Source: an uncultured Lachnospiraceae bacterium
Lineage (GTDB): Bacteria; Bacillota; Clostridia; Lachnospirales; Lachnospiraceae
Assembly: GCA_946405625.1 (NCBI GenBank)
Contig: CAMJHQ010000006.1
Span: 1-64,000 of the forward strand
Direction of reading: 5' to 3'
Length of the DNA: 64,000 nt
A model generated the notes under the pieces. That model did not search any database. It was not told the DNA's origin and saw nothing but the letters and a program-made list of their open reading frames with translations. Shown here in pieces: positions 1 to 64,000 of the stretch. The position numbers were made by a program, and so were the translations under genes. Position 1 is the stretch's first letter. Each line of letters begins with the position of its first letter.

Positions 1-94
1 CTTGTTCATAATACTACTTTAGTTTTGTAATGTCAACAACTTTTTTGAAATTTTTCAAAAAAATTTTTTGAAAAAATTTCGACACTAAATTTTG

Positions 95-131
95 TCGAAA
101 AAAGAGCCTTGAAAAGAAACTTTCAAGGCTC
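95..131 (-). terminator. Rho-independent terminator after the LysM gene
   Basis: An 11-bp perfect inverted repeat (104-114 with 121-131, 6-nt loop) is followed on the minus strand by a run of T (complement of 98-103). It lies about 40 bases past the LysM stop codon. Confidence 0.85.
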
Positions 132-167
132 CTGATTTCATCTTCTGTATCTTTTCCGTCCGGAAAA

Positions 168-371
168 TTACTGCTTGATCTTGAGTGTATCACCTGCATA
201 GATCAAGTCAGGATTCTTGATGTTGTTCCAAGCAACGAGATCGTTAACCGATACGTTGTATTTTCTTCCGATTGCTGTAAGTGTATCACCGCTCTGAATA
301 GTATATGTGATCCACTTTTCACCGCCTAAATTTCCAAATGTTCCTGCTACTGAACCACCGATTCCTGGCAT
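168..371 (-). CDS. Small LysM-domain protein
   Basis: This 67-residue protein is almost entirely one LysM module, which binds N-acetylglucosamine chains such as peptidoglycan. The LysM core covers about residues 22-67 and includes the family pattern YTIQSGDTLTAIGRKYNVSV and a closing AGDTLKI. The short Gly-rich start (MPGIGGSVAGTFGNLGG) is not a signal peptide. The ATG at 371 is chosen because AAGGAGG sits 8 bases upstream; a TTG two codons earlier is less likely. It is transcribed alone, with its own promoter, leader hairpin and terminator. How it reaches the wall without a signal peptide is not visible. It could instead be a cytoplasmic or spore-related LysM protein. The domain call is secure and the role is not known. 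Confidence 0.85.
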   Translation of the reverse strand: MPGIGGSVAGTFGNLGGEKWITYTIQSGDTLTAIGRKYNVSVNDLVAWNNIKNPDLIYAGDTLKIKQ

Positions 372-409
372 AACCAATACCTCCTTGAAATTATCTTATA
401 AATACTTTC

Positions 410-474
410 GATAACATTATTCATGTTATCCGTAACCGCATTTTTATTCTACCATTTTGATTGATATTAATCAA
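410..474 (-). promoter_or_regulatory. Promoter and 5' leader hairpin of the LysM gene
   Basis: On the minus strand a -35 TTGATT (469-474) and -10 TAGAAT (446-451) are 17 bases apart. An 8-bp perfect hairpin (GATAACAT, 410-417 with 423-430) would lie near the 5' end of the transcript and could stabilise it. A second palindrome, TTTTGATT/AATCAAAA, overlaps the -35 region and may be an operator. Confidence 0.55.
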
Positions 475-494
475 AAACTTTTTTGATAATTTTC

Positions 495-1262
495 CTATTT
501 AATGGTCGAATCCGGATCGTAATAAGTCTTCTGGCCGGTCGCAATCGCCTGTTCTCTCTGCTGAGCTTCTTTCTCTACCTGTTTCTGTGATATACCCATC
601 TTCTGGTCGAGCTTAGCCCTCTGCCATACCTTTCTCATTTCTTCAAGGTAACGCAGATTCTCCTGGTTATATCCAAATCTGGCGTAAGGACACTTTTCAG
701 CAATAGTCTGCGCCATAGCGTTAACCTGTTCTTCCTTCTTTCCGTATATGCCGATAGTAATCTCATCACGTGCGGTAGCCAGAACCAGCTGCTTTGTGGT
801 CGTGATGCCGTTTGTAGAAGCAGTATATACGTATACCATAAAAATCTCATTATAGAATGCCATCTGATAAAGATTCTTCTTGTTGGCCACTACTCGATCG
901 GACATCAGAAAATAATCATCCTGATAATTCAGACCTTGTGAAAGCTCATTTGCCATAAAGAGCAGATCAGGATTAGCCTTTAACACCTTTGCATCCTGTG
1001 GGTTTTTCATTTTCTTGCGGCCCTTTGCTATCATCAGGATACCAAGCATACCAAAAACAAGCAATATTCCTTCTAAGATAAATACCGGAACACCCTCGGA
1101 TGCTGCTTCTCCAAAGCCTTCATCTATGCCTGCCATAATAAACATAAATGTTAAAATTGCAACTATTCCCAGAAACAGAACCGCGAGAACTATTCCCGCA
1201 ATCATCAGGTTCCGTCCCTCTTTACGGATTTTATTTAATATTTTTTCCTTAAAATTCTCCAT
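495..1262 (-). CDS. Membrane protein of unknown function (two TM segments)
   Basis: The 255-residue protein is not recognised. It has two hydrophobic segments, about residues 18-45 and 58-80, separated by a short loop rich in Gly, Glu and Ala. A long soluble domain follows, ending in a Gln/Glu/Lys-rich stretch (about 215-240) that may form a coiled coil. The ATG at 1262 has AAGGTGG five bases upstream; an in-frame GTG five codons earlier lacks a good site. It lies 42 bases downstream of another membrane-protein gene and is probably last in the rpmE-prfA transcription unit. No catalytic motif is visible. Confidence 0.7.
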   Translation of the reverse strand: MENFKEKILNKIRKEGRNLMIAGIVLAVLFLGIVAILTFMFIMAGIDEGFGEAASEGVPVFILEGILLVFGMLGILMIAKGRKKMKNPQDAKVLKANPDLLFMANELSQGLNYQDDYFLMSDRVVANKKNLYQMAFYNEIFMVYVYTASTNGITTTKQLVLATARDEITIGIYGKKEEQVNAMAQTIAEKCPYARFGYNQENLRYLEEMRKVWQRAKLDQKMGISQKQVEKEAQQREQAIATGQKTYYDPDSTIK

Positions 1263-1304
1263 TGTATCCACCTTCACATATCAATAGCATTCAGAACTCA
1301 AATA

Positions 1305-1688
1305 CTATTTGGAAATAGCTTCCAGTTCCTTCGTCAATGTCTCAGCGTCAACTCCGTCTTTTTCCGCATTCAGGATAACTGTATAAGTTCCGTACTTAAA
1401 ATCATCCGCATACTTTATTACCTTTGTACCGCCGAATTTTTCTGCATCTGTTTTAACCTGAGCACTTACATAGAAAAGTGCAGCAGTCAGGAAACCGGAA
1501 AAAAGAAGTCCCATAAACAGGAAAATAGCAGGCACTATAGCGATCTCATTAGACTTTTTCTTCTTACGAATGATAAAGATGATGGAAATCGCGCTAAGTC
1601 CTAACGTAGTAAACAAGCCGTATAATCCGAAAAACCAGGTTCCGAGAGTTCCGGCAAATACCGCAAGGATAGCAAATAACATACTCAT
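1305..1688 (-). CDS. Small membrane protein of unknown function
   Basis: This 127-residue protein has hydrophobic segments at about residues 3-20, 21-40 and 49-75, with a Lys-rich break (RKKKK) between the second and third. A hydrophilic C-terminal domain of about 50 residues contains [20 protein letters not shown]. The start codon overlaps the prfA stop (ATGA), so the two are probably translationally coupled. It is not recognised as a named family. It may work with the two-TM protein encoded just downstream. Confidence 0.7.
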
Positions 1689-2764
1689 TCTGCATTTTCC
1701 TCCATGCTTGCAAGCTTAGCTGCCTGATCTGCAGCTGTAAGTCCGTCTATAAATTCGTCTATATCTCCATTCAGAACTTCATTTAGCCTGTAGGATGTAA
1801 GCTTAATTCTATGATCCGTAACACGTCCCTGAGGGAAATTGTAGGTTCTGACCTTCTCAGATCTGTCACCTGAACCGATCTGGCTTCTTCTTGCAGATGC
1901 TTCAGCATCATGAGCCTTCTGAAGCTCCATATCGTAAAGCTTTGTTCTGAGGAGTGCAAAAGCTTTAGCCTTATTCTGAATCTGTGACTTCTCTGTCTGG
2001 CTGTAGATAACTATTCCTGTCGGATAATGTGTAAGACGAACTGCCGAGTCGGTTGTATTTACGCACTGACCACCGTTTCCGGAAGCTCTCATTACGTCAA
2101 TACGGATATCCTTCTCATCGATTGTAATATCCACTTCCTCCGCTTCCGGCATGATTGCAACCGAAGCAGCAGAAGTATGGATTCTTCCGCCCGACTCTGT
2201 ATCAGGTACTCTCTGTACGCGGTGTACACCACTCTCGTACTTAAGCTTAGAGAATGCACCCTTACCCTTGATCATGAATGTTGCATCCTTAATTCCACCG
2301 ATACCTGTATCATCCATTGAAAGCATTTCTATCTGCCATCTCTTCTTATCTGCATAATGCTGATACATTCTGAAGAGTTCTCCCGCAAAAAGAGCAGCCT
2401 CTTCTCCACCTACTCCGGCTCTGATCTCGACAATAACGTTCTTATCATCGTTTGCATCCTTAGGGAGAAGCAGAACTTTAAGCTCATTCTCGCATCTCTC
2501 GATGGCCTTCTTAGCCTCTGCAAGCTCTTCCTTCGCCATCTCCTTCATTTCTTCATCAGATTCTTCATCAAGAAGCATCAGGCTGTCTTCTTCGTCCTGC
2601 TTTGCTTTCTTATATTCATTATACTTTTCAACGATCGGTGTAAGGTCACTCTGCTCCTTCATGAGCTTCTTAAATCTCGCCTGATCGTTAACAACATCCG
2701 GTTGAGACAGTTCCTTCATTATCTGTTCGAGCTTTTCAACCAATTCTTCAAGCTTATCAAACAT
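1685..2764 (-). CDS. prfA: Peptide chain release factor 1
   Basis: RF1 recognises UAA and UAG in the ribosomal A site and triggers peptidyl-tRNA hydrolysis. The 359-residue length is normal for the family. The catalytic GGQ motif is at residues 231-233 ([20 protein letters not shown]). The PxT tripeptide that reads stop codons is PDT at 187-189, which separates it from RF2 (SPF). The N-terminal coiled-coil domain (about 1-100) is present. The gene follows prmC, whose product methylates the GGQ glutamine, and precedes two membrane-protein genes. A second in-frame Met near the start is not present, so the start is secure. Confidence 0.97.
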
Positions 2765-2776
2765 TTTTAAGTCTCC

Positions 2777-3646
2777 TTATCTATTTAAATTCCTGCACGA
2801 TACAACCCTGTCGAGTCCCGAAAGATCCTTGATCAGGGAAATGTCATCGTACCCTTCAGCTTCCATAAGTTTCCGTACGTCCTCATACTGATCAAAGCCG
2901 ATTTCCATAAAAATGTACGCGCCATCATATAAATAAGCGCCCATTTCGGAAATGATCCGTCTGTAAAATGTGAGTCCGTCCGAGTCTCCGTCCAGTGCAA
3001 GCCGCGGCTCAAACTCTCTGACATCTGTCTCAAGCCTGTCGCACTCCTCTGTCGGAATATACGGCGGATTAGTGAGAAGCATATCATATTTCATGCCGCC
3101 TAACTCACTGAAAAGATCCGTCTTTATAATCTCTATATCTTCTTCGCATTTCTCTCCGAAGTTTTTCCTGTTTTCTGAAGAAGCCTCTATCGCATAATCG
3201 GAAATGTCGGCAAGAGTCACCTTATCGCGGACTCCGCTTTTTGCCCTTTCCAGATAGAAGGATATACCGATGCATCCGGTTCCGGTACACATATCGAGAA
3301 CTCTGATACTATCCCTATCCTTAACGCTCTCCACTGCCGCCGCTACGAGATTCTCCGTGTCATATCTCGGGATAAGCACATTTTCCATGCATTTAAATGT
3401 ATATCCCATGAAGCATGTTTCTCCGAAAATGTACTGCAGCGGATAATGTGTGCTTCGCTTCCTGACTATATCCATATAGCGGGCACTCATCTCAGGTGAT
3501 GCTTCATCATTCCCATGCATAAACAGCTCAGCAGAGCTGTAGCCTGTCAGATATATACAGATATCCTTCGCTTCGCCCGAATAGTTATCTATCCCCGCAT
3601 CCCGGAGCATGTCAGCCCCGCTTTTTATCATTTCACTTAAGGTCAT
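2777..3646 (-). CDS. prmC: Release factor glutamine methyltransferase
   Basis: PrmC (HemK) transfers a methyl group from S-adenosylmethionine to the glutamine of the GGQ motif in release factors. The 289-residue protein has the N-terminal helical domain (about 1-100), SAM-binding motif I (LDMCTGTGCIG, 117-127) and the NPPY signature (193-196) that holds the target glutamine. It sits directly upstream of its substrate gene prfA (12-base gap). Its start overlaps the stop of the DUF1385 gene by four bases, which fits one operon. Confidence 0.96.
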   Translation of the reverse strand: MTLSEMIKSGADMLRDAGIDNYSGEAKDICIYLTGYSSAELFMHGNDEASPEMSARYMDIVRKRSTHYPLQYIFGETCFMGYTFKCMENVLIPRYDTENLVAAAVESVKDRDSIRVLDMCTGTGCIGISFYLERAKSGVRDKVTLADISDYAIEASSENRKNFGEKCEEDIEIIKTDLFSELGGMKYDMLLTNPPYIPTEECDRLETDVREFEPRLALDGDSDGLTFYRRIISEMGAYLYDGAYIFMEIGFDQYEDVRKLMEAEGYDDISLIKDLSGLDRVVSCRNLNR

Positions 3647-4611
3647 TTCTCCGGTTTCTCAAAGGAATCGTTTCTTACGCAATCAACATATTCATGCCAG
3701 TCGATTACTGCATCTACTGATGCGATCGCAACCTCGATCATATCATCATCAGGTTCTCTCGTTGTGAGACGCTGAACCCAGAGTCCCGGCTTTGAGAGTA
3801 TATTTGCAAATGCATTCTCATGTCTTCCCGCATATCTGATAAATTCATATGATATACCGGCGATAAAAGGAATAAGAAGAATTCTTGAAACCATTTTCAT
3901 CCAAAGTACATCTGTCTTTACAAACATGAAGACTATTATACTGATGAACATTACAATGAAAACAAAGCTGGTTCCGCATCTCTTATGGAATCTTGTATGC
4001 TTTTTAACATTTTCAACAGTAAGATCATCTCCGGCCTCAAGACAGTTGATTGTTTTATGTTCTGCTCCATGATACATAAATGTTCTCTTGATATCCTTCA
4101 TAAGTGATATAAGAGCCACATATCCAAGGAACAGCAGCAGTCTCAGAACACCCTCTGTCAGATTAATGATAAGCTGGTTTTCTGTAACATGCTTCATAAA
4201 GTTAGCCAGAAAAACAGGGATAAGCATGAAGATACCGATTGCAATGACCAGTGACATAATCAGTGTTCCTATCATATAGGCTTTCTCTGCAACTGCTTTC
4301 TCTTTTTCTGTCTTTTCTCTCTTTTCCTTCTTAGGTTTCTCATCGGAAGTCTTCTCTTCTTCCTCTTCATCATAATATTCCGAGGATTTCATAAGTGTTC
4401 CGATTCCTATATAAAGAGATTCTATGAAATTTATGACACCCCTGATTATCGGGATGCGTGCTATCTTATGTTTTTCTCCTACCGATTTATATTCGGTAAC
4501 CTGAACATCGATTTCCTTTTCCGGTGTTCTGACTGCCAGTGCATATGATTCAGGTCCTTTCATCATAACGCCTTCAAGGACCGCCTGGCCACCGATGTTG
4601 ACTTTTTTCAT
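3643..4611 (-). CDS. DUF1385 family membrane protein (YqhQ-like)
   Basis: The 322-residue protein starts with the DUF1385 pattern VNIGGQAVLEGVMMKGP and has HGAEHKTINCLEAG in the centre, both hallmarks of this family. Hydrophobic segments lie at about 110-135, 150-170, 220-240 and 240-260. A very charged insert (EEEEEKTSDEKPKKEKREK, about residues 83-103) precedes the first membrane segment. The family is membrane-embedded and its biochemical function is unsettled. Its place between rpmE and prmC-prfA is conserved in many Firmicutes. Confidence 0.9.
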   Translation of the reverse strand: MKKVNIGGQAVLEGVMMKGPESYALAVRTPEKEIDVQVTEYKSVGEKHKIARIPIIRGVINFIESLYIGIGTLMKSSEYYDEEEEEKTSDEKPKKEKREKTEKEKAVAEKAYMIGTLIMSLVIAIGIFMLIPVFLANFMKHVTENQLIINLTEGVLRLLLFLGYVALISLMKDIKRTFMYHGAEHKTINCLEAGDDLTVENVKKHTRFHKRCGTSFVFIVMFISIIVFMFVKTDVLWMKMVSRILLIPFIAGISYEFIRYAGRHENAFANILSKPGLWVQRLTTREPDDDMIEVAIASVDAVIDWHEYVDCVRNDSFEKPEK

Positions 4612-4720
4612 AATAAATACCTATTAAATAAAGGACGCACGTAACTGCAAAGCGGTTCACGTACTTACGCATACTCACATGATATAAGACGCACGTAACT
4701 TCTGAGTGGATTACGAGTAA

Positions 4721-4926
4721 ATCATTCATAACGACGGTGCTTCGCACCTTGCCGCCTCCTTGCGGAGGCGCGTTATTTCATGACTCGCTCGTGACCCTGC
4801 TGCGCAGGGCTTGATCCATTCGCATACTCACATGATAATCATTCATAACGGCGGTGCTTCGCACCTTGCCGCCTCCTTACGGAGGCGCGTTATTTCATGT
4901 TTATCATGTGACCCTGCTAAGCAGGG
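4721..4926. repeat. Two 89-bp hairpin-rich direct repeats
   Basis: Copies at 4721-4809 and 4838-4926 start 117 bp apart and are about 87% identical. Each holds three nested short hairpins: GGTGCTTCGCACC, GCCTCC-TT(g/a)C-GGAGGC and CCCTGC-TGCGC/TAA-GCAGGG. Some differences between copies fall in hairpin loops. Shorter pieces (GACGCACGTAACT at about 4633 and 4688; CGCATACTCACATGAT at about 4667 and 4820) are also duplicated nearby. This 468-bp gap between rpmE and DUF1385 holds no credible reading frame. It looks like a REP/BIME-type palindromic repeat or a structured RNA element. Confidence 0.75.
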
Positions 4927-4929
4927 TTT

Positions 4930-4988
4930 GAAGCATGTGTATACACACCTTTGAAAGCAAGCTTTCGCGGTGTGTATACACATGCTTC
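4930..4988. repeat. Perfect 20-bp inverted repeat
   Basis: GAAGCATGTGTATACACACC (4930-4949) is exactly complementary to 4969-4988. The 19-base loop contains a further GAAAGC/GCTTTC pairing. The arm itself contains GTGTATACAC, so each arm is also locally palindromic. No T-run follows on either strand, so it is not a typical terminator. Confidence 0.8.
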
Positions 4989-5012
4989 AGTATGCTTTTC
5001 AGTTACTGTAAC

Positions 5013-5057
5013 ACAAAAACAGATAAGCACGTGAAAAAAACACAGCTTATCTGTTTC
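5013..5057 (-). terminator. Rho-independent terminator after rpmE
   Basis: A 12-bp stem (5017-5028 with 5045-5056; AAACAGATAAGC) closes a T-rich loop and is followed by T residues on the minus strand. It starts about 20 bases past the rpmE stop codon. The strength of the stem suggests that the downstream DUF1385-prfA block may need its own promoter or read-through. Confidence 0.8.
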
Positions 5058-5079
5058 ATAGTATGTCTTATTGAATTAA

Positions 5080-5289
5080 CTAATCTTCTGTCTTTACGCC
5101 ATACTTCTTGTTGAACTTATCTATACGTCCACGAGCCTTCAGTGCTTTCTGCTGGCCTGTATAGAATGAATGGCACTTTGAACAGATTTCAACATGGATC
5201 TCCTGCTTTGTAGATCCTGTAACGAACTCATTACCACAGTTGCAAACAACCTTTGCCTGGTAATAATCCGGATGGATTCCTTCTCTCAT
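5080..5289 (-). CDS. rpmE: 50S ribosomal protein L31 (zinc-binding type)
   Basis: The product is a component of the large ribosomal subunit. The 69-residue sequence starts [20 protein letters not shown] and carries four cysteines at 16, 18, 36 and 39, so it is the zinc-containing (C+) form. The ATG at 5289 is preceded by AGGAG at 9 bases and gives the standard L31 N terminus; an upstream in-frame extension to 5406 is not L31-like and was rejected. It has its own promoter with a leader of about 100 bases, and a terminator. Confidence 0.97.
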
Positions 5290-5396
5290 CTCTATATTCT
5301 CCTTTAATATTAACGTATATGAAACACTATACAGCCTTAGGCGAATTCCGAAAATACGGCTATGCTGTACCTCGATTCCATACCAGTAACCATTGC

Positions 5397-5425
5397 ATAA
5401 TATCATAGAGAAATAATCTTTGCAA
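5397..5425 (-). promoter_or_regulatory. Promoter of rpmE
   Basis: The minus strand has -35 TTGCAA (5420-5425) and -10 TATTAT (5397-5402) with a 17-base spacer. The predicted transcript would start about 100 bases before the rpmE start codon. Confidence 0.65.
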
Positions 5426-5467
5426 GCAGAAGTTTAATTATTTTTTCGACATATGACCAGAGCCTGA

Positions 5468-6406
5468 TCAGCTATACTCCCGCTCCCACATCCGTATAGT
5501 TCTTAGGCCGGATTCGTCCGCTGCCGTCTCCATTTTTCGGATATCCTCTTCACTTAACGATATATCCCGCGCCGCCCTTATATCATCGATATGGCTTTCC
5601 TTCGTAACTCCGATTATCGGAATCGTTCCCTTTGACATCGCCCACGCAATCGACAGTGCCGCTATTGAAACATTATACCCGTCCGCTATACACTGAAGCC
5701 TGTCATTCAGTATTTCATACCTGTCCAAAACCTTGTTATAATTTTTCGCTCTGCCCGAAGAGTCTGCAAACTTCCTGGAAGAATTATATTTCCCGGTAAG
5801 CGCTCCCTGTTCGAGAACCATATAAGAGAAAAACTTCATATTCTTCTCTTTGCAATATTCTATTATCCCGGATTTCTCAGATGACCTCGATAACAGGCTG
5901 AAATGATTCTGAACCCCGTAAGGACGGATACCGTATTCCGACAGGATTTCTTCGGAGTTTTTAATCTCTTCCAACCCGAAGTTCGAAAGTCCTATTTGGG
6001 AAATGTATCCCTCGTTCAGAAGTTCCGCCATACGCGGAAGCCATTTCTTATAATCTATGGGATTATGTATCCAATAGATATCTATATGATCTCTGCCAAG
6101 ATTCATCAGGCTTTCTTCCATCATCAGCTTTACTGAATCCCCCGGGAATTCCCGGGCATGGTAAGGCGTAAACTTATCCGATACAGTAAACGTGTCTTCA
6201 GGTATTCTCTTCATAAAATCCGAAAGAATCCTTTCACTCTTACCATATACATACGCCGTGTCCCATAGCGTAAAGCCCGACATAACCGCCTTCTTAAATA
6301 CAGAGAAGAGTTCCTCCGAAGATAAACTCTCTCCGAAGAAACTCTCATCTCCCCAGCTCCACGTTCCGAGCATAATACAATTCTTATTCTCAATACCGCT
6401 ACTCAT
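5468..6406 (-). CDS. Aldo/keto reductase
   Basis: This is an NAD(P)H-dependent oxidoreductase of the aldo/keto reductase fold. The 312-residue length and TIM-barrel pattern are typical. The catalytic tetrad is visible as Asp49 (LWDTAYVYGKSE), Tyr54, Lys78 (SDKFTPYH) and His114 (IYWIHNP). The C-terminal cofactor-binding pattern IPIIGVTKESHIDD is also present. It is the last gene of an overlapping set: its start overlaps the end of the TPR-like membrane protein by 8 bases, and that gene in turn overlaps an AAA+ ATPase gene. The substrate cannot be told from sequence. Confidence 0.9.
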   Translation of the reverse strand: MSSGIENKNCIMLGTWSWGDESFFGESLSSEELFSVFKKAVMSGFTLWDTAYVYGKSERILSDFMKRIPEDTFTVSDKFTPYHAREFPGDSVKLMMEESLMNLGRDHIDIYWIHNPIDYKKWLPRMAELLNEGYISQIGLSNFGLEEIKNSEEILSEYGIRPYGVQNHFSLLSRSSEKSGIIEYCKEKNMKFFSYMVLEQGALTGKYNSSRKFADSSGRAKNYNKVLDRYEILNDRLQCIADGYNVSIAALSIAWAMSKGTIPIIGVTKESHIDDIRAARDISLSEEDIRKMETAADESGLRTIRMWEREYS

Positions 6407-7490
6407 TTACTTTCGCAATCCTGTTCAGCCTTTCAATGGCATGATCTTTCACTGCCATGGTTTTGGGTTCTTCCGCTACAATTTTATAGTTCTGCTCCGC
6501 TAATTGAATAAGGCCGTTCTTTTCCTGCAGATCCGCAAGCATATATAATCTTTCCATTCTAAGGCCTTTATCTTTTTTTATTGAATCAATAGATTCATCA
6601 ATAGTATTATCAATTAATTTAAATCCTTCAAGGTCATTTTTCTTCCATGCAATCATAAGATTCCAAAACAGCCTTGCTTTTGCACACTCCCTGACTATGA
6701 GTGATTTTTTAGCTACACGTTTTTCGATTCTGCCAAGCTTATCTGATATGAGATTAAAGCCATCGATATTATCTGATTTGATACAGGCAGCTCCCTCAAA
6801 CATGAATTTATAAATCTCCAATGAATCATAATGCTTAAACTCACCGAGTTTCTGGCCTTTTAAAAACATCGTTTCATAATCTTCCAAATGAAAGCAGGAC
6901 GTAATTCCAAGAAAATTAATCATTCTTCTATCGCCAGCCCTGACTATATCAAGTCTATACAGCTCAATATAATCAAACAATGTCTCATAGTCACATTCTT
7001 CGGAAAATATCGTATACTTTTTTTTGATTTTTGAATTTCTTAATTTATCAATCTGCGAGGAAATAAATAGCATTATAAAAGCCATAAGCATTATGGCTTG
7101 CCACTGAGAACCTTTATCAACCTTATAATAAGTGACAAGAATACAAACCAGCGCTGCGACAAGCGCATTTATAACATTCCGTGCCAGCGTAGCTCCGTTA
7201 AAAAGCTTATGCTTATATGCAATCAAGTCCTTAGCCGCTGTATTTTCAAGAGATTTTTTTCTTACATCCACTATTTTTTCCGGATCGGTATAATAGCTTA
7301 CGGTTAAAGAAAAAAAATCAATACAATAAAACATTAAAACAAATAACAAAAAGTACCAGAGAAAAGCAAGACTCCACGTAAGTGCAATAAGTTTAAAAAG
7401 CTTCCAAAAGACAGCTGCAATGATTATTCCCAATACCAACTGCAATACCGGCGGCTTTTTCTTTGGCAAATTTACAACATCTTTATTCAT
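6399..7490 (-). CDS. Membrane protein with TPR-like cytoplasmic domain, unknown function
   Basis: The 363-residue protein has about four hydrophobic segments in its first 145 residues (about 16-36, 38-62, 102-122 and 130-145). A helical, charged C-terminal region follows, with pairs of helices of the kind seen in TPR proteins (for example GLRMERLYMLADLQEKNGLIQLAEQNYK near the end). No enzyme motif is seen. It overlaps both neighbours (8 bases each), so it is probably translated together with the AAA+ ATPase and the aldo/keto reductase. A role as a membrane scaffold for the ATPase is only a guess. Confidence 0.65.
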   Translation of the reverse strand: MNKDVVNLPKKKPPVLQLVLGIIIAAVFWKLFKLIALTWSLAFLWYFLLFVLMFYCIDFFSLTVSYYTDPEKIVDVRKKSLENTAAKDLIAYKHKLFNGATLARNVINALVAALVCILVTYYKVDKGSQWQAIMLMAFIMLFISSQIDKLRNSKIKKKYTIFSEECDYETLFDYIELYRLDIVRAGDRRMINFLGITSCFHLEDYETMFLKGQKLGEFKHYDSLEIYKFMFEGAACIKSDNIDGFNLISDKLGRIEKRVAKKSLIVRECAKARLFWNLMIAWKKNDLEGFKLIDNTIDESIDSIKKDKGLRMERLYMLADLQEKNGLIQLAEQNYKIVAEEPKTMAVKDHAIERLNRIAKVNE

Positions 7491-8787
7491 ATTCCCCTCT
7501 ACTGATATCCTCGGCCGAAATGCGGGTCAGCTCATCCTTGTCGGGATCCTCGAATGCAATCCTTCTCGCCTGACCGGTTACTACTTTCTCAAAAAGATTT
7601 CTGATGGTTCTCGCATTTGCAAAATCATCTTCCTTATCTTCTTCTATCTTCTCTATAAGCTCTTTAAGCTTTCTCTCCGCATCACGATCAAGTCTGTAGT
7701 CATATTCCTTGCAAAATGTTCGAAAAATCCTTACAAGTTCATCGGTACTGTAATCAGGGAAATTGATATACTTATTGAACCTAGACTTAAGTCCGGGATT
7801 ACTCTCAATAAAGTTCTCCATAAGATCCGGATATCCTGCAACAATAACGATCAGATCTTCTCTGTAATCCTCCATAGCTTTAAGGATCGTGTTGATAGCT
7901 TCCTGACCGAAATCATTTCCCGAGCTGACAAGCGAATATGCTTCATCGATAAAGAGTATTCCGCCCATCGCCTCCTGAATCTTCTTTTGAGTCTTGATTG
8001 CTGTCTGACCGACATATCCCGCAACAAGTGCTGATCTGTCAACCTCTACAAGATGTCCCTTCGAAAGAACCCCTATATCCTTATAAATTGCTGCAAGCAT
8101 TCGCGCAATAGTAGTCTTGCCTGTACCCGGATTACCCGTAAATACAAGGTGCAGCGAAACAGGAACATTATGAAGTCCGAGTTCTCTTCTCTTTTTCTGA
8201 ACAAGCGCAAAGCTTGCAGTATCCTTGATATCCTTCTTGATACCTTCAAGACCTACAAGCCTGTCGAGTCTTTCATAAGGATTCTTTCTGAACTGAAGAA
8301 CAGACATAATTCCCGTACTCTTTCGATTTTCGGTATTTCTCTTCTTCAATACATTTATCGAAAGAAATCTGTCGAGTCTCAGAAAATCCTCTGCAGTTTC
8401 AGTTGCAAAGACATATTCCCTGGCGGAAATGTCATCTTTAATAACATGCATCCTGCGTTCTGCTTTATGAGTCACCTTGCAGTTTCTGATATCAAGTAAT
8501 ATCTCGGTATTTTCCTTCTGTAAATTTCCATCATCCTCGGAATCCATCTCAGGCAGACTGCCCTCTGACGATTCTTTGGTCGGAGGATTCAGACGGGGAT
8601 GTCCGGAAATGTCATCTTCCGCAGATTCAAATGTCATCTTAAGAAAGAATCTTCGTCCGGTTTCATCATACAGGACTTCCATATTCAGGTTTCTGATCTT
8701 CTCCCTGTAAATAAATTCTCCGTCACGCGAACCGAATTTTGCCTTGTCAAATTTTTCACTACTTATACTTCTTGCATTTTCAATCAT
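7483..8787 (-). CDS. AAA+ ATPase of the CbxX/SpoVK family
   Basis: The 434-residue protein has an N-terminal region of about 160 residues of unknown fold and then a CbxX-type AAA+ domain. Walker A is GNPGTGKT (218-225) and Walker B is GILFIDEAY (276-284). A sensor/arginine region follows (VIVAGYPDLMENFIESNPGLKSRF). Such ATPases remodel protein partners, for example the Rubisco activase CbxX, but members in Firmicutes are mostly of unknown target. It is the first gene of an overlapping three-gene operon and has operator-like palindromes upstream. Confidence 0.88.
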   Translation of the reverse strand: MIENARSISSEKFDKAKFGSRDGEFIYREKIRNLNMEVLYDETGRRFFLKMTFESAEDDISGHPRLNPPTKESSEGSLPEMDSEDDGNLQKENTEILLDIRNCKVTHKAERRMHVIKDDISAREYVFATETAEDFLRLDRFLSINVLKKRNTENRKSTGIMSVLQFRKNPYERLDRLVGLEGIKKDIKDTASFALVQKKRRELGLHNVPVSLHLVFTGNPGTGKTTIARMLAAIYKDIGVLSKGHLVEVDRSALVAGYVGQTAIKTQKKIQEAMGGILFIDEAYSLVSSGNDFGQEAINTILKAMEDYREDLIVIVAGYPDLMENFIESNPGLKSRFNKYINFPDYSTDELVRIFRTFCKEYDYRLDRDAERKLKELIEKIEEDKEDDFANARTIRNLFEKVVTGQARRIAFEDPDKDELTRISAEDISRGEYE

Positions 8788-8812
8788 ATACGACCTTTAC
8801 CGTTCGTTTACG

Positions 8813-8838
8813 AATGTTGTATGTTTTTATACAACATT
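8813..8838. promoter_or_regulatory. Operator-like inverted repeat upstream of the AAA+ ATPase gene
   Basis: A perfect 10-bp inverted repeat (AATGTTGTAT, 8813-8822, with 8829-8838; 6-base spacer) is followed by a third partial half-site ACATTGTATA. A smaller palindrome TTCG-TTTA-CGAA lies between it and the ATG at 8787. No regulator gene is adjacent. Confidence 0.45.
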
Positions 8839-8915
8839 GTATACTTTATCATATTCTTGTTAATTAAGCAATATTTAGCTATATTTTTGAAAAGATTATC
8901 ATTCCGGGTCTGTCT

Positions 8916-9986
8916 TTAATAGACTACCTGATTTCTTCCGTTTTCCTTTCCATGATACAGCTTGTTGTCAGCTTCCTTGATAGCTGTTTCAATATCCGAA
9001 TTAAAACCATACTCTGTAAGACCGAAGGTCATGGTAATCTTGATGATATCACCCTTTACCCTGATCTCATCCTTCTTTATCTTATGTCTGAGTTTCTCAA
9101 GAATAATAAATGCATCATCTCCGTTGACATTCGGAAAAATAATGAGAAACTCTTCCCCGCCCCACCTTGAAACTATGGAGTCTTCCGGACAGTTGGATAC
9201 CATGGTATCCGCCACGAATTTGAGGACCTCGTCACCTGCATCATGGCCATAGGTATCATTTACCTTCTTAAAGAAATCTATATCTCCCATCGCAATACTG
9301 CCCGATGGAAAGTCCTTTGACTTTTCTATAGTGCTAAGACATTCCTCCGCTTTACGTCTGTTGAACAGTCCCGTAAGCTGATCGGTGCTGGCTTCCTTCT
9401 TAAGCCTGTCATTATACTTCATCAGCTTGTCTTCTTCTTCATTCTCTCTCTGACTGAATCTGTAGGAAATGAGAATTATAGATAAGAATACAGCCGAAAT
9501 GTTTGTTATCTGGAGCAGCTTATCCGAAACCTGATCTATTGCGACCAGAGACTTCATGCCGCCGAAAAGCCCGATCGTCATTATTCTTATTGCAAGTACA
9601 AATATCGCAAGCATAAATTTAAAACGTGGCTTGCCATGTGCCGCAAAGAAACAGAGCATGAGAATTATGATGAAATAATTCTGCATTCCGGCACTCCATC
9701 CGAAACACGGTATCATGAGAAGCGTCCATGCAAAGAAATACATCATAAAAAGGATAAGTGACGGAAGTGTCTTCAGAAAATAAGTCAGAACAAAAAGTAT
9801 CAGGTTTCCCACCAAAAATCCGATAATCCTGTATGGAAAAACACGAATAACCTCTATCCCGGCAAAACATAAGTCCAGGATAAAGGCTATAATTCCGACA
9901 ATATAAAGGATTCTCAAAGTAACGATAACTCTTTTATTCTCGTTCTCCGCTTTGACGTCCTTGTTTATAACGTCCCATAATCCCAC
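8916..9986 (-). CDS. Membrane diguanylate cyclase (GGDEF)
   Basis: The product should make c-di-GMP from two GTP. The 356-residue protein has about six hydrophobic segments between residues 22 and 176, a short charged linker (about 178-195), and a C-terminal GGDEF domain. The domain start TDQLTGLFNRRKAEE, the metal-binding GDIDFFKKVNDTYGHDAGD and the active-site GGEEF (276-280) are all intact, so it is probably active. An inhibitory RxxD site is not evident upstream of GGEEF. The N-terminal membrane region is not recognised as a known sensor domain. The gene stands alone. Confidence 0.93.
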   Translation of the reverse strand: MGLWDVINKDVKAENENKRVIVTLRILYIVGIIAFILDLCFAGIEVIRVFPYRIIGFLVGNLILFVLTYFLKTLPSLILFMMYFFAWTLLMIPCFGWSAGMQNYFIIILMLCFFAAHGKPRFKFMLAIFVLAIRIMTIGLFGGMKSLVAIDQVSDKLLQITNISAVFLSIILISYRFSQRENEEEDKLMKYNDRLKKEASTDQLTGLFNRRKAEECLSTIEKSKDFPSGSIAMGDIDFFKKVNDTYGHDAGDEVLKFVADTMVSNCPEDSIVSRWGGEEFLIIFPNVNGDDAFIILEKLRHKIKKDEIRVKGDIIKITMTFGLTEYGFNSDIETAIKEADNKLYHGKENGRNQVVY

Positions 9987-10112
9987 AATAATAAACCCCT
10001 AATAAACAATCATTTAACTTCCGAATTCTTCATCTTTCCGATGCCTCTCCGCCATAAGATAAGCGGCATAAAAGTACTGATATATTATATCACATGAAAT
10101 ATATCATGTCAG

Positions 10113-10182
10113 TTAAAAATCCGGATGCTCTGCTGACATAAAAACCCGGAATTTCTTCTGACATTAAAAATCCGGATGCTCT
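10113..10182. repeat. 19-bp direct repeat at the end of the oxidoreductase gene
   Basis: TTAAAAATCCGGATGCTCT occurs at 10113-10131 and 10164-10182. The second copy contains the last codons (EHPDF) and stop of the oxidoreductase fusion. A weaker third copy (AAAACCCGGAATT) lies between them. It looks like a small tandem duplication of the 3' end of the gene. Confidence 0.7.
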
Positions 10183-11990
10183 CCCGAATATCCGAATTCC
10201 GGCAGACATGAAAGATATGATATATCCTCCTCGGAAATCTTAAATCCGAAAATATCCTTGTTCTCAAGCATGCGCTCCTTCGAAGATGCCTTCGGAATAA
10301 CAGGTATTCCCCTCTGTATCAGATATCTGAGAAGCAGCTGTGCATTTGTCACCTTATACTTATCGGCAAGCACCGACACTCTTTCATCATTCAGAACTCT
10401 TGCTCTTCCAAGCGGACTCCATGCCTGTGGAAGTATTCCTTCACGCCTCAGATATGCAAGAGCATATTCCTGCATATATCCGACATGCAGCTCAAGCTGA
10501 TCCACCATAGGACGTATACGTGCCACATCAAGTAGTGGCTTTATATGATGAGGAAGGAAATTCGAGAGTCCTATCGCACGTATTCTTCCTTCGAGATATA
10601 AATCTTCCATTACCTTCCAGGACTCCGCAACCTTTGAAAACCAGTCCGGATCCTTAGGATCTTCCTTCGGCCAATGAATAAGATACATATCGAGATATGT
10701 GGTCTTAAGCTTTGCACAAGACTCCTCAAAAGATTTAAGTGTCCACTCACTTCCGAGATCTGCAGGCCACACCTTACTGCAGAGGAACAACTCTTCCCTC
10801 GGAATTCCCGATTCGGCTATAGCACAGCCTATCGCATCTTCATTATTATAGAATTTTGCAGTATCTATATATCTATAGCCAGCATCGAGTGCAGCCTTGA
10901 TCGTATCAGTTTCTCCGCCTTCTGTCGCCAAGAAGGATCCATATCCGACGGCCGGTATCACAACGCCGTTATCCAATATAAACTCCTTGCGGCTTTCGGT
11001 ATAAAGTGATGCATCAAGAATCCTGTCAAGAAGACGCATATTCTTAATCGAAAACTCTTCTGTGATCAGCGGCTTTATCTCTCCTCTAACAGCCCTGCTG
11101 AATCTTTCAATTTCCAGTCTGTAGTTTGAATCAGAATTTATCTTCCTCTTACTTTCGATTCTGTTTCCTTCTTCATCCTTTACGGTAACGGTGAATTCAA
11201 GTCCACCTTCTTCATTATATTCCACATCTGAACGGATATATCCCTTCGAACCATGTATAAAGAGCCTGTCATATCTGTCACATGTATCAACTCCGAGCAT
11301 CATCCCCGCATTAAAGGAAGCTCTGACTCCGTTCTTAAACTTCAGAAGAACCGATGCCATATGATCGACTCCTGTCTTATCAAGTTCGGCATCCGCCTTT
11401 ATATATTCTATCTCTGAATCAACCAATGTAAGGATCATCGACGTGCAGTAGCATCCTATATCATAGATACCGCCGCCTCCGAGCTCCTTATGAAGCCTGA
11501 AGTCCTCCGAATAATCCTGTGTAAGGAATGCTGTATCTATATAATCTATCTCACCGATCTCACCGCTGTTTATAACCTCTTTCAAGTCCTCAATATAAGG
11601 ACTGTGAAGATAAGCGAAGGCTTCCGCAAGTATACGGTCATTCTTTTTAGCTGCGGCAAACATTTTCCTCAGCTCTGTTTCATTCATCGCAATAGGCTTC
11701 TCACAGAGTACATGCTTTCCGGCATTCAGAGCTTTTATCACCCATTCAGAATGTATATTGTTCGGAAGAGGAATATAAACCGCTTCAATTTCCGGGTCAG
11801 CAAGAAGTGCATCATATCCTTCATACGCCTTTACGAAACCGAAGCGTTCTTTAAACTCTTCTGTCTTTTTCAAACTTCTTCCGGCTATTGCATATAGCTC
11901 ACACCCTTCTGCCTTTTTCATTCCCGGAATCGTACAACCGGCAGCTATTCCTGCAGTTCCGAGAACTCCTCATTTAACATTATCAAGCAT
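10164..11990 (-). pseudogene. Gfo/Idh/MocA oxidoreductase–aldo/keto reductase fusion, interrupted by UGA at codon 7
   Basis: The frame encodes a Gfo/Idh/MocA dehydrogenase (about residues 1-320 of the uninterrupted frame) fused to a complete aldo/keto reductase (about 325-608). Dehydrogenase signs are GVLGTAGIAAG (cofactor loop), CEKPIAMNETE and GGGGIYDIGCY. In the second half the tetrad is visible as DTAKFYNNED, SKVWP and LIHWP. The natural start is the ATG at 11990, preceded by GGGGAGG at 7 bases. The frame reads MLDNVK and then TGA at 11970-11972, exactly where this family has a conserved Trp (KWGVLGTAG). Starting at the later ATG (11921) would remove the Rossmann motif and has no good ribosome site. 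A TGG to TGA change, a sequencing error or read-through are all possible. Confidence 0.8.
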
Positions 11991-12110
11991 ATCAATACCT
12001 CCCCTATACTTAATATCTTTGCAGAATATCCGCTGGGAAATCTATCATCCGAGGCAGATCTGCTCTTAATAAATCCAAGTTTCAGTATACCAAATATTTA
12101 ACGCATTTAA

Positions 12111-12212
12111 CATAAAAATAAGCCAATACGTGAAGCACAAAATTAGCCGATACGATGAAGCATAAAAGTATGCCAATACAATGAAGCATTAAAATAAGCC
12201 GATACGATGAAG
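12111..12212. repeat. Four tandem 25-26-bp repeats
   Basis: Units start at 12111, 12136, 12161 and 12187 and follow the pattern CATAAAA-TAAGCCGATACGATGAAG with a few substitutions. They lie just beyond the terminator of the nitrogenase-like operon and upstream of the oxidoreductase pseudogene. No credible gene overlaps them. The rest of the 11991-12243 gap shows nothing else recognisable. Confidence 0.8.
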
Positions 12213-12243
12213 CATTTAATGCCCCACCATATCGACTCTTCGG

Positions 12244-12276
12244 AAAAATTTGTTGTATGGAAGGATTATACAACAA
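12244..12276 (-). terminator. Terminator of the nitrogenase-like operon, overlapping the nifK-like stop
   Basis: A 9-bp perfect stem (12250-12258 with 12268-12276, TTGTTGTAT/ATACAACAA, 9-base loop) is followed on the minus strand by AATTTTT. The upstream arm includes the last codons and stop of the nifK-like gene. Confidence 0.8.
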
Positions 12277-13630
12277 CGGAATCATTATATGTGCTTGAAT
12301 TAATCTGATTACCTGAGAACAGATTATGATATATATCCTCTATCAGGTTAAGTCCTCCGCGATAACCAACATGTGTATTCTGGATGATAAGATCCTGTCC
12401 TATCGGGATACTTATATACTTAAACAGATTTCCTGTCTCCTTAGCTATATCTCTCTCCCAGTCACTTCCGAGTATGAGAGCTCTGTTTTCATACTTCACT
12501 CTGTTCTTAAGGTCGATAAGGTTCTGCTCATTATCTTTATTGATAACGAATATATCCTTATACTCCGAAAGCTCCTTCTCTATAAAGCTTCTCACGATCT
12601 CTTCCTTCTCAGGAGTCGGATCATCTGTTATATAGACTCTCTCCGGGATAAATCCGAGTTCCTGTTCAAGATACTTAGTATACGAGAGAGCATAGAGACT
12701 GTCTGCTGCAGTATAGAGCTTATAAGGAAGATTTGTCTGATACTCTGCAAGGAAGTCAACTATCCCTTCGAAATACTGATAATATCTCTTCTCCTCTCTT
12801 GATATTACTCTCTGAACATCAAGTCCGTTAAGACCTGCAAACTTTCCGACTTTCTTCAGAAATCTGCTTGTCTCGACTGCTCCGATAGGAAGTACCGGAT
12901 ACTGAAGATATGGTGTTCCGTATTTTTCTTTAAGAAGTTCTACGATATCAAGACCTACCCATGGTGAAATAAGAAGGTTGAACTCTGCATCGGGAATCCT
13001 GTTCCACTCCTTTATGCCTTCTGACGCAACTCCGAAAAGAACATTCACCTCAAGTCCAATATCCTCAAGGAGTCTCTTTATCTCTTCGAGGTCTCCTCTC
13101 CAGTACGGATCTTGAAATGGAACATCAGCAAATACATTTACAAGCCTCTTCTTAACAACCGGGTTGCGGTCGCCGATATACTGCTGAATGATCGACTTGA
13201 TAACTGCTTCATGTCCGTAATAATTCGATCCTCTGAATCCCGGTGTATCTACACCTGTAATAGGGAAGCCCTGATCTCTGAATTCCTTGGCGATAGCTAC
13301 AACATCATCGCCGATTATTCCTGCAGTACATCCTGAAAGAATAACGAAGAGATCTCCGTTCAGCACTTTAAATGTACTCTCTACAAGCTGTCTGAGCTTC
13401 TTCTCTCCACCGAATACGACTTCTGTCTCACTTGCATTTGTACAGGAAATCTGATTTCCTCCCGCATAGCCCTCACCCTGCTGTCCTGCACCTGTTGCAA
13501 GGAATCCGAAAGCTTTTGAAGAACATCCCGGACCTGCATGAACTATTGGGATTCCTCCCGGAATTGCAAGTACTGTCTGCTGCGCACCGAGTGCACATGT
13601 ATATCTTGGTTGTGATATTGTATTAGCCAT
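12266..13630 (-). CDS. Nitrogenase-like component 1, beta (NifK-like) subunit
   Basis: The 454-residue protein belongs to the NifD/NifK oxidoreductase component 1 superfamily and would form the second subunit of a NifDK-type complex. Likely P-cluster ligands are Cys12 (TCALGAQQ), Cys36 (HAGPGC) and Cys101 (SGCTAGIIGDD), spaced as in NifK. Other family patterns are GVDTPGFRGSNYYG and IGAVETSRFLKKVG. It is shorter than true NifK because it lacks the N-terminal extension. It is last in the operon; its ATG overlaps the nifD-like stop by one base (TAATG). As a nitrogenase-like protein of unassigned group, its substrate is unknown. Confidence 0.9.
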   Translation of the reverse strand: MANTISQPRYTCALGAQQTVLAIPGGIPIVHAGPGCSSKAFGFLATGAGQQGEGYAGGNQISCTNASETEVVFGGEKKLRQLVESTFKVLNGDLFVILSGCTAGIIGDDVVAIAKEFRDQGFPITGVDTPGFRGSNYYGHEAVIKSIIQQYIGDRNPVVKKRLVNVFADVPFQDPYWRGDLEEIKRLLEDIGLEVNVLFGVASEGIKEWNRIPDAEFNLLISPWVGLDIVELLKEKYGTPYLQYPVLPIGAVETSRFLKKVGKFAGLNGLDVQRVISREEKRYYQYFEGIVDFLAEYQTNLPYKLYTAADSLYALSYTKYLEQELGFIPERVYITDDPTPEKEEIVRSFIEKELSEYKDIFVINKDNEQNLIDLKNRVKYENRALILGSDWERDIAKETGNLFKYISIPIGQDLIIQNTHVGYRGGLNLIEDIYHNLFSGNQINSSTYNDSVVV

Positions 13631-15114
13631 TATGCATTTACCTCTTTTTTCTTACCGTCATTTACGAAGTAGAACGGATCTGTATCCTGGTTCATCCACC
13701 AGTCCGTATATGGGAACTTCGTATGTCCCGCGATATTATCTACCAGCTTATGTGTTCTGAATGAACGAAGTATTCTCTCACCGAACTCTATCTGTCCGTC
13801 ATAACCTACACCGAGATTCGAATCCGCATCAAATATTGTCGGAACTCCTGATTTATAACCGAGTGCGGCAAGTGCCGGATGTCTTACTATAAGCAGCTCA
13901 GGCTTAAGATTCTTCAGGAATTTTATAACCTGATATGGCTGTTTGTTACATACATTGTAATTCTCGACATCTCCCACATTTTCAACAAGGAATTTAAGTG
14001 TATTGATCTCTTCTGAATCAGATACTCCGTCATGATGATAAGTGGTCGTTCCCACAACATCCATCTCGAAATCTCTTGCCATGCTGATTACGTTATGAGC
14101 ATAAGCGTCACCGGCAAATACATATACTCTCTTACCCTTAAGCTGTGCCTTCAGGCTCTCGAGCTTTTCGCCGATCCTTTCATGCTCTGACTCTATAGCC
14201 GCTTCTACCTGATCTTCTCTGCCGGTAAGCTTTGCAACCTCGCGGAGCCATTTATCTGTAGCTCTGATTCCGAACGGAGCAGCAGCCTTAACCTGAGGTA
14301 CACCGTAAAGGCTCTCAAGTCCTTCACCGATATATGAAGCGAGTGTCTCACAGATAGTAGCCGATGCAGCAGCCTCTGAAATGTGTGAGAGCTCCTCTGT
14401 TGTTGTTACTGACGGAAGGTAATGAGGTCTGAGACCTATCACTCCGAGAAGTCTTGTAAATCTGTCAGTTCCGGCAAAGTTGAAAATGTTTATGACATCC
14501 TCATCTTTCTTTTCAGGCGGCTTAACTACCGCGCGGAGAATTGCATTAAATCCTACATCCCATCCGGTTGACCAGATCTTTGACTTAAAGCCTTCGCATG
14601 CGATCGATACAACAGGTACTCCGACCTCGTCCTGCATCTCTGATGCAATACCCGGAATATCATCTCCTATGATTCCGGAAGCACATGATGATGTTATGAA
14701 GATAACCTTCGGGTTATATCTCTCTTTAGCCTGTCTGATAGCTGTTCTCAGCTTCTCGCCGGCTCCGTATATTGTATCCTTCTCCTGAATATTGGTGCAT
14801 ATAGCATGATGATTGAATTTACCCTTTTTTCTGTTATCTGCAACACCCTGACATTCCTTATAATTTCCTGATATAGTTGCAAAACATCCGATAGGTGCAT
14901 GAGATATAACTGCTGCATCTCTTATGCCGTATACCAGCATCTTGCCGCAGCCTTCCTGACAGTCACCGCACTGTCCATAACAGAATTTACCGATCTTGAG
15001 TTTTCCCTGGCTTCCCTGCTCTGCCAGCTCACTTGCTTTACCCTGAAATGTAAGTACTGTCTTTAGTCTCTTCTCTCTTATCTCTACATTACCGGATTTA
15101 AAATTAGTGCTCAT
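13630..15114 (-). CDS. Nitrogenase-like component 1, alpha (NifD-like) subunit
   Basis: The 494-residue protein resembles NifD, the subunit that holds the active-site cluster. Candidate P-cluster ligands are one of Cys45/49/52/56 (CYGQCGDCQEGC), Cys77 (SHAPIGC) and Cys144 (SSCASGIIGDD). Cys255 (ATICETLASYIG) matches the cysteine that anchors FeMo-cofactor (Cys275 in Azotobacter NifD). Aligning CEGF with the same motif of NifD puts Trp181 and Trp185 at the positions of Gln191 and His195, and no histidine is evident at the His442 position (SGVPTIFDADSNLGVGYDG). The start at 15114 (ATG) has GAGGA 9 bases upstream; a GTG three codons earlier overlaps that site. These changes argue against N2 reduction. 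Similar divergence is known in nitrogenase-like enzymes such as methylthio-alkane reductase. Confidence 0.9.
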   Translation of the reverse strand: MSTNFKSGNVEIREKRLKTVLTFQGKASELAEQGSQGKLKIGKFCYGQCGDCQEGCGKMLVYGIRDAAVISHAPIGCFATISGNYKECQGVADNRKKGKFNHHAICTNIQEKDTIYGAGEKLRTAIRQAKERYNPKVIFITSSCASGIIGDDIPGIASEMQDEVGVPVVSIACEGFKSKIWSTGWDVGFNAILRAVVKPPEKKDEDVINIFNFAGTDRFTRLLGVIGLRPHYLPSVTTTEELSHISEAAASATICETLASYIGEGLESLYGVPQVKAAAPFGIRATDKWLREVAKLTGREDQVEAAIESEHERIGEKLESLKAQLKGKRVYVFAGDAYAHNVISMARDFEMDVVGTTTYHHDGVSDSEEINTLKFLVENVGDVENYNVCNKQPYQVIKFLKNLKPELLIVRHPALAALGYKSGVPTIFDADSNLGVGYDGQIEFGERILRSFRTHKLVDNIAGHTKFPYTDWWMNQDTDPFYFVNDGKKKEVNA

Positions 15115-15670
15115 CTTTATCACTCCTCTTGATATTCGTATTTCTCCAGAAATCTATACTTTTGATATTTCCGTCTTCAAAGAAGGTCAGGCTTTCAACC
15201 TTCAGATTAAATGTCTTCCCTGAAAAACCGATCTCTGCCACCGGAGAATTCTCGGATTCCTCTTCCTCACTCCAGTAAGCGCTGATCTGTCCGTATAAAG
15301 GAAATATCTTCTTGATCAGTCCGTTTTCATGAAATGTAATAAGCTCCGCCTGAACCTTGCCTACTACCGTTTCAACCTCGATCGCGTCCTGAAGATAAAG
15401 ACTTCGCACGCGTCCCGAGCGGTAATACTCAATACTGTTTCTGAATTTTTTTCTTACATCCGCAGCTTCATATGCGGGAACTATCTCTGTCCCGTCCTTT
15501 AGTCTTATCGATATTCTTCTTCCGACTATTCCTCCGAGCAGCGTTCCGTCACCGTAATAGTCACAACTGCTCAGATCATCTGCAGATATACTGTTCTCAA
15601 TTAGCCTTGCGGTTATTATATTTTTATTCAGCTTTAATCCTTTTAGCTTAAATCCTTTTACATCAACCAT
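15104..15670 (-). CDS. Conserved-context protein of the nitrogenase-like operon, unknown function
   Basis: This 188-residue protein lies between the nifB-like and nifD-like genes and overlaps both, so it is probably produced with the complex. It is not recognised. It has repeated short motifs of the form F-E-N/D-G-x-I-K (ITFHENGLIKKIFPLYG and LTFFEDGNIKSIDFW), which resemble MORN/YwqK-type beta repeats. It has no cysteine cluster, signal peptide or membrane segment. The ATG at 15670 has GGAGA 9 bases upstream and overlaps the nifB-like stop; an earlier ATG at 15688 has no clear site. It may be an assembly or accessory factor, but this rests on position alone. Confidence 0.75.
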   Translation of the reverse strand: MVDVKGFKLKGLKLNKNIITARLIENSISADDLSSCDYYGDGTLLGGIVGRRISIRLKDGTEIVPAYEAADVRKKFRNSIEYYRSGRVRSLYLQDAIEVETVVGKVQAELITFHENGLIKKIFPLYGQISAYWSEEEESENSPVAEIGFSGKTFNLKVESLTFFEDGNIKSIDFWRNTNIKRSDKDEH

Positions 15671-16928
15671 GACTGAATGTCTCCGCAACCTCCGATTTAT
15701 ATATCTCGGAATGGATATCCTTTCCCGTACCCGGTATTCCTACTGAATCCGCACGGCAATGCATACAGTGTCTGAATACCTTGATATATCTTCCCGCTTC
15801 TGTTCTGACTCTCTCGAGATCATCACAGTTAGGTGCGGGAACATCTGCCATTTCGTTCTGTGGTATAAGCGGGATAATGTTAAGCAGCTGGGCTCCCAGC
15901 TCTGCAACGGTTCTTGCGACCTCCGGGATATGCTCATCATTTATTCCCGGGCACATTACACTGTTGACCTTAACAACTATTCCTCTGTCTGCAGCTTTTC
16001 GTATTCCTTCAAGCTGATTCTTTATAAGAAGTTCAGCACCTTCAACTCCTTCATGCTTCACTCCGTTTTCATCTATTACAAAATCATTTATTTTCGCTTC
16101 AATTTCCGGATCTACCGCATTGACCGTAACGGTGATCGTTTCAAGTCCGAGCTCCGTTATCCTGTCTATCTGCTTCGGGAGACAGAATCCGTTTGTCGAC
16201 AGACAGCAGACCATATCCGGAAAATTCTCTTTTACTTTTTCAAAGGTATCAAGTGCAAACGGTGTTGCAAGTGTATCTCCCGGTCCCGCAATTCCCGCAA
16301 CCGTGATCTCAGGGCAAAGCTCCTTTGCCTTTTTAATAGCATCTATAGCTTCGTCCGGTTTTATTATCAGAGATGTAAGTCCCGGTTTTATCTCGGTCTT
16401 ATCCAGTCTTCTGGAACAGAATTTACACTGGATATTGCAGGATGGACTGACAGGAAGATGTATTCTTCCTCTTCTCACATTTGCTTCGCCGCTCATACAT
16501 GGATGCTTTGTCTGCAGATTACAGTATGAGCTGTATGCCTTATCATTCGACGAATGTCTGGTTCTGTTGATAAGGAGCTTTACCTGATTTATATCCTCCT
16601 CCTCATTCAGAAGCCTGTTTAAAAGCTCCGGGATATTTTCCTCAGCTTCCACAGCCTGGATCATATTCTTCTCTAGAACACTGTATGCTCCCGGTCCGAT
16701 TGCTTCCGCATAAACGACATGAGAATCATTTATCGTTTCAACAACCCTGTTCATTCGTTCATCATGATGCTCATGATTGAGGCATGCCTTATCAACCTCT
16801 CTGGTTGCAACAAATGTGATCTTATGCACTTCAGTATCAACCTCATAGATATCAAATCTTGAGGTTGCACCAAAATGTCTGTCTACCTTTGTCCCACTAC
16901 TTGTGGCAAAAGCCGCTCTTATGAACAT
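15663..16928 (-). CDS. NifB-like radical SAM protein with N-terminal NifX-like domain
   Basis: NifB builds the carbide-centred Fe8S9 precursor of nitrogenase cofactors. The 421-residue protein carries HPCMSGEANVRRGRIHLPVS, the radical SAM motif CNIQCKFC (Cys164, 168, 171), GPGDTLATPFALDTFEKVKE and the late CMHCRADSVGIPG, all NifB signatures. The first 110 residues (IRAAFATSSGTKVDRHFG onward) are a NifX/NafY-like cofactor-binding domain. In the usual NifB fusion this domain is C-terminal, so the order here is reversed. The gene is 19 bases downstream of the nifH-like gene. Its presence without nifE or nifN in the window suggests that the enzyme uses a NifB-co-type cluster. Confidence 0.92.
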   Translation of the reverse strand: MFIRAAFATSSGTKVDRHFGATSRFDIYEVDTEVHKITFVATREVDKACLNHEHHDERMNRVVETINDSHVVYAEAIGPGAYSVLEKNMIQAVEAEENIPELLNRLLNEEEDINQVKLLINRTRHSSNDKAYSSYCNLQTKHPCMSGEANVRRGRIHLPVSPSCNIQCKFCSRRLDKTEIKPGLTSLIIKPDEAIDAIKKAKELCPEITVAGIAGPGDTLATPFALDTFEKVKENFPDMVCCLSTNGFCLPKQIDRITELGLETITVTVNAVDPEIEAKINDFVIDENGVKHEGVEGAELLIKNQLEGIRKAADRGIVVKVNSVMCPGINDEHIPEVARTVAELGAQLLNIIPLIPQNEMADVPAPNCDDLERVRTEAGRYIKVFRHCMHCRADSVGIPGTGKDIHSEIYKSEVAETFSHG

Positions 16929-16947
16929 ATTTCATTACCTGCCTTAC

Positions 16948-17953
<1,006 letters not shown>

Positions 17954-19222
17954 TCAGCTTACCTTCTTATCAGCATTTATATTGCTTCCGTATATGCTGA
18001 GTGCCTGATCCAGATCATCTATAAGATCTCGCGCATCTTCAATTCCGATTGAGATTCTGAGAAGCTTATCGGTAACTCCTGTCTCAAGTCTCTGCTCTTC
18101 CGGTATCGGAAGCTGTATTCCCGATGAAGGATATGTTATCAGGCTCTGCGTTCCTCCCAGACTTCCCGCAACATTTATCACCTTCAGTCTTTCAAGTATC
18201 TCCGGTATTTTCTCCGGCTCTTTAACATAGAATGATACGAGTGCTCCGAAACCCGTCGTCTGTTTCTTAGACAGTTCGTAATCCGGATGCTCCGGATCTC
18301 CTGCATATATAACTTTTTCAACTGCCGGATTCTGCTTCAGGAACTTTACTACTTCGAATGCATTTTCCTGTTCCCTGTCAAGTCTTACTGACAATGTCTG
18401 AAGACCTCTCAGTGCAAGCCAGCTGTCATCTGCAGAAAGAACTCCGCCTTCGCTCATTGCGAAGAAGTAGAAGAATTCTCTGAGTGCTTTCTCCTTTACC
18501 ACAACTGCACCCGCAAGAACATCATTATGTCCGGCTATATATTTCGTAGCACTGTGAACTACTATGTCTGCTCCATGTGTAAGCGGCTTCTGGAAATACG
18601 GAGAAAGCAGTGTATTATCAACTATCAGATATGCTCTCTTACTTTCGAGTACCGCATTTATATCCGGATGAGCATCCGCTGACTCGCTGACCTGTTTACC
18701 TGTTTCAATACCTCTTTCAGTATTGATCTCCTTAACGAGTCTGCTGAGTGCTTCAATATCCGTTACATGCATTGCAGGATTTGAAGGTGTTTCTATCAGG
18801 AAACCCTTTGTATTCGGCTTTATGCTTTTCTTTACATCCTCTAGATTCCAGGTATTTACGAACTGAAACTCTATCCCGTATCTCGCATACAGATTTGTGA
18901 GAAGTCTGTAGCTTCCACCGTAAAGGTCGCTTGTTACGATAACATGATCTCCCGGACCGAAAAGCTTCAGCACAAGTGCTATAGCTGACATTCCGCTGGT
19001 TGTCGCAACCGCATCCTCACCATGCTCGAGATAAGCAAGCTCCTTCTCAAAAGCCCTTCTCGTCGGTGTATCACACCTTGAATAATAATACTTATCCGGA
19101 TCATAGCTTATCTCCGGATGATGATAAGTTGCCGATCTGTATATCGGTACACTCAGGCTTCCGGTAACGGGATCCGGACCCGAACCTCTCGCCAGTCTTG
19201 TATTCTCTCTCATCTTACTCAT
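17954..19222 (-). CDS. Cys/Met metabolism PLP-dependent enzyme (cystathionine gamma-synthase/lyase type)
   Basis: The 422-residue protein is a fold-type I PLP enzyme of the Cys/Met metabolism family, which makes or breaks C-S bonds at the beta or gamma carbon of amino acids. The PLP lysine is Lys227 in VVHSATKYIAGHND. Other family patterns are SGMSAIALVLKLFGPGDHV, ETPSNPAMHVTDIEAL, VDNTLLSPYFQKPL and a late GVTDKLLRISIGIED. An insertion of about 27 residues (about 168-195) is unusual. Its start overlaps the upstream lyase gene (ATGA). The operon context with an amino-acid importer and a nitrogenase-like reductase points to sulfur-compound turnover, but lyase, synthase and sulfhydrylase activities cannot be told apart. 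Confidence 0.9.
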   Translation of the reverse strand: MSKMRENTRLARGSGPDPVTGSLSVPIYRSATYHHPEISYDPDKYYYSRCDTPTRRAFEKELAYLEHGEDAVATTSGMSAIALVLKLFGPGDHVIVTSDLYGGSYRLLTNLYARYGIEFQFVNTWNLEDVKKSIKPNTKGFLIETPSNPAMHVTDIEALSRLVKEINTERGIETGKQVSESADAHPDINAVLESKRAYLIVDNTLLSPYFQKPLTHGADIVVHSATKYIAGHNDVLAGAVVVKEKALREFFYFFAMSEGGVLSADDSWLALRGLQTLSVRLDREQENAFEVVKFLKQNPAVEKVIYAGDPEHPDYELSKKQTTGFGALVSFYVKEPEKIPEILERLKVINVAGSLGGTQSLITYPSSGIQLPIPEEQRLETGVTDKLLRISIGIEDARDLIDDLDQALSIYGSNINADKKVS

Positions 19223-20850
19223 CTCTCCTTTGATGCTTCATATTTCAGTTTGCCGTCCATATATTCCGTCTGCTGGAACAGATGACATTTATGTGCTGCC
19301 GGAGAACAGTTGATTCCGCATGTATATCCGCAGAGCATTTCCTGAGGTGTTTTCTTATAATGCTCTTCCATAGCATCTATAACTTCATGATATGGAATTA
19401 TCGGATCAATTCCGGCTCTGGCGAGATCTGCGTAAAGCGGAGCTGTTACAGCAGCTCTGACTGTTCTTGTGATACAAGGGAATTCCTTGCCTCCCGGTAT
19501 TACATCACATACCAGACCGAGGTTTGCCTGAAGTGCCATCGACGCAGCATTTTCAACCTGATCAGGTGTTGCTCCCGTGAGCTGTGCTACTGCGGCAGAT
19601 GCCATGGCATTACATACTCCGGATTCTCCGACACATCCTCTTTCTCCGCTCGGATTTGAACGTGTATATGCTATAGCTCCGAAGGCTGCAGCTACTATCA
19701 GAGCTTCGATCACCTTCTCATGGCTGTAGCCGCCCTTTTCTCTTACTGCATCAAGTGCACTGAAGAGATATCCTCCGCCTGTTCCCATTGGTCCGGGAAC
19801 TATCTTTACACCGGGAACCTTTGCATTTGTTGAAAGTGCATTTTCTATGATTCTCTGTGTCAGAGGATCTGTAAGCGGTCCCTTCTCCTTCTTATATCTG
19901 TCCCAATGCTTTCCGTATACCGGAAGCACCGGTGTATCCTTTACATTGTTGACTCCGAGTTCCTCAAGTGCATGAACCTGATGATAGAGGATATCGGCTA
20001 TCTTCTCGAATCTTGCGATGATCTGTTCCTTTGTCCATCCGGAGAAATCCTTTTCATACTCGATTGCCGCATCTACAAAGGATATTCCTCTTTCCTCGGC
20101 TATCTTCTTCCATTCCGTAACCGTATCAAACAGCTGCGGCTTTCTCTTCAGAGTTGTTACTACCGGAAGCAGTGCCGGATAAACTCTGTAGCTGTATCCT
20201 TCTTCCCTAAGCAGTTTTATCAATTCATCATCTATAGGGCTGTCTGCTTCTGCAAAGGCACCTGTCTTATCCTTGGAATCCTTAACTGTTTTTACATCAA
20301 CGAATGTATCGCCGAGCTTACTCTTCAGGAGCTCATTTACATCCGCACTGATGCTTCCCTCTTCTTTCCAGACCAGAAGAGCATATGTATCTGCCTGATA
20401 ATTGACTTCAAAATCATTGAGTCTGTACGCTCTCACCATGCCGCCGCCGATTGAGCTTACAACTGCTGTTCCCGTGTCACCTTCTCTACCTTTCAGAACT
20501 ACATACACTGAAAACGGCGGTATGTTATCTGCTTCATTTCCTTCTTTAAATTCATATGAAAGTCCGATTTTCCTTGCTTCTTCATGTGATGTAAAAAGCC
20601 GCTCATCCTCAGTATCATAATCAAGTATTCCTCCGAGATAAGCTCTGTCCTCCATAAATGTACCGAGACTGTCTATCGAATGTGATCCAGGAGTAAAAAT
20701 GAATGTCACCTCTTCAGGTTCAGAAAGTACACTATATCTCGCTACTCTTGCAGCTCTTGATGTTCCTGCGAAGCCTCCGCTTGAACCCGGCTGCATTATC
20801 GGACCGAATACATCATTGAAAAAGTCCGGATAAAATATTTTTTCTGCCAT
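19219..20850 (-). CDS. L-serine dehydratase-like Fe-S lyase (single chain)
   Basis: The 543-residue protein has the layout of single-chain Fe-S L-serine dehydratases: a beta-type domain (about 1-165) and an alpha-type domain (about 330-540). Candidate cluster ligands include Cys406 (GERGCVGESGVC), Cys448 and Cys459 (CDVIPGGKEFPC), with more cysteines at 507, 511, 515 and 522. The beta-domain motif that normally reads SSSHT is replaced here by PGSSGGFAGTSRAAR, and the central region is longer than usual. A different substrate from serine is therefore likely, for example a modified cysteine or other beta-substituted amino acid. That is inferred from the neighbouring importer and PLP enzyme. It overlaps the next gene by four bases. 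Confidence 0.8.
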   Translation of the reverse strand: MAEKIFYPDFFNDVFGPIMQPGSSGGFAGTSRAARVARYSVLSEPEEVTFIFTPGSHSIDSLGTFMEDRAYLGGILDYDTEDERLFTSHEEARKIGLSYEFKEGNEADNIPPFSVYVVLKGREGDTGTAVVSSIGGGMVRAYRLNDFEVNYQADTYALLVWKEEGSISADVNELLKSKLGDTFVDVKTVKDSKDKTGAFAEADSPIDDELIKLLREEGYSYRVYPALLPVVTTLKRKPQLFDTVTEWKKIAEERGISFVDAAIEYEKDFSGWTKEQIIARFEKIADILYHQVHALEELGVNNVKDTPVLPVYGKHWDRYKKEKGPLTDPLTQRIIENALSTNAKVPGVKIVPGPMGTGGGYLFSALDAVREKGGYSHEKVIEALIVAAAFGAIAYTRSNPSGERGCVGESGVCNAMASAAVAQLTGATPDQVENAASMALQANLGLVCDVIPGGKEFPCITRTVRAAVTAPLYADLARAGIDPIIPYHEVIDAMEEHYKKTPQEMLCGYTCGINCSPAAHKCHLFQQTEYMDGKLKYEASKER

Positions 20851-20882
20851 AATAATTCCTCTTTCAAATACTTATTTCTGTA

Positions 20883-21635
20883 CTAAATAATGTAATCATC
20901 GTATTCCAGATATCGTCTGAGGAATTGTCTTGTTCTATCCTCTTTAGGTCTGGTAAATATCACATCCGGGGTTCCCGTCTCTACAACCACACCCTGATCC
21001 ATATAGATAACCTTGGTTGCAACATCCTTTGCAAACTTTATCTCGTGTGTAACAATGATCATGGTTGTTCCACTCTCTGCGAGTGATTTGATAGTTGAAA
21101 GAACCTCGCCAACAAGCTCTGGATCCAGTGCGGAAGTCGGTTCATCAAAGAGTATTACATCCGGGTTATAAACCATTGCTCTGGCTATTCCCACTCTCTG
21201 CTGCTGTCCGCCTGATAATTCGCTTGCATAATAATCATATCTGTCCTGAAGGCCTACCTTATCAAGTGCTTCCTTGGCTTTTGCTTCGGCCTCTTTCTTC
21301 GGAACATGTCTTGCAACTGTAAGTCCGAGCATTACATTTTCCAAAGCAGTTTTGTTATTAAATAAGTTATAATTCTGAAAAACAAATCCGAGGCTTTCTC
21401 TCAGTTCCTTCTTTTCCTGCTTGCTCGGCTTCTTCAGATTAACTGTTTTATCTCCGATCGATACCTCTCCTGAATCCGCCTTCTCAAACATTTCAATACA
21501 TCTGAGAAGCGTTGTCTTACCCGAACCGCTTGATCCGAGTATTACTACTACATCACCCTGATCTATATCAAAGCTTATCCCCTTAAGTACTTCATTATCT
21601 CCAAAGGATTTTTTTATGTTTTTAACTTGCAGCAT
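20883..21635 (-). CDS. Amino-acid ABC transporter ATP-binding protein (PAAT family)
   Basis: The 250-residue ATPase powers an amino-acid importer. Walker A is GSSGSGKTT (34-42), the signature is LSGGQQQR, Walker B is [13 protein letters not shown], and the switch is [12 protein letters not shown]. The sequence most resembles ATPases of cystine and polar amino-acid importers. The start overlaps the end of the upstream permease gene by 14 bases. It is followed 32 bases later by the serine-dehydratase-like gene, which links import to catabolism. Confidence 0.94.
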
Positions 21636-22344
21636 TTCTTATCCTACCTCCGCGAAATACGTTAAGCTTTTTCTCAAACGGTTTAGCTATCAGCTCAACT
21701 GTTACGATGAGAATGATATAAACGAGTGCAACCGTTACATAAGCCTCCAGATATCTCAGTTCCATTCCTCCGAGAAGCTGTGCCTTACCGGTTATTTCAA
21801 CAACCGTCATAAGGAAAGCAAGTGACGTTACCTTTATCAGATCCACAAATCCATTTACTATTACCGGAAATGCAGCTGAGAAAGCCTGTGGAAATACAAC
21901 ATGGAAGAATGTCTCAACATTGTTCAGACCAACTGCCTTCGCCGCTTCACGCTGTCCCTTATTTACTGTAACCAGTCCCGATCTTACAGCTTCCGAAATT
22001 GTAACTGTCGTCGATATCGAAAGTGCTATATAAGCGAATATCTTTGCGTTTATGCTGTATACCTTGAAATCACTTCCGATACTCTTCATAAAATCTGTGA
22101 GTACCATCGGAAGAATGTTATAGACTACATATATCTGCAGAAGAACCGGTGTTCCTCTGATTATTGAGATATAAACCCTGATAACTTTTGATATTCCCTT
22201 AACATTATGATGATTTAAAAGAGCCATCAGAACTCCCATTGGGAAAGAGATCAGAAAGGTTATAAAAGTCAGCTGTAATGTGACCGGGATGTATTTAATT
22301 ACTTCAGGAAATGCTTCTCGTACGAAGCCCCAATCTATTTTCAT
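21622..22344 (-). CDS. Amino-acid ABC transporter permease
   Basis: The 240-residue integral membrane protein has the PAAT permease loop [37 protein letters not shown], which contacts the ATPase. About five membrane segments are visible. It is the second of two different permeases, an arrangement also found in the Bacillus TcyJKLMN importer for cystine and S-substituted cysteines. It overlaps the first permease gene by 41 bases and the ATPase gene by 14. Confidence 0.92.
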
Positions 22345-23128
22345 CTTCCTCTTTCCTTTCTTTCTCTTTAATTTCTTTTACTTCTTTTACTTCTTTAACT
22401 GATTTAACAATTTTTTCCTTCTTACTTTCCTTTTCGGATATACGTCTCTTATACTGCATCTTCTTTTCAAGCGATGCGAAAAGCTTCTGGATCAGAACGC
22501 TTATCGGCCAGTAAATTACCGTCAGTGCGAGATACGCTTCAAGCAGATACAGATTTCTCTCACCTGATGCAGTAAAGAGAACATGTCCGAGAACATCATG
22601 TAAGCCGATAGTGTATGCCAGTGAACCTTCTTTAAACAGATATATGATCGTGTTGCCTATGTTCGGAAGTGCAACCTTAAATACCTGCGGCAGGATAATG
22701 ATCCTGAAAGCCTGAAAATCACTGAGTCCGACTGCCACTGCCGCTTCCTTCTGAGAGTTTCCGACAACTTTTATAGCGCTTCTTATTATCTCTGATGATG
22801 AGCTTCCTACGAAGATTGAAAAGGTCAGGCACACAAATGCGAGTGGCTCAACTTTTCCTATCTTAAAACCGCTGTTACGAAGTACAGTCGGGAGTCCGTA
22901 ATATGTCAGAAACAGAAGTACCAGCGGCGGTGTACATCTTGTAAGTGTTATATACAGATGTCCCAAAACTCTTGGCAGCTTATGCTTCGACATATTGAGT
23001 TTCGCTATTACTATTCCGATCAGGAAACCAAAGAACAGCGAAGCCGCAACATATGCGACGGTAATCCTCAGATACGGTAACCCTGCAAGTAAATATTCTA
23101 TGATTTTCTTAAAATGGATTTCTCTCAT
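22304..23128 (-). CDS. Amino-acid ABC transporter permease with charged C-terminal tail
   Basis: The 274-residue permease has the PAAT ATPase-contact loop EIIRSAIKVVGNSQKEAAVAVGLSDFQAFRIIILPQ and about five membrane segments ending near residue 220. A tail of about 45 residues follows, made largely of Lys, Glu and Val (KEVKEVKEIKEKE), which is not normal for the family and may be a cytosolic coiled coil or simple-sequence expansion. It overlaps the second permease gene by 41 bases. Confidence 0.9.
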   Translation of the reverse strand: MREIHFKKIIEYLLAGLPYLRITVAYVAASLFFGFLIGIVIAKLNMSKHKLPRVLGHLYITLTRCTPPLVLLFLTYYGLPTVLRNSGFKIGKVEPLAFVCLTFSIFVGSSSSEIIRSAIKVVGNSQKEAAVAVGLSDFQAFRIIILPQVFKVALPNIGNTIIYLFKEGSLAYTIGLHDVLGHVLFTASGERNLYLLEAYLALTVIYWPISVLIQKLFASLEKKMQYKRRISEKESKKEKIVKSVKEVKEVKEIKEKERKEEDENRLGLRTRSIS

Positions 23129-23166
23129 AACTCCCTCATGTAATCTAAAACTCTCTGTTGATCAGC

Positions 23167-24147
23167 TTATTCACCGACTTCCGGATTGAACTGATCGTAT
23201 CCGTAATATTTAAGTGAAAGCTCAAGAAGCTTTCCGTTATCGTTTAATTCCTTAAGTGCTCCGTCAACTGCTGCGGTAAGGTCATCATTTCCTTTCTCGA
23301 TGATCGCATAGGTTGGTACTGAGAATGAGTAGAAGAACTTAAGCTTATCTGCATATTCATGATATGGACCATCCTCTGCTTCAACTACCGATGTCCATAC
23401 CGTATACGGAAGCGGTGACCACTGATATCTTCCTTCAGCTATGAACTGATACTGATCTGACTGAAATGCATCACTGTTTGTATATTCAAACTTCAGTGGA
23501 TTATCAGCATGCTCTTCGTTATACTTGTCATACTGGAATGTCATTCCGTCTCCTACCATGAGTGGAATTCCTTCTGCTCCGGCAGTTGCAATCTTTTCAA
23601 GTGTGTCATATTTTTCAGCATTCTCAGCAGCTACATAATAACCACTCGGTGAAGCTCCAAGAGGATTTGACGGAATGTTGTAATTCTCGGCTCTCTTGTC
23701 TGTATAGAACGCATTTGAAAGAACCAGCTGATATACTCCCGTTTCAAGAGCTGTATAATTGGCATCCTGAGCGCCTTCATTAAATTCGAACTCATACTGT
23801 GGAAGAAGTTCATCAACTGCCTGGATCACTTCAACCTCATAACCTACAAGCTTGTCGTTCTCATCGTGATATGACCATGGCTTGTAATTCTGTAATGTTC
23901 CTACCTGAATTACTGTTACCTGTCCGTCTGCCGGCTGCTCTGCTTTTTCTTCGGCAGGTGCCTCAGAAGGTGCTTCGGAAGGTGCTTCAGAAGCTGCCGT
24001 TTCGGAAGACTGTGTATTTGCTGAAGCCTGTGTATTCTTATCAGCTTCGCCTTCCTTTGAAGTACCGCATCCTGTAAGTGCTGATATACCAAGTGCTGTC
24101 GATAAAACAATTGCTGCTGTCTTCTTAATATTCTTATTGATTCTCAT
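23167..24147 (-). CDS. Amino-acid ABC transporter substrate-binding lipoprotein
   Basis: The 326-residue extracellular lipoprotein delivers substrate to the importer. A signal peptide ends in the lipobox ALTGC (Cys27). A flexible Ser/Ala/Glu/Pro linker (about 30-75, with repeated SEAP units) precedes a family 3 solute-binding domain (VIQVGTLQNYKPWSYHDENDKLVGYEVEVI onward). The pattern GYEVEVIQAV with NYTALETGVYQLVLS fits amino-acid binders close to cystine-type proteins. The exact ligand is not predictable. It is the first transporter gene, 67 bases after the NifX-like gene. Confidence 0.93.
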   Translation of the reverse strand: MRINKNIKKTAAIVLSTALGISALTGCGTSKEGEADKNTQASANTQSSETAASEAPSEAPSEAPAEEKAEQPADGQVTVIQVGTLQNYKPWSYHDENDKLVGYEVEVIQAVDELLPQYEFEFNEGAQDANYTALETGVYQLVLSNAFYTDKRAENYNIPSNPLGASPSGYYVAAENAEKYDTLEKIATAGAEGIPLMVGDGMTFQYDKYNEEHADNPLKFEYTNSDAFQSDQYQFIAEGRYQWSPLPYTVWTSVVEAEDGPYHEYADKLKFFYSFSVPTYAIIEKGNDDLTAAVDGALKELNDNGKLLELSLKYYGYDQFNPEVGE

Positions 24148-24214
24148 AATTTAATTCCTCCGTAGATTTCCTTAATTACATTTACTATTTTCTTAATTTC
24201 TTTTGTCTTAATTT

Positions 24215-24574
24215 CTATTTTGATACGTAAGCTGCAATCTTTATGAGCAGCTCATCTATCTCTCCTGTCTGTTCGAGAACATTTATTCCGTTGGACTTAA
24301 GTACTCTGAATGGAAAGTTTCCTATATGCCTCACTATCAGGTAACTGCAATCTGTCAGTTCCTTTGCCAGGTTTTCCAGGTACGTCTTATCATGTCCGTG
24401 ACATCCGCTTCCCAAGTCTTCCTTCGTTATGCTGTCTGATAGGATCTCACCCTTTCGTGTAATCTTACCTTCATCTATTTCAGCAAGCACAAATCTGTTT
24501 GCCTTTCCGAAATTCACATCACTTGTGATTCCGTCTTCAGTTGCAACAGCAATCCTTATCCTGCCTGCGCTCAC
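24215..24574 (-). CDS. NifX/NafY-like cofactor-binding protein
   Basis: This 119-residue protein is a stand-alone dinitrogenase iron-molybdenum cofactor domain (IRIAVATEDGITSDVNFGKANRFVLAEID), a fold that binds or carries nitrogenase metal-cluster precursors. It also has GSGCHGHDKTYLENLAKEL, whose Cys and two His could bind metal. The GTG at 24574 is the start because GGAGG lies 8 bases upstream. It opens the operon, ahead of the amino-acid importer, which ties the importer to the nitrogenase-like enzyme. Confidence 0.88.
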   Translation of the reverse strand: MSAGRIRIAVATEDGITSDVNFGKANRFVLAEIDEGKITRKGEILSDSITKEDLGSGCHGHDKTYLENLAKELTDCSYLIVRHIGNFPFRVLKSNGINVLEQTGEIDELLIKIAAYVSK

Positions 24575-24620
24575 TCACATCACCTCCGAAATATTTATTT
24601 CACAGCTATGAACTTTGACC

Positions 24621-24651
24621 ATTATATGCAGATGTGATTCAAAAGTGTTAA
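24621..24651 (-). promoter_or_regulatory. Candidate promoter of the nitrogenase-like operon
   Basis: On the minus strand TTAACA (24646-24651) and TATAAT (24621-24626) are 19 bases apart, a long spacing. TATTAACA occurs twice upstream, once overlapping the -35, and may be an operator direct repeat. Start of transcription would be about 40 bases before the NifX-like GTG. Confidence 0.4.
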
Positions 24652-24706
24652 TACCTAAAACCGAGTTCTGTTAATAGCAAAAAACTATACCACTGATTTC
24701 AAAGGT

Positions 24707-24753
24707 ACAAAAAAAGCGCTGTACATATGGTTTTTCACCAAATGTACAGCGCC
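24707..24753 (-). terminator. Rho-independent terminator after dapL
   Basis: An 11-bp stem (24716-24726 with 24742-24752; GCGCTGTACAT) is followed on the minus strand by a run of seven T. It separates dapL from the nitrogenase-like operon. Confidence 0.9.
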
Positions 24754-24771
24754 GTATAATTCTTATATATC

Positions 24772-25989
24772 TTATATTTCTTTAATTCTCTTTATCGCTT
24801 CAACCGTATTTTCATACGAGCCAAATGCAGTAAGTCTGAAATATCCTTCTCCGCTCGGACCGAATCCCGAACCCGGTGTACCTACTACATTTGCAGTCTC
24901 AAGAAGGTGATCGAAGAACTCCCATGATGTCATATTGTCCGGAGTCTTGAGCCAGATATAAGGTGCATTAACACCACCGGATACTGAATATCCTGCTGAC
25001 TTAAGTCCTTCGTAAATAACCTTTGCATTATTCATATAATAAGCTATCTGCTCACGTGTCTCACGCTGTCCTTCTTCGGAATAAACAGCTTCGCCCGCTC
25101 TCTGAACAATGTATGGAGCGCCGTTAAACTTTGTTCCGTGACGTCTTGCCCAGAGTGAATGAAGTGCGGCTCCATCTTCAGACTTAAGGTTCTTTGGAAT
25201 TACAGTATAGCCGAGTCTGAGACCCGTGAATCCCGCATTCTTTGAGAAGCTTCTGATCTCGATAGCACACTCTCTTGCTCCTTCACATTCATAGATTGAG
25301 TGAGGAACGCCTTCTTCACTGATATATGCTTCATATGCCGCATCATAAATGATAACAGCCTTGTTCTTTACCGCATAGTCAACCCATCCCTGAAGCTGAT
25401 CCTTTGTAATCGTAGCTCCCGTAGGATTGTTAGGGAAGCAGAGATAGATGAGATCCGGAACAGTTTCCGGGAACTCAGGTGCAAAACCGTTATCTGCTGT
25501 ACATGGCATATAGATAACATTGCTCCAGAGACCTGTTGTCTCATCATATGTACCTGTTCTTCCTGCCATTACATTTGTATCTACATATACAGGATATACG
25601 GGATCGCATACTGCAACCTTTACATCATTTCCGAATATCTCTTGAATATTTCCCGAATCACTCTTTGCACCGTCGCTGATAAATATTTCATCTGCAGCAA
25701 CATCTGCTCCGAGCGGCTTATAAACCTTCTCTGCTATAGTATCTCTGAGAAATGCATATCCGAGATCCGGTGCATATCCGCGGAAGGTTTCGGCAGCTGC
25801 CATCTCATCAACAGCACTGTGAAGAGCCTTGATAACTGCAGGACAGAGTGGCTGTGTTACATCGCCGATTCCGAGTCTTATAATCTTTTTATCGGGATTC
25901 GCTTCGCTGAATGCAGCTACCTTCTTTGCAATTGTCGAGAAAAGATAGCTTCCCGGAAGCTTTAAATAATCTTCATTTACCTTAATCAC
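24772..25989 (-). CDS. dapL: LL-diaminopimelate aminotransferase
   Basis: DapL converts tetrahydrodipicolinate and glutamate directly to LL-diaminopimelate for lysine and peptidoglycan synthesis. The 405-residue protein starts with the family pattern [20 protein letters not shown] and has [35 protein letters not shown] and the PLP lysine in [21 protein letters not shown] start at 25989 is used. It has its own promoter and terminator, so it is a single-gene unit unrelated to the adjacent nif-like operon. Confidence 0.96.
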
Positions 25990-26037
25990 TTGTATTACCT
26001 GATTCCTTTCGATATAAAATCATTATTACATTCAAGG

Positions 26038-26066
26038 AGTATAGCAACATTTTTTTCAAAAAACAA
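26038..26066 (-). promoter_or_regulatory. Promoter of dapL
   Basis: The minus strand shows TTGTTT (26061-26066) and TATACT (26038-26043) with a 17-base spacer. It overlaps the end of the upstream MoxR gene region only in the intergenic gap. Confidence 0.5.
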
Positions 26067-26072
26067 TAAATT

Positions 26073-27152
26073 TTATTCACCTAGTAGGTAGGTGTTATAC
26101 TTCAGGAATTCATCCACCCTCGGATTTTCCGACTCATGGATAAGCTGAGTAACAACACTTCGATTGAGTTCAAGAAGATCTCTTACTCCGACTATGGTAA
26201 ATTCAGCTGTGCTGAGCCGGAATATACCATCTATTACCTTCGCAACTTCATTACGATTTTCTTCCGAAAGGCTGTCAACATCATTTACATCTTTCAGGAA
26301 TGATACTCTGTCCACCATGCCGTTGGTCAGAATCGCAACCCTCTCAGGGTCAGTTGGTGCAGCCACTTTGTTATCCAGATAATCATCTACGGAAATACCA
26401 TTATCACTGCTGTTTATAAAGGATACAAACTGTGTAGCCTCTGCTTCACCGATATTTCCGGCGATTTTGTTAACAATAACAGGATTTGTAAGATCGCTGT
26501 TCTTCTTCAGGATATCGCTTACTCTTTCCCATGAACGAGGAGTAGCAAATACCATACTCTCCGAATCAACACTCTGAGTATGCAGGGCTGTCGGCTTAAA
26601 ATTCAGATAATTTATAACATACGGATGTATACCGAACGGTATCGCAAAATCATTTTTCCATGTTCTGAAATCAACATCGATATAATGAATCTCAAATCTG
26701 TCAGCGAGTGGTCCGGCAAGACGGATATAGACTCCATCATCATCCTCTCTGTTTCCTAGGCCTATTACAAAGGTTCCCTCCGGCAGTGTATACTGACCCA
26801 CACGGCGGTCAAGTATAAGCTGATAAGCCGCAACCTGAACTCTCTTCGGGCAGGATGTTATCTCATCCAGAAGAAGGATTGTCTTTTTACCGTCACGTTC
26901 TTCATCCGGAAGAACTTCAGGTGACAGCCACCTGGTTTTGGTACGGTCCTCGTTAGGATAGATAAGTCCGCCGATTTCAACTTCTGACATCTGTGCAAGT
27001 CTGAGGTCGATAACCTTATATCCGAGCTCATCTCCGATCTGTTTTATAACCTGCGATTTTCCGACTCCCGGAGCTCCGAGGCCAAGAACTGCATGTCTCA
27101 GTCCGTTTTCTATATTAAACTTAACACATTCTTTAAATTCCCTGAGATTCAT
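26073..27152 (-). CDS. MoxR-type AAA+ ATPase
   Basis: The 359-residue protein is a MoxR-like AAA+ ATPase with Walker A GAPGVGKS (26-33), Walker B TILLLDEITSCPKR and a sensor region GTFVIGLGNRED. MoxR ATPases usually act with VWA-domain proteins to mature or remodel other proteins. It overlaps by four bases the gene for exactly such a protein, which supports a functional pair. The cellular target is unknown. Confidence 0.9.
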   Translation of the reverse strand: MNLREFKECVKFNIENGLRHAVLGLGAPGVGKSQVIKQIGDELGYKVIDLRLAQMSEVEIGGLIYPNEDRTKTRWLSPEVLPDEERDGKKTILLLDEITSCPKRVQVAAYQLILDRRVGQYTLPEGTFVIGLGNREDDDGVYIRLAGPLADRFEIHYIDVDFRTWKNDFAIPFGIHPYVINYLNFKPTALHTQSVDSESMVFATPRSWERVSDILKKNSDLTNPVIVNKIAGNIGEAEATQFVSFINSSDNGISVDDYLDNKVAAPTDPERVAILTNGMVDRVSFLKDVNDVDSLSEENRNEVAKVIDGIFRLSTAEFTIVGVRDLLELNRSVVTQLIHESENPRVDEFLKYNTYLLGE

Positions 27153-28528
27153 AATCTTGCCAACCTTCCTATTTCATTATTTTCTTCTATCTTTGCACCA
27201 TTTTCACTTATGACAAGAATGGTTTTTTTCTTTAGTTTTCCTACCTGCTCACTGACTGTGCCATAATATCCGTCGGTAAGAATTATCATCACCTCCGGTT
27301 TTATACGATGTTCCCGAATATACTTATATACACAGTTTATATCCGTTCCTCCCGTATGATTTGCCAGACACTTCAGTATATCCTCTTTATGACGTATGTC
27401 TTTATATATATCGGTTACCTCCGTGTCCCAGAATGCAATATTAAAATTACAATTGAACTGTTTCGATATCCGGTATAGCTGTGTCATGAACTGATTCATT
27501 TCGTCTCCGTTTATTGAACCCGAAGAGTCAACAAATGCCCATATATCCCCCAGCTCATCGTCTATTTTACCGAGCCCCGGAACGATCAGATCCATATGTA
27601 TATATTTTCTTTCCGGCGTGAAGTAAGAGCTTTCCTCATCTTCTCTTTCCTGAAGAAAATCGTATAGAAGCTTATGCCACGGAAGTTTCTTGGTTTCTAC
27701 GAGTGTGAGTACTTCCGATGGCAGGAATTTACTGTCCCCGGTTCCCCTTTTTTTGATCGTATTTCTCAGGAGCTCTCTTATCTGTGCATCACAGATTTTT
27801 GATTCTTCCTCACCGAGCGAATCCGGTGCATCCAGATCCATCATCGTAAGATGCAATTTCTTTTTATTAATCCCTCTTAATACGCCTTTATTATTCTTTT
27901 TGTCCGAAAGTAATTTTTTATACAATTCTTCTGTATAATCATACCAATATATCTGATCAACGAATACTCCCTTGTCAGGTCTTTCGAATTTCATACCTCG
28001 GGGCAGCTGATGCTTCAGTCTGTCCAAACTATGGTTCACAACACCATCAGCTGCTATATTCCATACCTCGTGGTCTCTGCCTATGCCCCTCTTCCAGTGA
28101 AGCAGTAATATATGGTAAACCTCATGAAGAATAACATAATTTCTCTGGCCCTCATTAAGAGTTCGAAGAAAATTCGGATTATAACGTATGCACTTTCCGT
28201 TGGTGCATGCCGTGGGAATACTCTTATCCTCGATGATAGGGATTTTCATCAGGATATCTCCGTAGAAAGGTTTCGCACGCATCATTTCCACTTTAAACTT
28301 CGAAATACCGCGTCTTATATTCTCATCAGAATCCTTGAAGTACGCCTTTTCCTTTACAGCATTGCTACGATTTCTTCTTTCATCAGCCGGATCGGATACT
28401 TTTACCTGATCATTCCTTTCTGCCATGGGTTTCGACGCTTCCTCCATGGTTTTGGCTATCTCATCAATACCCTTTATCAGGCATTCCTCAGTCTGTTCTA
28501 TTATTTTTTTGAAAATGTCTCCAAACAT
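27149..28528 (-). CDS. Putative metallopeptidase with VWA-like domain
   Basis: The 459-residue protein has an N-terminal putative metallopeptidase domain of the DUF2201 type with the zinc motif HEVYH (135-139), followed by further His residues, and a C-terminal VWA-like domain with the metal-site pattern DSSGS (in DIWAFVDSSGSINGD) and a late DGYYG. Such proteins are encoded with MoxR ATPases. The pair probably forms a chaperone-like or protease module in the cytoplasm; no signal peptide is present. Confidence 0.88.
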   Translation of the reverse strand: MFGDIFKKIIEQTEECLIKGIDEIAKTMEEASKPMAERNDQVKVSDPADERRNRSNAVKEKAYFKDSDENIRRGISKFKVEMMRAKPFYGDILMKIPIIEDKSIPTACTNGKCIRYNPNFLRTLNEGQRNYVILHEVYHILLLHWKRGIGRDHEVWNIAADGVVNHSLDRLKHQLPRGMKFERPDKGVFVDQIYWYDYTEELYKKLLSDKKNNKGVLRGINKKKLHLTMMDLDAPDSLGEEESKICDAQIRELLRNTIKKRGTGDSKFLPSEVLTLVETKKLPWHKLLYDFLQEREDEESSYFTPERKYIHMDLIVPGLGKIDDELGDIWAFVDSSGSINGDEMNQFMTQLYRISKQFNCNFNIAFWDTEVTDIYKDIRHKEDILKCLANHTGGTDINCVYKYIREHRIKPEVMIILTDGYYGTVSEQVGKLKKKTILVISENGAKIEENNEIGRLARL

Positions 28529-28565
28529 TTTTCGCCTTATCTATCATCTAATACGAATTAATCTG

Positions 28566-29615
28566 TTAACAAAACATCAACGGAAGCCTGTACTTCACCG
28601 CTACCATATTGCTGATATCACGACTTGGTCTGTTTCCTTCAGCATCAACTATATATTTCTGATGTACATACGTTAAATAATCATAATCATAAATTACCGG
28701 ATTCAGATGTTTTTCTCTGTAAATATAATAATCTTTCCCCTGGTAAATAACCTTATTAAGCTCACCGAAAAATGCATAACCGAGCATCAACCGAACTGTA
28801 ACGCTGATCCTTCCGTTATTCTCTAAAGCCGCTTTTTCATCGTAAACCGCGAGTACTATTTTATCCGGCTTTCTTCTGCCTTCAATCCTGAGAGCTCGCT
28901 CAAAGGCATCTTCGCTGTTCCGGTCGGTATACCCCTTATGATCTGATTTAAGCAGCATACTTACATACATTTCTCTGAAATCTTTATTCCAATCAGCTTC
29001 GATCTTTCTGATATACGGAGTTCCTTCAAATGGTAATTCCTCAAATGTACCGTCTCCGACGGATGATTTCAATTCCTTCCTGATATACGCTTCCGTATCC
29101 GTTGTTAAATACAGTGACCCCATTTCTCTGCTGATAGTCCTCGGAATATTATAATGTCCAAGGCAGGAACAGATATCCGCAAAATCTTCAAGCGAAGCAT
29201 ACCCCGAAGTCAGAAGCCTTCTTCCATCGGAAAGAGGAATACTGTTACTTTGTATTATCTCATAATCATCTTTATCAAGTGACCTTTTGAGCAGTATTGA
29301 TGGAGGATTCAGTTCTTTATCTCCTAATGTATTAAAAGAACCGCTTTCAAGACTCTTCAGACTTTCAGGAAGGATCACCTTCTCCAGATGTCTGCTGTTC
29401 GCAAAGGACATCGCTCCAATACTTTCAATACCCTCGGATATCAATATGGTTTTTACCGCATCACCGGCAAATACACCACCACCGACTCTTACGATTCTAT
29501 GACCGTTAACCTCAGGCGGAATAACGAGCGTATCTGAGTTTTCCTTTTTCAAGAAAACAAGCGTTCCGTTCATTATCAAATACTTGTCATCGCTATAGGT
29601 ATCTGTTGTCAGCAT
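28566..29615 (-). CDS. BspA-type leucine-rich repeat protein in the MoxR/VWA cluster
   Basis: The N-terminal third (about residues 15-105) has BspA/LRR_5 repeats (LVIPPEVNGHRIVRVGGGVFAG, ILISEGIESIGAMSFANSRHLEKV, ILPESLKSLESGSFNTLG). The remaining 240 residues are not recognised. There is no signal peptide, unlike surface BspA proteins, so it probably acts inside the cell. The ATG at 29615 has GGAGG 7 bases upstream; the ATG two codons earlier is too close to that site. It overlaps the small gene upstream and lies 37 bases before the VWA gene. A role as target adaptor of the MoxR/VWA module is a guess. Confidence 0.75.
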   Translation of the reverse strand: MLTTDTYSDDKYLIMNGTLVFLKKENSDTLVIPPEVNGHRIVRVGGGVFAGDAVKTILISEGIESIGAMSFANSRHLEKVILPESLKSLESGSFNTLGDKELNPPSILLKRSLDKDDYEIIQSNSIPLSDGRRLLTSGYASLEDFADICSCLGHYNIPRTISREMGSLYLTTDTEAYIRKELKSSVGDGTFEELPFEGTPYIRKIEADWNKDFREMYVSMLLKSDHKGYTDRNSEDAFERALRIEGRRKPDKIVLAVYDEKAALENNGRISVTVRLMLGYAFFGELNKVIYQGKDYYIYREKHLNPVIYDYDYLTYVHQKYIVDAEGNRPSRDISNMVAVKYRLPLMFC

Positions 29616-29884
29616 CTCCATGCCTCCCTTTCAATCCTTGCACGTCCGTCACGTATAGCTGTACTCAGTTCCTCTTCCGTCACAATTCCACCGTTTTTCT
29701 TTATACCCAATTCCGCAGCTTCTTTTGCTGTATCAAGGAGCTCTCTGACAGGTTTGATAAGTTCTTCATCCACTTGATCATAAGTCAGGATATTTATAAG
29801 TTCAGCCAGCGAACACTTTATGTTCTCTTCATATCCGCTGGAAATTATCTTTGAAATAAATATACGAATTTCCTCTGCCGTCAT
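29609..29884 (-). CDS. Small helical protein of the MoxR/VWA cluster, unknown function
   Basis: This 91-residue acidic, mostly helical protein (SLAELINILTYDQVDEELIK, RELLDTAKEAAELGIKKNGG) has a good GGAG site before its ATG and overlaps the LRR gene. It is not recognised. It appears to be the first gene of the MoxR/VWA operon. Confidence 0.65.
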   Translation of the reverse strand: MTAEEIRIFISKIISSGYEENIKCSLAELINILTYDQVDEELIKPVRELLDTAKEAAELGIKKNGGIVTEEELSTAIRDGRARIEREAWRC

Positions 29885-29964
29885 AATCTGCTCCTTTCCT
29901 TAACATCAATATCGCTTTCTTATATTGTAAATCACATACCCTTCCGACGAACTCCGGGATTGTG

Positions 29965-30906
29965 TTAAAACTGTTTAATTATTTCCGCATCTTCTCCGAA
30001 TCCCGTTCTGAGCGCATTATCCGGTGTATATATAAGCCCTCTCGCATAGTCCGGACCGCCAAACTCGGTTTCACGTCCGTAAAAGTGTACTATCCGTCCG
30101 CTTTCTGCCGCATAGATACCATCCGTACAGTGGCAATATTCAAAATCCGTGAAACATTTTCTGAATAAGATTTCCGGATCTTCCGGGTCAAGCACCTCTC
30201 TATATGATACACGGTTCATCTCGGTATATGGATTTATCGGCATGACCGTTACAAAACCGACCTTCGGGACTCTTACCCTATCAGCAAATTCCATGAATTT
30301 CTTTGCTTCTTCTTTGGTTCCGATTCCGTCCTTCAGAAGAAGACAATTAAATACGAATAATCTCTTATCCTTAACTCCTCCGACAATTTCAGTCAATTCC
30401 TCCTCTGTCGGGACATCCAGATTAAACAGCCTTCTGTTTATATCATCATCATAATGATGCCTGCTTATATGTATAGTGTCAATAAAAAGATATTTTTTAA
30501 TCTTACTCAGCTCTCCGAGACCGATTCCGTTTGTATTTATGCTGAGCTGTATTTCAAGTCCGAATATCTCGAAGATCATCTCAACAATCTCATTAAGCAG
30601 CATCACATCCGTAAAAGGTTCTCCGCCTGTTATTGAAATGTTACTGACTATTTCACTTCTCTTCAGCTCGAGAAGTGCAGTTCTGAGCTTCTCTATATCG
30701 AGAAACCCTTTCCGGGAGATTGTCTTTGCCGCAACACAAAAAGGACACCCTCCCGCACAGAACTGCGTAGGGCATATCGACAGCTTCATCTTTAAAGGCA
30801 TCTCCTTCTCAGGATACGGTCCTCCGTCCTGGGAGCATCCGTAATTCTTAAGCCTTACCGACTTACCGAATATATTCACTTCTTTTACTAATTGGATTTC
30901 CTTCAC
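29965..30906 (-). CDS. Radical SAM protein
   Basis: The 313-residue protein has the radical SAM motif CAGGCPFC (Cys50, 54, 57), ISITGGEPF and LSINTNGIG. Two late cysteines (CFTDFEYCHC) could bind an auxiliary cluster, though no full SPASM pattern is seen. It starts with GTG preceded by GGGG. It lies 80 bases upstream of the MoxR/VWA gene set and may be transcribed with it. The substrate is unknown; the layout resembles activase or peptide-modifying enzymes only in general form. Confidence 0.82.
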   Translation of the reverse strand: MKEIQLVKEVNIFGKSVRLKNYGCSQDGGPYPEKEMPLKMKLSICPTQFCAGGCPFCVAAKTISRKGFLDIEKLRTALLELKRSEIVSNISITGGEPFTDVMLLNEIVEMIFEIFGLEIQLSINTNGIGLGELSKIKKYLFIDTIHISRHHYDDDINRRLFNLDVPTEEELTEIVGGVKDKRLFVFNCLLLKDGIGTKEEAKKFMEFADRVRVPKVGFVTVMPINPYTEMNRVSYREVLDPEDPEILFRKCFTDFEYCHCTDGIYAAESGRIVHFYGRETEFGGPDYARGLIYTPDNALRTGFGEDAEIIKQF

Positions 30907-31008
30907 TTAATCCCCTTTTGTTTCACGGAATCCTTCACCTTATTCCGATTTTGATTTCGGTAATTGACTCAAACGTAAATCCGTATAAATTATCGTCAAT
31001 TCATATTT

Positions 31009-31374
31009 TTAGAATAGCATTTTCATTATATCACTTAATTCGTCAAATGTAATACCGTTCATTTTTGCCTTATCTGCGGCCTCCGAAAGAAGTGCCTCAA
31101 TCTGTCGGAGATTTTCCTCCTTCAGAAACTCCGCATTCTGTGCTTTGACAAAGCTTCCCTTACCTGTATAGGTTTCTATAAAGCCGTCTCGCTCCAGCTC
31201 CTCATAGGCACGCTTGGTGGTGATGAGACTTATCCTCATCTGCATGGCCAGATTACGCATCGAAGGGAGAGCCTCCCCGGGGGCAAGCTCTCCACTCATT
31301 ATCATTGCTTTTATCTGATTAACGATCTGAAGATAGATCGGATCGTTAGATGAATTCGAAATTATTATATCCAT
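31009..31374 (-). CDS. GntR-family regulator, YtrA type
   Basis: The 121-residue protein has an N-terminal GntR winged helix (DPIYLQIVNQIKAMIMSGEL, PSMRNLAMQMRISLITTKRAYEELERDGFIETYTGKGSFV) and a short C-terminal helical tail typical of the YtrA subfamily. These regulators repress ABC exporter operons. The gene lies downstream of a CPBP gene and an ABC exporter, and a GTGTATATACAC palindrome inside the exporter promoter is a probable operator. Confidence 0.9.
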   Translation of the reverse strand: MDIIISNSSNDPIYLQIVNQIKAMIMSGELAPGEALPSMRNLAMQMRISLITTKRAYEELERDGFIETYTGKGSFVKAQNAEFLKEENLRQIEALLSEAADKAKMNGITFDELSDIMKMLF

Positions 31375-31470
31375 AGATTAATTCCTTATTTTCTGTTTTC
31401 AACCGGACTCAGCATTGAGACATTTACCAAGCGCCTTCAAAGTAAACCATTCTGTGCCATGTTGTAAATC

Positions 31471-32427
31471 CTATGAGACGCTTCTCCGGCGCGCCATATA
31501 TATCCAGCACGGAAGCCCTATGATGACTGATGATATTATCATGCATAGTCCTATCCGGAACTGATTTCCGAGTACATGCTCCTGTGCCAGAAATACACTC
31601 GCAAGCGGATTACATATGGTATCTATCACTGCATGAGCGATAATCGGTGCTATAACCGAATCTGTCATCTTTCGGAGCATCTGCAGCATAGCTCCTGCTC
31701 CTATACAGAATACACACATGAGAAGAATATTTGTAACCGGAAATCCCGGTGCACCCTTACCAAAGTTCAGTCCAATCGTAATAAGCGGCGGTGTATGCCA
31801 GAGTCCCCATATGATTCCACCGATTATTATGGAACCGTGAAGTCCTGTAAGCTTCTCCAGTTTATCATACATGAAGGCTCTCCATCCCAGTTCCTCTCCG
31901 ATCAGAATAAATGCCGCTGTATATGTTCCCATACTGTATAGCGAAAGTGCAGCAATTACTTCAAGCAATCCACCTCCCGCTTTAATCGTAAATCCTGCAC
32001 CCAGAACTATGGTAATAAATATACAGTTCAGGATTCCGAAAAGGATAGAAAGAATAACCGATAATAAATATCCTTTAAAATGTCCCGTAAACTTCGGAAA
32101 GAGTATATCATCTCTGAAACCTTCGTGAAAGATATATCTTGTGGCTATACAACCGATTGCAGGACTGAAAGTAGTTAGATAATAGAATAACCTATCAAGT
32201 CCTGTCATAGCATTTTTTTCACCAGATTCAGAATATAACTTCCAGCCAAAGGTGAGCATTAGGCCAAAGGTGATAAGGAGGAATACACCTATCTCTATAA
32301 GAATCTCTTTCTTAGTGAAACTGTCAGAAGTTCTGTATTTCTTCTTTTGAAGTTTTTCTTTATATATTGAAATATCTTTACTAATTTGAGATGCTATATC
32401 AGTAGTTTCTATACGATCAGTTGTCAT
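31471..32427 (-). CDS. CPBP-family intramembrane protease
   Basis: The 318-residue membrane protein has the three CPBP (Abi/CAAX protease) motifs: EELGWRAFMYD, GIIWGLWHTPPLI and a late HAVIDT. About eight membrane segments are visible. The family includes prenyl-protein proteases and bacteriocin self-immunity proteins. It overlaps the ABC permease gene by 11 bases, so it is part of the exporter operon, where an immunity or processing role is plausible but not shown. Confidence 0.88.
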   Translation of the reverse strand: MTTDRIETTDIASQISKDISIYKEKLQKKKYRTSDSFTKKEILIEIGVFLLITFGLMLTFGWKLYSESGEKNAMTGLDRLFYYLTTFSPAIGCIATRYIFHEGFRDDILFPKFTGHFKGYLLSVILSILFGILNCIFITIVLGAGFTIKAGGGLLEVIAALSLYSMGTYTAAFILIGEELGWRAFMYDKLEKLTGLHGSIIIGGIIWGLWHTPPLITIGLNFGKGAPGFPVTNILLMCVFCIGAGAMLQMLRKMTDSVIAPIIAHAVIDTICNPLASVFLAQEHVLGNQFRIGLCMIISSVIIGLPCWIYMARRRSVS

Positions 32428-33190
32428 CTCTCAGCACCCCCTTCCTGAAAACCTTGCAGGACACATGGTAAGATATATAATATGCAAGGACCATCAGATG
32501 TGTAAAAGCAGCCATCTCGATATAGTTTATGTAGGTAAGTCTGTTGATAAACCGCTGCAGTTCATCAGAAACAGCTCCGGAATCCGCATTATCACCGATT
32601 AATCTTATAATGATTTTGACCAGACCATCTTCTGCCATAAGCCACTCTATATTTCCGAAGAGCAGATAAATAGAGATAATTAAAACTACTACTATTGTGA
32701 TAAATATTCTGATTCCTACCGCCTTATCCGTACCAAATCTAAATGCAAGCGGCATCTCGACAGCATTTAAAAACATCTGTAACAGCATAAACATCAAAAC
32801 CAAGAGAGACATATCAACTGCTTTCCCGAAGAAAAGGCCAATCATCAGATCATTCAGTACACATATTATGTATGATATAAGATACATGATGAATACCGTC
32901 ATATACTTTGCTCCAACAATCAGCTTTGCACTGCCGGGAAGAGCCATGCCATAAAATCCCCACTGTTTTTTAGTATCAGCCTTTATTATATAACCATAGC
33001 TTAATGCGCCAATATACATAACTATCATGAGATCTGTTATTACAGCGCCCATCTCTGTCGGAAAAAGAACGATATTTGCAATATCTGCATATATTACATA
33101 CATTAATAATATAATAAATAGAATTGACAAAGAATTAGCAATGACTTTACTTTTTATAAGATATAAATCTTTATATATTAGTCCCCTCAT
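32417..33190 (-). CDS. ABC-2 type exporter membrane protein
   Basis: The 257-residue protein has about six hydrophobic segments and no soluble domain, starting MRGLIYKDLYLIKSKVIANS, a typical ABC-2 permease N terminus. It overlaps the next permease by four bases and the CPBP gene by 11. It probably forms the channel of an exporter with the paralogous permease and the ATPase upstream. Confidence 0.85.
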   Translation of the reverse strand: MRGLIYKDLYLIKSKVIANSLSILFIILLMYVIYADIANIVLFPTEMGAVITDLMIVMYIGALSYGYIIKADTKKQWGFYGMALPGSAKLIVGAKYMTVFIMYLISYIICVLNDLMIGLFFGKAVDMSLLVLMFMLLQMFLNAVEMPLAFRFGTDKAVGIRIFITIVVVLIISIYLLFGNIEWLMAEDGLVKIIIRLIGDNADSGAVSDELQRFINRLTYINYIEMAAFTHLMVLAYYISYHVSCKVFRKGVLRDDN

Positions 33191-33966
33191 ACTAGCTTCC
33201 CCTCTTTCTTAACTATTTTTACAGAAATCAGGTAGCTGACTACCGTAACCACTATAGATGTTACAATCGGTAATACATATAACACAGTCACATTCTGCAT
33301 CTTTTCAAAAAGATTTAACAAAATCTCTTTACTTCTTTCTTCGTTTTGTAATAAAACTATTGAAACGATCATGCCGGCTAACATAACAACTATAACCGGT
33401 ATAAGCTTGATTAGATCTACCTTTGCATTATTCTTCCCCTTATAAGCATATTCCTGTACGGAAAAATATCCCCCAAAAATAAGAAGTATAGACGAAAACC
33501 ATACCAGAATGATCATACCTTCCTGTCCTGCATATGATCCTTTGATGAGCAGTCCCTCTCCCGTTCCGGATATAAACTTCAGAATCTGACATCCGCCTAT
33601 ACCCGCCAGTAAGCATATTATATCTATAATTACTACCATCAGATAATTCACTCCGACTTCAACTTCCGGACGTATTCCCGAAGCTTTGAGATAAGCATGC
33701 CACCCGCAGTTATAATCCTTGTTTATCAGATTATATATATGTTCCACTGCCGTTCCCAGAATTACTCCTGCGACTATCCCAAAGGCCGACGATGTCGTCA
33801 GAATCTCATTTATAAGTTCACTGTCAAATGCATACTTTGCAATATTTCCATGCTTTGCCGATATAATCACCAAAAGACCCAGTAAGAATATACCAATGAA
33901 TATTGCAAAAGTTATCAGGAGATTTTTCCGTATTAAATATATATCTCTCAAGATCAATTCTTTCAT
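33187..33966 (-). CDS. ABC-2 type exporter membrane protein
   Basis: The 259-residue protein begins MKELILRDIYLIRKNLLITF and has about six membrane segments. It lies 65 bases after the ATPase gene and overlaps the second permease by four bases. The two permeases are distantly alike in length and N terminus and probably form a heterodimer. Confidence 0.85.
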   Translation of the reverse strand: MKELILRDIYLIRKNLLITFAIFIGIFLLGLLVIISAKHGNIAKYAFDSELINEILTTSSAFGIVAGVILGTAVEHIYNLINKDYNCGWHAYLKASGIRPEVEVGVNYLMVVIIDIICLLAGIGGCQILKFISGTGEGLLIKGSYAGQEGMIILVWFSSILLIFGGYFSVQEYAYKGKNNAKVDLIKLIPVIVVMLAGMIVSIVLLQNEERSKEILLNLFEKMQNVTVLYVLPIVTSIVVTVVSYLISVKIVKKEGKLV

Positions 33967-34031
33967 AACTCAACTCCTCGTTGATCTTACTTTTCTGCCA
34001 AATTCGTGCACAGCACCGCTTCGATATCTGT

Positions 34032-34907
34032 CTATCTCCACTGATCCTTATCTCTGTTAACGTAGAAGAGCATTATTTCCTCAAGCGTTGTCTTATCGAT
34101 CACTGCCCCCGAATACTTCTTTGCCGCCTTCGCTCTGTCGCTCACCATTATTTCCGCTCCGAAATCGTTAACCCTGGCACTTATATAGTCTTCTCTTTCA
34201 AAGTCCTTAAAGTCCTTCTTTGAACACTTAACAACACCGTGATTATCTAAGATTTCATCCTTGACTCCTGTAAGAAGAATTTTCCCCTTATCTATAAATG
34301 TAACCCTGTCCGCTATCTTCTCCAGATCCGATGTTATATGCGAAGACATCAGGATTGAATTATCCTCATCCTGAAGATATTCGAGGAATATATCTAATAT
34401 CTCATTTCTTACCACCGGATCAAGTCCCGTAGTTGCCTCATCCATGATAAGCAGCTTTGCCTTATGGGAAAGCCCTGCAGCTATCTGAAGCTTCATCTTC
34501 ATACCTTTGGAGAACTGTCCGAACTTCTTCTTGAAAGGAAGCTGGAATCTTTCCAGATAACCGAGAAATGTATCCTCATCCCACTCCTTCCATATTCCTC
34601 TCATCATACGAGTAAGCTGCTTAGCCGACAGGTCATCATTGAAAGGAAGCACATCGAATATGGCCGAAATCTGCTCCTTTAATTCATATTCATGCTCGGG
34701 CATCTCCTTACCCAGGAGACGTATCTCACCGCTGTCCCAGTTAAGAATATTCAGCAGTGAATTTATCGTTGTAGTCTTACCGGCACCGTTCTGTCCGATG
34801 AAACCCATGATGCTTCCCTTCGGAACATCAAAGCTTACGTTATCCAGTGTGAAGCCGTCATATTTCTTCGTCAGATTCTTTATTTCAATAGCATTTTCGT
34901 AATCCAT
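34032..34907 (-). CDS. ABC exporter ATP-binding protein (YtrB type)
   Basis: The 291-residue ATPase has Walker A GQNGAGKTT (38-46), a signature FSKGMKMKLQIA that departs from LSGGQ, Walker B LLIMDEATTGLDP, and SSHITSDLEKIADR at the switch. It is the first gene of a five-gene operon: ATPase, two permeases, CPBP protein, GntR regulator. YtrA-controlled exporters often respond to cell-wall antibiotics; the substrate here is unknown. Confidence 0.92.
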   Translation of the reverse strand: MDYENAIEIKNLTKKYDGFTLDNVSFDVPKGSIMGFIGQNGAGKTTTINSLLNILNWDSGEIRLLGKEMPEHEYELKEQISAIFDVLPFNDDLSAKQLTRMMRGIWKEWDEDTFLGYLERFQLPFKKKFGQFSKGMKMKLQIAAGLSHKAKLLIMDEATTGLDPVVRNEILDIFLEYLQDEDNSILMSSHITSDLEKIADRVTFIDKGKILLTGVKDEILDNHGVVKCSKKDFKDFEREDYISARVNDFGAEIMVSDRAKAAKKYSGAVIDKTTLEEIMLFYVNRDKDQWR

Positions 34908-35001
34908 GAAATCCTCCTGTAATTTCGAACCGCTTTATTATATTCATTTGCAGCACATGCTGAAGTAATGCGATCTTTAATGATATAGCACAACCAAACT
35001 T

Positions 35002-35057
35002 GATATATTGTATATATCTGATATACACAATATATCATGTGTATATACACTTGTCAA
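35002..35057 (-). promoter_or_regulatory. Promoter and GntR operator of the ABC exporter operon
   Basis: On the minus strand TTGACA (35052-35057) and TATATT (35029-35034) are 17 bases apart. The spacer holds the perfect 12-bp palindrome GTGTATATACAC (35039-35050), which fits a YtrA-type operator. A second, longer imperfect palindrome (GATATATTGT arms, 35002-35036) covers the -10 and start site. Binding at either site would block transcription. Confidence 0.7.
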
Positions 35058-35073
35058 CAGAAAAAAACGCATA

Positions 35074-35114
35074 CAAAAAACAGAGCCCCGGCCCTTATCG
35101 GACCGAGGCTCTGC
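35074..35114 (-). terminator. Terminator after the small membrane protein gene
   Basis: A stem of CAGAGCC-CCGG against CCG-AGGCTCTG (35081-35091 with 35103-35113) is followed on the minus strand by TTTTTT. It ends the zinc-ribbon protein/small membrane protein unit. Confidence 0.85.
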
Positions 35115-35125
35115 TTTACTTCAAT

Positions 35126-35398
35126 TTATCGATATTGTTTATAATCATTATACAAAAACTCTTTCGTGTCATTTTCCTGTTGCTGCTCATCTCTGTCTTT
35201 GCAGCTAAATAACTCATCCTCATCTTTTAAAACTTGAAAATATCGGGAAGCTTTAAAAAATTGCGAAAAATCAGTGGATTCCCCCTTTGAATCTCCGATA
35301 TCATTTGATTTTTTAACAACCCTCACTGTATAAAAAAGCGCTCCGACAATCGCCAGCGCAAGTGATGAAATCACGATGACAATGTATACTAAAAACAT
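35126..35398 (-). CDS. Small single-TM protein of unknown function
   Basis: The 90-residue protein has one membrane segment (about residues 3-25) followed by a charged tail rich in Asp, Glu, Lys and Gln. Its ATG is one base from the stop codon of the zinc-ribbon protein gene, so the two are probably translationally coupled and may interact. It is not recognised. Confidence 0.65.
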   Translation of the reverse strand: MFLVYIVIVISSLALAIVGALFYTVRVVKKSNDIGDSKGESTDFSQFFKASRYFQVLKDEDELFSCKDRDEQQQENDTKEFLYNDYKQYR

Positions 35399-35399
35399 A

Positions 35400-36575
35400 C
35401 TATCTGTCCTGCCTTTCTTTCATATATCTGTTAGTCTTTACCTCTGTTGTAAGAGATATGCTCTTTTTAAATTCATCGTATTTTTGTCTGCCAATTAATA
35501 TCATAATGAGTATTATAATAGCATTTATAGCAAAAGGGAACGCGTTAATTACTTTATAAAGTAAAGAAAATGATATCATACCAAATCCGAATAAAACTAA
35601 AAAAGCAAGTAAAATAGTTAAATACACCTTTGATCTGACAGCAGGAACAGCTCCAACCATTTTACCCGTCTGACCGTTAACCAGAATTGTATAAGGTTTA
35701 TTGTCAAAATTAAACGTTAAAAACCACACGGGAAGCAGTGCATATTCGGTTTTTGTAACTTTATGTATAGGCGAAGATTTAGCCAGCCAACCACCCTCAT
35801 GTTTTAATCTTTTCTCAGCTAATTTATTAAAGTATTCTTTCACCCTTGATATAGCTTTATCATGGACGTCATTTACCTTCACATCGAATCTGTCCGAATA
35901 ATATCCTGAAAGATATGCCATATCAAATCCCCTGAGTTCCCTCATATCGTAAGGCTCTAGTCTGACAGAAGTATCGTCATCAAGCTGAGACGATGCATCG
36001 AGCGTTATTTTTTCGAAGAAAGCCTCTGCTTCAACATACTCAACTCTTTCTTTCTTATACTTATTTTCATAACTCCAGTACTGAAAGTCCTTGTAACGTA
36101 TGTCAAACATCCAGAAAGGTACATAAATCCCTCTGATCTTTTCAACTTCAAAATTCTTGATCGCTTCAGGTATATAATATCCTTTATTCAGTTCATCACG
36201 TATTATTCTTTCTGCCTCATTCTTTGTAACCTTAAACGGAATTATATAGTTTGGTTTAAGGACATTATCAATTCTATCCTTAATGACAGTCGCCTGACCG
36301 CAGTAAGCACAGAAAGTAGATGTTTCTACTCCGTTTACTGCAAGTTCTGCACCGCAGGCTGTACACCGAACAATCTGCATCTTTATGAAATCTGTTTCGA
36401 CCGGCTGCTGAATTTCCTCTTCTTCTATAGATTCCTCAAGCTCTGTTTCCCCCGAATAAGAGCTTTGAGTTAATTCATCAACCCTGAACTCACTTCTGCA
36501 ATAGCCGCAGACCATCCTGTCTTTCTCTACGGAATACTCTATAACCCCTCCGCAGTTTTTACATTTGAAAATCAT
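35400..36575 (-). CDS. Zinc-ribbon membrane protein
   Basis: The 391-residue protein begins with one zinc ribbon (CKNCGG...CGYC) and has a second at about residues 70-95 (CTACGAEL...CAYC). A soluble domain of about 200 residues follows, then a membrane hairpin near the C terminus (VYLTILLAFLVLFGFGMISF and FAINAIIILIMILIG). The ATG at 36575 has GGGAG 7 bases upstream; a 28-codon extension has no zinc-ribbon-like sequence. Proteins of this layout are widespread in Firmicutes and have no settled function. Confidence 0.82.
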   Translation of the reverse strand: MIFKCKNCGGVIEYSVEKDRMVCGYCRSEFRVDELTQSSYSGETELEESIEEEEIQQPVETDFIKMQIVRCTACGAELAVNGVETSTFCAYCGQATVIKDRIDNVLKPNYIIPFKVTKNEAERIIRDELNKGYYIPEAIKNFEVEKIRGIYVPFWMFDIRYKDFQYWSYENKYKKERVEYVEAEAFFEKITLDASSQLDDDTSVRLEPYDMRELRGFDMAYLSGYYSDRFDVKVNDVHDKAISRVKEYFNKLAEKRLKHEGGWLAKSSPIHKVTKTEYALLPVWFLTFNFDNKPYTILVNGQTGKMVGAVPAVRSKVYLTILLAFLVLFGFGMISFSLLYKVINAFPFAINAIIILIMILIGRQKYDEFKKSISLTTEVKTNRYMKERQDR

Positions 36576-36627
36576 ATTAGTTCTCCCTAAAATACTTTTA
36601 CCACTCGTAAAATATCTCTGTACAATC

Positions 36628-37842
36628 TCACACTCTGATAACAGTCTCGATATCTTCATTCGCTGTTATCTTCTTCTCAACTCCGTCTACGGTAATTACA
36701 TACTCACCCTTGAAGGCTTCTACTTCAGCATAACCGTTCTCGTCTGTTACGATTTCGGTATCTGTCCACCACTCTTCATGTGTCAGCTTCTTCAGCATAT
36801 CATAAGACGGTTTAGATGAATTGTCCTTTCTGATAAATCCGCTAGGTGCTCCGAGCCATGCTCCGTCCCTGTAATCCCATGTTGTGATTGCCTGAACCAG
36901 CGGATGACTGAAGAGTATGCGGTACATTTCTTCTATTTCTCGTGCCTGTCTCTCTTCACCCTCCGGTGTTGTAGGCCAGCTCTCTACCTGCCAGTCATTC
37001 AGATCCTCAATATATGCAGGCATGATATCTCCCGATATAAGAGTATTTTCTGTAAAATGTATCGGAAGTCCGAAATGTTCAAATCTTTCCAGAACTTCAT
37101 TAAGCTTCTCGGCTCCCCAGTAACCCTGATGCTGATGGGACTGAATACCGATTGCACTTATAGGCACACCTGTCTCAAGACATCCGTCTATAAGAATCTC
37201 ATAGCTGATCGATGTGTTAAAATCATTCAGAAGAAGAACCGCATCCGGATTCATCTTATGAGCTTCTTCGAAGACGGTCTTTATGAGCCCTACTCTGCCC
37301 TTCTCCTTGCAGATACGTGTTATTGCATTGTCATACTTATCGAAAATAGGCATGATAACAACTTCGTTAATGACATCCCACATATCGATAACGCCCTTGA
37401 AGCCCGTAACCTCACGGTCTATTCTTTCAAGCTGTTTCTTCAGGATAGTTTCATTATCATATTTCATAAGCCAGTCGGCACATACAGTATGCCAGCAGAG
37501 CGGATGACCCTTAACCTGGATTCCCTCGTCTCTCATATATTTTGCCGTATTCATAAGGCTGTCAAAATCAGGCTTACCCTCTTCAGGCTCGTATCTTCCC
37601 CAGTAGAAAGGAAGTGTACCGTAATTGAACACCTTCTTCCAGCTTTCAACAACCTGTCTCTTATCTTCATCTCCCGAATTTACAAACGGAAGAAATTCAA
37701 ATGCACCACATCCGAAAAGGAAGCTGTGATTGGTCTGCTTAACGGAAATCTTCTTACCCTTCAAGGGACGTCCTTCAGCATCTGTGACTCTGAAGCTTTC
37801 CTTCACCTTCCTGTGTGATATATCCATATTGTTCTGAATCAT
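36628..37842 (-). CDS. Endo-1,4-beta-xylanase, GH10 (no signal peptide)
   Basis: GH10 enzymes cut the beta-1,4 backbone of xylan and xylo-oligosaccharides. In this 404-residue protein the acid/base is Glu160 (WDVINE) and the nucleophile is Glu265 (HFTENT). GHPLCWHT (112-119) and SAIGIQSHQH (229-238) are also GH10 motifs. An N-terminal stretch (about 12-45) and a C-terminal beta-rich segment (about 355-404) flank the barrel. There is no signal peptide, so it probably degrades imported xylo-oligosaccharides in the cytoplasm. It stands alone between the zinc-ribbon unit and the EctB-like gene. Confidence 0.93.
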   Translation of the reverse strand: MIQNNMDISHRKVKESFRVTDAEGRPLKGKKISVKQTNHSFLFGCGAFEFLPFVNSGDEDKRQVVESWKKVFNYGTLPFYWGRYEPEEGKPDFDSLMNTAKYMRDEGIQVKGHPLCWHTVCADWLMKYDNETILKKQLERIDREVTGFKGVIDMWDVINEVVIMPIFDKYDNAITRICKEKGRVGLIKTVFEEAHKMNPDAVLLLNDFNTSISYEILIDGCLETGVPISAIGIQSHQHQGYWGAEKLNEVLERFEHFGLPIHFTENTLISGDIMPAYIEDLNDWQVESWPTTPEGEERQAREIEEMYRILFSHPLVQAITTWDYRDGAWLGAPSGFIRKDNSSKPSYDMLKKLTHEEWWTDTEIVTDENGYAEVEAFKGEYVITVDGVEKKITANEDIETVIRV

Positions 37843-37887
37843 AGTTTTCCTTCTCCTTTTGTAATTTTACACGCCGTGAGCAAGAAA

Positions 37888-37911
37888 TCCCCAACTCTAC
37901 AGGTGGTGGGA
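37888..37911 (+). mobile_element. Possible IS200/IS605-type end remnant
   Basis: The hairpin TCCCCAAC-TCTACAG-GTGGTGGGA and its flank GAGCAAGAAA look like the structured right end of IS200/IS605-family elements, where the guide-RNA-like end of tnpB lies. No tnpA or tnpB reading frame is present. The match is by general appearance and is weak. Confidence 0.25.
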
Positions 37912-37934
37912 TGAATTGCGATAAACACAGCTTG

Positions 37935-37968
37935 TTAAAAAGCTGACAGGAACAACTCCTGCCAGCTT
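37935..37968 (-). terminator. Terminator after the EctB-like aminotransferase gene
   Basis: A 12-bp stem with one mismatch (37940-37951 with 37957-37968) is followed by TTTTT on the minus strand. It begins 60 bases past the stop codon. Confidence 0.8.
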
Positions 37969-38028
37969 CAGAAAAAATCAAAATTATACGAATGCACTGT
38001 AAAGTACATTTCAAATGTAATCCGGTAG

Positions 38029-39282
38029 TTATGCCTGCTGATCCATAGCAGCTGTAACTACCTCTTTTACTATCTCAAGTCCTTCCTTTAAGGTTTCGAT
38101 ATCTATAGTAAGCGGAGGCATGATCTTAAGAACAGCGTCCTTACGACCTGCAACCTCAAGGATCAGATGCTTATCGAATGCATCATGAACACACTTGATA
38201 GCAAGTGACGAATCAATCTTCGAGAAGTCGATTCCCCAGATCATTCCGATTCCTCTATAGCTGAGGTTATCATACTTGAAACAGATTTCCTTGAGAGTCT
38301 CTTCTATGATCGCCCCTCTCTCCTGTGCCATCTTATCCATGTTATGCTCTGTGAAATATTCAATAGCAGCCTTACCGCCGACAAATGCAAGGTTATTTCC
38401 TCTGAAAGTTCCGTTATGCTCAGCCGGACGGAATATATCATACTCAGGCTTGATAAGAAGAAGTGCCATAGGAAGTCCGAATCCGCTGATCGACTTTGAA
38501 AGAACAACCATATCAGGAACGATTCCCGCTCTTTCGAATGAGAAGAACCATCCGCTTCTTCCGTTACCTACCTGGATATCATCTACTATGAGAAGAATTC
38601 CATTCTCAGAACAGTACTTACGGATTCCGCGAAGCCATTCAACGCTTGCGATATTGATACCGCCCTCTGCCTGTACTGTCTCAAGAATGATTGCTGCAGG
38701 CTTATCAACACCTGAATGATCATCCTCAATGATCCACTTCAGATAATTCAGAGCTTCAACTCCGACCGTTCCGTCATAAGGAGCAAATGTAACATCATCG
38801 AGTGATACACCTGCACCCTCTCTGCTTATTCTATCTGTTGTAACCGCAAGACTTCCGAGAGTCATTCCATGGAATGCACCACCAAATGCGATTACATTTC
38901 TTCTCTTTGTATTCTTTCTTGCAAGCTTAAGAGCTGCTTCAACGGCATTAGTTCCCGTTGGACCACAGCACATGATCTTATAATCAAGATTTCTCGGTAC
39001 AAGTATCTTATTATAAAATGTATCGATAAATTCTCTCTTTGCCTCTGTAAACATATCAAGAGAATTAATGATATGATCCTCGGCAAGATAATCCAGAACC
39101 GCCTTCTTGATATATGGATTATTGTGGCCATAGTTCATGGAACCTGCCACAGCAAGGAAATCTATATATCTTTCTCCATCCTCATCAAACATCTCCGCAT
39201 TCTTTGCAGAAGAAAATACAACAGGGTATTTTCTGCAATAAGAACGGACTACTGACTCATGTTCCTCAAAAATATTTGACAT
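38029..39282 (-). CDS. Class III aminotransferase, EctB-like (diaminobutyrate–2-oxoglutarate type)
   Basis: The 417-residue PLP enzyme closely follows the EctB/diaminobutyrate aminotransferase pattern: FEEHESVVRSYCRKYPVVF, GSMNYGHNNPYIK, GPTGTNAVEAALKLARK and GAFHGMTLGSLAVT. The PLP lysine lies in VVLSKSISGFGLPMA. Such enzymes make L-2,4-diaminobutyrate from aspartate semialdehyde and glutamate. No ectA or ectC is nearby, so ectoine synthesis is unlikely. The next gene upstream is an amino-acid decarboxylase, so a diaminopropane-type polyamine route is possible. It has its own strong promoter. Confidence 0.88.
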   Translation of the reverse strand: MSNIFEEHESVVRSYCRKYPVVFSSAKNAEMFDEDGERYIDFLAVAGSMNYGHNNPYIKKAVLDYLAEDHIINSLDMFTEAKREFIDTFYNKILVPRNLDYKIMCCGPTGTNAVEAALKLARKNTKRRNVIAFGGAFHGMTLGSLAVTTDRISREGAGVSLDDVTFAPYDGTVGVEALNYLKWIIEDDHSGVDKPAAIILETVQAEGGINIASVEWLRGIRKYCSENGILLIVDDIQVGNGRSGWFFSFERAGIVPDMVVLSKSISGFGLPMALLLIKPEYDIFRPAEHNGTFRGNNLAFVGGKAAIEYFTEHNMDKMAQERGAIIEETLKEICFKYDNLSYRGIGMIWGIDFSKIDSSLAIKCVHDAFDKHLILEVAGRKDAVLKIMPPLTIDIETLKEGLEIVKEVVTAAMDQQA

Positions 39283-39386
39283 TTTATTATCCTCATCCTC
39301 CGGCTGTCCGATACATATATCATATTCGGAAGCTTATCTAAAAATATAAATTCCAGTTAAATTTATCAGTAAATTTAAACCAATTT

Positions 39387-39415
39387 ATGATAACACCTAT
39401 ATAATAAACTGTCAA
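39387..39415 (-). promoter_or_regulatory. Promoter of the EctB-like gene
   Basis: The minus strand has a consensus -35 TTGACA (39410-39415) and -10 TATCAT (39387-39392) with a 17-base spacer, about 105 bases before the start codon. A direct repeat around GCAAGTGTTC-GCCTGC lies just upstream (39421-39460). Confidence 0.7.
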
Positions 39416-39489
39416 GGTTACGCAAGTGTTCGCCTGCCTGTTAAGCAAGTGTTCCGCCTGCATATCTATGCCGTTTAACTCATCCGTTT

Positions 39490-40896
39490 CTAGGCGATAA
39501 TTCCGATCTCTTCAACTCCGTAGAATTCAAGAATATCTATTACATCTCTGCTGAATCTTTCTCCTGCGATGATAGGTGTGATTGCAGGTGGACATCCTGT
39601 AAGATTGTCGGCTGCTATCTCGCCCTCGAGATTGGCACTTACTTTAACTATCTTCTTGTTCATAAGAAGTGTCTGATACGGCTGATATACAACCTCCGGA
39701 AGTACAAACTTCTTATGTCTTATGTTGCTGCTGTCGCGCTTTGCTACAATAGCAGCCTCATCCGGCTCCTTCTCGGCAGCTTCGATCGCAGCTTTTATAG
39801 CCTGCTTAAATCTGTCGAATTCAACAGGATATTCATTGAAAGGAGACCACATAGTTACCACAAAATCCGGCTCGCCGTACTCGCATACTATCTTCTTCTC
39901 ATGAAGCTCCTTTTTAAGGCTGTTTCCGTCTATATCACTGTGCCTTAAATCCATTGTAAGTTTGAACGGCTCATCACCGTAAACCTCAATTCCCATTTCT
40001 CTCAGATCATTTTTAAGTTCCTTCATATGCTCAGCACATTTTGCATAATCCTCAGGAATAACTCTTTCAAGAGCAAGATCGAGTGATCTCATAATCTTGT
40101 ATGAAGGACTGGTAGATCCGAAAAGAAGAAGTCCCTGTCTTGCCTGAGTTTCCAGGCCTTCCGGTGCATTCTTTGATATATGCAGATAAGCACCACCCGT
40201 AAGTACCGGAAGTGTCTTATGAGCTGAATCCGTTGTCATATCAGCTCCAATTGAGATAGGGTGCATATCTCCGCCTACAAACTTAAGATATGAACCATGT
40301 GCATTATCACAGATAAGAAGTGTCCCAAACTCATGAGCAACCTTGGATAGTTCTCTGATATCGAGCATATTTCCGAGATAATCCGGGCTTGTAATGAAAA
40401 CAGCCGCGAGCGTCTTGTTGCTGTTCTTCTTATATTCCGTAAGATATCTTCTGAGTCCTTCCGGAGTTACATTACACTTGCAGATGCTGTACTCATCATC
40501 CTCCGAAGGGAGCCATGCAATATCAAACTGCATGAGCATTGATGCATTGATAAATGACTTATGCGCATTTCTTGATGCAGCAATCACATAGTCTGTTCTT
40601 GTACTGTCACCGCTGTTCTTCGACGCATATCTGATAGCAAGATAACACATAGTCTTAATGACCTGTGAAGATCCTTCTGTGCTGTAATAAGTATGCCTTG
40701 TACCAAAAAGCTCTGATGTCATCTTCTCACTTTCAGCGATGATTCCGTCGGCTTCATAGAGGCTGTCAGCTCCCTGAACTTCAGTTATATCATCCGAGCA
40801 GTCTGCAAATTTACCCTTATGGCCGGGCATATGAAGTCTTACGATTTCCTTATCCGCATCATATTCCTTCAAGAACTCTGTAATAGGTAATCTCAT
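39490..40896 (-). CDS. Orn/Lys/Arg decarboxylase family protein
   Basis: The 468-residue protein is a fold-type I PLP decarboxylase of basic amino acids. It begins MRLPITEFLKEYDADKEIVRLHMPGHKG, a family hallmark, and the PLP lysine is in DSAHKTLPVLTGGAYLH, after DNAHGSYLKF. The C-terminal domain (about 370-468) is present. The ATG at 40896 has AGGAGG 6 bases upstream; a longer frame from 40947 has no site. Substrate choice among arginine, lysine, ornithine and diaminobutyrate cannot be read by eye. The EctB-like aminotransferase gene follows 207 bases downstream under its own promoter. Confidence 0.9.
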   Translation of the reverse strand: MRLPITEFLKEYDADKEIVRLHMPGHKGKFADCSDDITEVQGADSLYEADGIIAESEKMTSELFGTRHTYYSTEGSSQVIKTMCYLAIRYASKNSGDSTRTDYVIAASRNAHKSFINASMLMQFDIAWLPSEDDEYSICKCNVTPEGLRRYLTEYKKNSNKTLAAVFITSPDYLGNMLDIRELSKVAHEFGTLLICDNAHGSYLKFVGGDMHPISIGADMTTDSAHKTLPVLTGGAYLHISKNAPEGLETQARQGLLLFGSTSPSYKIMRSLDLALERVIPEDYAKCAEHMKELKNDLREMGIEVYGDEPFKLTMDLRHSDIDGNSLKKELHEKKIVCEYGEPDFVVTMWSPFNEYPVEFDRFKQAIKAAIEAAEKEPDEAAIVAKRDSSNIRHKKFVLPEVVYQPYQTLLMNKKIVKVSANLEGEIAADNLTGCPPAITPIIAGERFSRDVIDILEFYGVEEIGIIA

Positions 40897-40917
40897 TGGG
40901 TTCCTCCTGCATAAAGA

Positions 40918-40944
40918 AAGCGTCGCCATATTTTGGCGGCGCTT
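40918..40944 (-). promoter_or_regulatory. Leader hairpin upstream of the decarboxylase gene
   Basis: A 10-bp stem (AAGCGTCGCC, 40918-40927, with 40935-40944; one G-U pair) is followed on the minus strand by TTTCTTT and then the ribosome site. It could be an attenuator, or the terminator of the upstream GGDEF/EAL gene. The rest of the 40897-41077 gap is AT-rich with a short AAATGTATT direct repeat. Confidence 0.45.
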
Positions 40945-41077
40945 CAAAATATTATGTCTAAAATGTATTCTAAAATGTATTCTTCGCCTTCATTCCAAAC
41001 AAAAGAATACTATCATAAAACAGGTATCAATGCAAGATTATTTAAGATTGATACTATGTGTTATTTAAGGTCTGCTG

Positions 41078-44053
41078 CTATGCATCCACCCTGCTTACTC
41101 CGATTATAAGCTGCGGACCTTCCTTCTCCTCAAGCATAACCGCTTTAAGGCTGACACTCTGAGGTTTTCCATCTATCATAAGGCGGTAATTCATGATGAA
41201 GAATCCGTTATCCTTGATACTTCGGAGTACATTTTCCTTGCTGAAGTTTGCCCGGAAATAATCCAGATCTTCACTCCAGATAGCACGACCGCTTTCTTCA
41301 ATCGCAGCATTGAAGAAATCATCTCCGAATTTAGAAAGTCCGATTCCCTCATATTCACGCGTGGCATCATATTCCGTATATATGTCTGTTTCCGGATTAA
41401 CCGAATAGATACAGATATAATTACCCGAAAGAGCCGCAATTCTCGCAAATGCGATCTGCTCCTCTTTCATCTTCTCCATATCCTCCTGCTGCTTCATCTG
41501 AGTATTTACGTTACTAACTCCAATGATAATATGGCTGTCATCTCCGCTCATCTTGATTGCTTTCATACTTACATAATTCGGCTCACCGTTTATAAGCAGT
41601 CTGTAATTAATAGTATAAGAACCCTGTTCTTCGATGGTATTCATAACATTTTCCTTATTAAAGGATTCGACAAATCTATCAATATCATCCTTGTAAAGGA
41701 ATTTAAGTGCATCCCTACTGCTGGCATTAAAGAAGTCATCTCCGTGTCTTTCAACGGAAAGATCTTCTCCTGACGCATCCGGTGTATACTCATCAAATTC
41801 ATCACTCACTATATCTACATAATACAAATGAATATAATCAGCCGAAAGACTGTTCGCAACATCGGCATAAGTTATACCCTTGGTTTTGTCCTCTGTAACT
41901 CCCAAAACAACTATTGCGCATGCTACTACCCCTGTTACGGGATTTGAAGCTATACGCCTGATGATAGAATGGATAACCATATCTCCATTTTTCTCATCAA
42001 TAAATATCTTGGAAACACCACTTGCACATATCTTTAGAGCCTTTACAAGATTAGCTCCCGATTTACCGTCAAATATACTGAGACTGATCGGACTATCAAG
42101 ATCGATCCCTCTGTATGCATCCGAAACAAAGCTCCTGTAAGATTGATTACAACGGACCACTCTCATAATTTCGGAATCCGATTCGAGAACTGCCATAGGA
42201 AGCGAATTGAAATATTTACTGAATGCATCCTCATCATCCATATCGGATTCTTCGTTTGCTACTGCCGCCATATCATATAGATTGATCTTACCGATAGCTG
42301 TGTAATATTCTGATTCCTCAGGATTTTCGAAGCCTATCTGTGCTCCGTTACGATGTCTGTCAATTATCTCATCTAAAGGTATCGGCTTGCAGAAATAATA
42401 TCCCTGAAGTTTTGTGCATCCGACCGCTTTTAGGAACTCAACCTGATCTGCTCTTTCAACACCCTCCGTAACTGTTTCGATTCCCAGTCCGAGAGCCATT
42501 TTCATAAGTTCTGTAATAATAACCCGGCTCTTATCTCCGTTATCAAACTCTTTCATAAAACGCATATCGAGTTTAATAAGATCGAAATGAATACTCTGAA
42601 GCACATCAAGAGATGAATATCCGCTTCCGAAATCATCCATCCAGACATGGAAACCGAGTCTCTGGAATCTCTCAACCTGTTCCTTGATAAAATCAAAATC
42701 ACTGCCGACAACGCTTTCGGTTATCTCGATTGTAAGCATTCCCCTATCGATTCCGGCAGCATCTACTCTGTCCGTAATTTCCTGAACTATATCACATACA
42801 TCGAAATCCGTTCTGGAAAGATTTACAGATGCGGGAACAACATACATTCCCTCCTCTGCCTGAATCTTCATCTTCTTAATTATCTGATCAACCATATGTA
42901 GGTCAACCTTATATATAAGTTTTTCATCCTCGAGTATAGGAATAAAATCCGCCGGAGAAAGCATCCCCTTCTCCGGATCTATCCACCTTGCAAGAGCCTC
43001 CTCATCACAGACATTGCCGTTTGCCGCACGTATTATCGGTTGATAATATGCCTGTATCCAGTTTTCCGATAATGCTCTGTCAAGATTATCTAATACATAC
43101 TGCCTTTTGTTTTCATATTCCAGCATATCATTACTGAAATATATATAACCCGATCTATTCTTATCAGTCATCTGATTACATGCATATCTTGCTCTGTCGC
43201 ATGCAAGACTCGCATCTGTAATACCCAGATTACTCGAATAAATACCTACTCTGAAGGAAACTCTTCCTTCGCAGCGTTCATCAAACTCCCGGATAACATT
43301 GTTTATTTTTTCATCAACCTCATCCGCCATGGCAAAGAATGCAAAATTATCCTGTCCCATACGGCAGGAATTGTTAAGTCCGAAATATTTAGCCAAAATG
43401 CCCGCCAATTCACGAAGGATCTTATCACCCTCTACGAATCCGTACTTCTTGTTAAAATACTTCATTCCGTTGATACTGGAATAACCGATAACACAAGTCT
43501 TTCCTTCCGCGAGTGCATTATCTCTGCTGACCGGTGCAAGCTCGAAGAAATATCTCATATTCGGAATGCCTGTCAGATAATCATAATTACTTTTCCTGTT
43601 GAAATTTTCTTCGAATAAAGAACTGCTGATAAGGTCCGAAACCGTATTTTCATTGCCATCTCCGCTGCTGAGATATTCGGTCTCATCCATATACCATACT
43701 AAAGCAAGTTTTACTCCTTCCTTAGGTGAAAATATCGTTCCCTTGGAATGGATAAGTCTGTACTCATCACGGATAGCCAATCTGAAGGTCATATCATACT
43801 CTTCTTCATCTCTCATCAATCTGACAGCTGCATCACTGACTTTTGAAACATCATCGGGATGAATGTCACAGAAAGGATCGTTGCTGATTTTTTCAAATGC
43901 AGCCATATTATCGTAATAGCCATATAATTTATAAAAGCCATCAGAAAAAGTGAGCGCAACTATCCTCTCATCGACATATTGGAATATGCCAAACGGGATA
44001 GGACTAATTTCCAACAAAAGCTTTTCGGTTGTTATAAACTCGTATTTTTTCAT
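41078..44053 (-). CDS. PAS-GGDEF-EAL protein, probable c-di-GMP phosphodiesterase
   Basis: The 991-residue cytoplasmic protein has a PAS-like start (about 15-125), a GGDEF domain (about 155-310) with the active site degenerated to GQDNF (233-237), and an EAL domain (about 330-580). The EAL motif is intact as EEALARW (351-357), with DDFGSGYSSL and a later EGVE also kept, so c-di-GMP hydrolysis is likely. After it comes a unique region and two tandem PAS-like copies of about 110 residues each (both with HGDDFFNA/FGDDFFNA, NVM/NVL and a MNYRL/INYRL pattern). It lies 36 bases after the GH9 gene. Confidence 0.9.
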   Translation of the reverse strand: MKKYEFITTEKLLLEISPIPFGIFQYVDERIVALTFSDGFYKLYGYYDNMAAFEKISNDPFCDIHPDDVSKVSDAAVRLMRDEEEYDMTFRLAIRDEYRLIHSKGTIFSPKEGVKLALVWYMDETEYLSSGDGNENTVSDLISSSLFEENFNRKSNYDYLTGIPNMRYFFELAPVSRDNALAEGKTCVIGYSSINGMKYFNKKYGFVEGDKILRELAGILAKYFGLNNSCRMGQDNFAFFAMADEVDEKINNVIREFDERCEGRVSFRVGIYSSNLGITDASLACDRARYACNQMTDKNRSGYIYFSNDMLEYENKRQYVLDNLDRALSENWIQAYYQPIIRAANGNVCDEEALARWIDPEKGMLSPADFIPILEDEKLIYKVDLHMVDQIIKKMKIQAEEGMYVVPASVNLSRTDFDVCDIVQEITDRVDAAGIDRGMLTIEITESVVGSDFDFIKEQVERFQRLGFHVWMDDFGSGYSSLDVLQSIHFDLIKLDMRFMKEFDNGDKSRVIITELMKMALGLGIETVTEGVERADQVEFLKAVGCTKLQGYYFCKPIPLDEIIDRHRNGAQIGFENPEESEYYTAIGKINLYDMAAVANEESDMDDEDAFSKYFNSLPMAVLESDSEIMRVVRCNQSYRSFVSDAYRGIDLDSPISLSIFDGKSGANLVKALKICASGVSKIFIDEKNGDMVIHSIIRRIASNPVTGVVACAIVVLGVTEDKTKGITYADVANSLSADYIHLYYVDIVSDEFDEYTPDASGEDLSVERHGDDFFNASSRDALKFLYKDDIDRFVESFNKENVMNTIEEQGSYTINYRLLINGEPNYVSMKAIKMSGDDSHIIIGVSNVNTQMKQQEDMEKMKEEQIAFARIAALSGNYICIYSVNPETDIYTEYDATREYEGIGLSKFGDDFFNAAIEESGRAIWSEDLDYFRANFSKENVLRSIKDNGFFIMNYRLMIDGKPQSVSLKAVMLEEKEGPQLIIGVSRVDA

Positions 44054-44089
44054 AGCAACCCCGATTCTTCAAACCGCGTAACAAGTATT

Positions 44090-46438
44090 CTATCTTTCTG
44101 CCGCAATTGCATAAATAAGCGGAGAATTCCAGTATATAGCCACTTCATTTGTAGCATAGCTCTGTGAGCTGTCTATATAACACATTGCAGGGCTCTGTCC
44201 TTCAAGAACCGTCTGCGCATATGGATCTTCCAGTCCGCCGTTAGGTCCTCCGACAAGCATTCCGCTGATAACTCCGTCGGTGATCTGCGAAGGTCTGTGA
44301 TGCGGATCCTTCGGACTGTAGGTACCGAATCCCGTAACAAAACAATATCCCATAGCATTCGTTCCGAAGAGATAATCCAGCTGAAGTGCAGCATATTCCT
44401 TATACTTTGCATCTCCTGAAACATTAAAAGCCATCTGCAGCATCTGTGACTGATTTGCCGCCGTCATGTTACTTCCCCATGGATAGTTATCACCCATACT
44501 TGTGAAGTAGCCTGCTTCAGCCATCTTTCCGACAGCTTCATCGGCATCCTTTATCAGTTCGGCCTTTGCATCTTCTGCTACAGCCTTATCACTTCTTGCA
44601 AGATCGTAATCGGCATAGGTCCCCATATCTATCCAGCCGAGTCCGCCAACTATCTTCTCATCTTTTATAAATGCTTTTACCGTATCTTCAAGATCATCTC
44701 TGCCCGCAAGATAAAGCTCTGCGGCAGCCCAATATTTCTCATCGTTCGTATTTGAATCCGGATATTCACCCGTACTTACATCGGACGGATTCTTATATCC
44801 CTTGGTATCTTCCGTATCCTTCACATAATCCCACGCCTTCTCTGCAGCGGAATAAGCACTTTCGGCAAATTCAGGATCTATATCCTTATAGATTACAGAT
44901 GCCATTGCCATTACAGCTGCAAAATCCCCTGTTGCTGTAGTGGATATCGGCATCAGATACATTGTGGCAGTCTCCTCTTCCGGAGGAACCGTATCAGGGA
45001 ACGCAAGTCCCGTGACCTTATGATATACTCCGCCTGTCTCGTCATCCTGCATCTTAAGCATCCAGTCAAGCTCATAACGTGCTTCATCAAGAATATCCGG
45101 AATTCCGTTTCCACTCTCCGGAATACCGAGATCATCATCTTTTATCTGATAGTCTCTGTATGCGATCATGAGATCTGCAACTGCTTCCGCTCCGGATACA
45201 ACATATCTTCCGTAATCACCGGCATCATGCCATCCTCCGGTAACATCCTTTGTTACATCCTCATTTCCATATATAACCGCATCTTCAAGGTGACACTCCT
45301 CATGTGCGGCATAACCTGCCGCATCACCCTCAACTGCCATTCCGCAACGCTGTCTGTAGAGCATGAGAACAGCCTCTTTGTAAATATCCTTATACGGATC
45401 TTCACTTACTTTGAAAGGATAGCTTGCGCCCTCTGCGGTGACTATATAGTAATCTCCGGCTTCGGCGAAATCCGAGAAATCTCCCTGTCTCACATCAATA
45501 CCGGCTCCCGGGTCAGTAATTTTATCACCGAGCTTACCCGTATATACGGTCTCGTTTGTAGATAAATCGCAGATTATAAAGTTCTCATCATCGGAACTGT
45601 CTGACTTAACAACTACGATTTTCTTATCTGCCGGCTTATAACCTACCTGATTGACTGCTACAGGCACATAACCCGGAAGAGACGACATCGTCTCCGCATT
45701 CGAAGCATCCTTAACAACCAGCTTTACATTATCAACCGTTACTGTGTGAGCTCCCGGATCCTCATCCATGTTATCCATCTTTCCCATATTAAAGCAGAGT
45801 CTCGGTGCAGGGTCCGAATCATCGGTCATTTCGAAATCAACCGAAATATTCTGCTCATCCGGTCCCACTTCAATATAGTCTCCCACATATGCATGATAAT
45901 CACCACCATTAAGCTGGATTCTGTATTCAACTTTTCTCTCTATATCACTGGTTATATCAAAACTATATGTATATACACAGCCCTTGCTGAGACTGAAGCC
46001 GTCATAATATGACTGGTTGGCGTAATCCACCGAACCGCATTTCTTGATATCGAGAACCAGCTTTCCGTCCTTCGCCTTTGTAGAAAATTCGCCTTCGTTC
46101 ATATATTCGCCGAATCCGGCCGTATCATTATTATCAAAGTTCAGATCTATCAGGACATCTCCGTCACTTATCGCATACTCATCGGCATCATCACCGCCGC
46201 CTATAAAATCCTCCGGCTTTGCTGCACCTGTTCCCGTAAGCTTAACTTCCTCACTACCCGCAGCATCGGTAACAGTAGATTCGGTACTCGGTGCTTCTGT
46301 AACAGTCTCACTGGCCGCAGCCTCTGTAGATGCTTCAGTAGCTGCCTGAGTTGTCGGTTCTGCACCGGCTCCGCATCCCGCAGAACCTATAACCATAAAT
46401 GTACTCATTAAAGCAGCCGCGATTTTTTTCTTATTCAT
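44090..46438 (-). CDS. GH9 endoglucanase lipoprotein
   Basis: GH9 enzymes hydrolyse cellulose and related beta-glucans. The 782-residue protein has a lipoprotein signal with lipobox GSAGC (Cys22), a Thr/Ser/Ala/Glu-rich linker to about residue 75, a carbohydrate-binding beta-sandwich of CBM4/9 type (about 88-245), an Ig-like CelD_N domain (about 255-340) and the GH9 catalytic domain (about 350-782). Catalytic signs are GGWHDAGDYGRY with the paired Asp, and the C-terminal YATNEVAIYWNSPL with the acid Glu. It should be tethered to the outer face of the membrane. No dockerin is present, so it is not cellulosomal. Confidence 0.94.
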   Translation of the reverse strand: MNKKKIAAALMSTFMVIGSAGCGAGAEPTTQAATEASTEAAASETVTEAPSTESTVTDAAGSEEVKLTGTGAAKPEDFIGGGDDADEYAISDGDVLIDLNFDNNDTAGFGEYMNEGEFSTKAKDGKLVLDIKKCGSVDYANQSYYDGFSLSKGCVYTYSFDITSDIERKVEYRIQLNGGDYHAYVGDYIEVGPDEQNISVDFEMTDDSDPAPRLCFNMGKMDNMDEDPGAHTVTVDNVKLVVKDASNAETMSSLPGYVPVAVNQVGYKPADKKIVVVKSDSSDDENFIICDLSTNETVYTGKLGDKITDPGAGIDVRQGDFSDFAEAGDYYIVTAEGASYPFKVSEDPYKDIYKEAVLMLYRQRCGMAVEGDAAGYAAHEECHLEDAVIYGNEDVTKDVTGGWHDAGDYGRYVVSGAEAVADLMIAYRDYQIKDDDLGIPESGNGIPDILDEARYELDWMLKMQDDETGGVYHKVTGLAFPDTVPPEEETATMYLMPISTTATGDFAAVMAMASVIYKDIDPEFAESAYSAAEKAWDYVKDTEDTKGYKNPSDVSTGEYPDSNTNDEKYWAAAELYLAGRDDLEDTVKAFIKDEKIVGGLGWIDMGTYADYDLARSDKAVAEDAKAELIKDADEAVGKMAEAGYFTSMGDNYPWGSNMTAANQSQMLQMAFNVSGDAKYKEYAALQLDYLFGTNAMGYCFVTGFGTYSPKDPHHRPSQITDGVISGMLVGGPNGGLEDPYAQTVLEGQSPAMCYIDSSQSYATNEVAIYWNSPLIYAIAAER

Positions 46439-46485
46439 TGGATTCCCGCCTTCTCAATTTATTGATACAATTACATTTATACAAA

Positions 46486-47130
46486 TCAATCCAGAAGCCA
46501 CTTCTGGCCGTCAGGCATTTCTAAGATTGAACCTCTTTCCTGCTCTCTTATCTCACCTGTCGGATATTCTCTGATCACCGTTTCTTCCCTGTAATCCGGA
46601 TCCTCAAACCACTTGGAGAATATCAGCTTATCTCCGTCTCTGGAATCAAAGGATTCCTGCGGATCTATTTCAAAGTTTCCTTTATCCGGCCATACAACCT
46701 GGAAACGATTCTCACTTCCCTGTCTTACAAGTGTAAGAGGACTTATCTCGAGCTTCAGATTATAACAATCCCTCACTTCATCAAGTGAAACCCTCGTAAA
46801 CATTGTAGCTGACGACATATCTTCACCACATTTAAAGATAAAGATATCCCTTGACTTAAAGTCCACCAGAATGAAATAAATCTCACCTTCCCAGCAGACA
46901 GGACTTCCAAGATACTGACCTTCCCTTACTGTCATCGGTTCAAATACCGCTCCATCAGGATAGGAAACAAAGATCAGGCGGTTATGCGTGATCCGATTTC
47001 CGTCGCGGAACAATTCCTCGGCTTCGTAGAGATCACCACAGGCATAATCCATTCCCCAGTACCAGTTCTCGGTTCCGGGAACTCTGTCAATATATGCAAT
47101 TCCTTTTGTTTCAATCTTCTTATAATTCAT
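46486..47130 (-). CDS. Hypothetical protein between GatD-like and GH9 genes
   Basis: The 214-residue soluble protein is beta-rich with many aromatic residues (TENWYWGMDYACGDLYEAEELF, GSPVCWEGEIYFILVDFKSRDIFIFK). It has no signal peptide or membrane segment and is not recognised. It lies 23 bases after the GatD-like gene and 47 bases before the GH9 gene, so it probably belongs to the same transcript. Confidence 0.65.
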   Translation of the reverse strand: MNYKKIETKGIAYIDRVPGTENWYWGMDYACGDLYEAEELFRDGNRITHNRLIFVSYPDGAVFEPMTVREGQYLGSPVCWEGEIYFILVDFKSRDIFIFKCGEDMSSATMFTRVSLDEVRDCYNLKLEISPLTLVRQGSENRFQVVWPDKGNFEIDPQESFDSRDGDKLIFSKWFEDPDYREETVIREYPTGEIREQERGSILEMPDGQKWLLD

Positions 47131-47153
47131 CGATCATATCTCCGTACAATCGT

Positions 47154-48005
47154 CTACCATTTGATCTCGCCGCTTATCTTCCTGCCGATAAAAGTTTTTA
47201 TGTCCTCCAAAGATGCCGTTTCAAGACTGATATCCTTCTCATCAAGAACTATACCGTCTGTCTTAAGTCCCGCAGACTCTGCCGCCAGCTTTAAAAGCTC
47301 TGCTGTGAATATCGGGTTTTTAACAAGAACCGGTCCAAGTAAATGTGTGAATATAAGATTCTTTGTTCTTGCACCCTCTGTTCCGTCCTCGTTATTACCT
47401 CTTCCGTATACAACCTTTCCGAAAGCTTCCTGATCCTTACCCAGCTTCACATCAGCCATCTGAATCTGAACACCTACAAGCTCTGTTCCGTCTGTTGTAT
47501 TGATCCAGAGATCATTTCCGCTGACTCTCTGTCTCTGTCTGAATACTGTATCAAGAAGTCCGAGACCTCTAACCTTTCGACCATCCAGGAAGCTAACTCC
47601 CTTACCGAAAACAGCTCCCGTACTTCCGACTGTGAAAATAACCTTTCCGCTGTCTCTGAATTCCTTAAGCTGCTGTCTTACAGGTGTAAGAGCCTTTACT
47701 ATATCCTCTACCGCTGCAAGGTCACCGCTCGGGAAAAACATCATGTCTGCCCAGTCAAACGGAATTTCATCTGTCAGCTTATTTATTCTTCTTATGGTAC
47801 ATGGAAGCTTCATGATATTGCTGAATCTGAGAAGTGCCATAGCATCGCCTCTGCTTCCGTGCATATTCAGCACATCAGGATACATCCATAAAATATGTAC
47901 CCCTCTTTCATTCTCGGAAACTCCAAGAGCTTTATGATTGCTTATTTCCGGATCGGTATAATGACTTCCGGAACGAATCTCGTTAAATAATTTAAAGTCG
48001 CTCAA
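47154..48005 (-). CDS. GatD-like amidotransferase lacking the catalytic Cys and His
   Basis: GatD is the glutaminase partner of MurT in amidating the glutamate of lipid II. This 283-residue protein shares GatD landmarks: SRGDAMALLRFSNI, FPSGDLAAVED, LDGRKVRGLGLLDTV, YGRGNNEDG and LLGPVLVKNP. Where GatD has the nucleophile in ICGGYQ it has VGSTGA, so Cys is replaced by Gly127. Where GatD has YLHGP it has HLLGP, so the catalytic His is replaced by Leu223. It should not hydrolyse glutamine. The TTG at 48005 is preferred (GAGGA 7-8 bases upstream); a start at 48047 would overlap murT by 32 bases. Confidence 0.8.
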   Translation of the reverse strand: MSDFKLFNEIRSGSHYTDPEISNHKALGVSENERGVHILWMYPDVLNMHGSRGDAMALLRFSNIMKLPCTIRRINKLTDEIPFDWADMMFFPSGDLAAVEDIVKALTPVRQQLKEFRDSGKVIFTVGSTGAVFGKGVSFLDGRKVRGLGLLDTVFRQRQRVSGNDLWINTTDGTELVGVQIQMADVKLGKDQEAFGKVVYGRGNNEDGTEGARTKNLIFTHLLGPVLVKNPIFTAELLKLAAESAGLKTDGIVLDEKDISLETASLEDIKTFIGRKISGEIKW

Positions 48006-48015
48006 TCTCTTATCC

Positions 48016-49344
48016 TCATTTCTTGTAATATGGTATCTCTTCCACAAGATAAACCGGTTCCTTGCCCGGAATCTTCTTCAGTGCTTCTTCTACGGTCTTC
48101 TCATAACCGTCCGGAAGAATCACCATATCATCCTCATTGAATCCGTCATACAGGAACCTGAGTGCCGTTGAACGGCCAAGTGCCGTTGACATACAGATCC
48201 ATTTCTTGACTCCCGACTCGAGTATACCTCTCGGATCGTAATCAAAAGGATAAAATGAGATAACAAGCGGAGGATAGAAATCCAGATATTCATCATAGCC
48301 GATCATAAAGATCTTATCTTCCTTATCCTTTGCGATAAGATTAAGCGAAGACTGTGTCGTTTCTGAATTTTCCTGCTTCATTTTTATATAATGCAGAGTC
48401 TTACCCGCAATCTTCTTTGTTTCGAGTCTTCCTCTTATATCCTTAAACTCTTTAAGAGCTTTGGAAATGTCCTCCTTCGATACACCAAGCTCTGTAGTGA
48501 CCGCAAGTGCCAGGATGTAACAGTAAAGGAAATACTCAGTATTAAAGTTAAAGGCATATTCTGTTCCGTCCGCAGTAAAGGTCTTTCCTTCGAAATCAAC
48601 CTTCTCAACCAGATAATCGATCTTATCTTCGGTTCCGAAGCCACAGGACGGACATGAAAACTGACCTATATTTTCAATGTTATATGACTTAAATACCAGC
48701 GGATTATGACAGCATGGACACGGCATTGATACAGAGAAGAAGTCATCTGCTTTATGATATGAACTGCTGTTCTCTGCTACTCCGTAGCTGATTGCCTTAC
48801 CGGCAAGGTCCTTAAGCGAATATGAATTAGGCTCATTCTTATTTACGAAGAGCGTAAGATCCTTACTCATTATCTTCTTAAGACGTTCCATAATGTATGA
48901 AGGCTCTCCGTTTCTCTGTGCCTGATCCTTCTGTACATTTGTTATTCCAACATATTTTGCAGGCAGCTGTTCCATTACAAGGCTGATGAATCTTTCATCA
49001 ACTTCCATGGCGATCGCATCTGTCGTAAGCTTTCCGCTCATATTTACATCTTCAAGGAGTGCTGTAGCTACTCCCGTAACCATATTGGCACCTTTAAGAT
49101 TTGACGAAACCTTAAGTCCCGAACTTGTAAGTATATGATTTACCAGATTAACTGTTGTACTCTTTCCGTTTGTACCGGTTATGAATACTGTCTTAGCTGT
49201 ATCGATTCCCTTAATGTGTTTGATAAACTTCGGATCTATCTTCAGGGCTATCTTACCCGGAAAGAAGGTTCCCCTGTCTTTAGCAAAAATATGAAGCATC
49301 TTCAAGATAAACTTCGCTGTATAAAGTGCCAGATAAAAGCGCAT
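48016..49344 (-). CDS. MurT-like Mur ligase
   Basis: MurT activates the glutamate carboxylate of lipid II with ATP for amidation. The 442-residue protein has the Mur ligase P-loop GTNGKST (57-63), KGANMVTGVATALL, the metal/ATP region AMEVDER and the zinc ribbon typical of MurT (Cys209, 212, 231, 234). The C-terminal DUF1727-like domain, which binds GatD, is diverged: the usual NxNYADGxDVSWxWD segment here reads GYDEYLDFYPPLVISFYPFDYD. With an inactive GatD-like partner, the pair may use free ammonia or have another role. Confidence 0.86.
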   Translation of the reverse strand: MRFYLALYTAKFILKMLHIFAKDRGTFFPGKIALKIDPKFIKHIKGIDTAKTVFITGTNGKSTTVNLVNHILTSSGLKVSSNLKGANMVTGVATALLEDVNMSGKLTTDAIAMEVDERFISLVMEQLPAKYVGITNVQKDQAQRNGEPSYIMERLKKIMSKDLTLFVNKNEPNSYSLKDLAGKAISYGVAENSSSYHKADDFFSVSMPCPCCHNPLVFKSYNIENIGQFSCPSCGFGTEDKIDYLVEKVDFEGKTFTADGTEYAFNFNTEYFLYCYILALAVTTELGVSKEDISKALKEFKDIRGRLETKKIAGKTLHYIKMKQENSETTQSSLNLIAKDKEDKIFMIGYDEYLDFYPPLVISFYPFDYDPRGILESGVKKWICMSTALGRSTALRFLYDGFNEDDMVILPDGYEKTVEEALKKIPGKEPVYLVEEIPYYKK

Positions 49345-49377
49345 AGTATAATTTTTCCTCTCAATCTATAGTTACAT

Positions 49378-50046
49378 TTATTTTTTGGCTTTTGCCTTTT
49401 TATTCTTATCTGCGGCAGTCTTCCTGTCATGTTTCTTGACTTTATCGCTGTCAGACTTCTTTACTTTGCCGCTCCCCTTCTTCGAAGCTTTCTTCACCGA
49501 ATATCCGAAGCTTCCGAGCTTTTTGCCGAGTGAAAAATACTCTCCGTGTGAATATGCTATCGGATCTGCGTCTGACAGATGAAATCTTCCTTTCTCATCC
49601 ATATATTTATCATCTACGGTAACTCCGATGACCTCAGCGATAAACATATCATGCGATCCGAGCTTCTCAATCTTCTTTACCTTACAGTAAATGTTGACCG
49701 GACTCTCATCTATAGCCGGCGTCTCCATATATTCCGACTTATACTCAGTCAGTCTCATCTCTTTAAACTTATCCATATCCCTGCCTGATTTTACACCACA
49801 CCAGTCGCAGGCCTTTGCAAGTTTCGCAGAAACAAGATTAACAACAAACTCTCCCGTCTCTACAATTATATCATGTGAATGCCTTTCCGGTCTAATAGAT
49901 ATAGATAACATGGCCGGATCGGAACAGATAGTCCCTGCCCATGCAAGTGTGATTATATTTGCCTTTTCACCGGGTCTTTTGCAGCTTACCATCACCGCAG
50001 GAACGGGATAAAGCATATTTCCGGGTTTCCAACTTTCCTTGCTCAT
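49378..50046 (-). CDS. Flavin reductase / flavoredoxin-like protein with Lys-rich tail
   Basis: The first 180 residues are a flavin reductase-like FMN-binding split barrel (YPVPAVMVSCKRPGEKANIITLAWAGTICSDPAMLSISIRPERHSH, FVVNLVSAKLAKACDWCGVKSGRDMDKF), similar to flavoredoxins that pass electrons through FMN. The last 40 residues are almost all Lys, Ser, Asp and Ala, an unusual extension that may bind nucleic acid or acidic partners. It is followed 33 bases later by the MurT-like gene. Total length is 222 residues. Confidence 0.87.
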   Translation of the reverse strand: MSKESWKPGNMLYPVPAVMVSCKRPGEKANIITLAWAGTICSDPAMLSISIRPERHSHDIIVETGEFVVNLVSAKLAKACDWCGVKSGRDMDKFKEMRLTEYKSEYMETPAIDESPVNIYCKVKKIEKLGSHDMFIAEVIGVTVDDKYMDEKGRFHLSDADPIAYSHGEYFSLGKKLGSFGYSVKKASKKGSGKVKKSDSDKVKKHDRKTAADKNKKAKAKK

Positions 50047-50120
50047 ATCTTCTTACCATTAATTAATATATTTAATCAGTCTCATATATTAAAGTGAGAC
50101 AGCGATTTATTCTATCGCAA

Positions 50121-51899
50121 TTATTTGAGGCCTGCAACCTCATATACAAAAACGCCCTTACTCTTTCCCTTTAGCGGTATCTCACCGACTTCATTAACTT
50201 CAATCCTGTCTTTAAGCCTCTCATAGAGCACATCGCTTATCAGGACCTGGCCCTTCTTTGCATTAGCCTCAAGACGTGCTGCAGTATTTACCGTGTCACC
50301 TATAGCCGTAAAATCCATTCTGAAATCACAGCCGACATTTCCCACAACCGCAGGTCCGACATTTACACCGACTCCGAAGCCGACGCTTCTGCCATATTCT
50401 TTCATGAATTTCTCTTCTATCCTTTCACCACCTGCTACAATGTCCAGTGCCGCACATACTGCCTTATATTCATAATCCTCAAGATCAAAAGGCGAATTGA
50501 ATACTGCCATCGTCGCATCACCGACAAACTTATCAAGCGTTCCTTCGTTCTTGAAAATAGCTTCTGTCGTAAGTGCAAGATATTCATTTAGAATTGTCAC
50601 AACCTGCTCCGGCTCAAGTGCCTCTGACATTGTGGTAAATCCTCTGATATCTACAAAAAGAACCGCAATATCTCTGTTCTCGCCTCCGAGCTTTATGTTG
50701 AAATCACCCTTCTTTGCAATCTCTTCAACCACCTGAGGCGCAACATACTTACTGAATGCCGCAAGAACCTTCTTACGCTTGGCCTGTTCAAGTATATATC
50801 CGATTGCAACGCTGTAGATATACGAGATGATCAGTACCATTGGGAAATAGATAATACTAAACTGTCGTCCTCCGTTGTTAAGCATAACACAGACTGCCAC
50901 AAAGCCTGCTATAGCTGCCACAAGAAGTATAACGCCCTGCCACACCTTAAGTTTTCTGAAGAGTAAATGCAGTATCATCGCAATTACTGCAGTGATAAGG
51001 CCGAATATATAGGCATTACCGTTTATGGAAAATCGGCCCTGCATGTAAGACTGAAGTATATTGGCGTGAATCTCAACGCCATACATTTCTTTATCTCTGC
51101 TGATCGGAACTTTGAAATTGTCCTGCATTCCCGGTGCATAAGCTCCTACAAGGACTATACTGTCACCGAACGCTCTCGGATCGATGTTTCCGTTTAAAAC
51201 ATCCGACATTGATATAAATTCGTAATCACCGGCCCTGCCTGAATAATTGATCAGCGATCTGCCATACTTATCTTTGGTTACTAAATTCGGTGCCGTTCCC
51301 GTAAGCTCACAATATCTGTCATAGAGTACCTTCGAAAACATATAATGCTTTTCACCGTTATACTCTTCTTCGGGCATGATCTTTCTGATTATTCCGTCCG
51401 AATCGGGAGCAACATTGCTGTAACCTGAAACCGTCACACTGTCAAGTGCGGGATAAGCTGTTTCCATATTGATCACAGGGTTATACATAAGCCCGTCACT
51501 TCTCTGTTCCGGACGCTCGGCGTATATCAGATGATCAACTACGACCACATTTCCGCTATCCCCGGCTGCTTCTGCAAATTCCTTATCGCCCTCTCCGGCT
51601 TCACCCGAAAAAATGATATCAAAGCCTATCAGGATAGGTTTCGAATCTTCAGATGAATTAAGCTTCGAGATCAGATCGGCATAATAAGCACGGGACCAGG
51701 TTTGAATCGGTCCCAGCTCCTGAAGTGTTTTTTCGTCAATTCCTATAATCTTAATGTCACTGTCTATACCTCTCGGTCTCTGGTACACCGCATCTCTCAC
51801 GATATAATCCAAAGATCCGAATAAGGCTGCGACAGTCAGTAGAAACACGATCAGGCCTACTGTTAACATTTCAATGATTATTGTTATTTTCTTCTTCAT
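50121..51899 (-). CDS. CHASE2-domain adenylate cyclase
   Basis: The 592-residue protein has one N-terminal membrane segment (about 7-30), an extracellular CHASE2 sensor (about 30-300), three more membrane segments (about 300-375) and a class III nucleotide cyclase domain (about 405-590). Metal-binding Asp residues are in LFVDIRGF and KFVGDATMAVF; the adenine-recognising Lys is in TLDKFVGD and the Asp/Thr in FTAIGDTVNTAARLE, so cAMP is the likely product. It directly follows the repeat protein gene with no gap, and a FecR gene opens the operon. Confidence 0.93.
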   Translation of the reverse strand: MKKKITIIIEMLTVGLIVFLLTVAALFGSLDYIVRDAVYQRPRGIDSDIKIIGIDEKTLQELGPIQTWSRAYYADLISKLNSSEDSKPILIGFDIIFSGEAGEGDKEFAEAAGDSGNVVVVDHLIYAERPEQRSDGLMYNPVINMETAYPALDSVTVSGYSNVAPDSDGIIRKIMPEEEYNGEKHYMFSKVLYDRYCELTGTAPNLVTKDKYGRSLINYSGRAGDYEFISMSDVLNGNIDPRAFGDSIVLVGAYAPGMQDNFKVPISRDKEMYGVEIHANILQSYMQGRFSINGNAYIFGLITAVIAMILHLLFRKLKVWQGVILLVAAIAGFVAVCVMLNNGGRQFSIIYFPMVLIISYIYSVAIGYILEQAKRKKVLAAFSKYVAPQVVEEIAKKGDFNIKLGGENRDIAVLFVDIRGFTTMSEALEPEQVVTILNEYLALTTEAIFKNEGTLDKFVGDATMAVFNSPFDLEDYEYKAVCAALDIVAGGERIEEKFMKEYGRSVGFGVGVNVGPAVVGNVGCDFRMDFTAIGDTVNTAARLEANAKKGQVLISDVLYERLKDRIEVNEVGEIPLKGKSKGVFVYEVAGLK

Positions 51900-54800
51900 T
51901 TAGTCAACCCTGGTAAATACATATTCTCCCGACTCGTTAACATATACAGATACTCCGCCGTTATAAACAGTATTGTCACCGCTGACGGTCCAGCTTCCGG
52001 AATCTAGCTTGTAAGATTCTTTATCCTCAAGCGGAAGAAGCTTGTCAGCCGGAATGATCTTTGTCTTAAGCCATTCGGCCTTTACGGTTATATCAACCGT
52101 GCTTGTATTTCCTGCAGCATCCTCAGCTGTAATGCTGAATTTCTTTGCTCCGTTCGCAGGATCAAGTACGATGTCCGCCTTACTGTCATTAGTATCCATC
52201 TCAAGTCCGTCAAGTAATATCTTAGCCAGATTTTCATCGGACACACTTAATTTAAAAGCATCTGAGAAAAATGTATTGCTTCCGGACAACGGCTCTGTCT
52301 TTCCGATAAACTTCGGCATTTCCTTATCTATCTTATATTCTCCGCTTATAGCGATTGCACCTGTACGTGCACCGTCACTCTTACGGACAAGATAAACATT
52401 TTTTATACTGCGGCTGTACAGAATACTGTCAGTATATTCTCCGCCATATTCCGCTGAGATAAGATATTCCACCGGTGCCTTAAGATAAACATCCGATATA
52501 TAAAACTTATTCTTTCCTTCTTTTCCCTGAATCGTGAATACTTCGTCAGGTGCATCAAGATATGATAATGTGAAATTATCCGTACAGCTTGATGCCTTGT
52601 AAACTGATGTTTCGGGGATTACAGCCTTCACTGTATAGCGTCCAGGTAATATCGGTACATAAGCCGAATACGCGGAATCATCCGCATCGAAAGGTTTGTA
52701 CAGATATCCTGCAATGTCCCTTCCGTCCGAATCTGTTTCAAGAATCGGATAAAGCGGTTGTCCGACATAAGCATTCTTCTGATTCAGAATAGCTTTTGTA
52801 ACCTCACGCTTATTTATGGAGAAGCTGCTCTCTGCACTTGCCGATTCGAATTCATCTGTCTCCGGAACCGTAGCCCTTACCATATAAGTTCCCGCTGCTT
52901 CCGGCTTAACACGGGAATATGTCTCATCATCCGAACCATACGACTTATACTCGAATAAAGCATCAGCCTTTCCGTCAGAATCTGTCTCAAGTACCGGTTC
53001 ATACCCGGTTCCTACAACTGTATCGGATACCGAAACCTTGATTGATTCAACTTTTCGTTTGAAGATCAAAATATTAAATGTACTCTCGCACGAAGCTCCG
53101 CTGAAAGTATCTGTTTCAGGAACGACTGCTTTTACCGAATACTTTCCCTTCAAGGAAGGCATTACATTGCTGTATGCTTCATCAGGAGCATCAGCAGGCT
53201 TATAAAAATACTCTGCAAGATTTATTCCGTCCGAATCAGTTCTGAGCACAGGTGAAAGCTCCGTACCTTCCCTCACGTCAGCAACACTGATTTCTATATA
53301 AGATGGTGTTTTCTTTAAAATCTTGAAATTACATGTACATACGATCTTGCCAAAATAATCTGTCTCAGGGACAGTAGCACGCACGGTGTATTCACCTGCA
53401 GCTGCAGGCTTTACTGTCGTATATAAACTGTCTTCCCCATCAATTGGCTTATATTCATAGACTACACTACTCTTTCCGTCTGAATCCGTTGTAATTATCG
53501 GATCATACGGATCACCGATTATAGAATCAGCTACAGTAACCTTTGCACTTGACGGTGTAAGCCTTGATATCGTGAACTCAGCAGTAGCCGCCGCAGACGA
53601 ATAAGTGTCGGTTTCGGCAACGGTCGCTTTAACAACATATGTTCCGCCTGCTGTAGGCTTTACGGATGAATATGCTGTATCTGCCTCATCAACCTTTTTG
53701 TATTGATAACTCACTACACCGTCTGAAGTTGTTGCAGCACTCGGAGAATAGCTGTCTCCTACTTTTGAATCCGGGACTATAACCGAGACAGAAGGTATGA
53801 GCTTTTTAATCGTAAAGTTATCAGTAACAACTACTTCTTCATACATATAAGTCTCGGGTATCGTAGCCCTTACCGTGTATGTTCCTGCTGCTGCAGGCTT
53901 TACATCAGTATACGCACTGTCATTATCAGTAGATTTTTTATACGCATACAGTACTTCTTCTACACCATCGGATGAAGTTGTAAGTACCGGTTCATACTCT
54001 GTTCCGATATTCATATCGGGAATATCAACCTTTGAATCATCTGCAGAATGCTTGCTTATCGTGAAGCTACCGTAACAATCTATTCCGAGATATTCATCTG
54101 TTTCAGGTATGGATGCACGGACATCATATTCTCCCGCCTCTTCCGGCATCACCGAAGTATAATCATCTTCCGGTGCAGTTTTCAGCTTATACATAACATC
54201 GGCTTCTTCTACTCCGTCAGAATCAGATGTAATCTCCGGAGAATATTCCTCTCCGACCTTTGTATTCGGAACTGTTACAGTTGCAGTTGCCGGTGTTCTC
54301 TTTAACACTTCAAAGGTATCGGTACAGCTTACTTCCTCATACTTATCGGTTTCCGGAACCGTTGCTCTGACCGTATAGCTGCCCGCCTCATATGGAATAT
54401 CTGTCGAATATGCTGTATCCGGAGCTGTAGAAAGCTTATATTCAAATGTTGCATCAGCTTTACCATCGGATAATGTATCAACCGTGAGATCAGGTTCATC
54501 ACCGACATAGATATCATTTGCCGTAACCGAAGCAGTTGTCGATACAAGCGGATATTTTAAAACAAAAGAAACCTCAGAGCTTCTTCCGGAATAATCCGTT
54601 GCAGTCATTGTCACATGCTGAGCATTTCCCCATTCAGCTGCAAACGCAAAGTTCAGGGTATCCCCGTCAAAATCCACTCCTTCGATTGACGTCCCATCCG
54701 GAGCAACAATCTTCGCAAGATTCTCATCATATACCGTAAAAGTGAGCTGGGCTCCTATAAAGAGGTCGTTATCTTCGAGATTAGTCTCCATCTGAGCGCC

Positions 54801-56225
54801 ATTCTCATCCTCGAGCATTACATTTATATACTTCGGATCTTCCAGGTCGAAGATTATCTCATCCAGCCCTGCACCCGTTGAACCTATATAAACATAATCC
54901 GTCTCAGCGCCATCTGATTTTCTCTTGAAATAAAAACCATAATCGGTATTGAAATAACCATAGCCATACAGATCATCATATGTTAATGTCTGTGAATCGG
55001 CAAACTCCGAACCACCCATATAGGTTTTGACTTGAAAATCCGAAGCAGGACTTACGGTTACCGAATCCTGAGTATACTTTCCGTTTGTAAGTCCACTGAC
55101 CTTAAGATATGAATCTCCGTCCGCTTTCGTAACACTTGTAAGAGGAAGAAAGCTAACTCTGAAATTTCTTTCAGCCGATTCTTTATACATATATTCTCCG
55201 TCTTCCGGAGCCACAGCCCTGACTTTCCAGTTTCCGATTGAATTCGGAAGATCACTTGAAAATTCGGAAGAGCCCGCCATTGCATATTCAAAGTAAACAT
55301 TTTCCTTATCATATCCGGCCGCAACGCTGACCTTATCACTGAAATCAGGCTCTGTTCCCAGATAAATATCATCAACCACAGCAAGAGTTATCTCGGGATC
55401 TACCATAATGAGATCATACGCTGTACCTGTTACACTGTTTGCGAATGAAGCTTCAAAAGTTTTTGAAATACCATTAGGAAGTTCAACTTTACATTTACCG
55501 CCTGTCAGTTCAAGATGAGTATCATTCTGAACTTTTACAGTTCCCAAAAGATTTATGTCACACTCAAAATTATCAGAAACTTCATAAACTGCAGAATCCG
55601 TACTTGTAAGGCCGTCAAGGTCATCACGATCTATACCTGTCCTGGCTACAGTTCCGTAATTTGTAAGCGTACCGCCTGAAACATCAAAATAGTCGGTAAG
55701 TCTTCCCGTTGACTGTATAGTCACATCACCGGAAGTTACACGAATGAACCAAGGAACTGTTCCTGTTATATAAGCGTCGCCGCCCAAAAAATCAATTGTC
55801 GAATCATAAAAAGCGACATTTCCATCAACAGTAATCGCATCATCTATCCAGATCTTTCCGCCGTATTCATTTAATATCTCAAGGGTACCGCCGGAATAAT
55901 TACCATTTGTAACCTTAACCAATACCTGCGGATCCGTAATCACAAGCTGATGATATCCCGGGGTCGTAACCTGTAAACCTTCCGCTGTATAATATTCCAT
56001 TCTGTTTCCTGCGGCTATATCTACAATGAATTCAGCCGGCTGACCGTCGCTTGAAGACAGATATATGATATCCGGATCCTCATCATCCACCAGACCCCAT
56101 GCATTTCCCGATGAGGCATGAACCGTCTTCAGATCATAATCACATACATAGGTTCCCATTATCATAACGAGAGTAAGCAGGATGCTGATTATTCTTTTTT
56201 TCAAATTATATTTTCTATAATCCAT
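51900..56225 (-). CDS. Large secreted repeat protein
   Basis: The 1441-residue protein has a signal peptide (about 1-37, ending near VHASSG), a beta-helix-like N-terminal part (about 45-220), and nine related units of about 85-88 residues: one at about 270-355 and eight in tandem at about 590-1260. Each follows a plan of V-x-V-x-D-x-x-x-G-x-x-Y-x-P, then a SDG, a YKP or similar, AAGTYTVRATVPETDxY and F-x-I. The C-terminal 180 residues form two more beta domains. No LPXTG, transmembrane anchor or S-layer domain is evident. The ATG at 56225 has AAGGAGG 6 bases upstream. It lies between FecR-domain and adenylate cyclase genes. Confidence 0.85.
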   Translation of the reverse strand: MDYRKYNLKKRIISILLTLVMIMGTYVCDYDLKTVHASSGNAWGLVDDEDPDIIYLSSSDGQPAEFIVDIAAGNRMEYYTAEGLQVTTPGYHQLVITDPQVLVKVTNGNYSGGTLEILNEYGGKIWIDDAITVDGNVAFYDSTIDFLGGDAYITGTVPWFIRVTSGDVTIQSTGRLTDYFDVSGGTLTNYGTVARTGIDRDDLDGLTSTDSAVYEVSDNFECDINLLGTVKVQNDTHLELTGGKCKVELPNGISKTFEASFANSVTGTAYDLIMVDPEITLAVVDDIYLGTEPDFSDKVSVAAGYDKENVYFEYAMAGSSEFSSDLPNSIGNWKVRAVAPEDGEYMYKESAERNFRVSFLPLTSVTKADGDSYLKVSGLTNGKYTQDSVTVSPASDFQVKTYMGGSEFADSQTLTYDDLYGYGYFNTDYGFYFKRKSDGAETDYVYIGSTGAGLDEIIFDLEDPKYINVMLEDENGAQMETNLEDNDLFIGAQLTFTVYDENLAKIVAPDGTSIEGVDFDGDTLNFAFAAEWGNAQHVTMTATDYSGRSSEVSFVLKYPLVSTTASVTANDIYVGDEPDLTVDTLSDGKADATFEYKLSTAPDTAYSTDIPYEAGSYTVRATVPETDKYEEVSCTDTFEVLKRTPATATVTVPNTKVGEEYSPEITSDSDGVEEADVMYKLKTAPEDDYTSVMPEEAGEYDVRASIPETDEYLGIDCYGSFTISKHSADDSKVDIPDMNIGTEYEPVLTTSSDGVEEVLYAYKKSTDNDSAYTDVKPAAAGTYTVRATIPETYMYEEVVVTDNFTIKKLIPSVSVIVPDSKVGDSYSPSAATTSDGVVSYQYKKVDEADTAYSSVKPTAGGTYVVKATVAETDTYSSAAATAEFTISRLTPSSAKVTVADSIIGDPYDPIITTDSDGKSSVVYEYKPIDGEDSLYTTVKPAAAGEYTVRATVPETDYFGKIVCTCNFKILKKTPSYIEISVADVREGTELSPVLRTDSDGINLAEYFYKPADAPDEAYSNVMPSLKGKYSVKAVVPETDTFSGASCESTFNILIFKRKVESIKVSVSDTVVGTGYEPVLETDSDGKADALFEYKSYGSDDETYSRVKPEAAGTYMVRATVPETDEFESASAESSFSINKREVTKAILNQKNAYVGQPLYPILETDSDGRDIAGYLYKPFDADDSAYSAYVPILPGRYTVKAVIPETSVYKASSCTDNFTLSYLDAPDEVFTIQGKEGKNKFYISDVYLKAPVEYLISAEYGGEYTDSILYSRSIKNVYLVRKSDGARTGAIAISGEYKIDKEMPKFIGKTEPLSGSNTFFSDAFKLSVSDENLAKILLDGLEMDTNDSKADIVLDPANGAKKFSITAEDAAGNTSTVDITVKAEWLKTKIIPADKLLPLEDKESYKLDSGSWTVSGDNTVYNGGVSVYVNESGEYVFTRVD

Positions 56226-56236
56226 AGTCATCCTCC

Positions 56237-57112
56237 TTACTTCCATTCTATTGTCACATCTTCATCGATAGTCTTATCAAAATCCCAGTCCCATCCGCCG
56301 GTTGCTGCCGGTGCAAGTGAAGGAACTGTTGCTTTGTCACCCTTTGCAATCTTCTGGGTTCCGAATACTGTGCCGTTATACATGAATGTTACAGTTACAA
56401 CTTCACCCTCCATAAGTGCAACATCTCTTCCATCATCTTTTGCATCCTTAACTATTCCGATAACATCATCCGGGATAGCCGAGAAATCTATATCTCTCGG
56501 ATCTGAGAGATAATCCGTAGTTGTGCCATCTTCAAAGATAATAACTTCCTTACCCTTTTCAACCTCGACTTCCTTATCCGAAACTGTTCCGTCTTTATAA
56601 ACAAGTCTGGTTGTAACCTTTCCTTCAAATACCGAAACCTTGGTATAAGTTACATTTCCGATCTTATAAACATTTACTCTGAAGATTGTTCCTCTGACTG
56701 ACATGGTCGAATTCGGAGTATTGATGTCATAAGAAGACTCGTCGGAAAGCTTATTCTGAATATCATTCGTAATCGCACCGCGTCTCAGCTCGATTGAAGT
56801 TCTTCCTTTTTCGGAATTGCCTTCGGCCACAAGCTTAAGTTCTGTATCTTCTTCAAGATAAATGTACTTATCCTCATCTGCCTGCAAACACATTTTACCC
56901 TTATCAAGTCTTATCTCATCACCTGACTCAAGAACCATATTGGCATACGGGGTAATATCCCCTTTCTTTTCTCTGGTTACGGAGCCGTCTCCATAAAACT
57001 CATATACCTTTAAAAGTCTGTAGGATTTTTTCTGCAGTAACCTTATCCCGATCACTGCGAGAATAATGAATATCGCAAATATTATTCCGAATATAATTGA
57101 TTTTTTCTTCAT
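56237..57112 (-). CDS. FecR-domain membrane protein with C-terminal InlB B-type repeat
   Basis: The 291-residue protein has an N-terminal membrane anchor (about 5-27), an extracellular FecR domain (about 60-200, with SYDINTPNSTMSVRGTIFRVNVY) and a C-terminal domain resembling the Listeria/Bacteroides (InlB B) repeat (VTVTFMYNGTVFGTQKIAKGDKATVP...WDFD). The ATG at 57112 has AAGGAG 5 bases upstream; a longer frame from 57193 is less likely. FecR and CHASE2-cyclase proteins are often encoded together, and here they share an operon with the repeat protein, so a surface-signal pathway is likely. Confidence 0.88.
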   Translation of the reverse strand: MKKKSIIFGIIFAIFIILAVIGIRLLQKKSYRLLKVYEFYGDGSVTREKKGDITPYANMVLESGDEIRLDKGKMCLQADEDKYIYLEEDTELKLVAEGNSEKGRTSIELRRGAITNDIQNKLSDESSYDINTPNSTMSVRGTIFRVNVYKIGNVTYTKVSVFEGKVTTRLVYKDGTVSDKEVEVEKGKEVIIFEDGTTTDYLSDPRDIDFSAIPDDVIGIVKDAKDDGRDVALMEGEVVTVTFMYNGTVFGTQKIAKGDKATVPSLAPAATGGWDWDFDKTIDEDVTIEWK

Positions 57113-57262
57113 ACTGACTCCTTCGGAGAAAAATTCCCAATCACCCAAATTAATCATACTACTTTTTGCGCTTTTTTTATACTTATTTTTCACTAAATCC
57201 CTTTATTTTAAGCGATTTTTGTTTCGGATCAAAAGAAGAAATCTGACCGTTTTTTGCTGTGA

Positions 57263-57292
57263 TTGACAACCTCATATTTGTGTATGTATAAT
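57263..57292 (+). promoter_or_regulatory. Promoter of the SLC13-type permease gene
   Basis: TTGACA (57263-57268) and TATAAT (57287-57292) match consensus with an 18-base spacer, about 45 bases before the start codon. The opposite strand carries the FecR operon, so this is a divergent region. Confidence 0.8.
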
Positions 57293-57342
57293 ACGCATTT
57301 GGTAATTAACTCATTAAATAATAAATGTGAGGCTGAACATCG

Positions 57343-58458
57343 ATGAAAGAAAAAATGATAAAGTTTTTTAAAGAGGATACTATCCTTGTAATATCGGGTA
57401 TTTTCGCTGTTATCTCATGTTTTTTTATAACTCCGGACAAGAAATATATAGATTATGTAAACTTCCGTGTGCTTGCGATACTATTCTCCCTTATGCTTGT
57501 GGTGAGCGCTTTGATCCGCATCGGTACATTTGACTATCTTACCGAAAAGCTGCTCGGAAGGATTTCAGGCGAAAAATACATTTCTCTTCTCCTTGTAATT
57601 CTCTCCTTCTTTATGAGCATGCTTCTCACAAACGACGTAACTCTGGTTACACTCGTCCCATTCGCAGTTAATGTTCTTAAAGCCTATAAAGACAGACGTA
57701 GAATGATGTATACACTGATACTCATGACAGTGTCCGCCAATCTCGGAAGTATGCTTACTCCGATCGGCAACCCTCAGAATCTTTTTCTTTATTCTAAATT
57801 CGGCTTCAAGCTTTCAGACTTTGTTCTTCTTATGATGCCTTACAGTGCAGTTTCGCTTATCATGCTTATCGTAAGTGTTTTTATACTCAATGCAACCGAC
57901 AAGACAGCTGATACGGCAGTTACAAAGAAGACTCCGGCACCGATGCCTTTAAAGCTTGGCATATATTCTGTTCTTTTCATAGTATGTATCCTTACCGTAT
58001 CGGATAAGCTTCATTACGTCATAATGCTTTGTATTGTTGCACTTACGGTTCTTATAATTGACAGAAAAGCTTATAAAAATGTAGACTACGGTCTTCTTAT
58101 GACCTTTGTATTTTTCTTTATCCTTATCGGAAATCTTGGCCGCATAAGCTTTATAAGCAATGCGCTTTCATCAATAATCGAGAAAAATGTAGTCCTTACT
58201 TCGGTACTTGCATCGCAGATCATCAGCAACGTTCCCGCTGCTATGCTCCTTTCAGCCTTTACGGATAAGGGTGCTCAGCTTGTTGTCGGAACCAATCTCG
58301 GCGGTCTCGGTACACTTATCGCAAGTATGGCAAGTCTTATCACATTTAAATTTTTCGGAAAGATCAAAAAAGAAGGCGAGCATTATCTACTCGCCTTCAC
58401 TGTAATAAATATAATATTCCTGATCGTTCTTTTTACTATGACACTTTTTATCGGCTGA
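57343..58458 (+). CDS. SLC13/ArsB-type anion permease
   Basis: The 371-residue protein has about ten membrane segments. The conserved SLC13/citrate-transporter patterns are FMSMLLTNDVTLVTLVPFAVNVL, GSMLTPIGNPQNLFLYSKFG and, in the second half, IISNVPAAMLLSAF and LVVGTNLGGLGTLIASMASL. It should import or exchange an anion such as a di- or tricarboxylate; the substrate is not predictable. It is one of two plus-strand genes here and is transcribed alone. Confidence 0.9.
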   Translation: MKEKMIKFFKEDTILVISGIFAVISCFFITPDKKYIDYVNFRVLAILFSLMLVVSALIRIGTFDYLTEKLLGRISGEKYISLLLVILSFFMSMLLTNDVTLVTLVPFAVNVLKAYKDRRRMMYTLILMTVSANLGSMLTPIGNPQNLFLYSKFGFKLSDFVLLMMPYSAVSLIMLIVSVFILNATDKTADTAVTKKTPAPMPLKLGIYSVLFIVCILTVSDKLHYVIMLCIVALTVLIIDRKAYKNVDYGLLMTFVFFFILIGNLGRISFISNALSSIIEKNVVLTSVLASQIISNVPAAMLLSAFTDKGAQLVVGTNLGGLGTLIASMASLITFKFFGKIKKEGEHYLLAFTVINIIFLIVLFTMTLFIG

Positions 58459-58527
58459 TCCGAGGTTGAATTTAATCAGCAGGTAAAGCGGTCATTCGTA
58501 TTTTGCTTCGCTGCATATTCGTTCATT

Positions 58528-60315
58528 TTACTCCAGACTTTCTGCCGCATATTGCATCAGATAATCTTCTCCTTCATCGAATATGGCCTTTACAGCCTCT
58601 TTGTCCATCGGGATCTTCTCATCGAACGGAGTTCTTCCCACATGATCTGTGTAAGTATCTATGGCTATTTCTCCGTCAGGGAAGAGGTTTGGTACCGCAG
58701 AGAAGCTGATACCTCCTTCTTCCATATTAACCTGTGTTACAGCCTGGCAGGAACTGTTCGAACTTGTAAATCCTATAACCTTAACATTCGGGAAATCTCC
58801 CATCATATAAGTCATATCATCTCCCGCACTCACAGTTTCTGCATTTACCAGAAGAATGATCTGTCCGTCATGCCAGAGATCTTCTCCCGTATAGGATGAT
58901 GGCAGTCCCATTTCGTAACGTCCGTCTGCGCCTCTTTCGAAGGTTGCCGTATTTTCATTGATAACGGAACTGTAATATGTCAGATGTTCACCCTCCGGTG
59001 CAAAAAGACATGCTATACCTTCAACAAAGTATGGACTTCCTCCACCGTTTCTTCTCAGATCGAATATCAGATTCTTCACTCCCGATTCCTTAAGAGCAAT
59101 CACTTTATCTCTCAGTTCATTTGTCATCTCAGTATAGTCTACGCCGTCATACGTCTGCTGATCATATATCATCTGACTTATTCTTATCATGTAGGTACTT
59201 CTATTTACTTCCTTCCAGTTAAGATTTGTTATGTTAACTCCATCATCAAGCTTATAAACAGTATCTATCATTCTCGGAGCATATATTCCAAGATTTGGAG
59301 CCAATACGCTCTTTTCAGTACCATCATCGCCGATAAATGTTATGTCAACTGATGGATTCAGCGTATTTCCTTCTTTGTCTCCCGGGATAAAGGTATCGCC
59401 GTACTTCATGTCACTTCCCATACCTGCGACATATATCGGCTTATAAAATATTTCATTTTCCCTCACCGGATATTGCATGAAGTAATAATCAATCTCATCG
59501 AAATATTCCTCAACCGGTCTTCCGTTCCATTTGGTAATTATAGTACCGTTTTTTATACCCGCATTTTTAAGAGTCAGTCTGTCCGCCTCTGCAGTGTCAG
59601 GCTTATAATCATCCTTCACCGAGAAGAATCCTAAATCATCGTGATCCGTACTCAAGATCGAATAGGAATTATCATAGCCTTCCACATTCACAGCCGCAAA
59701 CTCCCCGGTTGTAAGTCTTATAAGAGAGAGCCCGTAATCATTTCCGTAAGATTCGCATATTGCTTTACGCCACTCACTCTCGTTATTAATTGTGTAGCCT
59801 ACATGTCCGTCGTAGAATTCACCCGTAAACTGCTGCCACACCTTATAATTCTCCACACAGTCCTGATTCTTATCTACTGCCTTAAAGAGCGGCCAATACT
59901 TGGCATACAATGCATCGAAGTCTATCCCCTTCTCTTCCGTAAGAACGTAGTGTTCCTTCAGAACCGAATAAGCTTCTTCAAAGTCTTCCAGATAAGACTT
60001 TCTCTTATATCCGGAAGAAAGTGCGATCACAGACATATTCACTACTATAGCTGCTGCAAGAACCACCGCAGTTATCTGCTTCTGTTTAACCTTCCTGTCT
60101 TCGATAAAAAGGCATATCAGTATCAGAAATGCTGCAACATATATACCTAAAAAATATTTATCAAAACCGACAAACACGAGTCCCGCCACTGCCAGAAAAG
60201 CAGGTGCACTATATAACAGTCTCCATTTATTCGACGGTCTCTTAAACGATACCTTCGCCACAACAAAGAGAAGGATCATAAGTCCTAATTCAATTATCGC
60301 AAATGATATATCCAT
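58528..60315 (-). CDS. Membrane-bound S41-family peptidase
   Basis: The 595-residue protein has four or five membrane segments in the first 115 residues and a large extracellular domain. The C-terminal S41 (tail-specific protease-like) core shows LIFDLRRNGGGSPYFVEGI and LLVNAETVSAGDDMTYMM, in which the Ser is the likely nucleophile, followed by GFTSSNSSCQAV. A divergent PDZ-like segment may lie at about 265-330 (KNAGIKNGTIITKWNGRPV). A role in processing surface proteins is possible. The gene is convergent with the SLC13 permease gene. Confidence 0.85.
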   Translation of the reverse strand: MDISFAIIELGLMILLFVVAKVSFKRPSNKWRLLYSAPAFLAVAGLVFVGFDKYFLGIYVAAFLILICLFIEDRKVKQKQITAVVLAAAIVVNMSVIALSSGYKRKSYLEDFEEAYSVLKEHYVLTEEKGIDFDALYAKYWPLFKAVDKNQDCVENYKVWQQFTGEFYDGHVGYTINNESEWRKAICESYGNDYGLSLIRLTTGEFAAVNVEGYDNSYSILSTDHDDLGFFSVKDDYKPDTAEADRLTLKNAGIKNGTIITKWNGRPVEEYFDEIDYYFMQYPVRENEIFYKPIYVAGMGSDMKYGDTFIPGDKEGNTLNPSVDITFIGDDGTEKSVLAPNLGIYAPRMIDTVYKLDDGVNITNLNWKEVNRSTYMIRISQMIYDQQTYDGVDYTEMTNELRDKVIALKESGVKNLIFDLRRNGGGSPYFVEGIACLFAPEGEHLTYYSSVINENTATFERGADGRYEMGLPSSYTGEDLWHDGQIILLVNAETVSAGDDMTYMMGDFPNVKVIGFTSSNSSCQAVTQVNMEEGGISFSAVPNLFPDGEIAIDTYTDHVGRTPFDEKIPMDKEAVKAIFDEGEDYLMQYAAESLE

Positions 60316-60340
60316 ATTCGTTCCTTTCGTAATTCATTCA

Positions 60341-60386
60341 AGCCTCTCCACTTGAAGAGAAGGTGGCGCGCAGCGCCGGAAGAAGT
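60341..60386. repeat. Possible REP-like palindromic element
   Basis: Two adjacent small hairpins occur: CCTCTC with GAGAAGG (60343-60363) and GGCGC-GCA-GCGCC (60365-60377), followed by GGAAGAAGTG. This layout resembles short interspersed palindromes of Clostridia. No T-run is seen, so it is not a typical terminator for the S41 or ABC genes. Confidence 0.3.
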
Positions 60387-60406
60387 GTACTTTGGGATGA
60401 AGTATC

Positions 60407-61195
60407 CTACCCCAGTTCGTCACGACGGAAAAGTGCATATCCCATAAAGAGATAAATTGCAGTCATTATGAGCGAAACTACTATCGTTCCGATAACCATC
60501 TCGGATGAAACGCTGCTGTTATAAGCGTAATACTGCACTACTCCTTTACTCGGATCCAGATTATATATACTCCATCCGTCATAGCTTGTGAGAAGTGACA
60601 GATTAAATATGCTTACAAAGAAAGACTTTGAGTGACTCAACATTTTGCTGAGGATTACCGAAGCATCACATATCAGGAAAGCTACGCCCATTATGATATA
60701 CGGATTCTTTACGAGAAATGTAAGTACCGCCAGGAAAGCCGCAAGCCTCAGATACGGGAAGAAGAATAAAAGCTGTCTCACAATTATATCTCCGAGAACC
60801 AATTTATCTCCCCATCCGTCTAAAATTATTCCCGTTATCATCGGAACGAAACTGAGTATAGTTGTTAATACCGCACCCACGAGTATTGCCATCAGTCCCC
60901 GTGCCATAAATATACTTATACGCGAATGACCCGAAAGGACTTCATAATTTGCAACCTTATCCTTATAATCTTCTCCGCATATAATAGCAACCATAAATCC
61001 CAGTATAAAGATCTGGATCATATACGTTATACTGGGATTATCCGCCAGCATTCCGCTTGTATGCCCCGACGTCACAGAATCACCCACATTCAGAAACGTT
61101 ATGAGTATCTGGATAAGTACGAAAAAGATATACATCCTTATAAGCATCTTGCTTCGGAGTATTTCATACCATATAGATTTAATAATATTCTTCAT
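60407..61195 (-). CDS. ABC-2 type exporter membrane protein
   Basis: The 262-residue protein starts MKNIIKSIWYEILRSKMLIR and has about six membrane segments, with YKDKVANYEVLSGHSRISIF after the second. Its ATG overlaps the stop of its paralogue upstream (TGATG), which fixes the start. It shares the motif Y-E-x-x-x-GHSR with that paralogue, so the two are duplicates and probably form a heterodimeric channel. Confidence 0.87.
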   Translation of the reverse strand: MKNIIKSIWYEILRSKMLIRMYIFFVLIQILITFLNVGDSVTSGHTSGMLADNPSITYMIQIFILGFMVAIICGEDYKDKVANYEVLSGHSRISIFMARGLMAILVGAVLTTILSFVPMITGIILDGWGDKLVLGDIIVRQLLFFFPYLRLAAFLAVLTFLVKNPYIIMGVAFLICDASVILSKMLSHSKSFFVSIFNLSLLTSYDGWSIYNLDPSKGVVQYYAYNSSVSSEMVIGTIVVSLIMTAIYLFMGYALFRRDELG

Positions 61196-61995
61196 CAGTC
61201 TCTGTCCTTCTTCTTGAAATTTACATACGCTATAGTCAGATATACAGCTGTGAAAACCACTGAATAACAGATTGTCTTCCACACCATATCCGAAGTAACC
61301 GCCGTATCATATACTGATACCGTCTTGCCGTTTATAACCTCATACTTTGCATTTTCTGATACAAGTAAGAATGCTGCATTTGTGAAACCCGCAGGATAGA
61401 TAACCTCTATTTCCAGAACATCCTGAAATATTGATGTAACCATTGCTACAACCACAAGAACTGCGTAGCTTAGGGCTATTCCCTTTCCCGCACTTCTTGA
61501 TACACTCGCAAGCATCATATCGAGAGAACATATCCTGATGATCGGAAAGATGCAGAGAAGACTTCTTATCAGCACATTTTTCATATCCGTTTCAGGTCCC
61601 CATCCGTAAAGGATATTCAGATATCCGAGCGGAAGTAACATAAATATGAATATAAGTAATGCTCCCCAGATATAGCCTGATATCATTCTTCCGGCGAAGA
61701 TCCTTCCTCTGCTGTGACCTGCCATCATTTCATAATTGATGGTCTTATCGCTTGCATCTCCCGCCACGGCCTTGCAGGCAAATATCATTATCCCGATACA
61801 TAAGAATATAACCATGGTAGCCATCTGCTGAGTTGCAAAATATGCACTCGGGGTCATCTTAGTTAATGTGTCACCGCTCAGAATTCCCGACAGATACATT
61901 ACAAATGCCGGAAGTCCCAGCATGGAGATTATGGTTATCCAGTTCACCGTATCCCGCCGCATCGTATAATTTAATGATCTGATTATATTTATCAT
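61195..61995 (-). CDS. ABC-2 type exporter membrane protein
   Basis: The 266-residue protein has about six membrane segments and the shared pattern DKTINYEMMAGHSRGRIFAGR. It lies 17 bases after the ATPase gene and is followed by its overlapping paralogue. Exporters with this GHSR pattern resemble lantibiotic-immunity and other antimicrobial-peptide exporters, but the substrate is not known. Confidence 0.87.
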   Translation of the reverse strand: MINIIRSLNYTMRRDTVNWITIISMLGLPAFVMYLSGILSGDTLTKMTPSAYFATQQMATMVIFLCIGIMIFACKAVAGDASDKTINYEMMAGHSRGRIFAGRMISGYIWGALLIFIFMLLPLGYLNILYGWGPETDMKNVLIRSLLCIFPIIRICSLDMMLASVSRSAGKGIALSYAVLVVVAMVTSIFQDVLEIEVIYPAGFTNAAFLLVSENAKYEVINGKTVSVYDTAVTSDMVWKTICYSVVFTAVYLTIAYVNFKKKDRD

Positions 61996-62012
61996 TGTCC
62001 TGTCCTTTCAGC

Positions 62013-62939
62013 TTAAATGTCAGTCCTGTCAGCCTGAACCATTCTTAAATAATAGTCCTCAAGGTTAACTGCATTCTTCGATAATTCCACCGGAATGATC
62101 CCGTTTTCATAAAGCGTCTTTGAGATCATATGCATGTTATCAAGTCCGTCATAGATTCGTAGGCTTCCGTCCTCCTGAGCCTCTATTCTCTCGATACCGC
62201 AGCTGTTCATAAGTACGGCACTTGCCTTCTCATTATTATCCGTATCTATGTGACAATACTCACTGCAGGCGGCCTTTAACTCATCTGCCGTGAAAATACC
62301 CTTAATCTGTCCGTGATTAATGAAGATATAATCCGTACAAAGAAGCGATAACTCACTGAGTATGTGTGAAGATATGACCATCGTAATATCATCTTCTTTA
62401 TTCAGTTTCCTGAAAAGCTCTCTTACTTCCACGATTCCTTCCGGATCGAGACCGTTGATCGGTTCATCAAGGACCATAAATTCAGGCTTACCCAGCAGCG
62501 CATTTGCAAGTCCGAGTCGCTGTCTCATACCAAGCGAAAAGTTCTTAACTATCTTCTTTCCGGTATCCTTAAGATTGACTATCTCCAGAACCTCTTCGAT
62601 TCGTCCCTTATCCGGAATGCCCTTCTGAAGTCTCTGCTTCTCGAGATTTTCACGAGCTGTCATCTTTTCCTTCTCATAAGGCGTCTCTATCATGAAGCTC
62701 ATCCTCGTTCTCGCGTGATTGAGGCCTTTCTCATCTGATGCGCCGTACATACTTATCTCTCCGCCCGTCGGAAATGCGAGGCCGCCGAGAATCTTCATGA
62801 TCGTCGTCTTACCTGCACCGTTCGGTCCTATAAGACCGACTATGCTTCCCTTCTTTATACTGAATGACACATTATCCAGTGCCATCTGCTTTCCATACTG
62901 CTTGGATAGATTTCTTACATCAATGATCGTCTCAGACAT
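62013..62939 (-). CDS. ABC exporter ATP-binding protein
   Basis: The 308-residue ATPase has Walker A GPNGAGKTT (38-46), signature FSLGMRQRLGLA, Walker B FMVLDEPINGLDP and the switch ISSHILSELSLLC. The segment SFMIETPYEKEKMTARENL is typical of bacitracin/lantibiotic exporter ATPases (BcrA-like). The ATG at 62939 is chosen over an in-frame upstream codon because it gives the standard MSETIIDVRNLSK start. It heads a three-gene exporter operon. Confidence 0.92.
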   Translation of the reverse strand: MSETIIDVRNLSKQYGKQMALDNVSFSIKKGSIVGLIGPNGAGKTTIMKILGGLAFPTGGEISMYGASDEKGLNHARTRMSFMIETPYEKEKMTARENLEKQRLQKGIPDKGRIEEVLEIVNLKDTGKKIVKNFSLGMRQRLGLANALLGKPEFMVLDEPINGLDPEGIVEVRELFRKLNKEDDITMVISSHILSELSLLCTDYIFINHGQIKGIFTADELKAACSEYCHIDTDNNEKASAVLMNSCGIERIEAQEDGSLRIYDGLDNMHMISKTLYENGIIPVELSKNAVNLEDYYLRMVQADRTDI

Positions 62940-63193
62940 ATTTCCCAATTCCTTTCTACAGCAATATAATCATTTTCACTGATATAAATATAAAACCAAT
63001 TCTTAAAGAATTTCTTAAATAAATAAAAAATGCATCTTACATCGTAAAAATGCATTTCACCGCCCAATTGCTGGATTAATCCCGGAATTATATATATAGT
63101 CGGATCAAGCCAAATCAAAAATCATCCGGCTTAGTTACAGTACATCCGGCATAAAACCTCATGCCGATGATCTATAGAAAGAGGAGACAGACC

Positions 63194-63934
63194 ATGAATA
63201 AAATCTATGAAAAGAACAGAGTTACCTTTGCGATAATCTGCATAGTAATCTATGTAGTCGGAACCAGCCTCGCTGAAGCAATGGCTGAGTCCCTTGGAAT
63301 AGTTAAACTGCCTTCGATGATATTCCATTTGATTTATACGATATCAATCATCCTGTGGCTTAAGAGGAACCGTCTCTTTGAAAAGTACGGACTGAAAAAG
63401 CCTGAATATCCTCTCTCGAAAGCGTGTTTTTTTATACCTCTCATACTCATCGGTTTTTCAAGCATTTATTTCGGGGTAACCTTGAAATACTCCGTACCCG
63501 AAACCGCATTTTATATGATCAGCATGATATGCGTAGGATTTCTGGAAGAAATAATCTTCAGAGGTTTTCTCTTCCTCGGTATGGCCGAGAAGAATATTAA
63601 GTCCGCAATACTTGTATCCTCTGTCACCTTCGGAATCGGCCATATCGTGAATCTCTTGAACGGAAAGCCTGTTCTCGAAACGCTGCTTCAGATAGTTTTC
63701 GCAACTGCTGTCGGCTTCGTGCTGGTAATGCTGTTCCATAAGGGTAAGAGCCTTATACCGTGCATCATCTTCCACAGCATTAATAATTCCCTCAGTGCGA
63801 TCAGTAATGATGAAGCTTCTCTCAGGTTTTTCGGAAGCGTTGAGAAAGAACTGTATATATCCGTCGGCTTCTCTCTCGTCATATGTCTCTTATATCTGGC
63901 AGCACTATTACATAATTTCAAAAGCGAAGAATAA
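63194..63934 (+). CDS. CPBP-family intramembrane protease
   Basis: The 246-residue membrane protein has the CPBP motifs EEIIFRGFLF (Glu118, Glu119, Arg123), FGIGHIVNLL and HSINNSLSAI. About seven membrane segments are visible. The ATG at 63194 has GAGGAG 8 bases upstream; an earlier in-frame ATG at 63161 lacks a site. It is divergent from the ABC exporter operon across a 254-base gap that holds a small hairpin (CGGCAT/ATGCCG) and short AAAAATGCAT direct repeats. A self-immunity role next to an exporter is possible but not shown. Confidence 0.88.
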   Translation: MNKIYEKNRVTFAIICIVIYVVGTSLAEAMAESLGIVKLPSMIFHLIYTISIILWLKRNRLFEKYGLKKPEYPLSKACFFIPLILIGFSSIYFGVTLKYSVPETAFYMISMICVGFLEEIIFRGFLFLGMAEKNIKSAILVSSVTFGIGHIVNLLNGKPVLETLLQIVFATAVGFVLVMLFHKGKSLIPCIIFHSINNSLSAISNDEASLRFFGSVEKELYISVGFSLVICLLYLAALLHNFKSEE

Positions 63935-64000
63935 TTAGTTTTTACTGCATTCATGACAATTCAGAACCTTGATTAAAATTGTAATTACACCATCCTCTTG

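Follow-up and report, generated by a model that had tools for sequence, protein, structure and literature searches.

A nitrogenase-like gene set of the methylthio-alkane reductase type beside an amino-acid-type importer in a Lachnospiraceae genome points to an undescribed route of sulfur from an imported organic compound

The window is a 64,000 nt stretch of contig CAMJHQ010000006.1 from an uncultured Lachnospiraceae bacterium (GCA_946405625.1). It carries twelve minus-strand genes (12266–24574) that form one apparent operon. All ORFs lie where a preliminary description had placed them, and, using longest-ORF starts, six of the eleven junctions overlap, by 1 to 41 bases, the widest gap in the run being 145 bases between the genes for the PLP enzyme and the NifH-like protein. 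The first gene codes for a NifX / Nitro_FeMo-Co domain protein of 119 aa (24215–24574; PF02579, 47 bits). It is followed by genes for the substrate-binding lipoprotein of an importer (SBP_bac_3, 326 aa; 23167–24147; PF00497), permease A (274 aa; 22304–23128; BPD_transp_1, 75 bits), permease B (240 aa; 21622–22344), an ORF with homologues beside nfl genes in relatives, and an ATPase of the polar amino acid (Tcy/Gln) type (250 aa; 20883–21635; best NCBIfam TcyN, 318 bits, cut-off 406). A fused beta-alpha Fe-S lyase resembling serine dehydratase (SDH) comes next (543 aa; 19219–20850; sda_alpha 131 and sda_beta 96 bits, both below cut-off), and then a Cys/Met metabolism PLP enzyme (422 aa; 17954–19222; PF01053, 434 bits). 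The remaining genes specify the reductase component NflH (286 aa; 16948–17808), the NifB-type radical SAM enzyme NflB (421 aa; 15663–16928), a repeat-like beta protein, U194 (15104–15688), and the catalytic subunits NflD (497 aa; 13630–15123) and NflK (454 aa; 12266–13630). Pfam or NCBIfam scans covered eleven of the twelve proteins (all except permease B), and families were assigned to ten, U194 being the exception.

A terminator-like hairpin with a 20-pair stem and a T-rich tail (12196–12238, minus strand) lies just after the NflK stop codon and closes the run, as had been proposed. Terminator-like sites are more frequent than expected from shuffles (16 in 13.4 kb versus 8.1), and this hairpin has by far the longest stem of the 16. 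A promoter scan returned 29 sites, compared with 29.3 in shuffles, so no promoter is claimed. The twelve genes are presumably co-transcribed.

Among solved proteins, the best matches of NflD and NflK are MarD (392.7 bits) and MarK (393 bits) of Rhodospirillum rubrum methylthio-alkane reductase (MAR), and the next matches are far weaker (NifD, 136.8 bits, for NflD; 86.9 bits for NflK). In the alignment, NflD keeps C55, C80, C147, C258, R414, H415 and W184, and the three P-cluster Cys motifs are present in NflK. All of the MAR residues to which excerpts of PMC12552129 assign roles as cluster ligands are thereby retained, namely the P-cluster Cys (three in D, three in K), Cys270 and Arg428-His429. 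Given these best matches and the conserved P-cluster Cys and cluster ligands, NflDK is, on sequence grounds, a MAR-type enzyme and not an N2 fixer, which upholds the relationship to MarBHDK suggested earlier. The homologues of NifH, NifB and NifX and the complete [Fe8S9C] ligand set would also fit an unconventional, Nfa-like nitrogenase, but that N2 is fixed here is scarcely credible: NflD scores 137 bits against NifD and 393 against MarD, and, according to excerpts of PMC12552129, N2 reduction is not among the reactions of the R. rubrum enzyme, which carries the same cluster. Moreover, a search of the genome (97.8% complete) with the H and D proteins of the window found no NifDK or NifEN, the only matches being this locus, short Nfl proteins on contig C4 and one ParA-like protein. 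Placement of D and K within N2-fixing groups, with nifEN elsewhere, had been named as the finding that would overturn the preliminary description; instead, D and K are of MAR type and NifEN was not detected in the genome.

The active-site surround in MarD (Cys73, Gln74, His194, Trp195, Phe199 and His375) reads M, L, I, W, W and H in NflD, so that two of the six residues, W195 and H375, are kept. Pocket residue 73 is never Cys in the 53 other clade A proteins sampled from the best 80 of 519 relatives. These relatives were ranked by closeness to the D protein of the window, and clade B (see below) is consequently under-sampled. In a 45-row D+K tree, built from 45 of 89 D+K pairs, the window falls in clade A, which excludes R. 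rubrum Mar with a branch support of 100. The R. rubrum row is unplaced in that tree, sits at the base of clade A in the D tree (support 84) and joins clade B in the K tree (support 100); it is a long branch and its placement is unsure. Clade labels were taken from the D tree, which omits one short D row (L079, 24% identity), and a single change in the K tree parts clade A, window included, from clade B if the R. rubrum row is disregarded. Both the D and K trees are quick searches that gave long-branch warnings, including for the R. rubrum rows. As judged from tree and alignment, NflDK lies outside MAR proper, in a separate clade with an altered pocket. Clade A occurs in, among other hosts, Lachnospiraceae and spirochaetes of the rumen and termite gut.

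NflH exceeds the nifH cut-off (453 versus 394 bits) and carries the Cys motifs GCAGRG and VVCGGF. NflB reaches 321 bits against nifB (cut-off 344), with an N-terminal Nitro_FeMo-Co domain (PF02579, residues 12–107), a PF04055 domain (159–340) and the motif CNIQCKFC. The NifX-like protein is a probable cluster carrier, and genes of this type occur in 17 of 23 clade A lineages (best 80 of 519 relatives). U194 has no Pfam or NCBIfam match, and a fold search with its AlphaFold model, of modest confidence (pLDDT 72), found no PDB match at E 0.001. Homologues of U194 are present at 10 of 80 D loci (best 80 of 519 relatives) and in 10 other genomes of 397 family genomes. In the wider surroundings of three of them, one lies by nfl genes, one by PatB and a PLP enzyme, and one by neither, so the link of U194 to the system is weak.

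The importer, with its SBP_bac_3 protein, two permeases and PAAT-type ATPase, is of the Tcy/GshT type of polar amino acid importers. The ATPase matches PAAT ATPases at clade A loci at 55–68%, and at 95% in L055 (best 80 of 519 relatives), compared with at most 52% for paralogues in its own genome. The nearest PDB sequences to the binding protein are 4eq9 and 4c0r. A Foldseek search with its AlphaFold model (pLDDT 92.6) placed 4gvo, 4c0r, 2o1m and 4eq9 at ranks 1, 2, 3 and 5; these top-ranked folds are cystine and glutathione binders, with many other amino-acid binders close behind among 1755 matches at E 0.001. In an alignment of about 26% identity to GshT, Arg152 is kept at the carboxylate site and Pro247 occupies the site of the Asp that contacts the ammonium group. 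Among clade A binding proteins of at least 250 aa (best 80 of 519 relatives), that Asp is present in 3 of 38; shorter fragments, such as that of L055, were set aside. We take the two sites to be R77 and D161 of LAO, which hold the carboxylate and ammonium of the ligand. Mutants of LAO R77 and D161 occur, by title, among the fold-search matches. GshT, as the nearest solved sequence, raises the possibility of a glutathione importer, but in view of the low identity and the missing Asp this assignment is not claimed. The importer may carry something other than a plain amino acid, presumably still a carboxylate. The two-permease, Tcy-like importer of the preliminary description is thus borne out by its nearest cystine and glutathione binders, while the modified sulfur amino acid proposed as its cargo becomes doubtful with the loss of the ammonium-site Asp.

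In the lyase, the position of the SDH catalytic His61 (GKGHGTD) is Phe65, and this site is Phe or Met in 14 of 14 fused proteins aligned; L179, which has no nfl genes, has a His one place earlier. The SSSHT motif is lost in the window lyase and in nfl-linked members, and the alpha-domain Fe-S Cys motifs GC.GE and CD..GG..PC are kept in all 14. A regular expression for the canonical SDH motif scored in 26 of 28 loci, a count that is partly true by construction. Since the catalytic His is absent, a serine dehydratase function is very unlikely for the fused SDH-like family, despite SDH models being its best matches. Of the earlier assignment, the family likeness (SDH_alpha match, Fe-S Cys) stands and a strict serine dehydratase does not. 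The PLP enzyme belongs by fold to the cystathionine gamma-lyase/synthase group and has the Lys motif SATKYIAGHND; its best NCBIfam match is PRK07671 (417 bits, cut-off 594), and it scores under the cut-off in all 25 NCBIfam models listed.

The importer, PLP enzyme and nfl genes are found together again in Lachnospiraceae and spirochaetes, in rearranged order, and some lineages also keep the Fe-S lyase beside the nfl genes; conservation of these neighbors in relatives was the test that the preliminary description had set for itself. Loci with 9 kb or more of flank in view were counted, 39 out of 53 in clade A and 17 out of 23 in clade B (drawn from the best 80 of 519 relatives, as for all locus counts in this paragraph). 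A PAAT importer, scored as an ATPase matching at 50% or above together with a binding-protein match within 10 kb, is present at 25/39 clade A and 1/17 clade B loci. Cystathionine-type PLP enzymes occur at 22/39 and 6/17, and O-acetylhomoserine sulfhydrylase (OAHS)-type PLP enzymes at 0/39 and 10/17. Scoring any BLAST match at E 1e-6, some of them weak and doubtful, gave cysteine synthase at 25/39 clade A and 6/17 clade B loci, the C-S lyase PatB at 19/39 and 1/17, methionine-type importers (MetI+MetQ) at 8/17 clade B loci, and SsuA+TauC-type importers at 5/39 clade A loci, others having one part only. The match of L118 to SsuA/TauC is doubtful. After merging D at 85% identity, PAAT importers remain in 15/23 clade A versus 1/13 clade B lineages, and cysteine synthase (at least 57%) in 13/23 versus 3/13. 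The contrast between the clades reflects one evolutionary split, so its features are not mutually independent; within clade A the importer class varies, which makes a single common substrate unlikely.

Gene order is not conserved, as might be expected if the importer and lyases were only chance neighbors of the nfl genes, but this is very improbable. The genome (3.3 Mb) has three such import ATPases (at least 48% identical, that of the window included), from which one would be expected within 20 kb in 1–2% of cases, as against co-occurrence in 15 of 23 lineages; the same families come together in other genera and phyla in different orders, which argues against chance.

A strict MAR would convert an imported methylthio amino acid or acid (S-methylcysteine, methionine or 3-methylthiopropionate) to methanethiol, from which the PLP enzyme would form methionine with activated homoserine. 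The conserved cluster ligands, W195 and H375, and the Cys/Met PLP enzyme within the operon agree with this, and clade B relatives fit it, with their OAHS-type enzymes, MetI+MetQ importers and SAM riboswitches. Rfam scans covered the whole window and seven loci of each clade (14 of the 80 D loci). In clade B, four SAM riboswitch matches were found at three of the seven loci, along with one glycine riboswitch; the matches in L105 and L129 sit a short way upstream of genes for an importer or a sulfhydrylase, and the one in L120 is on the opposite strand at a distance of about 9 kb from D. For the window itself a strict MAR seems rather unlikely: C73-Q74 is replaced by M-L, with no Cys at residue 73 across sampled clade A, OAHS-type enzymes are missing from clade A loci, the window has no Rfam match, and the seven clade A loci scanned gave one tRNA and no riboswitch. 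The methanethiol and direct methionine synthesis envisaged earlier are not favored, as clade A neighbors point to sulfide, cysteine and homocysteine instead.

Reduction of another bond of the imported compound (another C-X bond, selenium included), with sulfur genes adjacent for other reasons, would be compatible with the altered binding-protein pocket. It is nevertheless quite unlikely, because clade A loci repeatedly carry cysteine synthase, PatB and cystathionine-type enzymes, and three SDH-like homologues without nfl genes (18–20 kb in view) also all adjoin an importer, two of them with cysteine synthase. For selenium in particular, MarHDK-like genes are grouped with non-selenium clusters in excerpts of PMC10418091. 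A sulfonate reductase like IsrBHDK of Rhodobacter capsulatus is suggested by the five clade A loci with SsuA+TauC-type importers and by Isr itself, in which an Nfl enzyme is likewise accompanied by an importer and a radical SAM protein (PMC11423573, in part). It would be a highly unlikely match, since, in the same excerpts, IsrD retains a single P-cluster Cys out of three, without either FeMoco ligand, and IsrB has no close similarity to NifB; the window has all ligands, a NifB-type B protein and an amino-acid-type importer.

The reading we prefer, at about even odds (roughly 0.5), is that the operon encodes an organosulfur-scavenging pathway. The Tcy/GshT-like ABC importer would take up a small carboxylate that contains sulfur, such as a thioether acid. 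NflB, with NifX, would make and carry the [Fe8S9C] cluster, and NflH with ATP would deliver electrons via the P-cluster to this cluster in NflDK, which would reductively cut a carbon-sulfur bond, as MAR does. The Fe-S lyase and PLP enzyme might then release or pass on the sulfur as sulfide, to cysteine or homocysteine. Directly observed are the genes and their family, the cluster ligands, the separate clade, the altered pocket and the conserved neighborhood; the carbon-sulfur reaction, the sequence in which the steps occur, the release of sulfur as sulfide and a carboxylate substrate are conjectural. Cysteine synthase and PatB are absent from the operon of the window, so sulfide is drawn from relatives; cysteine synthases occur elsewhere in the genome, and PatB had no match over its cut-off there. 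More tentatively, and somewhat short of even odds, clade A as a whole may be a separate group of nitrogenase-cofactor enzymes that reductively remove the sulfur of an imported organosulfur acid as sulfide, helped in certain lineages by a new type of [4Fe-4S] lyase without the catalytic base of serine dehydratase.

No description of a pathway with this gene set was found in open-access text, a coverage that excludes the first MAR paper, and within that coverage the same statement in the preliminary description holds. MAR is the only nitrogenase-like enzyme with large nitrogenase cofactors according to excerpts of PMC12552129. A sister clade with the same ligands and a different pocket, importers and downstream genes would widen the known chemistry of this cofactor and, if the proposal is true, provide an [Fe8S9C] enzyme whose product feeds cysteine, not methionine. 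It would also be an unrecognized gut source of sulfide and small reduced carbon compounds, and would matter for the turnover of organic sulfur and for the release of sulfide, and perhaps of hydrocarbons, in the rumen and the termite gut. Named isolates (Kineothrix alysoides, Eubacterium xylanophilum and Butyrivibrio proteoclasticus P6B7) are available for finding the substrate.

Among known systems, MarBHDK of R. rubrum (PDB 9fmg, 9d9u; PMC12552129, in part) is closest, with D and K best matches of 393 bits each, the six P-cluster Cys, Cys270, Arg428-His429, Trp195 and His375 in common, a NifB-type B protein and an H protein with two Cys motifs. The window differs from it in C73-Q74 to M-L, H194 to I and F199 to W, and adds the importer, Fe-S lyase, U194 and NifX, and its relatives are linked to cysteine synthase and PatB, not to O-acetylhomoserine sulfhydrylase. 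The Tcy/GshT cystine-glutathione importers share one binding protein, two permeases and one ATPase, and include the nearest solved binding proteins by sequence and fold, but the window has Pro for the ammonium-site Asp and an ATPase below the TcyN cut-off. The lyase resembles iron-sulfur L-serine dehydratase (LpLSD, 4rqo), and also L-cysteine desulfidase CyuA (PMC12647591), in the SDH_alpha match and Fe-S Cys motifs, whereas the fused lyases have Phe or Met for His61, a single fused chain and, in nfl-linked members, no SSSHT. IsrBHDK, as far as excerpts of PMC11423573 describe it, likewise joins a nitrogenase-like enzyme and a radical SAM protein to an importer for an organic sulfur source, but two P-cluster Cys and both cofactor ligands are missing from IsrD, IsrB does not resemble NifB, and the importer is for sulfonates.

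The twelve genes of the apparent operon are closely packed on the minus strand, running from 24574 to 12266, with 145 bases between the PLP and NifH genes, and a scan for ORFs and hairpins placed a terminal hairpin with a T-rich tail at their end. Profile searches identified a NifX domain protein, a family 3 binding protein, permease A (22304-23128), a polar amino acid type ATPase, an Fe-S protein resembling iron-sulfur L-serine dehydratase (SDH), a Cys/Met PLP enzyme, NifH (NflH), a NifB with an N-terminal NifX domain (NflB, 15663-16928) and two nitrogenase component 1 proteins (NflD and NflK). The second permease, permease B, was recognized by its homology to permeases at related loci, and the protein encoded between the NifB-like and D genes (U194) was matched to no family by profile search. 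By eye, permease A has a low-complexity, Lys/Glu-rich C-terminal tail, and a separate 585-aa ORF at 10164-11921 resembles a Gfo/Idh-type oxidoreductase joined to an aldo/keto reductase. The window lies on contig C6; the genome spans 3.3 Mb in 70 contigs and is 97.8% complete. Among the genomes searched, the closest relative (93% in D; loci L035 and L055) is a MAG labelled Eubacterium sp., obtained from the rumen of water deer. It has the same gene set in identical order, save that the coding sequence of the binding protein is broken across two reading frames, either through assembly error or by real loss.

When all PDB sequences were searched, the best match of both D and K was the methylthio-alkane reductase (MAR) of Rhodospirillum rubrum, at 393 bits each, with the next-best matches at 137 bits for D (NifD) and 87 bits for K. 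The P-cluster cysteines of that enzyme are MarD Cys66, 91 and 158 and MarK 32, 56 and 121, its cofactor ligands are Cys270 and His429, with Arg428 a possible hallmark, and the residues surrounding the cluster are Cys73, Gln74, His194, Trp195, Phe199 and His375 (PMC12552129). In the MarD and MarK reference sequences used here, each of these positions holds the residue named in that paper. Alignment to them shows that the window proteins retain every MAR cluster ligand, together with Arg428-His429, Trp195 and His375, and that residues 73, 74, 194 and 199 are substituted by Met, Leu, Ile and Trp, respectively. Cluster motifs are also retained in NflH and NflB. The latter differs from the NifB profile in that its two domains occur in reversed order, the NifX-type domain (12-107) preceding the radical SAM domain (159-340); at the Butyrivibrio locus L097, the two are encoded by separate genes.

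Searches of the window's own, 97.8% complete genome with NflH and NflD found neither NifDK nor NifEN, and the only matches elsewhere were a ParA-like protein and short nitrogenase-like proteins on contig C4. The C4 locus (L053, about 80-89 kb) encodes two NifH-like proteins, with identities of about 50 and 46% to NflH, and three D/K-like proteins that are short (401-426 aa) and score 56-78 bits against the NifE profile, and the nitrogenase-like genes adjoin what by eye are HypF- and HypE-like genes. The 20 kb covered there includes no NifB-like gene among its labelled ORFs. This locus is nitrogenase-like, not MAR-type.

A scan of named genomes gave 519 relatives, of which the best 80 were kept. 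In a D tree of 96 sequences, the window lies within a group of 54 (clade A, support 97), and a second group of 23 (clade B, support 89) includes Clostridium, Heliophilum, Pelosinus, Acetobacterium and others. The R. rubrum enzyme forms a long branch: MarD is placed weakly at the base of clade A (support 84), and in the K tree MarK groups with clade B (support 100). In a tree of D and K combined (45 rows, mixture model), clade A, without R. rubrum, is set apart by a branch with support 100. At residue 73, 20/23 clade B proteins have Cys, like R. rubrum; the window has Met, and none of the 53 other clade A proteins has Cys. Some genomes carry several different D genes of MAR or Nfl type side by side, with two MAR-like D genes in tandem at L107 (10001-13000) and three D genes at L108.

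Neighbourhoods were counted only at loci with at least 9 kb of flank in view (39 in clade A and 17 in clade B, from the same best 80 of 519). A polar amino acid type (PAAT) importer is present at 25/39 clade A loci but only 1/17 in clade B, whereas a MetI+MetQ-type importer is found at 1/39 and 8/17, respectively, and an SsuA+TauC-type importer at 5/39 and 1/17, the single clade B case being weak. When near-identical D proteins were merged, PAAT importers remained in 15/23 clade A and 1/13 clade B lineages. Among the enzymes, cysteine synthase (25/39 versus 6/17), the C-S lyase PatB (19/39 versus 1/17), cystathionine-type PLP enzymes (22/39 versus 6/17) and SDH-like proteins (7/39, or 10/53 whatever the flank, versus 0/17) are more frequent in clade A, while O-acetylhomoserine sulfhydrylase-type PLP enzymes occur at 10/17 clade B loci and at none of the 39 in clade A. 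Profile checks of representative neighbours gave 446 bits for cysteine synthase (cut-off 351), 471 for PatB (340), 227 for MetI (212) and 483 for O-acetylhomoserine sulfhydrylase, slightly below its cut-off of 495. Gene order varies freely among loci, as at L097, where all the genes of the window's set occur together with those for cysteine synthase and PatB. A planctomycete contig (L101) has the importer and lyase with no PLP gene in view. Since the two clades differ by one split, their traits amount to a single evolutionary contrast, and recurrence within clade A is the stronger evidence.

The window ATPase shares 55-68% identity with its PAAT counterparts at clade A loci (best 80 of 519; 95% in L055) and at most 52% with its own-genome paralogues. 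Being nearer to the former, it suggests that the importer travels together with the nfl genes. The nearest solved proteins to the binding protein by sequence are GshT (as named in PDB titles) and related binders, which are also nearest by fold to its AlphaFold model (mean pLDDT 92.6), with many amino-acid binders close behind. In amino-acid binders, an Arg and an Asp hold the carboxylate and the ammonium group of the ligand, respectively. As read from an alignment of binding proteins at clade A loci (best 80 of 519), the Arg is present in 38/38 and the Asp in 3/38, the window having Pro.

The SDH-like lyase is a single-chain fusion. Among 392 order-level genomes, 46 others gave matches at E 1e-40, of which 45 shared only 27-32% identity and resemble normal two-gene serine dehydratases; the canonical motif was seen in 26/28 loci. 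The sole closer match was in genome G426, and 398 phylum-level genomes added two further fused members (about 40% identity). These three (L179, L180 and L181) adjoin a PAAT or sulfonate-type importer, with cysteine synthase at two, and no nfl genes were seen near them in the 18-20 kb covered; they represent a separate sulfur-linked gene set. The catalytic histidine of the Legionella serine dehydratase (role from PMC12647591) was located here as His61. In the alignment, this site is Phe or Met in 14/14 fused proteins, and the SSSHT motif, which the three nfl-free members keep in the form SSSHT or SSSHL, is absent from all 11 nfl-linked ones, while the Fe-S cysteine motifs are retained. Given this loss of catalytic features, action of the window protein on L-serine by the known mechanism is very unlikely.

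The most likely scheme for the operon is import, C-S cleavage and sulfur release. An organosulfur acid would be imported, NflB and NifX would assemble an [Fe8S9C] cluster, and NflH would drive ATP-dependent electron transfer through the P-cluster, allowing NflDK to cut a carbon-sulfur bond reductively; the Fe-S lyase and PLP enzyme would then release sulfur for cysteine and homocysteine. Only the genes present, their cluster ligands, the clade and the gene neighbourhood are observed; we infer the NflDK reaction and its substrate.

Neither the gene set nor the clade was found described in the passages seen of open-access full text, a scope outside which the first MAR paper (Science 2020) falls, so such neighbourhoods may have been mentioned earlier. 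The related work in that literature covers MAR, isethionate reductase (Isr) and a heliobacterial genome. A preprint on methyltransferase clusters reports MarHDK-like genes and methionine transporters near those clusters (PMC10418091).
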